From Candidatus Kuenenia stuttgartensis (lineage in GTDB: Bacteria > Planctomycetota > Planctomycetia > Planctomycetales > Planctomycetaceae), in NCBI GenBank assembly GCA_945861865.1, contig CAMAWN010000036.1:1-37276 (forward strand): DNA of 37,276 nt, written 5' to 3'. The position numbers and the translations under genes are program-made. Below are positions 1 through 37,276 of this stretch, piece after piece. Each line of letters opens with the position of its first letter. Positions within the stretch are counted from its first letter, which is position 1. A model generated the notes under the pieces. That model made no database searches, was not told the origin of the DNA, and saw only the letters and a list, made by a program, of their open reading frames with translations.

Positions 1-173
1 TCACGGTCGTGTCGATGATTCTGACTCCGGCCGAGCCATACAGCATGTTGATGATGATGATTCCAATGATCATTCTGTACGAGTTCGGCATCCTGATTTG
101 CCGCTGGTTCCCCAAGCCGAAGCCGTTCGACGACGAGGAAGACGAAAAAAAAACGGCCATCGCGACGACCTGA
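1..173 (+). CDS. tatC: TatC, Sec-independent translocase subunit (3' end only)
   Basis: Only the last 56 codons are in the window, read in the frame starting at base 3 and ending with TGA at 171-173. The peptide contains a TPAEPYSMLMMM stretch followed by a hydrophobic run ending LYEFGILICRW, which matches the last periplasmic loop and sixth transmembrane helix of TatC (family pattern TPPDP, then a helix ending in LYE-G-I). TatC is the multi-spanning receptor of the twin-arginine translocase, which exports folded proteins across the cytoplasmic membrane. The C-terminal cytoplasmic tail is short and strongly acidic (DDEEDEKK), as in many TatC tails. The gene body lies upstream of the window. 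A hairpin at 183-202 could end the transcript. Confidence 0.8.
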   Translation, partial: TVVSMILTPAEPYSMLMMMIPMIILYEFGILICRWFPKPKPFDDEEDEKKTAIATT

Positions 174-182
174 GTGTTGTCG

Positions 183-230
183 GACGGGCACTTTTGCCCG
201 TCTCAGATGGACGAACAGTTGTGTCCGTCT
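183..230 (+). terminator. Two adjacent hairpins after tatC, possible terminator or repeat element
   Basis: Two inverted repeats follow each other. The first is GACGGGCA (183-190) with TGCCCGTC (195-202) around a CTTT loop. The second is AGATGGAC (205-212) with GTCCGTCT (223-230), one G-T pair. They lie between the tatC stop and the mtnA ribosome binding site. The first could be a terminator, although it lacks a long T-tract. The two share the GGACGG/CCGTC sequence, so they may instead be one composite dispersed palindrome. Confidence 0.45.
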
Positions 231-247
231 TCCAAGAGGGAGAAGCC

Positions 248-1333
248 GTGCCGCTGCATTCCGTACCGATGATTGCGACGAGTACTCCGGTCATCGAATG
301 GGTCGGCGAGACAGACGGCTGCTTGCGTCTGCTGGATCAGACGTTGTTGCCGTGCGAAACGAAGACGATCGAGTGCCGCTCGGTCGAGCAAGTCGTCGAA
401 GCAATCCGCTCGTTGCGTGTCCGCGGCGCACCGGCGATCGGAGTGACGGCGGCCTACGGCGTTGTTGTCGGCCTGCGCGAGTCCGTGACTGCGGATCGCT
501 CGCAGTTTGACGAACGACTGCGAGCAATCACGCAGCAACTTGCCGAGAGTCGGCCAACAGCGGTGAATCTCTTCTGGGCGTTGGATCGTCAGCGAAGGCT
601 CGCCGAGCGATCAGCAACCGCGCTGCCGGCAGACATTTTGAAAGCGTTGCTGGCCGAAGCTCGCGCGATCGAGGTCGAAGATCGAGCGATGTGCGCTGCA
701 ATCGGCCGGCACGGCGCAGAGTTGCTCAAAGACGGCGACGTGGTGCTGACGCATTGCAATGCCGGTGCGTTGGCGACGGCCGGAGACGGCACGGCGCTCG
801 CAGTGATTTACGCGGCGGTTGCCGCAGGAAAACAAATTCGCGTGTTCGCCGACGAGACTCGCCCACTGCTGCAAGGGTCGCGGCTCACCGCGTGGGAACT
901 TTCGCGGCGCGGCGTGCCGGTCACGGTAATTTGCGACTCGATGGCCGCGACCGTGATGCGGCAGGGCAAGATTCAAGCCGTGATCGTCGGAGCAGATCGC
1001 ATCGCGGCGAACGGTGACACGGCCAACAAGATCGGCACGTACTCGGTCGCCTGTCTCGCAAAAACACACGGCCTGCCATTCTACGTCGCGGCACCGTCCA
1101 GCACGTTCGACTTGTCGCTGACCAACGGCGAGCAGATTCCGATCGAAGCGCGATCACCGGCCGAGATCACGCACGGCTTCGGACGTCAGACCGTGCCGGA
1201 AGGAGTTGACGTTTACAACCCCGCGTTCGATGTGACGCCCGCCGAACTGATCACGGCGATCATCACCGAGCGCGGCGTTATCCAGCCGGTGACGGCAGAG
1301 GAAATTCGTATTTTGTTGGCAGCATCAACGTAG
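248..1333 (+). CDS. mtnA: S-methyl-5-thioribose-1-phosphate isomerase (MtnA)
   Basis: This is a 361-residue member of the MtnA / eIF2B-like isomerase family. It converts 5-methylthioribose-1-phosphate to 5-methylthioribulose-1-phosphate in cytosolic methionine salvage. Visible signatures are RVRGAPAIGVTAAYG near residue 57, THCNAG with the expected catalytic Cys170, ETRPLLQGSRLTAWEL near 200, and GADRI with the expected acid Asp250, followed by NGDTANKIGTYS. The spacing of Cys and Asp fits the family. I chose GTG at 248 because a GAGGGAG ribosome binding site at 235-241 lies six bases upstream and the encoded N-terminus is family-like. The same frame is open further upstream to base 98, but that part encodes an Arg-rich shadow over the tatC tail. 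ATG at 269 is the alternative start. No other salvage genes are adjacent. The last 9 bases overlap the convergent tsaE. Confidence 0.93.
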   Translation: MPLHSVPMIATSTPVIEWVGETDGCLRLLDQTLLPCETKTIECRSVEQVVEAIRSLRVRGAPAIGVTAAYGVVVGLRESVTADRSQFDERLRAITQQLAESRPTAVNLFWALDRQRRLAERSATALPADILKALLAEARAIEVEDRAMCAAIGRHGAELLKDGDVVLTHCNAGALATAGDGTALAVIYAAVAAGKQIRVFADETRPLLQGSRLTAWELSRRGVPVTVICDSMAATVMRQGKIQAVIVGADRIAANGDTANKIGTYSVACLAKTHGLPFYVAAPSSTFDLSLTNGEQIPIEARSPAEITHGFGRQTVPEGVDVYNPAFDVTPAELITAIITERGVIQPVTAEEIRILLAAST

Positions 1334-1810
1334 CCGCGACAACACTCGCTGCGAGACGGGGCCGCTGGCGGTGATCCGAAATCGCCGAGAGGTCGGCGCG
1401 AGCACAGTCACTTCGATGTGCAGGACATCGCGCGGCAACTCCGAAGCGACTCGATCGGCCCACTCCACGAAGCAGACGCCGTCGCCGCCGAAGTACTCCT
1501 CCGCACCGAGATCCGCGAAGGCTCGGACGTCACGCAAGCGGTAGGTGTCGAAGTGATAAACCGGCAATCGGCCAAAGTACTCCTGAATCAGCACGAACGT
1601 CGGGCTGCTGACGCTGCTGGGATCGGCACCCAAAGCGGTCGCCGTCGCACGGACCAATCGTGTCTTGCCGGCTCCGAGCGGCCCGATCAAACCGACGACC
1701 AAACCCGATTCGGCGGCATCTGCGAGCATCGCGCCCAGCGTGTCGGTGTCGTGCTCGTCGAGAGCCTCGTACTCGAATGGCGGTTGTGTCGGCTCTGCGA
1801 GGGAACTCAT
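1325..1810 (-). CDS. tsaE: TsaE, tRNA threonylcarbamoyladenosine biosynthesis ATPase
   Basis: The protein has 161 residues, the usual size for TsaE (YjeE). TsaE is the P-loop ATPase that works with TsaB and TsaD to make t6A at position 37 of ANN-decoding tRNAs. The Walker A motif GPLGAGKT is at residues 43-50. The family blocks SSPTFVLIQEY (near 68-78), YHFDTYRL (near 88) and FVEWADR (near 114) follow in the right order. It is the last gene of a leftward operon and its start overlaps the end of the DUF167 gene by four bases (ATGA), so the two are probably translationally coupled. Its 3' end runs 9 bases into the convergent mtnA. Confidence 0.93.
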   Translation of the reverse strand: MSSLAEPTQPPFEYEALDEHDTDTLGAMLADAAESGLVVGLIGPLGAGKTRLVRATATALGADPSSVSSPTFVLIQEYFGRLPVYHFDTYRLRDVRAFADLGAEEYFGGDGVCFVEWADRVASELPRDVLHIEVTVLAPTSRRFRITASGPVSQRVLSRLR

Positions 1811-2109
1811 GCGTCCTCCAAAACCGACCGGAGTCGTTCCGCCAAATCGGCGAGTGAGATTCCAGAAACCAAGACTCGCTTCTGCGGCGAGGTGGCTCCC
1901 GACAACAGCGACATTTGCGAATGTTTCAAGTGCAGCGCATCGGCAATCGTTTCGAGGACTGCGTCGGTTGCCTTGCCACGTTCGGGAGCCTGCGTGACTT
2001 GCACCTTCAACGCTCCGGCATGTTCACCCGCCAGTCCGTTGCGACGTGCTCCCGGCTGAGCCTTCACCGGCATGATAATTCCTTGCGGATGCTCTTCCAA
2101 CGCGATCAC
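1807..2109 (-). CDS. DUF167 (YggU-like) protein
   Basis: A 100-residue protein of the DUF167 / YggU family, recognisable from PVKAQPGARRNGLAG, then GALKVQVTQAPERGKA and a C-terminal region with SGATSPQKRV. The family is small, soluble and widespread, and its biochemical role is not settled. I chose GTG at 2109 because GGAG lies about eight bases upstream and family members begin with a short strand before PV-A-PGA. An in-frame GTG at 2139 would overlap the end of the upstream transporter gene. It sits between the nucleoside transporter (16-base gap) and tsaE (4-base overlap), so it is probably co-transcribed with both. Confidence 0.85.
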   Translation of the reverse strand: MIALEEHPQGIIMPVKAQPGARRNGLAGEHAGALKVQVTQAPERGKATDAVLETIADALHLKHSQMSLLSGATSPQKRVLVSGISLADLAERLRSVLEDA

Positions 2110-2125
2110 TCGTGGTCTCCGTTGT

Positions 2126-3349
2126 TCACAGCAGCACACCCGCGACGCAAGCCGTCATAAAGCAGGCCAGAGTGCCACCGAGCATAGCTCGCAAGCCCAA
2201 ACGAGCGAGGTCACCGCGTCGCTCCGGAGCCATCGCGCCGATGCCGCCGATCTGAATGCCGATCGAACCGAAATTCGCAAAGCCGCACAAGGCATACGTC
2301 AGGATCACTCGCGAACGATCCGCCAGCACGACACCCAAATCCGGCTTGTTAATCCAATCGGACATGCGTTGGTAGGCGACGAGTTCGTTGGTCACCATTC
2401 GCAAGCCCAGCAGTTCGCCGGCGCGCGAGCAGTCCTGGGAAGGAATCCCCATGACCCACGCGATCGGCCAAAACAGGTGAGCAAAGACCGCCGAGAGCGA
2501 CCACGTCTTTTGGCCAAAATAGAATTCGCCGATCGACGCCAGCATCCAATCCAACATCGCCATCAATCCCAGGAATGCGATCAGCATCGCGGCGACGTTG
2601 AGTGCTAGCTTCAAACCCTCCGAGGCTCCCTCCGCCGCCGCGTCGATGAGATTGACGTTCGTCATCGGCAACGAACTGGCGGAGACGCCTGCTGTCTCCG
2701 GTTGATCGACCTCCGGTTGCATGATCTTGGCAATGACCAGTGTTGCCGGAGCGGCGATCACCGACGCGGTCATCAAGTGTTTAGCGTCGATGCCCATGCC
2801 GACGTACAACGCCAAGACGCCGCCGGCGATCGTTGCAAAGCCGCCGATCATAATTGTCATCAACTCGGATTTCGTCATCTTCGCGACATACGGCTTGACC
2901 ACCAGCGGTGCTTCCGTCTGGCCGACGAAAATGTTCGCGGCGGTCGAAAGGCTCTCGGCCCCGGAGGTCTTCATCGTTCGCAGCATGACCCACGCCATCG
3001 CTTGCACGATTCGTTGCATGACTCCCAGGTAGTACAGCACCGACATCAGCGACGAAAAAAAGATGATCGTCGGCAACACTCGAAACGCGAAATAGTGGTG
3101 CGAGTATTCCGCGCCGAACACGAACTTTGAGCCTTCGTCCACAAAGTCGAGAATCCTCGTGAACAGTTCCCCGAGCGCATCGAAGAGGAGTCGGCCAGGG
3201 GCTGTGCGCAGGGTCAACCAGGCGAACACGAATTGCAGAACCATGCCGATCAGCACCACACGCCACGGAAACCGTCGCCGATGAGTGCTCATTAGCCACG
3301 CCAATCCGATCATCACGAACAGCCCGAACACACTGATGACGCGATCCAT
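2126..3349 (-). CDS. Concentrative nucleoside transporter (NupC/CNT family)
   Basis: The protein is 407 residues long, typical of bacterial CNT transporters, which bring nucleosides into the cell by cation symport. CNT hallmarks are visible in order: FVFGAEY and FRVLPTIIFFSSLMSVLYYLG, AANIFVGQTEAPLVVKPYV, MTKSELMTIMIGG followed by FATIAGGVLALYVGMG, PSQDCSRAGELLGLRMVTNE, and CGFANFGSIGIQIGG followed by IGAMAPERR. It is hydrophobic throughout, with about eight to ten membrane segments. The start at 3349 is set by an AAAGG ribosome binding site just upstream; the open frame extends to 3463 but codes for an Arg-rich shadow. It heads a leftward operon with the DUF167 gene and tsaE. The nucleoside specificity and coupling ion cannot be read from the sequence. 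Confidence 0.92.
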   Translation of the reverse strand: MDRVISVFGLFVMIGLAWLMSTHRRRFPWRVVLIGMVLQFVFAWLTLRTAPGRLLFDALGELFTRILDFVDEGSKFVFGAEYSHHYFAFRVLPTIIFFSSLMSVLYYLGVMQRIVQAMAWVMLRTMKTSGAESLSTAANIFVGQTEAPLVVKPYVAKMTKSELMTIMIGGFATIAGGVLALYVGMGIDAKHLMTASVIAAPATLVIAKIMQPEVDQPETAGVSASSLPMTNVNLIDAAAEGASEGLKLALNVAAMLIAFLGLMAMLDWMLASIGEFYFGQKTWSLSAVFAHLFWPIAWVMGIPSQDCSRAGELLGLRMVTNELVAYQRMSDWINKPDLGVVLADRSRVILTYALCGFANFGSIGIQIGGIGAMAPERRGDLARLGLRAMLGGTLACFMTACVAGVLL

Positions 3350-3512
3350 AAGCGACCTTTCATCGTCGTGGCGAATCCGCGGCGGCGGGCCAGCGTCCGT
3401 CTTGCCGGCGCAAGCTGCGTCAGCCACAAGAGGCATTCGACCGGTCGCGTCCGACGCTCGCAAGGGACGCTGATCCTGCTCACAATCCGGCGACCCACGA
3501 AAGGTTTCTCAA

Positions 3513-4247
3513 ATGGCGATGCGACGCGAGACTCTAGGCGGCCTGACTTGCCGCATCATTAGCCGGCTTCCTGAGAACGTGCCGCCCAAGTTGGTGGTTG
3601 TGCTGTGTCACGGTTTCGGTGCTCCGAGCCACGACTTGGTGCCGATTGCGGACGAGTTGTTCGAGCTGAGTCCCGACTTGGCGGATTCGGTCGAGGTGAT
3701 TTTTCCCGCTGCGCCGCTGAGTCTCGATCACCTCGGCATGCTCGGCGGCCACGCGTGGTGGCACATCGATATGAACGAACTGATCGGAGCGATCGAGCAC
3801 GGCAACCTGCGCATCTTGCGAGACCGTCGTCCCGAGGGGATCGACGAGGCTCGTGACTTGCTGCTCGGAGTGCTGGACGACGTACAGCAAAAGACAAATC
3901 TGGCGAGAGACCGTTTCGTGCTCGGAGGTTTCTCGCAAGGCTCGATGCTCGCGGTCGAGGCCGCGCTCCACGGGTCCGAGCCTCCCGGCGGTCTGTGCTT
4001 GTGGTCGAGCACGCTGGTCAGCGAAGCTCAATGGCGAGCAAACATGACTCGCTTGAAAAACATCCCCGTCGTGCAAAGCCACGGACGTCAAGACCCGATC
4101 CTACCGTTCGCCGCCGCAGTCGCACTGCGCGATCTGCTGATCGAAGCCGGCGCGAAGATGAACTTCATCGAGTTCGATGGCCCGCACACAATCACGCACG
4201 CCGGCTTGCAAGCGCTAGTTGAGATGCTCGAACGATTGGGTTCGTAG
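3513..4247 (+). CDS. Phospholipase/carboxylesterase-family serine hydrolase
   Basis: A 244-residue alpha/beta hydrolase of the phospholipase/carboxylesterase (acyl-protein thioesterase-like) family. The oxyanion-hole segment LCHGFGAPSHD is near residue 31 and the nucleophile elbow is GFSQGS, with Ser141. The acid is Asp194 in GRQDPILPF and the base is His225 in the segment DGPHTITHAG. There is no signal peptide, so it probably acts in the cytoplasm on small carboxylic esters. The ATG at 3513 has AAAGG eight bases upstream. The gene is divergent from the nucleoside transporter across about 160 bases and stands alone. The substrate is unknown. Confidence 0.88.
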   Translation: MAMRRETLGGLTCRIISRLPENVPPKLVVVLCHGFGAPSHDLVPIADELFELSPDLADSVEVIFPAAPLSLDHLGMLGGHAWWHIDMNELIGAIEHGNLRILRDRRPEGIDEARDLLLGVLDDVQQKTNLARDRFVLGGFSQGSMLAVEAALHGSEPPGGLCLWSSTLVSEAQWRANMTRLKNIPVVQSHGRQDPILPFAAAVALRDLLIEAGAKMNFIEFDGPHTITHAGLQALVEMLERLGS

Positions 4248-4278
4248 AAGTATGATCCGGCCCGCAACAATGGTGGGC

Positions 4279-5046
4279 CTACTTTGCGATCTCGCGCAGC
4301 GGGAAGATGTCCACGTTCACGCCGGGACTGAAGAGGACGTGAGCCGGTGGAGTCGCGATGTTGATTCCGGTTGCCGAGACCAATGATTGTTCGCAGCGAT
4401 GCAGTGTCGCCGCTTGCAGCGGATACGGCCGATGATGCACCTGTCCGCGAGCAATTCGCCCCGGTGCCAGTTTGGTGAAGAGCAGATACCGCTCAGCCAA
4501 GAAGAACTCCAGCGTTCCCGGCCGAGCTTCCCCCTGTGGCCCTCCGTTCGGCCACCAGTTGCCGATCTCGGCGGTGACATCGGTTTGTCCGGGCAACGGC
4601 GACGGCCACAATCGCCGGCTGAGATATTCGATCTTCGCGTCGTCTCGCGCGATCGACATCTGCGCGAAGAAATACCTCAGCCCCCAACGCCAGCGAGCGA
4701 CTCGCACGGCGAGCGAGTTCGCCGCATCGAGGCTGAAAAACCACACGCCCGGCTCGCCGCGGCAGGTGACGTAGGTGCGGACGTTCGTCTCGTGAAAGTC
4801 CGAGACGCCTGGCAGCGCGGGGAACCACCACGGTCGCACGCCCGACATGTGAAACAGAACCAAGCCGACCCACGCCGAACCGTTGAACTCGTCGATGGCG
4901 ACTTCTGCTGGCAACAGCGGGCGAAGCTCGGCAGCGGGAACTCGCCAATGCACGAACAACAGATCTGACCAAGTCTGATAACCAGCGACCGAGCCGGCCG
5001 GTCGAATCCGTGGGGCGAGACGATCAATCTCCGGCGAGGAAGTCAT
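4279..5046 (-). CDS. DUF2071 (YqjF-like) protein
   Basis: A 255-residue protein matching DUF2071 (YqjF), a family structurally related to acetoacetate decarboxylase and of unknown function. Family landmarks are WSDLLFVHWRVPAAELRPLL near residue 30, FHMSGVRPWWFPALPG near 66, FHETNVRTYV, GVWFFSLDAANSLAV and ERYLLFT. ATG at 5046 is preferred. The frame is open to 5094, but the extra 16 residues do not look like the family. The protein has no signal peptide or membrane helix. It reads in the same direction as the Cys-rich lipoprotein gene upstream but is separated from it by a strong terminator, so it is probably transcribed separately. It ends about 30 bases from the convergent esterase gene. 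Confidence 0.85.
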   Translation of the reverse strand: MTSSPEIDRLAPRIRPAGSVAGYQTWSDLLFVHWRVPAAELRPLLPAEVAIDEFNGSAWVGLVLFHMSGVRPWWFPALPGVSDFHETNVRTYVTCRGEPGVWFFSLDAANSLAVRVARWRWGLRYFFAQMSIARDDAKIEYLSRRLWPSPLPGQTDVTAEIGNWWPNGGPQGEARPGTLEFFLAERYLLFTKLAPGRIARGQVHHRPYPLQAATLHRCEQSLVSATGINIATPPAHVLFSPGVNVDIFPLREIAK

Positions 5047-5129
5047 GGCGAGCGATCCGCGATTTGAGAGGCACGATCTTGTCCAACACCGCATTCGGAG
5101 AACGAACGTAACCGCTTTTCAATCGGCGC

Positions 5130-5162
5130 AAAAGAAAACACACCGGCGAGTGGCCGGTGTGT
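5130..5162 (-). terminator. Intrinsic terminator of the Cys-rich lipoprotein gene
   Basis: A perfect 10-bp stem, ACACACCGGC at 5138-5147 and GCCGGTGTGT at 5153-5162, encloses a five-base loop. On the minus strand it is followed directly by a T-rich run (complement of 5130-5138). It lies about 60 bases past the stop of the leftward Cys-rich gene and upstream of the DUF2071 gene, the right place to insulate the two. Confidence 0.85.
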
Positions 5163-5225
5163 CGTGACTTTCGGGTGCTGTCTGCGGTGCTCGGTTCGGC
5201 GTCGAAGTTCGTCGCCGTCACATGC

Positions 5226-6014
5226 TCACAGTTGCCGAGGCACCCAGTGAATCTTTTGGATTTGCTCGCCAGAGCCTGCTGCGTTGTTGCCAGGGACTGC
5301 TTCGGGCGTCGGAGCCGGAACTGATTCTGCTGGCGGAGCCGGGACCGGACTTTGATGGTTTGGCCCCATCGGGTTGTAGAACGAGTCGGTCGTTGCGCCG
5401 GTGCCGCAGCTCGCACAGCCGCCACCGGCAGGAGGAGCCGACGGAACTGTCGCGGGAGTCGGATGGTTTCCGCCACAACTGGCACAGGTACCCGGAGCCG
5501 ACGGCGGAACATTGCCGGTTCCTCCGCACGAAGCACAGCCGCCTCCGCTGGGAGTCGGAGCAATGCCACTGCCACCACACCCAGCACAGCCGGTCGAGGG
5601 CATGGACATCATCGGAGCACCGCCGGCACAGCCAGCGCATCCACCGGCCATCGGCATCATCCCCATGACCGGTTGTGGAATCCCTTGCCAATCATCGCCG
5701 GTGTAGACCACGGAATTACCGTAGCCGTACATCGCGGCCTCGGCCGGCAGGTCGTATTTTTTCTTGGACTTCTTGTGGCCGTGATGATGCCCACAAGCGC
5801 AAGCGGCTTCATGTTCGCATCCGCCGTATTCCGATTGGCATCCGCGGTTGCCACCGCGAAATTTGTTGGTGATTTTATGCAGGCACGATCGCTGCCCGCA
5901 GCCGGAGTCACAACCAGTGTCACCGCCTGACTGGCAACTTGTCTGACAAGTGTGACAGCCGACGGCGCTGATGGTCAGCAGCAGTCCCAGGCAGAATCGC
6001 AAAGCGGTCTTCAT
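5226..6014 (-). CDS. Cys/Gly/His-rich putative lipoprotein, function unknown
   Basis: A 262-residue protein that I do not recognise as a named family. It begins with Lys, then a hydrophobic signal ending ISAVGC, a plausible lipobox with Cys20, so it is probably an outer-surface or periplasmic lipoprotein. The next 60 residues are dense in Cys (CHTCQTSCQ, GCDSGCGQRSC, GCEHEAACACG) and end in a His/Lys patch, GHHHGHKKSKKK. Residues from about 120 carry five CAGC or CASC modules (GCAGCAGG, GCAGCGG, GCASCGG, TCASCGG, GCASCGT) separated by Pro/Gly/Ser linkers, then a Pro-rich tail ending HWVPRQL. The pattern suggests metal binding or disulfide cross-linking at the cell surface; that is inference. 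ATG at 6014 has a GAGGA ribosome binding site. A strong terminator follows the gene. Confidence 0.7.
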   Translation of the reverse strand: MKTALRFCLGLLLTISAVGCHTCQTSCQSGGDTGCDSGCGQRSCLHKITNKFRGGNRGCQSEYGGCEHEAACACGHHHGHKKSKKKYDLPAEAAMYGYGNSVVYTGDDWQGIPQPVMGMMPMAGGCAGCAGGAPMMSMPSTGCAGCGGSGIAPTPSGGGCASCGGTGNVPPSAPGTCASCGGNHPTPATVPSAPPAGGGCASCGTGATTDSFYNPMGPNHQSPVPAPPAESVPAPTPEAVPGNNAAGSGEQIQKIHWVPRQL

Positions 6015-6387
6015 GGCGTTCCTCAAGACGAGGGATTGAACGGTTCCGTGTGATCCAACATGGACTCGCAGAACATTCACGGAGTCTCCGCCAAACAAAA
6101 TCTTCGGCGGCTACCACTCTCCATCGGCCTGAAGACTAGGCAAACTTTATGGATTATTCGGGTTGTGCGGGGGAGAAGGCCGTAGGCGGAAAACCGAAGG
6201 CAGCCTTCGTCCCCCAGTACCGTGCCTACTGCCTTCCATCTCTCATCCCAGAGGCTTCCGGCAAAATCGGCAGACTTGCTACGGACCAGTCCCCACTGCG
6301 GGCGAAAATCCTTTCGGCTTCAGAATCTCAAGGCTATCTTCACGGTCGTGTCCCATCGTCCTGAAGCGTTCCGCGCGGGAAGTCGTC
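6015..6387. other. Intergenic region between divergent genes, with one long hairpin
   Basis: These 373 bases separate the leftward Cys-rich lipoprotein gene from a small rightward unknown gene. They hold no convincing coding frame. The main structure is an inverted repeat, GGGGGAGAAGG at 6169-6179 with CCTTCGTCCCCC at 6204-6215, the intervening part having a second partial pairing of GCC with GGC. Promoters for both flanking genes should lie here, but I cannot point to clear -35/-10 boxes. Confidence 0.5.
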
Positions 6388-6675
6388 ATGGCGAGCTTGG
6401 TCGAACCCCCGCAGTTTCAGTCGTCAGGCGAACTGCCAGTCATCAGCTACGAACCGTGCGAAGTTCGCGTGACTCCAAACAGCGATTTCGTGCTGCAAGC
6501 TGGCATGGCAATGTTCTGGCATCCGTCGGTCGGCCCCGCCAGCATCGGCGACACAATGTTGATTGGCCCCAACGGACTCGAAGTGTTGACTCCCACCGAG
6601 CAATGGCCGATGTTCAAAGTCGATGTCAGAGGCGCAGCGATCCTGAGACCGGACATCTTGCAACGCACGACGTGA
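6388..6675 (+). CDS. Small protein of unknown function
   Basis: A 95-residue open frame starting MASLVEPPQFQ and ending ILQRTT. I do not recognise it. Composition is that of a small soluble, probably beta-rich protein (FVLQAGMAMFWH, then MLIGPNGLEVLTPTEQW), with no signal peptide or membrane segment. The frame is open further upstream, but that extension covers the GC-rich hairpin at 6169-6215 and looks non-coding. There is no strong ribosome binding site upstream of 6388. It lies about 160 bases before another small unknown gene on the same strand. It could be a real lineage-specific gene or a chance frame; codon use (third-position G/C in most codons) is moderately in favour. Confidence 0.45.
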   Translation: MASLVEPPQFQSSGELPVISYEPCEVRVTPNSDFVLQAGMAMFWHPSVGPASIGDTMLIGPNGLEVLTPTEQWPMFKVDVRGAAILRPDILQRTT

Positions 6676-6838
6676 CGCTTACAGTGGACGACCGCGCCAA
6701 TCGCCGCTTGAGAGCGCATCGCGCTGCCGGTATAAGTCCCGCGTTCTGGGCTTCGAGGCTGACAATTGCGAAAGTGCTCTTCGCAGACGGTCGGGGGATC
6801 GGTGCGATGCGGCACATTCTGGTTGAAGGGTGCGGGCC

Positions 6839-7240
6839 ATGTGTCGTGAGTATTCATCGATTCCGACAAGCGTGTACGACCAAGCGTGGCAGGAGGCCTA
6901 TCGGCACAAGTGGATCGAAAGCGAGCGGCAGGATCGCGACTTGGGACATGCGGCGATCAGGGATTGGAATCGTCGGCACCTCAAACGCTTTTACCGCTGG
7001 AGCCATTGGCTCCACTTGACCGGACAGCGGTTTCACGAGTTTCCAGGATCGCAATTCAACTCAGTGATGGACCCGCGCGATGAAATCGAACGACAGGTCA
7101 TCCATTGCTTCTGGGACGGCCAAGAGAATTTGGAGATATTTTTATCTGCGCACGGATGCGGCTGGCCCATCGAGCGAGTGCGAGTGGCGCTTTCGACACT
7201 CGGCATCAACGAGGCCCGGCTGAGTTCGCTCGTGAAATGA
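6839..7240 (+). CDS. Unknown protein, Trp- and His-rich, 133 residues
   Basis: A 133-residue soluble protein that I cannot name. It has an aromatic-rich helical N-terminal half (YDQAWQEAYRHKWIESER, then RDWNRRHLKRFYRWSHWLHL) and a C-terminal part with a possible small helix-turn-helix (WPIERVRVALSTLGINEARL). ATG at 6839 has GAAGGG at 6825-6830. GTG at 6830 would add three residues. It lies directly upstream of murJ (15-base gap), so it may be co-transcribed with it. Nothing in the sequence ties it to envelope synthesis. Confidence 0.65.
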   Translation: MCREYSSIPTSVYDQAWQEAYRHKWIESERQDRDLGHAAIRDWNRRHLKRFYRWSHWLHLTGQRFHEFPGSQFNSVMDPRDEIERQVIHCFWDGQENLEIFLSAHGCGWPIERVRVALSTLGINEARLSSLVK

Positions 7241-7255
7241 GCGGAGTGCTCCAGC

Positions 7256-8935
7256 ATGACGGATCGTGAGGAGTCAGCCGACGACGTGGGGCAGCTTTCC
7301 AACCTGCCCTTGCCGAACGGCGCGAACGGGCAGGTTGAAAACCTGCCCCACGAGGCAGGCCTCTTCTCCGGCCTACGAATTGTCAGTCTTTGCACGCTGC
7401 TCAGCCGAGTGCTCGGATTCATTCGTGAGACGGCGTTGGCGGCGCTCTGGGGATTAACTCCCGTTAAGGATGCATACGTCGCCGCGTTCAAAATCCCGAA
7501 TCTCGCGCGGGCTTTGTTCGGCGAGGGAGCGTTAAGTGCGGCATTCACACCGCTGTTTGTGCGCGAGCAAGAACAGCACGGACGAGATGCGGCCATGCGG
7601 TTGGCGAGTTCGGTTTTCGTCTGGCTGGGATTGTGGCTGACGGCTCTGGTCGCGATCGCTGAATTGGCGCTGGCCGGGACCATCTGGCTAGCGCCACTGA
7701 GCGCGGAGCTGCGGCTGTGGCTTGTGCTCACGGCGATCATGCTGCCGTACATGCCGCTGATCTGCTTAACCGCGCAGTTGGGGGCAGTCTTGAACGCTTT
7801 GGGCCGCTTCGTGTGGCCTGCGCTGTTACCGGTGTTGTTCAACGTCAGTTCATTGGCAGCGATTTGGCTGCTGCAACGATTCGATCTGACGTCGGAAGGT
7901 CAGGCACATTGGTTGGCGGGCTTCGTGCTGTTGACGGGATCCTTGCAGTTGGCCGCTCCGTGGCCACAGTTGGTTCGGCTCGGCTTTCGTCCTCGCGGCG
8001 ATTGGTTCGCGGCGCGTGACCGCATTCATGAACTTCTGCGAATCATGGCTCCGGTCGTGATGGGGCTGTCGATCACTCAACTTAACACCTATTGCGACAC
8101 ACTGATCGCCATGCTGTTTTCACGGCCGGCGGGAGCCGCGTCGTCCGTTTGGAGGCCGCTGGAATTTGGAACGGCGGCAGCGCTGGATCTTGGCCAGAGA
8201 TTGTTTCAGTTCCCGTTGGGGATCTTGGGCGTGGCACTGGGAACGGTGATCTTTCCGGTGCTCACACGCCATGCCGAGCGTGGTGATTGGCAACGTCTGC
8301 GCGACGATCTTTCTCTCGGTCTGCGGCTGGTCTTCGTCGTTGGTCTGCCGGCGAGCGCCGGATTGTGGTTGCTGGCCGAGCCACTGGCGGTCGTCCTCTT
8401 TCAGCGCGGTCACATCACGGAGACGAACGCTCGGCAGATCGCCGAGATGATCGCCGCCTATGGCTTAGGTGTGTGGGCGTTCTGTGGGCTGTTGATCGTA
8501 CAGCGCGGCTACTACGCGATCGGCGACCGTATCACGCCGCTGAAGATTGGCCTGTCTGTGATGGTGGTGAACCTCACCCTCAACCTCACTCTGATTTTTT
8601 GGATCGGCGGTCGCGGGTTGGCCTTGAGCACGTCGCTGTGCGGTATTTTACAGTTCGGACTGTGCCTGCTGTTCATTCAAAGCCGAGTCGGCCGGCTGCC
8701 GTGGTGGTCGCTGGCGAGCAACGCGGGGCGAGCGGTTCTCGGAACGGTTGGCATGACGCTGGTGGCCTCTTGGGTGTTGCGATGGCTGGCGGCGGGAGCG
8801 GTGGACTCGTCGGGCCGCTTGCTGCAACTCGGCGTCACGATCCTGGCGGCGATCGTCAGCTACGCTTTGCTCGCCGCGATTTTGCGGCTGGATGAGTTCT
8901 GGATGCTGCTTCGACCGCACCGAGACGCGGAGTAA
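7256..8935 (+). CDS. murJ: MurJ (MviN), lipid II flippase
   Basis: A 559-residue MOP-superfamily membrane protein, the usual MurJ size, which moves undecaprenyl-linked peptidoglycan precursor (lipid II) across the cytoplasmic membrane. The family N-terminal block is clear: LLSRVLGFIRETALAALWG near residue 48, then DAYVAAFKIPNLARALFGEG and ALSAAFTPLF. The middle contains FPLGILGVALGTVIFPVLTRHA near residue 322, also diagnostic, and about fourteen hydrophobic helices follow in order. ATG at 7256 gives a roughly 40-residue cytoplasmic extension before the first helix. Residues 11-32 of that extension are encoded by a 66-bp palindromic repeat (7286-7351), so the tail is not ordinary MurJ sequence. 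A shorter start after the repeat cannot be excluded, but no strong site is visible. The weak hairpin at 8936-8954 follows the stop. Confidence 0.93.
   Translation: MTDREESADDVGQLSNLPLPNGANGQVENLPHEAGLFSGLRIVSLCTLLSRVLGFIRETALAALWGLTPVKDAYVAAFKIPNLARALFGEGALSAAFTPLFVREQEQHGRDAAMRLASSVFVWLGLWLTALVAIAELALAGTIWLAPLSAELRLWLVLTAIMLPYMPLICLTAQLGAVLNALGRFVWPALLPVLFNVSSLAAIWLLQRFDLTSEGQAHWLAGFVLLTGSLQLAAPWPQLVRLGFRPRGDWFAARDRIHELLRIMAPVVMGLSITQLNTYCDTLIAMLFSRPAGAASSVWRPLEFGTAAALDLGQRLFQFPLGILGVALGTVIFPVLTRHAERGDWQRLRDDLSLGLRLVFVVGLPASAGLWLLAEPLAVVLFQRGHITETNARQIAEMIAAYGLGVWAFCGLLIVQRGYYAIGDRITPLKIGLSVMVVNLTLNLTLIFWIGGRGLALSTSLCGILQFGLCLLFIQSRVGRLPWWSLASNAGRAVLGTVGMTLVASWVLRWLAAGAVDSSGRLLQLGVTILAAIVSYALLAAILRLDEFWMLLRPHRDAE
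7286..7351. repeat. Palindromic repeat inside murJ (GTGGGGCAG type)
   Basis: The left arm, starting GTGGGGCAGCTTTCC and ending AACCTGCCC, and the right arm, starting GGGCAGGTTG and ending CTGCCCCAC, form a nearly perfect 24-base inverted repeat around a 17-base centre. The element is read in frame in the murJ N-terminal tail, giving a VGQLSNLPLP...GQVENLPH peptide. It has the structure of a REP-like or mobile palindromic element. Confidence 0.8.
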
Positions 8936-8954
8936 TTCCCGCGTCGATCGGGAA
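8936..8954 (+). terminator. Weak hairpin after murJ
   Basis: TTCCCG at 8936-8941 pairs with CGGGAA at 8949-8954 immediately after the murJ stop. The stem is only six base pairs and has no T-tract, so termination here is uncertain. Confidence 0.3.
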
Positions 8955-9087
8955 CTCGCTACACGTTGCTGGACGGCCTCGATAGATTGCTGCGGTCGCC
9001 GACGGATCAAGGTTTCGCGATTCGCTGCGAATCGCTCGCGGTGGAGACTCGTCCCGACCACCAATTCATTTCTGGAAGACCGAATTC

Positions 9088-9861
9088 ATGAGCACCGACA
9101 CCCCCGCCACGCCCCCTGTCCCGCCTGTGATTGCGACGGCCCCCAAAAACAGCGACGTCGAAGCGGCACCCAGTTCGATCTTTTTAGTCTCGTACCCGAA
9201 GATCATCTTTCTTTATCCGACGCTGCTCTTCTCATTCCTGAGCGGGCTGATGATGCTCGTTTTGGGCTCCGATGCGGAGGGCGAGGCGGGACGCATTGAG
9301 GAAGTTGTCTCATTGATATTTCTGATGCTCTCGGCCGTGAACTTGGTCGTGTTGTCGTTCGACTTTCCTCGCACGACTTCATTGACCCTGTTCTTCGGCT
9401 TTTCGGCGGTGGTCATGGGGGGTGTGCTGCTATTCACCAATCGCCCCGATTTGGTCCCTGACTTCTTATCGTTCTTCAAAATGTTAAAACCGCGAGCCAA
9501 TGCGCAGTTCTACCTCTTGTTCTCGCTGCTGTTGAGCTTGTTATTCATGATCGTCTGGCTGCTGGTGCGGTTCGACTATTGGGAGGTCCGGCCGAACGAA
9601 CTGCTGCACCATCACGGATTCATGAGTGACCTCGAACGCTTCTCTGCCCCGAATTTGCGGATCAGCAAAGAGATCAACGACGTCTTCGAGTACATGCTGC
9701 TGCGATCCGGCCGGTTGATTCTGCATCCGACCAGCGAGCCGCGCGCATTCGTGCTCGAAAATATCATCAACATCAATCGCAAGGAAGCACAGATCACCAA
9801 GATGCTCGGCGCATTGCAGGTCGAGCTTCGCACGGAGGCTCCGCGTACCCCTTTAGCGTGA
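9088..9861 (+). CDS. Four-TM membrane protein of unknown function
   Basis: A 257-residue protein that I do not recognise by name. After a Pro/Thr-rich cytoplasmic-looking N-terminus (TPATPPVPPV) there are four hydrophobic segments, near residues 38-58 (IIFLYPTLLFSFLSGLMMLV), 74-92, 96-116 and 141-163. A C-terminal soluble domain of about 90 residues follows (DYWEVRPNELLHHHGFMSDL, then ISKEINDVFEYML and FVLENIININRKEAQITKML). The last segment, with short strands and a final helix, resembles a bacterial PH-like (bPH) fold, but this is a guess. ATG at 9088 has GGAAG about ten bases upstream. It sits between murJ and an M14 peptidase gene on the same strand, the latter only 7 bases downstream, so the two are probably one transcript. 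Confidence 0.75.
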   Translation: MSTDTPATPPVPPVIATAPKNSDVEAAPSSIFLVSYPKIIFLYPTLLFSFLSGLMMLVLGSDAEGEAGRIEEVVSLIFLMLSAVNLVVLSFDFPRTTSLTLFFGFSAVVMGGVLLFTNRPDLVPDFLSFFKMLKPRANAQFYLLFSLLLSLLFMIVWLLVRFDYWEVRPNELLHHHGFMSDLERFSAPNLRISKEINDVFEYMLLRSGRLILHPTSEPRAFVLENIININRKEAQITKMLGALQVELRTEAPRTPLA

Positions 9862-9868
9862 ACTGACC

Positions 9869-10846
9869 ATGATCGCCCTCGATTCGAGTTTCCGTTGCTG
9901 TCGAGATGCATCGAGTGCCGTCACCACTGCTGCGCAAGTGTTCGTGCTGAGCGGCCTGCTGTCGCTGTTTTCGACGAGCCTGTTTGCCGACGACGAAACG
10001 GTGTCATCCTCGACGGCGGCCGAAACTCTGCCGCTGATCACGCCGTTCAATTTCGATCCGGGCGAGCATTCCCGCCGAGGCGGTCTCGTGTCAACTTGCT
10101 CCGTGGCGACCGGTCGAATTTGGAATCGTCTGCTCCCCAGAGTTTGCTTCCGCAAGAAACCGACGGCGGAACCGCTGCTGGTCCTCGATCCACAAACGCG
10201 GCAGTTGGGCAAGTCGGTGCTGGGACTGCCGATCGTCGGGCACTTCTTCGGAGTGACTGGCCCCAAGACGCTGATCTTCGCTGCAATCCACGGCGACGAA
10301 CCGAACACTGCGTTCGTGGCGAATCAACTCGTCGAGCATCTCATCAAATCCCCGGAAGCGTACTTCGCGCGGCGAGTGGGAATCGTGCCGGTTGTGAATC
10401 CGGATGGGCTCGCTCGCGGGACGCGGATCAACGCGCGCGAGATCGACCTGAACCGCAACTTTCCCGCCAAGAATTTCGCGATTGGCAAAAAGGGACGTTA
10501 CTTCGGCGGCGAGCAACCCGCGTCCGAACCGGAAACACAACTCTTGATCGACTTGATCGAAGACTGGCAGCCCAATCGAATTATTAGCATGCACGCGATC
10601 GCACGCGGCAAACACGGCAACAACTTCGATGGCCCCGCGGAAGAGTTGGCGAAAACGATGAGCCGCCACAACGAGTACTCGGTGCTCAAGTCGATGGGCT
10701 ATCCGACTCCTGGCAGCTTCGGCTCGTGGGCCGGCATCGATCGCCAGCTTCCAACGATCACACTGGAGCTGCCGTCCGACGCGGCTGGTTCGATCGCGTG
10801 GCGTGAGAATCGCGAAGCGCTGCTGTCGGCGATTCAGGCGAAGTAG
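9869..10846 (+). CDS. M14-family zinc carboxypeptidase, murein peptide amidase-like (MpaA)
   Basis: A 325-residue protein whose residues 105-320 form an M14 metallopeptidase domain. Zinc ligands His141 and Glu144 (HGDE) and His242 (SMHA) are present, with Glu300 in ITLELPS as the catalytic acid. NPDG near 177 and DLNRNFPA near 193 are family substrate-binding segments. MpaA-type enzymes release the gamma-D-glutamyl-diaminopimelate bond of murein peptides, so a cell-wall recycling or remodelling role is the best guess. The N-terminus has a hydrophobic stretch near residues 21-40 ending SLFADDE, which may be a signal peptide and would put the enzyme outside the cytoplasm. The gene begins 7 bases after the four-TM protein gene, suggesting co-expression, with murJ further upstream. 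Confidence 0.83.
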   Translation: MIALDSSFRCCRDASSAVTTAAQVFVLSGLLSLFSTSLFADDETVSSSTAAETLPLITPFNFDPGEHSRRGGLVSTCSVATGRIWNRLLPRVCFRKKPTAEPLLVLDPQTRQLGKSVLGLPIVGHFFGVTGPKTLIFAAIHGDEPNTAFVANQLVEHLIKSPEAYFARRVGIVPVVNPDGLARGTRINAREIDLNRNFPAKNFAIGKKGRYFGGEQPASEPETQLLIDLIEDWQPNRIISMHAIARGKHGNNFDGPAEELAKTMSRHNEYSVLKSMGYPTPGSFGSWAGIDRQLPTITLELPSDAAGSIAWRENREALLSAIQAK

Positions 10847-10855
10847 TCGTCAGGT

Positions 10856-12169
10856 TCAGGTCACCGGGACCGCGCGACGCTTTTCGCGTGAGCGTTGCAG
10901 AGCCGTCTCGCGTTCCGCTTGCGTGAGTTTGAAGACGTGTCGCAGCAGCCGCTCGTGAGCCGGCGTGAGTTCTTGCTTGCGGCGTTCGAGGACCGCGCGG
11001 GCGGTTTCGATGCCGGTGGCCAGGTCGATTTGATCGTCGAGTTGGCCGTGCCAGATGCGGCAGAACGACGGCACATGCTTCGGCAAGAGTTCACCGGCCG
11101 GTAGCAACATGCTCATCACGCCGATGGAGCTGCCGGTGTTGAACAGTGTCGCCAGCGCGGCCTTCGTGTGATCGCCGATGAAGCTCCCGACCTTCGTGCT
11201 GCCGGTGTTGATCGAAAACCCTTCGAGCGGCACGCTGACGTTTGAGTAGTCGTTCTTCAGATCGCTGTTGGTTGTCAGAGCGCCAAGATTCACCCACGGG
11301 CAGACGTAGCTGTGTCCGAGGAACCCGTCGTGATATTTGTTGACGAAGCTATGCAGGATCGAGGCTTCGACCTCGCCACCGACTCGACAATCGCGGCCGA
11401 TGGTTGTCCCTTCACGCACGTTGGCTCGGAAAAGCTGCGAGCCGGCTCCGATGTGACACGGTCCTTCGAGCCGCGTGAAAGGCTGAATGACTGCACCAGC
11501 GTCGATGGTGATCGGGCCCAGCCGCGCGTCGAGCACAACGAACGGATCGAGCCGTGCGGTCGGATCGACCTCGACCTGCGACAGATCGCCGACGACCGCC
11601 ACGTTGGCACCAAGCATGTGTGCTCCTCGCAGTCGCGACGAGCGCAATGTGCCGGAGCGGCGCAATTGAAAGTCGATGCGCAACTGTTCGGCGTTGTGTA
11701 GCACCAAGTCCCACGGTCGCGAGGCTAAGCGTCCGGGAGCCGCCGTCAGCCAACGCGAACGCGCCAGCGACAACAACGAGTCGTCCCAATTCTCCAGCGA
11801 CAGCAGCGGCACCTCATCGGGATGCAGTCGCAGCCAGACCAACGTCTGGTCGATCACACCCGCCTCTTCGAGCCGCGCGTGATCGAGGCATTGCAATCCG
11901 TTGGCGTCGGGCAACCAGCGTGCGTTGACCAGCAATGTCGGCTCGTGCGCGAGCCAGTCCAGGTTGTTGACTGCCGCCTGCGGCTGATCCTCGCGATACG
12001 TCTCGGCCAGGAATGGACGAACGAACGCTCCCCATTCCGTGACCGGCAGGTATTTCAGCAAACGCTCTCGCAACGAGGTCTGCCCGCAGAGCAGCTCGCA
12101 CACCGGACGCATCCAAGCGATCGGAGCGAAACCGCTCGCCGCCTGATCCTCGAAAAACGCGAGTCGCAT
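10856..12169 (-). CDS. Alternative bacterial GlmU-like protein (divergent nucleotidyltransferase plus left-handed beta-helix)
   Basis: A 437-residue protein matching the alternative GlmU group (TIGR03991 type, by recall), thought to combine UDP-N-acetylglucosamine pyrophosphorylase and glucosamine-1-phosphate N-acetyltransferase roles. The N-terminal half begins MRLAFFEDQ and carries RPVCELLCGQTSLRERL near residue 21; the classical nucleotidyltransferase GxGTRM motif is absent, as expected for this group. From about residue 180 there is a hexapeptide-repeat left-handed beta-helix (GANVAVVGDLSQVEVD, IGAGSQLFRANVREGTTIG), then the characteristic NKYHDGFLGHSYVCPWVNLG and TTNSDLKNDYSNV. The gene follows an ATPase fragment and a sugar epimerase on the same strand, so this is a nucleotide-sugar or polysaccharide locus. 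It is convergent with the M14 peptidase gene, 9 bases away. Its start overlaps the out-of-frame tail of the upstream fragment. Confidence 0.88.
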   Translation of the reverse strand: MRLAFFEDQAASGFAPIAWMRPVCELLCGQTSLRERLLKYLPVTEWGAFVRPFLAETYREDQPQAAVNNLDWLAHEPTLLVNARWLPDANGLQCLDHARLEEAGVIDQTLVWLRLHPDEVPLLSLENWDDSLLSLARSRWLTAAPGRLASRPWDLVLHNAEQLRIDFQLRRSGTLRSSRLRGAHMLGANVAVVGDLSQVEVDPTARLDPFVVLDARLGPITIDAGAVIQPFTRLEGPCHIGAGSQLFRANVREGTTIGRDCRVGGEVEASILHSFVNKYHDGFLGHSYVCPWVNLGALTTNSDLKNDYSNVSVPLEGFSINTGSTKVGSFIGDHTKAALATLFNTGSSIGVMSMLLPAGELLPKHVPSFCRIWHGQLDDQIDLATGIETARAVLERRKQELTPAHERLLRHVFKLTQAERETALQRSREKRRAVPVT

Positions 12170-12528
12170 GGGAGTGTGGGGGTGAAAGAACGATTCGGGG
12201 GTGGGCTTTTAACCGAGCTGGCGGAACGCGTGAAGAGCGATTCGCGGCGGCGGGATGATGAAGAAATTGGTCGTTGGCGAAGGTTGGCATCGAGCAGCAG
12301 CACACGCATGCCCGATTGAGCCAACGCGATCGCGAGGTTCGCGATGCACGTTGATTTGCCGCCGCCCGGTTCGGGGCTGCTGACTTGGATCACCTTTTGC
12401 CGAGGATCGAGTCCGGCAAAGAGCGCGGTACGAATCGCGCGATACGATTCGGCCGAGTTCTGATCAGTCGGGTTTTGATCGGCAGACTTCAAAAACTCGA
12501 ACGGCTTGTCGCTGTTGACGGGCTTCAT
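12055..12528 (-). pseudogene. Truncated CpsD/CapB-type tyrosine kinase-like ATPase
   Basis: The first 88 or so codons match the start of a bacterial tyrosine-kinase / ParA-like ATPase as found in polysaccharide export: ESYRAIRTALFAGL near residue 27, a Walker A motif with GGGKST at 55-60 (preceded by SSPEP), then ANLAIALAQSGMRVLLLDANL with the Walker A-prime motif at 77-83. After NLRQRP the protein becomes Ser/Arg-rich (ISSSSRRRESLFTRS) and no Walker B motif or C-terminal half follows in any frame. The frame runs on to 12055, overlapping the first 115 bases of the GlmU-like gene. The rest of the domain (normally more than 100 further residues) has been lost, so this is most likely a remnant. 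A short functional P-loop protein is less likely. Confidence 0.7.
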
Positions 12529-12552
12529 GAGTTCACTTCTCGAATTTCAATT

Positions 12553-12611
12553 TAGCCCGACGCGCTAGCGAGGGGTTTCATTCGCTCATCCCTTGCTAGC
12601 GCGTCGGGCTA
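12553..12611. repeat. Palindromic repeat (TAGCCCGACGCGCTAGCG), overlaps epimerase stop
   Basis: The left arm begins TAGCCCGACGCGCTAGCGAG and the right arm ends CTAGCGCGTCGGGCTA, giving an inverted repeat of about 22 bases around a 14-base centre. The outer CTA at 12609-12611 is the TAG stop codon of the leftward epimerase gene. It shares the GACGCGC core with the repeats at 21848, 24819, 30815 and 36749. Confidence 0.85.
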
Positions 12612-13556
12612 GTGTTTGGTCGCGAAGAACTTCGCGTAGTAGTCAATCGTTCGTTGCAGCCCGTCGGTCAAACTGACCTGCGGACGATAGCCGAGTTCGC
12701 GTTCCGTCGCAGAAATATCCGCCCAGGAATCCTTGATGTCTCCGGCTCGTGGCGGAGCGAAGTGCGGATCGAACGGAACATTGAGTCGATCGCAAATCAT
12801 TCGCAGCAGGTCCATCACGCTCAGCGATTGACCGCAAGCGACGTTGAAGACTTTCCCACTGACGTTCGCGGCGTGTGCGGCGAGCAAGTTTGCATGAACC
12901 GCATTGCCGACGTACACGAAATCGCGAGACTGTGTGCCGTCACCGAAGATCGTCGGTTTACGGCCTTGCAACAGCGCGGAGACGAACAGCGGGATCACCG
13001 CCGAGTACGGACTGGCTGGATCTTGCCGCTCGCCGAAGATGTTGAAGTACCGCAGTCGCACGGTTTCGAGCGGGTAAACCGCCGCGAACGATTCGCAGTA
13101 CAATTCGCCGGCCAGTTTCGCGGCGGCATACGGCGAGAGCACCTGCGGCAACTGCGATTCTCGCTTTGGCATGACCGGGTCGTTGCCGTACGCACTGCTC
13201 GACCCGGCATAGACGACTCGCCGCACGCCGGCTTGTCTGGCGGCGTCCAGCACGGTGACGGTTCCAGTGACGCACGCCGTGTGAACGGCGATCGGGTCTT
13301 TGACGCTCAGCGGCACGGACGCCAGTGCGGCTTGATGGAAGATGACCTCGACTCCCTCAGCCGCGCGACGCGCGGCAACGGGGTCCGCGACATCGCCGTG
13401 CAAGAATTCAACGCCGTCTTTCAGATGAGCTAAGTTGTCACGTGAGCCAGTGCAAAGGTTGTCGAGCACCCGAACGCGGTGACCTTCCTCGACCAACCGC
13501 GTCGTGATGTGCGACCCGATAAACCCTGCTCCGCCAGTCACCAAATACGTCGTCAC
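12609..13556 (-). CDS. NAD-dependent nucleotide-sugar epimerase (GalE/WbpP-like SDR)
   Basis: A 315-residue extended short-chain dehydrogenase. The NAD-binding motif GGAGFIGSH is at residues 8-16. The catalytic region has AGSSSAYGN and [11 protein letters not shown] (Tyr and Lys of YxxxK). [20 protein letters not shown] is typical of the UDP-GlcNAc/UDP-Glc 4-epimerase group that includes WbpP. The enzyme would invert C4 of a UDP-sugar in the cytoplasm to supply polysaccharide or lipopolysaccharide synthesis. I chose GTG at 13556 (VTTYLVTGG) because GGAGAG lies about eight bases upstream and the Rossmann strand must start here; the open frame to 13658 codes for Arg-rich sequence. The stop codon is inside a palindromic repeat. 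Downstream genes are the ATPase remnant and the GlmU-like gene. Exact sugar specificity is not readable. Confidence 0.9.
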
Positions 13557-13622
13557 GAAACAAACTCTCCGACCCTGTGCGCCGAAAACACGCCGGGAAA
13601 TTTTAGCACCTGAATCGGCCGT

Positions 13623-13639
13623 GACGGCGAAGCGCCGTC
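13623..13639 (-). terminator. Short perfect hairpin between esterase and epimerase genes
   Basis: GACGGCG (13623-13629) pairs with CGCCGTC (13633-13639) around a three-base loop, about 70 bases past the stop of the leftward esterase gene. No T-tract follows, so it may be a terminator or part of a dispersed repeat. Confidence 0.35.
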
Positions 13640-13709
13640 GCAGAGTGGGTACTCGCAACCCCGCACGATCGTCATCGGTTGCGCGAGCAGAACATTCGTC
13701 GCGTCCGGT

Positions 13710-15269
13710 CTACTTGCCGTCGGTGCGGAACGGCGAAGCTGGCAGTCCCACGCCGTTGATGAGATTCGCGTCCGGGTTGTCGGCCCAGGCGTACCGAACA
13801 GCCTTCGGCTGCTTGATGTCAGGATGCCATGCGATAACTTCTTCGCCGTCGATGCGAGCTTTCGCCGGCAGCCACTTCTGGTCCGCACCCGCGATGGCGA
13901 AGCCTTTGAGTTCCTCGCCGTTGGCCTTCAAACCCGCTGCGTAGCGGAACGAGAGGACGACCTCTTCGCCGACGATCTCGTAGCCGTCGGGAAGCGGGCC
14001 GGAAGCGATCACGGCTTTCTGGTTGTAGACCTTCGCGAGTGCCCATATTGCCAGCCGCTTGCCGACTCCTTGTTTGTTCTTCGGATGAATGTCGTTCGCC
14101 TCGCCGAGGTCCAGTGTGATTGCCATGCCAGTGTTCGGAATCTTGAGTGTCTTGAGCATCTGCTCTCGCACGATCGTCCATCCGGTCTCTTCGACAGGTT
14201 CGGATTGGGCTTTGTGGAACAGCGGCAACTGCACCCACGCGACGGGGAAGTCCCCTTGTCCCCAGCGACTGCGCCAGTCGGCGATCATCGTCCGCAACTG
14301 CAGGCCGTAGTTGTCCGCACCAGCCCCCTGCCGAACGGAATTCGCGTTCGATTCTCCCTGATACCAGATCGCTCCGCGAATCGCATACGGGATCAGCGGT
14401 GCGATCTTGCCATTGAACAGCACGGCCGGGTGGTGCGAATTCTTGCGCGGGTTGATTGGCGTTTGAGGTGGCCGTGGCGGCTGCTTGCCCTCATCGCGAG
14501 CCTTCTTGGCGACCGTTTGCCATTCGGCGAATTGTTTTTCGAACTGAGCCTTTGCCTTGTCAGGATCGTAGCTCGCCGTGTCGTTGTCCCAGCGAGTGAA
14601 CAGCGGCTTGAGTTCCGTGAGATCTTTCTGAGCCGACATGCTCGTCCAGGCTTCGATGGGCGTGCCGCCGACCGACGAGTTGATCAATCCGACCGGCAGC
14701 TTCAATGACTTGTGCAGTTCGCGTCCGAAGAAGAATGCGGTGGCCGAAAAATTGCCGACAGTCTCCGGGCTGCAGACCTCCCACTTGCCGCTGCCCCCTT
14801 CTTGAGGTTCTGTTGCTGCCGCAGAACTGTCGCGAAACATGCGGATGTTCGGCAGGTTGGCGGCGGCTTGCTCGACATCAAAGTCTTTTGACCGCGAGAC
14901 GGTCATCGCCATGTTCGACTGCCCGGAACCAAGCCACACCTCGCCGATCAGCACGTCCAAAATTTTGAGCGTGTTTTTTCCCTTCACGATCAGTTCGTGC
15001 GAACCGCCGGCAGTCGTCAGCTTGTCGAGCTTGATCATCCACTTGCCGTCGGCTCCGGCCTTCGTCGATTTCGACTGCCCGGCGATTGCGACGGTGATCT
15101 CCTCGCCGTTGTCGGCCCAGCCCCAAATCGGAACGGCGATGTCTTGCTGCAAGACCATGTGGTCCGAGATCACCGCTGGCAATCGGACGTCAGCTTGCGC
15201 GGCGAACGGCACGAACGAAAATAACACGACGACCGGAAAGCAACTCGACCAGCGTGAGGCGAGAGTCAT
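13710..15269 (-). CDS. Secreted sialate O-acetylesterase-like SGNH hydrolase
   Basis: A 519-residue protein with a signal peptide (SRWSSCFPVVVLFSFVPFAAQA, cleavage expected near residue 26) followed by the sialate O-acetylesterase architecture: an N-terminal beta-sandwich opening RLPAVISDHMVLQQ, then an SGNH hydrolase domain. Catalytic blocks are visible: GQSNMAM (nucleophile Ser near 118), SSVGGTPIEAW, WYQGESNA (Gly/Asn oxyanion region) and the late block NDIHPKNK giving the Asp/His pair. The family removes O-acetyl groups from sialic acid or from plant xylan-type polysaccharides, and planctomycetes carry many paralogues. ATG at 15269 has AGGA about eight bases upstream; the open frame extends to 15569 but is shadow. 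It probably acts in the periplasm or outside the cell on acetylated glycans; the true substrate is unknown. Confidence 0.9.
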   Translation of the reverse strand: MTLASRWSSCFPVVVLFSFVPFAAQADVRLPAVISDHMVLQQDIAVPIWGWADNGEEITVAIAGQSKSTKAGADGKWMIKLDKLTTAGGSHELIVKGKNTLKILDVLIGEVWLGSGQSNMAMTVSRSKDFDVEQAAANLPNIRMFRDSSAAATEPQEGGSGKWEVCSPETVGNFSATAFFFGRELHKSLKLPVGLINSSVGGTPIEAWTSMSAQKDLTELKPLFTRWDNDTASYDPDKAKAQFEKQFAEWQTVAKKARDEGKQPPRPPQTPINPRKNSHHPAVLFNGKIAPLIPYAIRGAIWYQGESNANSVRQGAGADNYGLQLRTMIADWRSRWGQGDFPVAWVQLPLFHKAQSEPVEETGWTIVREQMLKTLKIPNTGMAITLDLGEANDIHPKNKQGVGKRLAIWALAKVYNQKAVIASGPLPDGYEIVGEEVVLSFRYAAGLKANGEELKGFAIAGADQKWLPAKARIDGEEVIAWHPDIKQPKAVRYAWADNPDANLINGVGLPASPFRTDGK

Positions 15270-15401
15270 GATGGATGTCCTGTGAGAACGGTCGAACGGC
15301 GAGCGAAGGGTGACAACAAGATACTCGACTGACCCATCAGTGCCACCTTGACACTGAAATTCGACAGTCCTAGAACCCCGCTCCGACAGGGATGTCAAAC
15401 T

Positions 15402-16421
15402 ATGCTCAAGGACGAGCTTTCTTCTTTTGTTGAAGCCGATGCGGCCGATGAGCCGGTCTTGAACGGGCAATTGCCGACACGATTGCGGCTGTTGTGCGTC
15501 GGGCCTCGCGAACCTTCCTGGGTTGGGCTGACCTTGCAGTTGGATGCCGAGGGGGGCATCGAACCGCAATTCCGCTGGGTCTCGTCCGCGACCGAGGCTC
15601 TGACACTGTTGCGTGATGACTCTTTCGATGCCGTGCTGATTGCTGCTGTTTCGGCCGACGAAGATCAGCCGCGGGGCGCTAGCCCCGGTTCGGATCGCAC
15701 AAACCGGACGCTAGCGCGTTCCGGCTCATCCGAAAAGCCCCATCCCGATACCTTCGCGGAGGCCGCGTCGTTGGTCAAAGCGATTCGTGCCAGCGGCTGC
15801 GAAGACCCGCTCGTCTTGCTCGCGCCGCGCATCTCGGATGCCGATTGGCTCGACTTGTCGCGTGAGGAATGCGAGCTGCTGCAGTCGGCTCGCCTGTGGG
15901 ATTCGCCGGCACTGGCCTCGGTGCTCAAGCGGGCGATTTTTCGCAGCGAGCGGACACGACAGAGTCGCCGGCTGGAAATCGCACAAACCAAACGCATGGC
16001 TCGCGAACGGGACGAGGCCGAGCACCTGCTCAACCAGCAACGGCGGATCATCGACGATCTCGATGCCTCCGAAGCGACGAACGTGACACGCCAAGCGATG
16101 CTCGATTGCTTCGGCCGAGCCGCCCCCTGCCGCACCGTGTTGCCGCCAGAGATCAACAGCTACTACCAAGAACTGTTGCGGACGTACGTCATCATGGGAT
16201 CGGGAAATCTCGGCGGCGAGATCACCAAGCTCGCCGATCTGCTGGTCGTTGCCGGCTGCGGACCGCGCGAAGCGTTGTCGCTGCATCTCGAACGAGTCGA
16301 GTCGCTCGTCGGCGGCTTGGGCAATCGCAGCACGCGACACATTCTGGCTCGCGCGGATTTGCTGGCGCTGGAACTGATGATTCACCTTGGCGAGTCGTAT
16401 CGCCGCCGCGTGATCGCGTGA
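15402..16421 (+). CDS. Pseudo-receiver protein with coiled-coil and helical C-terminus
   Basis: A 339-residue protein. Residues 20-80 look like the first half of a CheY-like receiver (RLRLLCVGPREPSW, then SSATEALTLLRDDSFDAVLI). The strand-3 position that normally carries the phosphorylated Asp reads IAAVSAD, so a conventional phosphoacceptor is missing. Residues 89-109 come from a 60-bp palindromic repeat. The receiver-like fold resumes with VKAIRASGCEDPLVLLAPR. A charged coiled coil (ERTRQSRRLEIAQTKRMARE) follows near 190-225, then a helical C-terminal domain of about 110 residues (YYQELLRTYVIMGSGNLGGE) that I do not recognise. ATG at 15402 is preferred; a TTG at 15348 is also in frame. It lies 18 bases before the giant permease gene, so the two are probably co-transcribed. 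Confidence 0.75.
   Translation: MLKDELSSFVEADAADEPVLNGQLPTRLRLLCVGPREPSWVGLTLQLDAEGGIEPQFRWVSSATEALTLLRDDSFDAVLIAAVSADEDQPRGASPGSDRTNRTLARSGSSEKPHPDTFAEAASLVKAIRASGCEDPLVLLAPRISDADWLDLSREECELLQSARLWDSPALASVLKRAIFRSERTRQSRRLEIAQTKRMARERDEAEHLLNQQRRIIDDLDASEATNVTRQAMLDCFGRAAPCRTVLPPEINSYYQELLRTYVIMGSGNLGGEITKLADLLVVAGCGPREALSLHLERVESLVGGLGNRSTRHILARADLLALELMIHLGESYRRRVIA
15667..15726. repeat. Palindromic repeat inside the pseudo-receiver gene (CGCTAGC core)
   Basis: The left arm, AGCCGCGGGGCGCTAGC then CCCGGTT, and the right arm, AACCGGACGCTAGCGCG then TTCCGGCT, form an imperfect inverted repeat of about 24 bases. The element is 60 bases long (20 codons) and is translated without a stop as QPRGASPGSDRTNRTLARSGS. 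The core CGCTAGCG resembles that of the repeat at 12553-12611. Confidence 0.75.
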
Positions 16422-16439
16422 CTTGAAGGGCCGAGTGCC

Positions 16440-19400
16440 GTGAGCCGCTGGGCGAGGGCCGTTATCCTTTCCCGCATGTCACGCTTCACGACTGGACAAC
16501 TTCTGCGACGCAGCTTGAGGCATCACGCGCGCTCGCACATCGCCGTCGCATTCGGTGTCGTCGTCGCGGCGATGGTGATTGGTGGAGCATTGATCGTCGG
16601 CGATTCGGTGCGAGACAGCCTGATGTCGTTGAGCCTCGCGCGACTCAGTGCCGTCGATCACGCGCTGGTCAGTCATCGATTCTTTCGCGAGGCGTCCGTC
16701 GTCGCGTTGAGCCAGCAGCCAGAGTTTCAGAAGCGATTCGCCATCGCCGCCCCGGGGCTCGTTTTTCCCGCGAGCCTTGAACGCCGCGCGGCTGATTCGG
16801 CCAGCCGAACACGCTCGGCGGGAGTGACCGTTTACGGCACCGATGAGCGATTGTGGTCGCTGCTGGCGACAGAACTGATCGCGCCTCCGACCGCTACCGG
16901 AGTCGTGTTGAACGCCATGCTGGCCGAACAACTGCGTGCTCGCTTGGGCGACGAGGTCACGGTTTGGGTCGAGATTCCGGCAACGATTCCACGCGACAGT
17001 CTGCTCGGCGTCCAAGAGGAACAGTCTTCTCAGGAGCTGCGGTTGAAGGTCGAGGGAGTGTTGCCCGTCTCGGCCGGAGCCGGGCGGTTGGAATTGCAGC
17101 CAAGCCAACAAGTCCCGAAGGTCGCGTTCGTCAATCTTCCAGCGTTGCAAAAAGAATTGAATCTCAACGAGGTCGAACGTTCGCGACGCAATCCGCAGGC
17201 GAAGCCGGCGCGCGTCAACGCGCTGTTTGTGTCGGCTCGCGATTCGCGCGACGGTCAAAGCGCGTCGGCGGTCGAGGCCGCGAAGAGTCTCACGCTCTCG
17301 CTGCGCGACTCGGTGACATTGGACGATTTTCATTTGCGGATCGTGCCGAACGCGGAGCGCGGCTATCTGTCGCTCGAAAGCGAACGGATGATTTTGGAAG
17401 ACGCCGTCGCCGAATCCGCCGAGTCAGTCGCCAAACAGCTCGGCCTGAGTACGTCGCCCGTGCTGGCGTACCTGACGAATTTGATCAGCCGTGACGGCGC
17501 GGACGATTCCGCGAAGCAGTTCTCAAAATACTCGATCGTCGTGGGAGTCCCCGATCCGGCGACGCTGCCGGCGGCGTTCGGTTCGGTGACGACAGTCGTC
17601 AGCGGCTCACCGCCTCCGACGCTCGATGCGAACAACGTGTTGCTCAACGAGTGGCTCGCGCAGGATTTGGGGATCGGTGCGGATGACTTCCAAGCGGACA
17701 GCCCTCGGCCGAAGGTGCGTGTCACGTTTCACAAGGTCGGTTCGAAGGGTGAACTGCCAGAAGAGGCCCTCGTCTTCGACGTGGCCGGCGTGCTGCCGCA
17801 AGCCGGAACATTGGCCGGAGACCGTGGTCTGACTCCGCACGTTCCGGGGATCACCGATGCCGAAACTTTCAACGATTGGAAGCAGCCGTTCCCCATGAAG
17901 CTGCCGGTCACGGAGCGGGACGAAGATTATTGGGACCGCTACCGTGCGACTCCGAAAGCATTTTTTGAAATCAACGCTGCACGAAAACAGTGGTCAAGCC
18001 GTTACGGATCGCAAACCTCGCTCCGACTGGCTCCGCAAGATGCCCGCGCTCAGACTGACGCGAAGACATTGGACGAACTTCAGCCGCGGTTTGCTCGTGA
18101 GTTGCTGACGTCGTTGAAACTCGAATCGCTCGGCTTCGCGATTCAACCCGTGAAATGGTTCGGGCTGCGCGCCGCGAGCGGGACAACCGACTTCTCAGGG
18201 CTGTTCATCGGTTTCAGTTTTTTCATGATCCTGTCCGGCTTGATGCTCATCAGCCTGCTGGTGCGGCTGGGAATCGAACGCCGCGCGAGCGAAATCGGGG
18301 TGCTGTCAGCGATCGGATTCTCGCCGAGTCGCATCGGCCGCGTGTTGTTGCTCGAACAGTTTTCCGTCGTGTTGCTCGGAGCCGTGATCGGCATCGTCGC
18401 GGCGGTCGGCTACGCGGGACTGTTGATTTACGGCCTGCGAACGTTGTGGGTCGGAGCCGTCGGAACAACCGAACTGCGACTGTCCGCTCAACCCGGCTCG
18501 CTTCTGATCGGCTTCGTGATGACGTTGTTCGCCGCAGGTGGCTCTGCGTGGTGGGGCTTGCGCGGGTTGCGGAAACTCTCGCCGCGAGAACTCTTGGCTG
18601 GGCAAACCGAACTGACCGAACGCGACGAAACGCGAGCGGCGCGGCGCGGTCGGCTGTTGTGGATCGCCCGTTGGATGATTCTGCTGTCGGTCGCGGTCTC
18701 TGTTGCCACCATCGTCAACGGGCGAACTGTTGACGAAGCATTCGCAGGGTTGTCGGTGTCCACCGTGTTGTTCTTCGTGATCGGAATGAGCACCTTGGCT
18801 GCGGCGATGTGTCGCTTCGCGGCTTGGCTCGATGGAGATCGGTTCGCGACGATCATCGGTTCGGGACAGGTTGCGCTGTTGCGATTGAGCTTGCGGAATG
18901 CGACTCGGCAACGGCGGCGCAGCTTGTTGTCGCTGGCACTCATCGCCTCGGCAACGTTCCTGCTGGTCGCGGTCGCGGCCGGCCGACGTAATCCAGCGGT
19001 TGAAACTCCAGAGATGGCGTCCGGCAACGGCGGCTTCTTGTTCGTCGCGGAGTCCACGACTCCGCTCATTCACGACCTGAACACGACCGAGGGGCGGGCC
19101 AAACTCGACCTGCGTCCGAGATCGGGTTCCAACGACGCCAAGTTGTTGGAAGAGTTGTCGGCCGCAACCTTCCGCGTGCGGCCGGGCGAGAACGCGAGTT
19201 GCTTGAATCTGTATCAAACTCGATTGCCGACGATTTTGGGCGTGCAGAAAATGGCAATCAACGGACGCTTCAAGTTCATCGGCGAGCGCCATCGCAAAGG
19301 TTTCACTCCTTGGGAACTTCTCGAAGCGCCGTCCACGGATGGATCAATCCCTGTCTTCGGCGACATGAACACATTGATGTATTCGCTGCACAAGGGAGTC

Positions 19401-20087
19401 GGCGACACGATCAACGTTCCCGACGACACGAACCCGAAGGCGACGCTGCGGATCGCGGGGATGCTCGACAGCAGCGTCTTTCAAGGCGTGCTGCTGATGT
19501 CCGAGGCGAACTTCCTGAAACTGTTCCCGGAGCAAGCTGGCTTCCGATACTTCCTCATCGGCGACCGGCGTTTCGATGGCGGTCGAGGGTTCTCGAAGGC
19601 TGAAGCTCGTGAGTTGTCCGACCTGTTGGAGACGGGACTCGCGCCGTATGGCTTCGATGTCGAGCCCATCGGCGATCGGTTGGCGAATTTTCTGGCAGTT
19701 CAGAACACCTACCTGAGCACTTTTCAAACGCTCGGCGGCTTGGGGTTGTTGCTGGGGACGTTCGGTCTCGGCACGGTCATGCTGCGGAACGTGATCGAGC
19801 GGCGCGCGGAGTTGGCGCTGCTGCGCGCGGTCGGCTTTCGGCCCTCGGCGATTCGCCGATTAGTGCTGTTCGAGAATGCGTTTCTGCTGGCGTGCGGTTT
19901 GGTGGTCGGGACGTGCTCCGCGCTGCTGGCGATGTTGCCGCATCTTCTGAGCACGGGGGCCGACGTGCCGTGGTTGTCGGGAGCCGGATTGCTCGTCGGC
20001 ATTTTCGGAGCTGGGCTGCTGGCCGCGACCGGCGCGACGGCCGAGGCGGTGCGGACTCCGATTGTCGCGTCCCTGCGCGGTGAGTGA
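16440..20087 (+). CDS. Giant FtsX-like ABC transporter permease
   Basis: A 1,215-residue membrane protein of the FtsX/MacB permease superfamily in its two-module form. The first helix (IAVAFGVVVAAMVIGGALIVGD, near residues 34-55) is followed by a very large extracytoplasmic domain, residues 56 to about 585. The first FtsX module (GLFIGFSFFMILSGLMLISL near 583, then helices near 640 and 690) follows. A further helix pair near 745-790 leads to NATRQRRRSLLSLALIASAT near 820, a second extracytoplasmic domain, and the C-terminal FtsX module (LGGLGLLLGTFGLGTVMLRN near 1098). Such proteins work with an ATPase of the LolD/MacB type in lipoprotein or lipid export, but none is adjacent here. GTG at 16440 has GAAGGG nine bases upstream; ATG at 16476 would match homologues equally well. 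It follows the pseudo-receiver gene by 18 bases. Confidence 0.85.
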   Translation: MSRWARAVILSRMSRFTTGQLLRRSLRHHARSHIAVAFGVVVAAMVIGGALIVGDSVRDSLMSLSLARLSAVDHALVSHRFFREASVVALSQQPEFQKRFAIAAPGLVFPASLERRAADSASRTRSAGVTVYGTDERLWSLLATELIAPPTATGVVLNAMLAEQLRARLGDEVTVWVEIPATIPRDSLLGVQEEQSSQELRLKVEGVLPVSAGAGRLELQPSQQVPKVAFVNLPALQKELNLNEVERSRRNPQAKPARVNALFVSARDSRDGQSASAVEAAKSLTLSLRDSVTLDDFHLRIVPNAERGYLSLESERMILEDAVAESAESVAKQLGLSTSPVLAYLTNLISRDGADDSAKQFSKYSIVVGVPDPATLPAAFGSVTTVVSGSPPPTLDANNVLLNEWLAQDLGIGADDFQADSPRPKVRVTFHKVGSKGELPEEALVFDVAGVLPQAGTLAGDRGLTPHVPGITDAETFNDWKQPFPMKLPVTERDEDYWDRYRATPKAFFEINAARKQWSSRYGSQTSLRLAPQDARAQTDAKTLDELQPRFARELLTSLKLESLGFAIQPVKWFGLRAASGTTDFSGLFIGFSFFMILSGLMLISLLVRLGIERRASEIGVLSAIGFSPSRIGRVLLLEQFSVVLLGAVIGIVAAVGYAGLLIYGLRTLWVGAVGTTELRLSAQPGSLLIGFVMTLFAAGGSAWWGLRGLRKLSPRELLAGQTELTERDETRAARRGRLLWIARWMILLSVAVSVATIVNGRTVDEAFAGLSVSTVLFFVIGMSTLAAAMCRFAAWLDGDRFATIIGSGQVALLRLSLRNATRQRRRSLLSLALIASATFLLVAVAAGRRNPAVETPEMASGNGGFLFVAESTTPLIHDLNTTEGRAKLDLRPRSGSNDAKLLEELSAATFRVRPGENASCLNLYQTRLPTILGVQKMAINGRFKFIGERHRKGFTPWELLEAPSTDGSIPVFGDMNTLMYSLHKGVGDTINVPDDTNPKATLRIAGMLDSSVFQGVLLMSEANFLKLFPEQAGFRYFLIGDRRFDGGRGFSKAEARELSDLLETGLAPYGFDVEPIGDRLANFLAVQNTYLSTFQTLGGLGLLLGTFGLGTVMLRNVIERRAELALLRAVGFRPSAIRRLVLFENAFLLACGLVVGTCSALLAMLPHLLSTGADVPWLSGAGLLVGIFGAGLLAATGATAEAVRTPIVASLRGE

Positions 20088-20092
20088 CATCC

Positions 20093-20173
20093 GTAGATCC
20101 GCCTTTCCAGGCTGACCCGATCAACGACCGGCGCGATTCTCCCATTCGGGTCAGGCTGGAAGGCCTGGCCTAC
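20093..20173. repeat. Palindromic repeat (GTAG...CTAC), overlaps yceH stop
   Basis: GTAGATCCGCCTTTCCAGG and CTGACCCGA on the left match the complement of TCGGGTCAGGCTGGAAGG and CCTGGCCTAC on the right, an imperfect inverted repeat of about 28 bases per arm around a 25-base centre. It fills the gap between the permease stop and the convergent yceH. The CTA at 20170-20172 is the yceH TAG stop codon. Confidence 0.8.
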
Positions 20174-20898
20174 ACGCTGGCACCCAGTTCGCGGCGCAGT
20201 GCCTCAAAGCGTTCGGAGAGCTGCGACAGTTGTGCGGCGAGGTCGGCGACGGACTGTTCCAGTGAGGCAATTCGCGAGTCGGATGCAGACGCAGCCAGCG
20301 TGGTGCGCGGCGGGGAATTGGCTTCTTCGCGTGCGGACGAAAAATCGCCCACAACCAACGTCTTGCCTTCATCGGGCTTGTAGAAGTTGTGATCGACCTC
20401 AATGCCGCGGACTTCCAGCGGGCCGTTGGTCTGGATGTAGCCTTGAGATTGCAGCACCTTCAGTTCATCCCGCAGTTGTTCGAGCGTCGGGATGTCGTGC
20501 ATGCGGCTGGCTCGCGTGCGCAGGTCGCCGGCCGATTGCCGACCGCGCAGCCACAACTCCGTCATGATCGCCAACTGGGCCTCGTTGAAGGGAAATCGTT
20601 TGCGGACGTAATGGCGGTATCGCTCGGAACGCCCTGACTCGGTGTGGACAACGGCCGCCAATCCGAGTTCACGCAGTTGATCGACCGCTCGCAGCACGTC
20701 GTCCTCGGAGTACTCCGACAACGGCGAGCGGTTGTTCTTCTGGTTGCAGCCGGTCGTGAGCGCCTTGAGCGTCAGCGGGTAGTACTCCGGCGTGGTAATC
20801 CCCTTTTCGATCAGCACGCCGAGCACGCGTCGCTGCGACTTGCTGAGGACTTTGACCGGCGGAAACTGGTCATCGGTAGGCAAATTGACGTCGGACAT
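20170..20898 (-). CDS. yceH: YceH-family (DUF480) protein
   Basis: A 242-residue protein matching DUF480/Yce[31 protein letters not shown] near residue 17 (winged-helix part), CNQKNNRSP near 50, [20 protein letters not shown] near 118, and a C-terminal coiled coil ([16 protein letters not shown]). The family has tandem winged-helix folds. A role linked to cell-envelope or virulence regulation has been suggested in Enterobacteria, but no firm biochemical activity is known to me. ATG at 20898 has AGGATG just upstream; ATG at 20904 is two codons earlier. It is convergent with the permease gene and divergent from the exported methyltransferase gene (175-base gap). Its stop codon lies inside a palindromic repeat. 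Confidence 0.88.
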
Positions 20899-21073
20899 GG
20901 GCATCCTGTTTTCAGATGGAGTTTCACGACACGTCGCCGAGACGCGAAACTCATTCTGGCGCGTGTTCGAGAATTGGTCGAGTGCATCAATCGCCACTCG
21001 CCTCGCCCTTCCGTATATTCGTGGATCGAAGGTTGATTCCGAGTCGGGTCACGAAGCTGTGGGAGTGTTGACC

Positions 21074-21835
21074 ATGATTGCTCGCCATGTCGGATTGCTG
21101 ATTGCGCTGCTGTCGCTGCCGTTCGGATTGCGTGCCGATGAGCCGGCGAAGCCAGGGGACTCGCGGTACGAGATTCGGGCGGATCACGACCCGAATGGCA
21201 TCGGCAAGTTCTACATGGGTCGCGAGATCGCGCATGTGATGGGCTTCGGCCCCGGCGGTCAGGGAGCGGAGTGGCTCGAACGAGCGGTGCGCGAGAAGGA
21301 AGAAAAACTCACGCTGCTGATCAAGTCGCTCGATCTGAAGCCGGGCATGGTCGTAGCCGACATTGGTGCCGGCAGCGGAGTCATCAGCGTGCTGATGGCC
21401 GAAAAGATTCTGCCCGACGGCAAGGTGCTGGCCGTGGATGTCCAGCAAGAGATGCTCGACCGGCTGCGAGACAACACCAAGAAGCTGAAAATCACGAACG
21501 TGGAACCGGTCAAAGGAACACAGAAAACGACCGCTCTGAAGCCGCGGTCGGTGGACCTCGCGATCATGGTTGATGTCTACCACGAATTGGAGTTTCCCTA
21601 CGAGATGCTGCTGGACATCTCGAAGTCGCTGAAGCCCGGCGGGCGAATCGCGTTCGTGGAATACCGCAAGGAAGACCCCGATGTGCCGATCAAGCTGGTC
21701 CACAAGATGATGGAGGAGCAGGTCAAAAAAGAAGCCTCGCTTCCCGAATTCGGCCTCAAGTGGACGAAGACCATCGGCGTCCTGCCGTGGCAGCACATCG
21801 TGCTGTTCGAAAAGCAGCCGAAGCCGGATCGCTAG
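21074..21835 (+). CDS. SAM-dependent methyltransferase with N-terminal signal peptide
   Basis: A 253-residue class I methyltransferase. Motif I is VADIGAGSGVISVLMAE near residue 97, the acidic loop is VLAVDVQQEMLDRL near 122, and post-motif regions include IMVDVYHELEFP and SLKPGGRIAFVEYR. Residues 1-22 (MIARHVGLLIALLSLPFGLRA) read as a typical signal peptide with an ALA-like cleavage site, followed by DEPAKPGDSRYEIR. This predicts export, odd for an enzyme needing S-adenosylmethionine. ATG at 21074 has GGAG about nine bases upstream. The open frame starts further upstream at 20792, but that part is shadow over the yceH gene start. The acceptor is unknown. A palindromic repeat lies 12 bases after the stop. 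Confidence 0.85.
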   Translation: MIARHVGLLIALLSLPFGLRADEPAKPGDSRYEIRADHDPNGIGKFYMGREIAHVMGFGPGGQGAEWLERAVREKEEKLTLLIKSLDLKPGMVVADIGAGSGVISVLMAEKILPDGKVLAVDVQQEMLDRLRDNTKKLKITNVEPVKGTQKTTALKPRSVDLAIMVDVYHELEFPYEMLLDISKSLKPGGRIAFVEYRKEDPDVPIKLVHKMMEEQVKKEASLPEFGLKWTKTIGVLPWQHIVLFEKQPKPDR

Positions 21836-21847
21836 CTGCCTCGCGAA

Positions 21848-21909
21848 ACCAGCACGACGCGCAAGCGAGTGGTTTTCCGAGCAACCACTCGCTTGCGAGT
21901 GGTGCTGGT
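21848..21909. repeat. Palindromic repeat, GACGCGC/GCGAGTGG family, copy 2
   Basis: The left arm begins ACCAGCACGACGCGC and ends AAGCGAGTGGTT; the right arm starts AACCACTCGCTTGCGAG and ends TGGTGCTGGT. They pair over about 27 bases. It lies between the methyltransferase and hsp70 genes. Its sequence is closest to the copy inside flhF (30815-30887). Confidence 0.88.
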
Positions 21910-22104
21910 GTGTCAGGGCACTTTTCCGAGGTTGAAACATTGGTCAGCCGCAGTGCCTGCGACCGCGCGCTTGCTTCACCGGTTTGTGACCGTCAGAATG
22001 CCCGCCTCATTTCGGTCGGTGGAGCGGGTTCGCCGCTTCGGCCACTGCTGTTCCAACGCACGTTGGATTCACACACACTTTGAGACAACCTCTAGGGACA
22101 CACC

Positions 22105-23685
22105 ATGTCATTGAGACTGATGCCGGGAGCGACTGTCGGAATCGACTTGGGAACGACTTATTCCACGCTGGCGCAAATCGACAAGGACGGGCATCCGCTC
22201 GCGCTGAACAACGCGAGCGGCAAGACCATTACGCCGTCTGTCGTACTGCTGGGTGAGGACGGCAAGGTCATCGTTGGTCCCTCCTTTGAACGCATCGCCG
22301 TCGAAGACTCGTCGCACGTCATCGAAGCCATCAAACGCGAAATGGGCAACAAGGCCTACTTCGTCGTCTATCAAGGCAAGAAGCTCACTCCGGAGTTCAT
22401 CTCCGCGTTGATTCTCAAAAAACTAAAGCAGGACGCGGAAACGCAAGTCGGCCCGATTGCCAACGCGGTCATCACCGTGCCGTACTATTTCAACGACGTG
22501 CGCCGCAAGGCGACGCAAGATGCCGGCCGCATCGCCGGACTGAACGTCATCGACATCATCAACGAGCCGACCGCCGCCACATTGGCCTACGCCTGGATGA
22601 AGGGCGAGTTGGGGCGCACTGACCTGCAACAGAAAGAGCGCACCGTCATCGTCTACGATCTGGGTGGTGGCACGTTTGACGTGACGGTCGTGCGGTACAC
22701 GCCGACGCACTTCAAGGTGCTCGCGACCGACGGCGACGTGATGCTCGGCGGTCTCGACTGGACGCGCCGCATCGTCGATTACGTCTCGCAGCAGTTCAAA
22801 ACCAAGTTTGGGATTGATCCTCGTGAAGATCCGGAAACGATGCAGTCGCTCGCCCAGGACTGTGAATTGGTGAAGCGCGAGCTGTCGCAAAAGGCTCAGA
22901 CGCAGATCGCCGTGTACTGCAAAGGCAATTCGCTGACCATCTCGCTCACACGCGGCGACTTCGAGCGGATGACCGCCGATCTGTTGCAGCGAACGCGTGA
23001 CACCACCGAATTGGTGCTCCAACAATCGGGAGTCAGCACGAAAAACCTGGATGACCTGATCCTGGTCGGCGGTTCGACACACATGCCGATCGTTGAGAAA
23101 ATGCTGACGGAAGTTACCGGCCGCGCGCCTTCTCGTGACGTTTCGCCAGAGGAAGCGGTCGCTCAGGGAGCCGCCATTCACGCCGCCATCCTCGAAGCCA
23201 AGGCCACTGGCGGCGAAAGCCGCATGGGCAAGATGGTCATCAATCGACTCCGTTCGGTGCAGACCAGCGACGTCAATTCGCACTCGCTGGGGGTCAAAAT
23301 TACCGACCCGCAAAATCGCAGCCGCAAGATCAACCACATCATGATCCCCAAGAACACATCGATTCCCTTCAGCGTCAAGCAGAAGTTCGTGACCACGACC
23401 TCCAATCAGCAGCGGATTCACGTCAGCGTGCTGGAGGGAGACGCGATGGACCCGGACGCCTGCGAACAGATCGGCGACTTCTACATCACTGGCTTGCCGT
23501 CGAACCTGCCAGCCGGGTCACCGGTCGAAGTGACCTACTCCTACGATGCGAACGGCCGCATCAACTGCACCGGTATGGAAATGACCAGCCGACAGGTCGC
23601 CTCTACCGAGATCGTCCGCAGCGGCTTGCAGAACAAAGACGTGGACAACTTCGAGATACTCGCACGGGACTATCAAGTCGAGTAA
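22105..23685 (+). CDS. Lidless Hsp70 (DnaK-like) chaperone
   Basis: A 526-residue Hsp70 homologue. The ATPase domain is intact: phosphate-1 VGIDLGTTYSTLAQI near residue 11, phosphate-2 VIVYDLGGGTFDVTVV near 181, and adenosine motif LILVGGSTHMPIVEKM near 317. A substrate-binding beta domain follows (SDVNSHSLGVKI near 390, then VTTTSNQQRIHVSVLEGD and VTYSYDANGRINCTGME near 482). The protein then ends about 40 residues later. The alpha-helical lid and the EEVD-like or Gly-rich tail found in DnaK (about 638 residues) are missing. It is therefore a second, specialised Hsp70 rather than DnaK itself. AGGG precedes the ATG by about ten bases. The J-like membrane protein gene follows after 50 bases and is probably co-transcribed. 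Confidence 0.93.
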   Translation: MSLRLMPGATVGIDLGTTYSTLAQIDKDGHPLALNNASGKTITPSVVLLGEDGKVIVGPSFERIAVEDSSHVIEAIKREMGNKAYFVVYQGKKLTPEFISALILKKLKQDAETQVGPIANAVITVPYYFNDVRRKATQDAGRIAGLNVIDIINEPTAATLAYAWMKGELGRTDLQQKERTVIVYDLGGGTFDVTVVRYTPTHFKVLATDGDVMLGGLDWTRRIVDYVSQQFKTKFGIDPREDPETMQSLAQDCELVKRELSQKAQTQIAVYCKGNSLTISLTRGDFERMTADLLQRTRDTTELVLQQSGVSTKNLDDLILVGGSTHMPIVEKMLTEVTGRAPSRDVSPEEAVAQGAAIHAAILEAKATGGESRMGKMVINRLRSVQTSDVNSHSLGVKITDPQNRSRKINHIMIPKNTSIPFSVKQKFVTTTSNQQRIHVSVLEGDAMDPDACEQIGDFYITGLPSNLPAGSPVEVTYSYDANGRINCTGMEMTSRQVASTEIVRSGLQNKDVDNFEILARDYQVE

Positions 23686-23735
23686 CTGACGGGATCTCTG
23701 ACCGCGACTCATGGTTGAAGCATCGGAGGACCGCC

Positions 23736-24788
23736 GTGGCATTGGACGTCTACAAGGATTGGCTTGGAATTCCCGACGGCCCGCGTCCGCCGGATCACTA
23801 CACGCTGTTGCGGTTGGTCCAGTTCGAAGACAACGCTGAAAAAATTCGCGCGAACTACCGCAAGCTCAACGGCCACGTCCGCAAGTACGCGACCGGGCAA
23901 TACTCGATTCCGTCGCAGGAACTGCTCAATGAGCTGGCCAAGGCGATGCTCCTGCTGACCGACCCGGAGCGCAAGCGGGAATACGACGAAAGCCAAGGCC
24001 GCGAATTCCCGGAAGAGCTGTCGCGCAGCGGCCACCGCCTGACCGAAAACGTGCTCGCCGAGCAGGGCACGATCACCAAGCAGCAGATCAATGAGCTCAA
24101 AGAGTTCGCCGACAAGCGTGGCCTGACCGTGCGTGACGCTGCCGTGCAAATGAAGCTGACGGACATCGACACCGCCACGCGAGCGCTCGCCATCGAACTC
24201 GGTTTGTCATACGTCGATCTTGCGGAAACGATTCCTGACGACAGCGTGCTGGACCGTGTCGCGCGCGCCACTGTGCGCCGCAATTCGATCATTCCGCTGT
24301 TCATCGACGACGACTACATCCTGGTCGCCTGCACGGACGAGATCACACACGATCTGGAGCAGGAACTCCGACTCACCTTCGACCTGCCTGTCCGCCCCGT
24401 GCTCGCTGCGCCGCCAGCGATCAATCAAGCCATCTCCAGATACTACCCGCCGGGCACGCGCGAAACGCCGGTCGTCGTCAGGAAGGAAACTCAGGCCGCG
24501 CCGGAACCGAAGAAGAGCAAGAAGGCCGACAAGGCCGCGAATCAACCGGTTGCGAAAGCGGTTGCCGCCGGGCCACACCGCTATTGGTCGCAGTTGACTC
24601 CGGACGAGCAAGCCAGCCGCAAGCAAATGGGCTACCTCATCATGTGCTGGGGAACGATTGGCTCGGTCATTCTCGACCAGATAGTCGTCTTCAAGTTCAT
24701 TTGGCCGACGTTTCCGTTCTCCTTCTTGCTGCCGATCTTCGTCGTCCCCGCTGTCGTGGGATACGTCAAGACGGTCTACTGGAAGTGA
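23736..24788 (+). CDS. J-like + MshEN-like membrane protein
   Basis: A 350-residue three-part protein. Residues 1-88 resemble a J domain (LLRLVQFEDNAEKIRANYRK and LLTDPERKREYDESQG), but the HPD tripeptide that drives Hsp70 ATPase is absent; its place reads LNGHVRKYATG. Residues 100-240 match the MshEN / GSPII_E N-terminal domain (LTENVLAEQGTITKQQINEL, then ALAIELGLSYVDL, LFIDDDYILVACTD and QAISRYY), a fold known in MshE to bind cyclic di-GMP. A Lys/Ala/Pro linker leads to two C-terminal transmembrane helices near 298-318 and 322-345, so the two soluble domains face the cytoplasm. GTG at 23736 has GGAGGA six bases upstream; the frame opens earlier at a TTG at 23715. It sits 50 bases after the hsp70 gene. 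Partnership is inferred from neighbourhood and the J-like fold. Confidence 0.82.
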   Translation: MALDVYKDWLGIPDGPRPPDHYTLLRLVQFEDNAEKIRANYRKLNGHVRKYATGQYSIPSQELLNELAKAMLLLTDPERKREYDESQGREFPEELSRSGHRLTENVLAEQGTITKQQINELKEFADKRGLTVRDAAVQMKLTDIDTATRALAIELGLSYVDLAETIPDDSVLDRVARATVRRNSIIPLFIDDDYILVACTDEITHDLEQELRLTFDLPVRPVLAAPPAINQAISRYYPPGTRETPVVVRKETQAAPEPKKSKKADKAANQPVAKAVAAGPHRYWSQLTPDEQASRKQMGYLIMCWGTIGSVILDQIVVFKFIWPTFPFSFLLPIFVVPAVVGYVKTVYWK

Positions 24789-24818
24789 CGCCGGCCTGCG
24801 CAATTTAATGCGATGTCC

Positions 24819-24872
24819 GCACGACGCGCCAACGAGTGGCCGTCGCAACAACCACTCGCTGGCGCGTCGTGC
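24819..24872. repeat. Palindromic repeat, GACGCGC/GCGAGTGG family, copy 3
   Basis: GCACGACGCGCC and AACGAGTGG on the left pair with CCACTCGCTGG and CGCGTCGTGC on the right, with one mismatch over 21 bases. It separates the J-like protein gene from the leftward pseudouridine synthase gene and nearly touches the latter's stop at 24887. Confidence 0.88.
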
Positions 24873-24886
24873 TGGTGTGGCGTGTG

Positions 24887-25834
24887 TCACGGCAGCGGCA
24901 TCTCTCTCGGACATTCGCTCTGGAACCGCAGCGTCTCGCCGGTCAGCGGATGCGCGAACTCCAACTCGATCGCGTGCAGAGCCAATCGTGTCGGCGGCTG
25001 CCCGTCACCGAGCGGACCGTATTTCACGTCACCAAGAATCGGATGCCCCAGCTCCGCCAGGTGGATGCGGATTTGATTCGTCCGCCCTGTTTCCAGCCGG
25101 CATTCGAGCAACGTCCGGCCGCGTCGCGAGGCCAGCGGCTTCACATGCGTGATCGCCAGTTGAGTGCCTCGCAAGTCGGTGGTCGGCGATTCCGGCTGAT
25201 GTTCGATGCTGCCCCGTTTGCCGTCTCCGCGATCACGCACGAAGTGCGTGCGAATCGTCTGTGCCTCGACCCGACCTGACACAACCGCCCAATAGACGCG
25301 GCTGGGCGTTCGCGCAGCGAACTGTTGCATCAGTCGGTCACGAGCCTCCGGCGTCCGCGCGGCGACCAGCAACCCACTGGCGTCTCGATCCAGCCGATGC
25401 ACGATGAAGATCAATCGTTCTTCATGCCGCAATCGTCGCCCCGAGTACTCGTCAATGACTCGCGGCAATAGTTCGTCAAGCGACGGAGTTTGCGGGGCAC
25501 CTGACTTGCGCAGTCCCGCTTCCGCCGCCGGCCGCTCGGTCAGCATCCCTGCCGGCTTTTCGACGACGACCAGATGCTCATCGAGAAAGCGAATGCAAAT
25601 CGCCTCGTGCCGCGGTGCCTTTGGCCGCGACATGTCCGAGACTCCGACGATATCTCCCGCATTCAAACGCCGCGCCTCGTCCTGACACGTCGTCCCGTTG
25701 ACGGCGACTCGTCGAGCGGCCAGTAATTCACGAGCGGCCTTCCAACTGAGGTCCGTCTGCCACGCTCGCAGCGCCGCGAGAATGGTTTTTCCTGCGAGCG
25801 AATCATCGACGACATTGTTCGGAGCGTTGGACAT
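24887..25834 (-). CDS. RluA-family pseudouridine synthase
   Basis: A 315-residue protein with an N-terminal S4-like RNA-binding region (LSWKAARELLAARRVAVNG near residue 30, then LNAGDIVGV) and an RluA-type catalytic domain. The catalytic Asp lies in the motif HRLDRDASGLLV near residue 140. Further family blocks are KPAGMLTERP, CRLETGRTNQIRIHLAELGH and PILGDVKYG. It converts specific uridines in 23S rRNA or tRNA to pseudouridine in the cytoplasm; the exact target (RluC, RluD or another) cannot be assigned. ATG at 25834 has AGGTGG just upstream; the open frame to 25987 overlaps the MFS gene and is shadow. It follows the MFS transporter gene in the same direction by 19 bases, so they may share a transcript. 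Confidence 0.9.
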   Translation of the reverse strand: MSNAPNNVVDDSLAGKTILAALRAWQTDLSWKAARELLAARRVAVNGTTCQDEARRLNAGDIVGVSDMSRPKAPRHEAICIRFLDEHLVVVEKPAGMLTERPAAEAGLRKSGAPQTPSLDELLPRVIDEYSGRRLRHEERLIFIVHRLDRDASGLLVAARTPEARDRLMQQFAARTPSRVYWAVVSGRVEAQTIRTHFVRDRGDGKRGSIEHQPESPTTDLRGTQLAITHVKPLASRRGRTLLECRLETGRTNQIRIHLAELGHPILGDVKYGPLGDGQPPTRLALHAIELEFAHPLTGETLRFQSECPREMPLP

Positions 25835-25853
25835 GTGCCACCTGTGAAGCGGC

Positions 25854-27179
25854 TCATGCCGCGGCCGCGCTGGAGTCGTCGACGGACTTCTTTGTGTCGA
25901 TGAACAGCCAGATGATCGCGCCGAGAACGAGAACTCCGGCATAAACGTAGAACATCGGATCCCATTGTGCGCGACCTTCGTGGCCACGGCTTTTCATCCA
26001 GTCGGCGAATTGGCCGACGAAGATTTGCGACGCGATCGCGCCGACACCACCCAGTGAATTCATCAGTCCGAACAACGCTCCGAGGTGACGGCCGCTGACA
26101 TCCGTCACCACGCCCCACCACGCCGAGAGCGTCGAGACGGCACACATCACGGAACCCGCCGTCCAAGTCGCCGCGATGGTCGGCGAATCGCAGTGTTTGC
26201 CAATCAGCAAGCAAACCGCCGCCAAAACAAACATTGAGCTCGACCACCGACGACGTGTGCGCTGACGGTCAGTGGTCCGTCGAACCAACCAATCAATGAT
26301 GAATCCGCCGCTCAGGCAGCCGATCGCACCGCCCATCAACACCAGACTGGAGAGCTTTCCCGCACCGATCTCATCGAGACCACGTCCCTGCTTGAGGTAG
26401 GTGGGATACCACGAGAAATACAAGTACGTGTTGAACGCTCCGCAACCGAGCACTGCTCCCAACAGCCAAACGGTTGGGCAGCGCATCACGGCACGCCACG
26501 GAATCGCTGGATGCTCGCCGCTGGCAATGACGGTGCCCGCAGCAATCAACTGTCGCTCGGCCGCGTTGACCTTGGGATGCGAATGCGGATCGTCACGATA
26601 CCACCACCAGAAGGCCACGGCCCAGGCGATGCCCGGCAGGCTCAACAGAGCGAAGCTCAAACGCCAGCCGACCCACTGAATCAGATAAGCGGTCAACAAC
26701 GGCGCGACGGCACCGCCGATTTGAGCCGATGCGTTGAAACAGCCCTGTGCGACGCCGCGCCGTTCCGCGGGGAACCACTTCGACAAAATGCTGGCGGTGT
26801 TGGGAAAGCCTCCCGCCTCACCGGCACCGAACAGAAAGCGAATGGCGAGCAGCGAATACAGGCCCAAGGCTTCTCCGGTCATCGCCGTGAACAGCGACCA
26901 CCAGATCGCGATCCGAGTCACCACGCCGCGCGAGCCGTACTTGTCCCCCCACCAACCGGTCGGCACCTCGAACAGCGCGTAGGCCAATGTGAACGCCGCC
27001 GACACCAAACCCATCTTGCCGTGAGAGATCCCCAAATCCTCTTCGATGCTGGTCATCGCCTGACTCAGGCAGATGCGATCCACATACATGATGAATGCCA
27101 GCACGCAGAGAAACGTCAGCACGCCGTAACGGATTTTCGTCGGACGCTCCGTCTGCGGCGGTTCGATGGGTTGGCTCAT
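25854..27179 (-). CDS. MFS transporter, anion:cation symporter (sugar-acid type)
   Basis: A 441-residue major facilitator of the ACS family (hexuronate/glucarate transporter-like). It begins RYGVLTFLCVLAFIMYVDRICLS, then has the loop 2-3 motif GWWGDKYGSRGV near residue 75 and RFLFGAGEAGGFPNTASILSKWFPAERRG near 113, both strong ACS signatures. Twelve hydrophobic segments can be counted. The family usually takes up organic anions such as hexuronates or galactonate with protons. The neighbouring divergent gene encodes an enolase-superfamily enzyme, a frequent pairing in sugar-acid catabolism, so a sugar acid is the best guess for the substrate. The 89-base gap to that gene must contain both promoters. 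Confidence 0.88.
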   Translation of the reverse strand: MSQPIEPPQTERPTKIRYGVLTFLCVLAFIMYVDRICLSQAMTSIEEDLGISHGKMGLVSAAFTLAYALFEVPTGWWGDKYGSRGVVTRIAIWWSLFTAMTGEALGLYSLLAIRFLFGAGEAGGFPNTASILSKWFPAERRGVAQGCFNASAQIGGAVAPLLTAYLIQWVGWRLSFALLSLPGIAWAVAFWWWYRDDPHSHPKVNAAERQLIAAGTVIASGEHPAIPWRAVMRCPTVWLLGAVLGCGAFNTYLYFSWYPTYLKQGRGLDEIGAGKLSSLVLMGGAIGCLSGGFIIDWLVRRTTDRQRTRRRWSSSMFVLAAVCLLIGKHCDSPTIAATWTAGSVMCAVSTLSAWWGVVTDVSGRHLGALFGLMNSLGGVGAIASQIFVGQFADWMKSRGHEGRAQWDPMFYVYAGVLVLGAIIWLFIDTKKSVDDSSAAAA

Positions 27180-27268
27180 GCTGGCGTCTCGTGGTCGGAG
27201 TGTTGGCGAATCGGCGAGCGAGGATAAACTGCGTCACCCTCACCCGCTACGAACAAGAGAAAGCTCCC

Positions 27269-28387
27269 ATGCAAATCACGCACGTCGAAGTCATCCCCGT
27301 TCGCATTCCGCTGAAGCCTGCGCGGTACATGGTCACAGCGCTCGGCTGGCATACCGAATCGAAATACTTGCTGATTCGAGTTGGCACTGATGCTGGAATC
27401 GAAGGGATCGGCGAAGCGACCGTCATGCCGAATTGGAGTGGCGAGACCGTGTGGGGGGCGAAGGCGATCCTCGACAACGTGCTCACTCCGAGCGTGATCG
27501 GAGCCGATCCGACGAACATCGAGGACATCGACCGCCGCATGGACAAGGTCACGCGACACAACTGGTTCGCGAAGTCGGCGATCGAGATGGCCTGCTGGGA
27601 CATCGCCGGCAAGGCGGCCAACAAGCCGGTTTACGAATTGCTCGGCGGAGCGGTGCGGCCGTTGACGGTCCGCTGCCGGTTCTCGATGGGGGCTTACGAA
27701 CCGGAACGAGCGAAAGCCCGTGCCCTCGAACTGGTCAGCGAAGGCTTCACGACGATCAAAGTCAAAGTCGGTGGCTCGGCCGAGGCGGACATCACGCGCG
27801 TCCGCACCGTACGCGAGACGATCGGGCCGAAGCTCGGCCTGACGATCGACGCGAATTGCGGCTGGGACGCAGACACGGCGATTCACTGCGTCAACACGCT
27901 GGCCGATTGCAACATCGCGCTCAATGAGCAGCCGACGCATGACGGCGATTATGCCGGACTGGCTCGCGTCCGTCGCGAAACGAAACCGCCGGTCATGGCC
28001 GACGATATGTGCTTCGACATGATTCACGCGCGCGAACTGATTCGAAACAACGCTTGCGACCTGATCAGCGTCTATCCGGGAAAGAACGGTGGCATCCGCA
28101 AGTCGAAAGCCATCGTCGAATTCGCAGCGGCGAACAACGTGACGTGCAGCATCGGCTCGAATCTGGAATGGGACGTCGGCACTGCCGCGATGATGCACTT
28201 GGTCGTCGCCTGCCCGAACATGAAAGTCGAAGAGTTCCCCGGCGACATCCTCGGCCCGACGTACCACGAGGTTCGCATCGCCCAAAATCCGGTCGCGATC
28301 GACGGACCGCTGGTGACGATCAGCGACCGGCCGGGCCTGGGAGTCGATGTCGACTGGCAGATTGTGCGCGAGCACCCACTCAAGTAG
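27269..28387 (+). CDS. Enolase-superfamily (mandelate racemase/muconate lactonizing) enzyme
   Basis: A 372-residue enzyme of the mandelate racemase / muconate lactonizing group. The N-terminal capping domain begins MQITHVEVIPVRIPLK. The barrel has the K-x-K motif (TTIKVKVGG near residue 166), metal ligands Asp (LTIDANCGWD near 195), Glu (ALNEQP near 223) and Asp (MADDMCFD near 247), and SVYPGKNGGI near 270 with a candidate second base. The arrangement is of the muconate-lactonizing subgroup, which includes cycloisomerases, dipeptide epimerases and N-succinylamino acid racemases; the specific reaction is uncertain. It is divergent from an ACS-type MFS transporter gene, hinting at catabolism of an imported acid. 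ATG at 27269 follows AAGAGAAAG. A 17-bp perfect inverted repeat follows the stop by eight bases. Confidence 0.87.
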   Translation: MQITHVEVIPVRIPLKPARYMVTALGWHTESKYLLIRVGTDAGIEGIGEATVMPNWSGETVWGAKAILDNVLTPSVIGADPTNIEDIDRRMDKVTRHNWFAKSAIEMACWDIAGKAANKPVYELLGGAVRPLTVRCRFSMGAYEPERAKARALELVSEGFTTIKVKVGGSAEADITRVRTVRETIGPKLGLTIDANCGWDADTAIHCVNTLADCNIALNEQPTHDGDYAGLARVRRETKPPVMADDMCFDMIHARELIRNNACDLISVYPGKNGGIRKSKAIVEFAAANNVTCSIGSNLEWDVGTAAMMHLVVACPNMKVEEFPGDILGPTYHEVRIAQNPVAIDGPLVTISDRPGLGVDVDWQIVREHPLK

Positions 28388-28395
28388 TTCCTGCC

Positions 28396-28436
28396 TTCCA
28401 TCGTTCTGCCAAGAATCTTTTGGCAGAACGATGGAA
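28396..28436 (+). terminator. Perfect 17-bp inverted repeat after the enolase-superfamily gene
   Basis: TTCCATCGTTCTGCCAA (28396-28412) and TTGGCAGAACGATGGAA (28420-28436) pair perfectly around a seven-base loop. Position just past the stop suggests a transcription terminator, followed only by AAACAG rather than a T-tract. It may equally be a dispersed palindromic element of the kind seen elsewhere in the window. Confidence 0.6.
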
Positions 28437-28558
28437 AACAGATCTCGACTCGACTTCGCGATTCATTTATCAATCCGCCCCTCTCCGAGCTGGCCATCCG
28501 GTCAGCTCACCCATCACATCACCGAATCATTCCCCTTCAGCTTGCCTCGGAGGCATGG

Positions 28559-30640
28559 ATGCCGCCGTCTGCGGTTGGTCCGCGTTCGTGGTTGCGCGAA
28601 TCGCGCGGGATCATTTTCCCAGCGTTGATCGTGGGTTCGGTCGTTGCGCTCGTGACGCCGTTGCCACCGATGCTGATGGACTTGCTGTTGGCCGCGAACA
28701 TCACGGTCTCGGTGCTGATTCTGCTGACGACGGTTTACGTCGGGCGACCGCTGGAATTCAGCGCATTTCCCGCGATTTTGTTGGGAACGACACTCGCTCG
28801 ATTGGTCTTGAACGTCGCTTCGACGCGGCTGGTTTTGACTCGTGGCGGAAGTGACGGCACGCAAGCGGCCGGCAAGGTCATTGAAGCGTTTTCGCAGTTT
28901 GTCGCGGGGGATCAGATCGCTGTCGGCATTGTCATTTTCCTGATCATCGTCGCGATTCAGTTCCTGGTCATCACCAAGGGAGCGACGCGCATCAGCGAAG
29001 TCGCCGCGCGGTTCGCGCTCGACGGGTTGCCGGGCAAACAGATGGCGATTGATGCCGACCTCAACGCGGGAGCGATCTCACACGAGCAAGCTCGGCAGCG
29101 GCGAGACGATCTGATTCGGCAAGCCGACTTTTACGCGGCAATGGACGGAGCCAGCAAATTTGTGCGCGGCGATGCGGTCGCGGGTCTTGTGATCATGGCG
29201 GTCAACATCGTCGGCGGGCTGTACATGGGCGTGTTCGAGAACGACATGCCGATCGCTGACGCGGCCGATGTTTTCACGCGGCTGACGATTGGCGACGGAC
29301 TCGTCACTCAAGTGCCTGCATTTCTGATTTCGCTGGCGGCCGGTTTGATCGTGACTCGTTCGTCGAGCGAAAGCGATCTGCGGCGTGACGTCGTTCATCA
29401 AACCTTCCGACATCCCGAAGCGATGTTCCTGGCGGCGGCGTTTCTGTCGGCGATGAGTTTCACCGGTCTCCCCACGCTGCCACTGATCGCGATGGCCGCG
29501 GGATGCGCGATCGTCGGAACGCTGCTTCGCAAAGCGAACGGCCAACAGCAGGTGCCACCCACGACGATCACCGCAACTGACAAACTGCAGCCGAAAGTCG
29601 AAGACTTTTTGCGAGTCGATCCGATGGAACTGACGATCGGCCCTGGCCTCGTGACGTTGGCCCAGAGCGGCGACTTGCTGACGCAGATTTCCGCCGTGCG
29701 AACACGCATCGCGCACGAACTCGGCATGTTGCTGCCGAAGATGCGGATCAAGGACAATCTTCATGCGGAACCGTTTGCCTACGAGCTGAAACTACGCGGC
29801 ATTCCGGTCGCAGCGGGCGAAGCTCGCGTCGATCGGTTGCTGGCGGTGCGAACGTCGTTCGTCACGGGCGAACTCTCCGGACAACGCACCGTCGATCCGG
29901 TCACGGATCGGCAGGCGGTTTGGATTGAACCGGCTCAGCGCGATCGCGCGGAATTGCTCGGCTATCTGGTGCAAAGCCCGACAGATGCGTTGTTCATGCA
30001 CTTGCACGAAGTCGTGCGCGAACACGCGGCGGAACTGCTGACTCGACAGCAAGTGCATGGACTGCTCGACAACTTGCGGCTGACATCGCCCAAAGTCGTT
30101 GACGAGTTGGTGCCGTCGCTGCTCAGGCCAGCTCAGGTGCATCAAGTTTTGGAGAACCTGCTGCGCGAACGAGTGCCGATTCGTGATCTCGAAACAATTC
30201 TGGAAACGCTCGGCGACTTTGCCGAACGGACGCAGAACATGGTGTTGCTGACCGAGTACGTGCGCTCGGCATTGGCCCGCACGATCTGCCAGCGACATCG
30301 CGACGAGCAGCGCGTGCTGCAAGTGCTGACGCTCGATCCGGACCTCGAAGACGTCATCGCAGCCGGAGTCAATTTCAGCGACAACGGCCTGATCGTGAAG
30401 TTGTCGCTGGCAACGAGCGATGCGATTCGGCAATCACTGACCGAAACGCTTGCGGCCACCGAGGCGAGCATCGTGCTGGCGACCTCGTCATCCGTGCGGC
30501 TCGGCCTACGACATCTCGCGGCCACCACGTTCGCTCGTTTGACGATTCTCAGTTTGAACGAAATTTCTCGTGACACACAGATCGAATCGCTGGGGCAAGT
30601 CGCCAACATCGCGCCCAGTGCAGGAGTGATTCATGCCTGA
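28559..30640 (+). CDS. flhA: FlhA, flagellar type III export gate protein
   Basis: A 693-residue FlhA of normal length. FlhA is the inner-membrane gate of the flagellar type III export apparatus and docks substrate-chaperone complexes. The N-terminal half has about eight helices (IIFPALIVGSVVALVTPLPP onward). The FHIPEP family signature is RFALDGLPGKQMAIDADLNA near residue 157. The C-terminal half is the soluble cytoplasmic domain, with ELGMLLPKMRIKDNL near 386, VVREHAAELLTRQQVHGLLD near 484 and IRDLETILETLGDFAER near 540. ATG at 28559 has GGAGG five bases upstream. The stop overlaps the flhF start by 8 bases, so the two are coupled. It opens a rightward flagellar operon. Confidence 0.97.
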   Translation: MPPSAVGPRSWLRESRGIIFPALIVGSVVALVTPLPPMLMDLLLAANITVSVLILLTTVYVGRPLEFSAFPAILLGTTLARLVLNVASTRLVLTRGGSDGTQAAGKVIEAFSQFVAGDQIAVGIVIFLIIVAIQFLVITKGATRISEVAARFALDGLPGKQMAIDADLNAGAISHEQARQRRDDLIRQADFYAAMDGASKFVRGDAVAGLVIMAVNIVGGLYMGVFENDMPIADAADVFTRLTIGDGLVTQVPAFLISLAAGLIVTRSSSESDLRRDVVHQTFRHPEAMFLAAAFLSAMSFTGLPTLPLIAMAAGCAIVGTLLRKANGQQQVPPTTITATDKLQPKVEDFLRVDPMELTIGPGLVTLAQSGDLLTQISAVRTRIAHELGMLLPKMRIKDNLHAEPFAYELKLRGIPVAAGEARVDRLLAVRTSFVTGELSGQRTVDPVTDRQAVWIEPAQRDRAELLGYLVQSPTDALFMHLHEVVREHAAELLTRQQVHGLLDNLRLTSPKVVDELVPSLLRPAQVHQVLENLLRERVPIRDLETILETLGDFAERTQNMVLLTEYVRSALARTICQRHRDEQRVLQVLTLDPDLEDVIAAGVNFSDNGLIVKLSLATSDAIRQSLTETLAATEASIVLATSSSVRLGLRHLAATTFARLTILSLNEISRDTQIESLGQVANIAPSAGVIHA

Positions 30641-31997
30641 TATCCGAACGTTTCGAGCCGCCTCGATGCAGGAAGCGATGCGCATCATGCGTCGCGAACT
30701 TGGCGAGGACGCGGTCGTCGTCAACACGCGGTCAATCGTGCAACGGCGAGCGTTGCCGTTCTTCAAGGCTAAGTGTGAAGTCGAAGTCACGGCGCGAAAT
30801 GGTGGTCAAGCGAAACCAGCCCGACGCGCCAGCGAGGGGTCGGCGGTGACCGTCGAGGAGAACCACTCGCTGACGCGTCGTGCTGGTGGAATTGACGACT
30901 CGCGTCTCTTGTCGCCGTTGCAGTTGGCTGAACATCTCGAACGCGAGTTGCTCGAACCGAATGCCTTCGCACCGAGTGACAGCGGCATCGAACTCAGCCC
31001 CAGCCTCGAACGATTGATCGCCGCACCGACTTCCAAATCGAAGAGCGGAAAGCCCAACGTCGCGTACTCGGACAAGACGAACATCCCGGCACTGTCACAG
31101 TTCCCTGTGCCGGACAAGCTCGATGAGCGGCTGGATTCGATTCAGCGGATGCTCGAAAGTTTGAACAAGTCGCGGCATCTCGGTGGCGACAGCGAAGTGC
31201 CGCCAGAGTTATTTCAACTCTACACCGAATTGCTCGACAGCGATGTGGAAGAAGAGACCGCCCGCGATTTGATCTTCGGAGTTCGTCGGCATGTGAAACC
31301 GGAGCAACTCCACGATCACGACTACTGCAAGTCGCTGCTGACGGGACTCGTCGAATCCGATTTCCGTACCGCGTCGCCGATCAAGCCGACTCCCGGCCGT
31401 CGCCGAATTGTGGCGCTCGTCGGACCGACCGGCGTCGGCAAGACGACGACCATTGCGAAGTTGGCCGCCAACTTCCGACTGCGCGACGGGATCAAAATCG
31501 GGCTCGTCACGGTGGATACTTTCCGCGTCGCGGCAGTCGAGCAACTCCGCACCTATGCCGAGATTATTGACTTGCCGATGAAGGTCGTCACCAGCCCGCT
31601 CGAAATGCGGCGAGCATTGGACGAACTCGTCGGACTGGACCTGATCCTGATCGACACCGGCGGACGCAGTCCACGCGACGAATTGAAGATTCAAGAACTG
31701 AAGTCTCTGTTGGCGGAAGCTCAAGTGGATGAGGTGCATTTGGTGCTCAGCCTGACGGCAAGCGTCAGCAGTCTACGCGCCGCCTGCGAGAAGTTTGCGA
31801 CTGCGAACACGACTGCGTTAGTCCTGACCAAGTTGGACGAGGCGGCCGGCATGGGTTCGTTGCTGACAGCGGCTCGCAAACTGCCGCTGCCAATCAGCTA
31901 TCTGACAACCGGCCAAGACGTGCCCGATGACATCGAATGCGCGAACGCCAGCCACATGGCCCGATTGGTGCTTGGACAAGAAAAGTTGGAGGCGTAG
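30633..31997 (+). CDS. flhF: FlhF, flagellar placement SRP-type GTPase
   Basis: A 454-residue protein. FlhF is an SRP-family GTPase that, with FlhG, sets flagellar position and number and recruits early basal-body parts to the membrane. The N-terminal region carries MQEAMRIMRRELGEDAVVVN, a conserved FlhF segment. The NG GTPase domain starts near residue 250 with P-loop GPTGVGKTTTIAKLAANF, then VTVDTFRVAAVEQLRTYAE, LILIDTGGRSPRD and the specificity motif TKLDE near 395. The basic/variable B domain (residues 50-190) contains an in-frame 73-bp palindromic repeat (30815-30887) giving ARRASEG...NHSLTRRAGG, residues 61-85. It overlaps flhA by 8 bases and lies directly before flhG. Confidence 0.95.
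   Translation: MPDIRTFRAASMQEAMRIMRRELGEDAVVVNTRSIVQRRALPFFKAKCEVEVTARNGGQAKPARRASEGSAVTVEENHSLTRRAGGIDDSRLLSPLQLAEHLERELLEPNAFAPSDSGIELSPSLERLIAAPTSKSKSGKPNVAYSDKTNIPALSQFPVPDKLDERLDSIQRMLESLNKSRHLGGDSEVPPELFQLYTELLDSDVEEETARDLIFGVRRHVKPEQLHDHDYCKSLLTGLVESDFRTASPIKPTPGRRRIVALVGPTGVGKTTTIAKLAANFRLRDGIKIGLVTVDTFRVAAVEQLRTYAEIIDLPMKVVTSPLEMRRALDELVGLDLILIDTGGRSPRDELKIQELKSLLAEAQVDEVHLVLSLTASVSSLRAACEKFATANTTALVLTKLDEAAGMGSLLTAARKLPLPISYLTTGQDVPDDIECANASHMARLVLGQEKLEA
30815..30887. repeat. Palindromic repeat inside flhF, GACGCGC/GCGAGTGG family, copy 4
   Basis: ACCAGCCCGACGCGCC and AGCGAGGGGT on the left pair with AACCACTCGCTG and ACGCGTCGTGCTGGT on the right. The element is 73 bases long and is translated without a stop in the flhF frame. 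It is the same family as the intergenic copies at 21848, 24819 and 36749. Confidence 0.88.
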
Positions 31998-32005
31998 CAA
32001 TCCCG

Positions 32006-32908
32006 ATGCGTGACCAAGCCTCAACTCTGAGAAATCTCATCCAGCGCCGCTCGGCCGATGCGTCTGTCGCGGCGAGCGAACGTGCGCGGATCGTCGCGTT
32101 CACGAGCGGCAAAGGGGGAGTCGGCAAATCGAATCTCGCGCTCAACGTGGCGGTTGCGATGGCTCAAGCTGGAACGCGAGTTTGTTTGCTGGATGCGAAT
32201 CCGGGGTCGAACAACATCGACTTGCTGTGCGGGTTGAACTGCTACTGGAACTTCGGGCATGTGCTCACCGGCGCGAAGTCGCTCGGTGAAGTGATCCTGA
32301 AAGGTCCGGCGGGAATCAACGTCGTGTCGGGAGTCAGTGGACTGCTGGAACTCGCAGCAACAGACCGTAGCCTGGATGGTTCAGTGCACATTGATCATCA
32401 CCCGACCCACAAGGGGTCGGGCTACAGTCATGCAAACTTGGCCGGTCAAGTCGCCGCGCTTGAAACCGCGTACGACGTGTTGATCATCGATGCGGGGACC
32501 GGGTTGACTGAGTCCGCGCGGCGGTTCACAAGCGTCGCCGACGTGACATTCTTGGTGACGACTCCGGAACCGACGGCCATCGCGGATGCGTATGCCACGC
32601 TCAAAGCCTGGCAAGGGAGCGTGTCGTCGATGCCGGAAGTGCTGGTGAATCGAGTTGACTCGGCGGCTCAGGCGAAACAGATTCTGGACCGATTCTCGCA
32701 GACCGTCGAAATGTTTCTGCGCTGTCCGCCGCCGTCCGGATGCTGGGTTGCGGAGGATCCTGTCGTCCCACGAGCGGTCGCCGCGCGACACCCATTTGTC
32801 GAGACTGCACCTGATGGCGCGGCCACTCGTGACGTGCGAGCAATCGCGAAGAGTCTGCTCGCCGGTGCGAAACCGGTTCGGACACAGACTCTTCTCGAAC
32901 GACTTTGA
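32006..32908 (+). CDS. flhG: FlhG (YlxH/FleN), MinD-like ATPase
   Basis: A 300-residue MinD/ParA-like ATPase. With FlhF it controls flagellar number and placement. The deviant Walker A is SGKGGVGKSNLALN near residue 36, followed by CLLDANPGSNNIDLLCGL (Walker A-prime) near 66, LIIDAGTGLT near 162 (Walker B) and VTTPEPTAIADAYA near 189, all typical of the group. Between the beta-strand SGVSGLLELA and the Walker B strand, residues 121-140 (SLDGSVHIDHHPTHKG) are encoded by a palindromic repeat rather than normal FlhG sequence. The ATG at 32006 lies 8 bases after the flhF stop; GGAGG is about 14 bases upstream, so the spacing is long. The frame is open back to 31937, overlapping flhF, but that part is shadow. 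Confidence 0.93.
   Translation: MRDQASTLRNLIQRRSADASVAASERARIVAFTSGKGGVGKSNLALNVAVAMAQAGTRVCLLDANPGSNNIDLLCGLNCYWNFGHVLTGAKSLGEVILKGPAGINVVSGVSGLLELAATDRSLDGSVHIDHHPTHKGSGYSHANLAGQVAALETAYDVLIIDAGTGLTESARRFTSVADVTFLVTTPEPTAIADAYATLKAWQGSVSSMPEVLVNRVDSAAQAKQILDRFSQTVEMFLRCPPPSGCWVAEDPVVPRAVAARHPFVETAPDGAATRDVRAIAKSLLAGAKPVRTQTLLERL
32367..32425. repeat. Palindromic repeat inside flhG (GTAGCC...GGGCTAC)
   Basis: The outer ends GTAGCC (32367) and GGGCTAC (ending 32425) are inverted, and a second inner pair, CCCGACCC (32401-32408) and GGGTCGGG (32414-32421), forms a strong hairpin. The 59-base element reads through in the flhG frame. The outer ends resemble the GTAG/CTAC ends of the repeat at 20093-20173. 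Confidence 0.7.
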
Positions 32909-33100
32909 CGGTTAGGAAATTTATAGCGAAAGGACTCAAGAACATTCACTGCGATTGCCGATCTGATTAAAGAAGTTGGTGCCAATCCTGCGCCTGAATG
33001 GTTCGCCGGATGTTGCCGCTTCGCCCCACCTCATCGTTCGGACTTGCTCCGAAGCCTGCCTCTCCCATCGATCCTGGAATGACCCACGGAGGGTTTTGTC

Positions 33101-33883
<783 letters not shown>

Positions 33884-33931
33884 GCGTCAATCAAGGATCG
33901 GAAGACTTTTGACTTCGGAAAGGTATCGGCC

Positions 33932-34732
33932 ATGCCCTCTGCTCTGGCCGCAAAGCTGCGGAACCGCATGTTCGGCGAAAAGCCGACCAGCATGTCGGTC
34001 TATCACGATCTGATCGCCAAAGCGGTCGAGCCGGGCATGACTGTGCTGGATGTCGGCTGCGGCCGAGGTGCGCTCGCGCCGTACCCGTGGCACAAACACT
34101 CGAACATCAAACTCTGGGGGATCGATCCCGATCCGACCGCCGCCGAGAATCCGCATCTCGAATCGTTCACGTTGTTGACGGACGATCTGAATTGGCAGAT
34201 TCCGAGCGGCACCGTCGATCTGGCCATCGCCCGCTATGTGTTGGAACATGTCGCGGACCCGACTGCGTTCTTTCGCAACCTTTCGCGAGTGCTCAAGCCT
34301 GGCGGAAAGTTTTTGTTTCTCACACCCAACCGCTGGCATCCCGCGATGATCGCTTCGCACTGGATGCCCTACGGACTCAAGCAACGCATCCTCGCGTTGA
34401 CCAAACGTGCCGATCCACATGACGTCTTTCCAACCTGCTATCTGCTGAACTCGACGGCCGCGATGAAGTCGGTCGCTCAGCGGAGCGGATTGGAAGTGAC
34501 TGACTTGCAGACTCGCGAGATTCAGCCGTGCGGCTATCTCGACTTCAGCGTGCTCGGCTACTTCGCCTCGTGCGCGTATTTCGCGACGATGCGAGTGACC
34601 GGCTTGCAGCGCTTCTTCGGCATGACGATGACCGGTGTGCTGACGAAGGCGAACTCCGCGACCGTCCGAAACGCAACGCCTCAGCCAACCAACGCCGTCT
34701 CTGATTGGCAATCCTTGGGAGCGACAACGTGA
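33932..34732 (+). CDS. Class I SAM-dependent methyltransferase
   Basis: A 266-residue methyltransferase of the UbiE/Methyltransf_11 type. Motif I is VLDVGCGRGALAPY near residue 34, followed by the acidic segment LWGIDPDPTAAEN near 62, DLAIARYVLEHVADPTAFFR near 94 and the later block LKPGGKFLFLTPNRWHPA near 122. The C-terminal part is helical, with a partly hydrophobic segment (LDFSVLGYFASCAYFATM) near 200. No signal peptide is present. ATG at 33932 has AAGG about ten bases upstream. It follows fliA and overlaps the lipoprotein gene start by four bases (GTGA), so the three are probably one transcript. Whether the acceptor is a flagellar protein, a quinone or a lipid cannot be told from the sequence. 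Confidence 0.85.
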   Translation: MPSALAAKLRNRMFGEKPTSMSVYHDLIAKAVEPGMTVLDVGCGRGALAPYPWHKHSNIKLWGIDPDPTAAENPHLESFTLLTDDLNWQIPSGTVDLAIARYVLEHVADPTAFFRNLSRVLKPGGKFLFLTPNRWHPAMIASHWMPYGLKQRILALTKRADPHDVFPTCYLLNSTAAMKSVAQRSGLEVTDLQTREIQPCGYLDFSVLGYFASCAYFATMRVTGLQRFFGMTMTGVLTKANSATVRNATPQPTNAVSDWQSLGATT

Positions 34733-34953
34733 CAGCAAACTCTTCGCGTTGGGGTGCCTGTCTTTTGATGATCCTCTGCGTGACAACGCTGAGCGGTTGT
34801 CTCGGCGCGGCAAGATCTCCGGCACTGGCTCGGAAGAATAGCTCCGAAACCTGTGCGCAACCGTTGAAGAAGACCGCGTCTCACAGTCGCCACAAATCGA
34901 CAGAGCCTCCGGCGGTCGTCGGAGCGAACTGGCCACGTGAGATCGACCGCTGA
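34729..34953 (+). CDS. Small lipoprotein
   Basis: A 74-residue protein starting at GTG 34729, whose GTGA overlaps the methyltransferase stop, indicating translational coupling. It has a signal (CLLMILCVTTLSGC) ending in a good lipobox LSGC with the lipidated Cys near residue 24. The mature part is short, basic and Ser/Pro-rich (ARKNSSETCAQPLKKTASH) with no recognisable domain. Function is unknown; small lipoproteins often tether to membranes or act in envelope assembly. Confidence 0.65.
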   Translation: MTANSSRWGACLLMILCVTTLSGCLGAARSPALARKNSSETCAQPLKKTASHSRHKSTEPPAVVGANWPREIDR

Positions 34954-34965
34954 ACTGCAATTCGG

Positions 34966-35448
34966 CTAAACGCCCAGTGAGTGGCGTTTCTCCGCGATGA
35001 ACGGCAAGTGGTGTGGAATGTGGCCGGTGATGCGTTCGAGGAACGTGCGCAGCGACAACGGTCCTGCTTCGCTGTGACGTCCCACGCGCTGGAGGTCGGC
35101 GTCCGAAACGGTTCGCAGAATCGCGGCCATTTGCTGGCGGACGCAGTCGATCAAACCGAGTTCCGTTTCGAGATCGCGTGCGTGATAGGCCAGTTTGGCC
35201 GCGAACTGGTCGGGATCGCCGCCGAACAGTGTCGGCTCATCTTCGGCGAGAATGCGCTTCATGCGATCGCCATAGACCGGCTCAAAGTCCGCGAGATGCG
35301 CGACTACTTCCAGCGTGCTCCACTTGCCGGCGACCGGACGAGCCAGCAGTTGCTCACGAGTCATTCCGGCCACCGCCTCGCGCAACAGCTTCGGGCCTTT
35401 CAGGTATTCGTCGATCAACTGCGAGTGGCTGAGTTCGGAAAGATTCAT
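34966..35448 (-). CDS. DinB-like (DUF664) protein
   Basis: A 160-residue protein of the DinB/YfiT-like four-helix-bundle superfamily. Landmarks are [20 protein letters not shown] near residue 9, [20 protein letters not shown] near 43 (first metal-type His in AHLAD), and [20 protein letters not shown] near 132 with the His pair expected for metal binding. Some members are thiol transferases or damage-inducible proteins, but the activity of most is unknown. ATG at 35448 has AGGAG seven bases upstream. It is convergent with the small lipoprotein gene (12-base gap) and divergent from the aminotransferase gene across 90 bases. Confidence 0.87.
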
Positions 35449-35538
35449 CGGCAGACTCCTGATTCGCGGGACGATTCGGAATAATCGAGCAGCATCATCC
35501 CAAGAGATTCCAGGCTTCACCAGCGAGCGAGTTTTCCG

Positions 35539-36708
35539 ATGTCGAACTCCGACGAATGGTCCTTTCCCGCAGGCGTGACGTATTTGAATCACGGTTCCTT
35601 CGGCCCGTCGCCGCGCTGCGTGCGTGAGTCGCGACAGGGATGGACCGAACGGCTCGAACAACAGCCGATGGATTTCTTCTTGCGGCAGATGGAATCGGAG
35701 TTGGACCATGCCGCCGCGAAGCTGGGCGAGTTCATCGGGGCGGATGGCAACGATCTGCTGTTCTGTGACAACGCGACGGTGGCGATGAACATCGTGGCCG
35801 ACAGTGTCGCGCTGCAACCGGGCGACGAAGTGCTCTTCACCAATCAAGAGTACGGCGCGGTGTTGCGCATCTGGCGGCGAGCCTGCGATCGTGCCCAAGC
35901 CCAGATCGTCGTGCAGCCGCTGCCGCGACCGATCACTTCGGCGGAGGAGCAAGTCGCCGCGCTGCTGGCGGGCATCACCGGCCGCACGAAGCTGATCGTC
36001 GTCAGCCACATCACGTCGCAGACGGCGGTGATCTTTCCGATCGAGGCGATCTGTCGCGCAGCGGCCCAGCGGGGCGTGCCGGTCTGCGTGGATGGGCCGC
36101 ATGCGTTGGCGATGGTGGATCTCAACCTGCGTCGGCTCGGCTGCGATTTCTATTGCGCGAGCGGCCACAAATGGCTGAGCGCGCCATTCGGCAGCGGCTG
36201 CTTGTTCGTGGCCAAACGCCGTCAGCAGAAGTTGTCACCGCCCGTCATGAGCTGGGGCGGCAGCGTGAGTGGCCGGCCGGCGCATTGGCAGGACGAGTTC
36301 CGTTGGCTGGGCACGCGCGACCCCGCGCCGTTCTTGGCGATGCCCACCGCGATCGAGTTCCTCGAACGCAGCGGCCTGGAATCCTTTCGTGAGCAGACAC
36401 ACGACCTCGCCCAGTACGCACGGCAGCGAATCGTGGAGCTCACTGGTCTCGAACCACCGCTCCCCGACAGTCGCGAGTGGTACGGCTCGATGATCGCGAT
36501 GCCGATTCCGGTCGCGGGTCCAGCTCCCAAGCAGGGGATTCGCGACCAGTTGCAAACACCGCTGTGGGAGAAATTCGGCATCGAGATTCCGATCATCCAT
36601 TGGCACGGCGAACGACTGCTGCGCGTCTCGTGTCACCTCTACAACACCCGGGCGCAGATCGACCGGCTGATCGACGCCTTGCACGAGTTCGGGATCGGAC
36701 GCCCTTGA
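35539..36708 (+). CDS. Class V aminotransferase, isopenicillin-N epimerase-like
   Basis: A 389-residue PLP enzyme of aminotransferase class [15 protein letters not shown] near residue 15 is the isopenicillin-N epimerase / cysteine desulfurase-like N-terminal block, [18 protein letters not shown] near 73 carries the PLP-phosphate contacts, [18 protein letters not shown] near 154, [16 protein letters not shown] near 179 has the Asp that contacts the PLP nitrogen, and the Schiff-base Lys is in [14 protein letters not shown] near 211. The group includes epimerases, desulfurases and aminotransferases with varied substrates; the actual reaction is unknown. ATG at 35539 has no clear Shine-Dalgarno, but the N-terminus matches the family closely. 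No sulfur-carrier or iron-sulfur genes are nearby. Confidence 0.88.
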
Positions 36709-36748
36709 ACGTTCGGCCTGTCCCGAATTCTTCCTGAGCGCGAAAGGA

Positions 36749-36802
36749 GCACGACGCGCCAGCGAGTGGTGGCGGTGAGAATCCCTCGCTGGCGCGTCGG
36801 GC
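36749..36802. repeat. Palindromic repeat, GACGCGC/GCGAGTGG family, copy 5
   Basis: GCACGACGCGCC and AGCGAGTGG on the left pair with CCCTCGCTGG and CGCGTCGGGC on the right. The centre is GTGGCGGTGAG-like, similar to that of the flhF copy. It lies 40 bases after the aminotransferase stop. Confidence 0.85.
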
Positions 36803-36900
36803 GAGCAGCACTCGTGACCGTTGCCTGAGAGAGGCACTCAGCGGTCCGGGACGGAGAGGATTCCCGCGTCGCGTTGGGCTTCGCGCCAGGGTCCGGAAAG

Positions 36901-37110
36901 GTGCCAACCGGAGTCTTGGCCAACCCGCAGGGGTCTGCCGGGATGCCCACCTGAGTCTTGGCCATCCGGGTCGGGTACGGGTTGGCCAAAGGGCGAGTCG
37001 GCGGCTGGCCGGAGTCATCCGTACGAGCAAAAACCGGAGTTGTTGCCTACCCGGAGTCGGCCGGATTGATGCCAACCGAAGTTTTTGCCTCTGCCGACCC
37101 GAACGCATTG
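36901..37110. repeat. Degenerate tandem repeat, 42-bp period, five units
   Basis: Units start at 36901, 36943, 36985, 37027 and 37069, each exactly 42 bases. Each carries a version of GCCAACCGGAGTCTTGGCC: the GAGT (or AAGT) core recurs at 36911, 36953, 36995, 37037 and 37079. On the minus strand, units read as 14-residue peptides with consensus near NPADSGLAKTPVGI, best kept in units 1 and 2 (PADPCGLAKTPVGT and NPYPTRMAKTQVGI). Unit 4 has an in-frame stop. The earlier 42 bases (36859-36900) may be a sixth, more decayed unit. Confidence 0.8.
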
Positions 37111-37227
37111 ACGACTACTTATCCGTTTATCCGGTTCCCAATAAATAACCGCGCGCCGCTTACGGCACGGGATTTGCGCAGACTCAAGCCATGAATTGAT
37201 CACCGTCAACATGGCAGGAGGCTGGGC

Positions 37228-37276
37228 ATGACTGTTGTGGAGCATCATTCCGTGGACGAGTTGCAGGAGTTGTTTC
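37228..37276 (+). CDS. Start of an unidentified gene, cut by the window edge
   Basis: ATG at 37228 is preceded by AGGAGG at a spacing of about six bases, the best ribosome binding site in this stretch. Sixteen codons are visible (MTVVEHHSVDELQELF) before the window ends. The acidic, helical N-terminus would fit several families, including the start of an IS630-type transposase, but this is too short to assign. Confidence 0.55.
   Translation, partial: MTVVEHHSVDELQELF

Follow-up and report, generated by a model that had tools for sequence, protein, structure and literature searches.

The window, as the whole 37,276-nucleotide stretch analysed is called here, carries a gene for a lidless Hsp70 followed after 50 bases by a gene for a protein that joins a J-like domain, an MshEN fold and two C-terminal hydrophobic helices (Table 1). 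An earlier note on this DNA had read this composition from the letters, and profiles, alignments and predicted structure bear it out, the membrane anchor that it placed in the second protein corresponding to the predicted hairpin of the two helices. Besides these parts, the second protein contains a basic stretch modelled with low confidence, and its GTG start at 23736 has a GGAGG six bases ahead of it. The pair is flanked on both sides by two (21837-21920 and 24819-24872) of four similar palindromes in the window, the others lying at 12553-12611 and 36749-36802, with arms CGACGCGC.AGCGAG and its complement; the four are possibly a dispersed palindromic repeat.

Table 1. Positions in the window of the two genes, their domains and the altered residues.
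Feature	Position	Strand	Basis
Lidless Hsp70, 526 aa	22105..23685	+	PF00012 match, 406.5 bits
Hsp70 nucleotide-binding domain	about 22126-23229	+	alignment to DnaK
Hsp70 beta substrate domain	about 23272-23682	+	alignment to DnaK
D150 codon, place of DnaK R167 (acceptor of the HPD aspartate)	22552..22554	+	family alignment
Hsp70 interdomain linker RSVQTSDVNSHSLG, polar (VLLLD in DnaK)	23251..23292	+	alignment
GGAGG, likely ribosome-binding site of the J-like/MshEN gene	23725..23729	+	sequence reading
J-like/MshEN/two-helix protein, 350 aa	23736..24788	+	profiles, predicted structure, 36-row alignment
J-like domain, residues 1-92, without HPD	23736..24011	+	predicted fold, PDB matches
R49-K50-Y51 codons, place of HPD	23880..23888	+	36-row alignment
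MshEN fold with exchanged ligand residues (residues 100-240)	24033..24455	+	
Predicted membrane hairpin: hydrophobic helices at the C-terminus, residues 289-322 and 327-349	24600..24782	+	predicted structure

The first protein belongs to the Hsp70 family (406.5 bits against PF00012, cut-off 20.6), and the ATPase residues K70, E171, D194, T199 and D201 (DnaK numbering) are intact in 32 of 32 aligned rows. It falls short of the DnaK equivalogs NF001413 (401.1 of 648 bits) and TIGR02350 (389.3 of 822.55 bits) and of the HscA equivalog TIGR01991 (331.4 of 708.55 bits). Its alignment to E. coli DnaK reaches DnaK residue 512, and the lid is absent from all 37 family members, none of which has residues past the end of the window protein; in that alignment, the canonical DnaKs of planctomycetes continue for a further 111-119. 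The helical lid, hydrophobic linker and R167 of DnaK thus give way to a lidless end, the linker VQTSD and D150. The place of R167 is D in 37/37 family Hsp70s and R in all canonical planctomycete DnaKs aligned. Contacts at the affected positions are described in the accessible text of PMC8215388, in which DnaJ D35 bonds to DnaK R167 and Q378, H33 of DnaJ contacts the DnaK linker at L391, and DnaK E206, D211, E217 and D477 are met by basic J residues. In the 32-row alignment of the lidless family, polar or small residues predominate at L390-L391-L392. The acidic J-docking patch has become basic or is missing, with R or K for E206 in 27 rows, K or R for E217 in 31 and D at D477 in none; the window Hsp70 has lost the D211 loop, and D393 (31 rows) and P419 (32 rows) are kept. 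The exchange of R167, the polar linker and the basic or lost docking patch are points that the earlier note had missed. Basal ATPase goes up when R167 of DnaK is exchanged for Ala, Lys or Asp, and D481, the contact of R167, restrains hydrolysis, according to the accessible text of PMC4595643; given the raised ATPase of these mutants, the loss of R167 predicts that the window Hsp70 would run with a loosened ATPase brake. An exchange of D481 for N was considered as a mark of the lidless family and rejected, as 15 of 19 canonical relatives also carry N.

HPD is the trigger through which J proteins drive Hsp70s, and its loss from the second protein, claimed in the earlier note, is confirmed by the family. 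R-K-Y stands in its place, with R49 in 36, K50 in 33 and Y51 in 36 of 36 aligned rows, and HPD is found in 0/50 J-like relatives. As Foldseek with the whole protein matched J domains weakly and the VIA structural comparison covered residues 96-239, residues 1-92 were folded alone, giving a model with a pLDDT of 95.1 and J domains among its PDB matches. The J-domain reading holds for the fold and falls short for the profile, the score against PF00226 being 18.4 bits vs a cut-off of 27.8. Helix II of the J-like domain remains basic, while the opposing Hsp70 patch has also turned basic, and the docking seen between DnaK and DnaJ cannot therefore be copied. The boldest version of the interpretation would place a reversed salt bridge between R49/K50 of the J-like domain and D150 of the Hsp70, comparable to that of DnaJ D35 with DnaK R167; the basic character of both helix II and the Hsp70 patch would speak against it, as would the loop of the wider J-like group, which is not kept basic. 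As a general rule for J-like domains, the charge swap was rejected from 24 other such domains: at position 49 these have R (10 domains), Q (8) or H (6), and at position 50 two have R and none has K.

The MshEN-like domain named in the earlier note has proved clear both as a fold and as a match to the PF05157 profile. It differs from the MshEN domain of MshE and PilB-type ATPases in that the window protein is without an ATPase domain and its ligand residues are replaced. Three of the best 120 relatives (records P0011, P0023 and P0094) are misnamed 'general secretion pathway protein GspE', also with no ATPase domain. The earlier note had suggested that the domain could be a gate through which cyclic di-GMP controls the chaperone. 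Such a gate would draw on the clear fold, on GGDEF domains (2 to 8 matches per genome in the four genomes searched), on the D kept at D108 in 26/36 homologues, and on crystal structures of PilF-GSPIIB Q218E and Q190E mutants that are, by their titles, still bound to c-di-GMP, so that a Q to E exchange alone need not abolish binding. However, the c-di-GMP motif of two 24-residue stretches (RLGxx..G..LxxxLxxQ) is absent, even its relaxed form occurs in 0/36 homologues, and between 32 and 35 of the 36 carry other residues at key ligand positions, with A for Q32 in 35, and R for G40 and K for G47 in 34. Set against the published ligand residues, these sequences make gating by cyclic di-GMP highly improbable, and the proposal is rejected on that basis.

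Among 59 genomes, both genes are found in 37 and neither in 22, where presence means a J-like/MshEN match over most of the length at E 1.7e-60 or better and an Hsp70 match of 609.9 bits or more; the best Hsp70 in the 22 genomes without the pair reaches at most 446.7 bits. In 34 of the 37 the genes are neighbours on one strand, the Hsp70 leading, with gaps of 3-497 bases; in the other three they are split, lying apart in the complete genome G018 and on separate contigs in G016 and G035. These counts are not independent because 36 of the 37 pair genomes come from one family, the remaining one, G045, belonging to another. Of 80 named planctomycete records, which overlap in part with the 59 genomes, 78 extend far enough upstream to judge, and 65 of these have the genes adjacent; of the other 15 named records, 13 have the Hsp70 elsewhere and two give no match at the threshold used. 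The adjacency in related genomes on which the earlier note's reading depended is present, and the Hsp70 and J-like/MshEN genes form a real conserved unit. Neighbours beyond the pair vary across 70 loci (flanks of at most 4 kb, with 10 of 80 loci near-identical to the window's genus dropped), the next likely real gene cluster occurring in 9/70, and several large clusters are taken, by their position, as shadow frames of the pair. A larger operon was rejected, as only the two genes of the pair are widely kept in this clustering. That the two genes merely reside together, in an old gene order retained by descent and with no joint function, is very unlikely: the concentration of most pair genomes in one family and the paralogous lidless Hsp70s without a conserved partner gene (six loci) would fit such an account, but neighbours past the pair are not kept, and the split records still hold both genes in 13 of 15, with G022 (same family; draft, 91% complete) lacking both.

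A census of 43 Hsp70s from 12 genomes, with matches under 70 bits (MreB-like or very divergent) left out, divides into 19 that have R167 and 24 that do not. Of the Hsp70s with R167, 18/19 are hydrophobic at L390 as well as at L391, vs 0/24 of those without it, and D393 is kept in 19/19 vs 10/24. All 19 extend 74-138 residues past the end of the window protein, leaving room for a lid; among the 24, twelve have zero extra residues and the rest 3 to 240. The 19 Hsp70s with R167 group together as a single clade (support 1.0) in a tree of nucleotide-binding domains from which the R167 column had been taken out. The J-like profile picked out no neighbour within 3 kb of any of these 19, one beside seven of the 24, each a pair of the window's type, and none beside the other 17. 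The window's own genome holds a second lidless Hsp70 without R167 (L131:5092-6687, on G000:C16), 54% identical to the first; it has no J-like neighbour, and a comparison that excluded shadow frames found no partner gene common to at least 3 of 6 loci.

The domain architectures around other J-like domains bear on whether the J-like part is an Hsp70 partner at all. It may instead have a structural role or bind clients, as in plant CPP1, with the two genes sharing a client. HPD-less membrane J-like proteins of unclear partner do exist (accessible text of PMC10423991), of 36 J-like domains outside this protein, 9 have an Hsp70 within 3 kb and 27 have none, among the matches listed, and four f5 genomes carry clear J-like domains (E 1e-14 or better) with no Hsp70 above the search threshold. 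CPP1, of plants and cyanobacteria, resembles the window protein in placing an HPD-less J-like domain ahead of membrane helices and differs in having four such helices, with no MshEN domain and no Hsp70 neighbour reported in that accessible text (PMC10423991). The non-partner account is nevertheless unlikely, since the genes are adjacent in 34 of 37 genomes and HPD-less J-like genes recur beside Hsp70s lacking R167 in other architectures and lineages. Of the nine J-like domains near an Hsp70 (among the matches listed), five come from the window's genus. The neighbours scanned carry WD40 repeats (L141 and L142) or an F5/8C domain (L139), and in these three loci the HPD-less J-like protein stands beside an Hsp70 with D at the R167 place; the domain scan of the J-like neighbours in L140, L278 and L280 gave nothing over a cut-off. 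In a distant planctomycete family (f36), the gene after the lidless Hsp70, which has A at the R167 place, encodes in 5/5 cases a protein containing two J-like stretches and no HPD anywhere in the frame (L281, L282, L283, L284 and L285). The two of these J-like proteins that were scanned also contain PDZ domains, and their second J-like stretch is over Pfam's DnaJ cut-off; in L282 and L285 the first stretch is a partial match, and the whole open frames are without HPD.

Ordinary J proteins coexist with the HPD-less system, as HPD is present in 11/13 J domains at Pfam level in four genomes, its status being read from exact translations. Near an Hsp70 of genome G012 that keeps R167 lies a 122-residue frame (L309:3560-3925) whose J domain has PPD rather than HPD; aspartate and R167 are thus retained together, in one case that is itself without HPD. 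In a regulatory arrangement modelled on Pam16, which is not known to have a working HPD, the J-like domain and an HPD J protein would tune canonical DnaK and the neighbouring Hsp70 would be regulated likewise. Pam16/Tim16 of the mitochondrial import motor is indeed similar in having a degenerate J-like domain at a membrane within an Hsp70 system (accessible text of PMC3806816). It differs in forming a heterodimer with the HPD protein Pam18, in serving an ordinary mitochondrial Hsp70 and in having no MshEN domain. Such regulation is quite unlikely here: R167, which accepts HPD, is absent from the neighbouring Hsp70, so that an HPD partner would find nothing to grip there, and no HPD J gene is a conserved neighbour in 70 loci.

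By analogy, HscC with DjlB/DjlC of E. coli is the nearest working model for the Hsp70/J-like pair. DjlB and DjlC keep HPD, unlike the J-like protein of the window, and their system is without the MshEN domain that the window protein has. HscC is a specialised Hsp70 with tail-anchored membrane J proteins encoded nearby, an arrangement that the window pair would resemble, and it differs in having a lid domain (both from the accessible text of PMC8215388). Of the features of this type, the window pair shows the adjacent gene and predicted membrane helices and lacks HPD, R167 and the lid. HscC-like planctomycete Hsp70s, a label assigned from the linker, also differ in keeping R167 in the 12-genome census. 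The PilZ-DnaK proteins CsdK1 and CsdK2 of Myxococcus xanthus likewise join Hsp70s to a domain of the c-di-GMP world; in these, however, PilZ is fused to the Hsp70 itself, and the PilZ motif of CsdK2 is intact (accessible text of PMC10313047). Full-text literature searches on planctomycete Hsp70/J proteins, MshEN with J or Hsp70, HPD-less J-like domains and lidless Hsp70 with R167, covering mostly literature outside subscription, returned no paper on the pair by title or abstract among the matches listed.

The reading that we favour, at a probability of about 0.5, is that the J-like/MshEN protein recruits the lidless Hsp70 to the membrane through a contact other than HPD-R167, the two forming a conserved chaperone-targeting pair. 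It supports the earlier interpretation in part, retaining the chaperone recruited to the membrane and dropping the cyclic di-GMP gate. Because both halves of the HPD-R167 switch are replaced in the sequences, the contact is predicted not to use it. The J-like domain would bind the lidless Hsp70, in which the loss of R167, which in DnaK belongs to the clamp restraining ATP hydrolysis, would raise basal ATPase activity and leave it loosely coupled to substrate release; with basal activity raised, no HPD trigger would be needed, and the J-like domain would serve as a dock and not as a trigger. The lidless substrate domain would hold its client and release it fast, and the MshEN domain would be the address, binding a membrane protein, perhaps of a pilus- or secretion-type assembly, and not c-di-GMP. 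The targeting pair is supported by joint presence or absence (37 and 22 genomes), adjacency in 34/37, the paired losses of HPD and R167, and the recurrence of Hsp70s without R167 near HPD-less J-like proteins with WD40, F5/8C or PDZ domains. Against it stand the 17/24 Hsp70s without R167 that have no J-like gene within 3 kb, the pairs split in 3/37 genomes, the 27/36 other J-like domains (among the matches listed) with no Hsp70 within 3 kb, and the N at D481, the clamp's other half, in 15/19 canonical relatives too. A wider and more tentative proposal, possible but doubtful, is an HPD-free planctomycete Hsp70 system, in which a radiation of Hsp70s that had shed R167 and the hydrophobic linker, and in many cases the lid as well, would work with a radiation of HPD-less J-like proteins bearing address modules (MshEN with the hairpin; WD40, PDZ and F5/8C), with the reversed R49/K50-D150 salt bridge at this locus.

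A conserved natural pair in which trigger and acceptor have both been exchanged would offer a test of whether Hsp70 targeting is separable from ATPase triggering. If the targeting reading is true, a group of planctomycete proteins now without a name or wrongly named, such as the 'GspE' records, would also gain a function.
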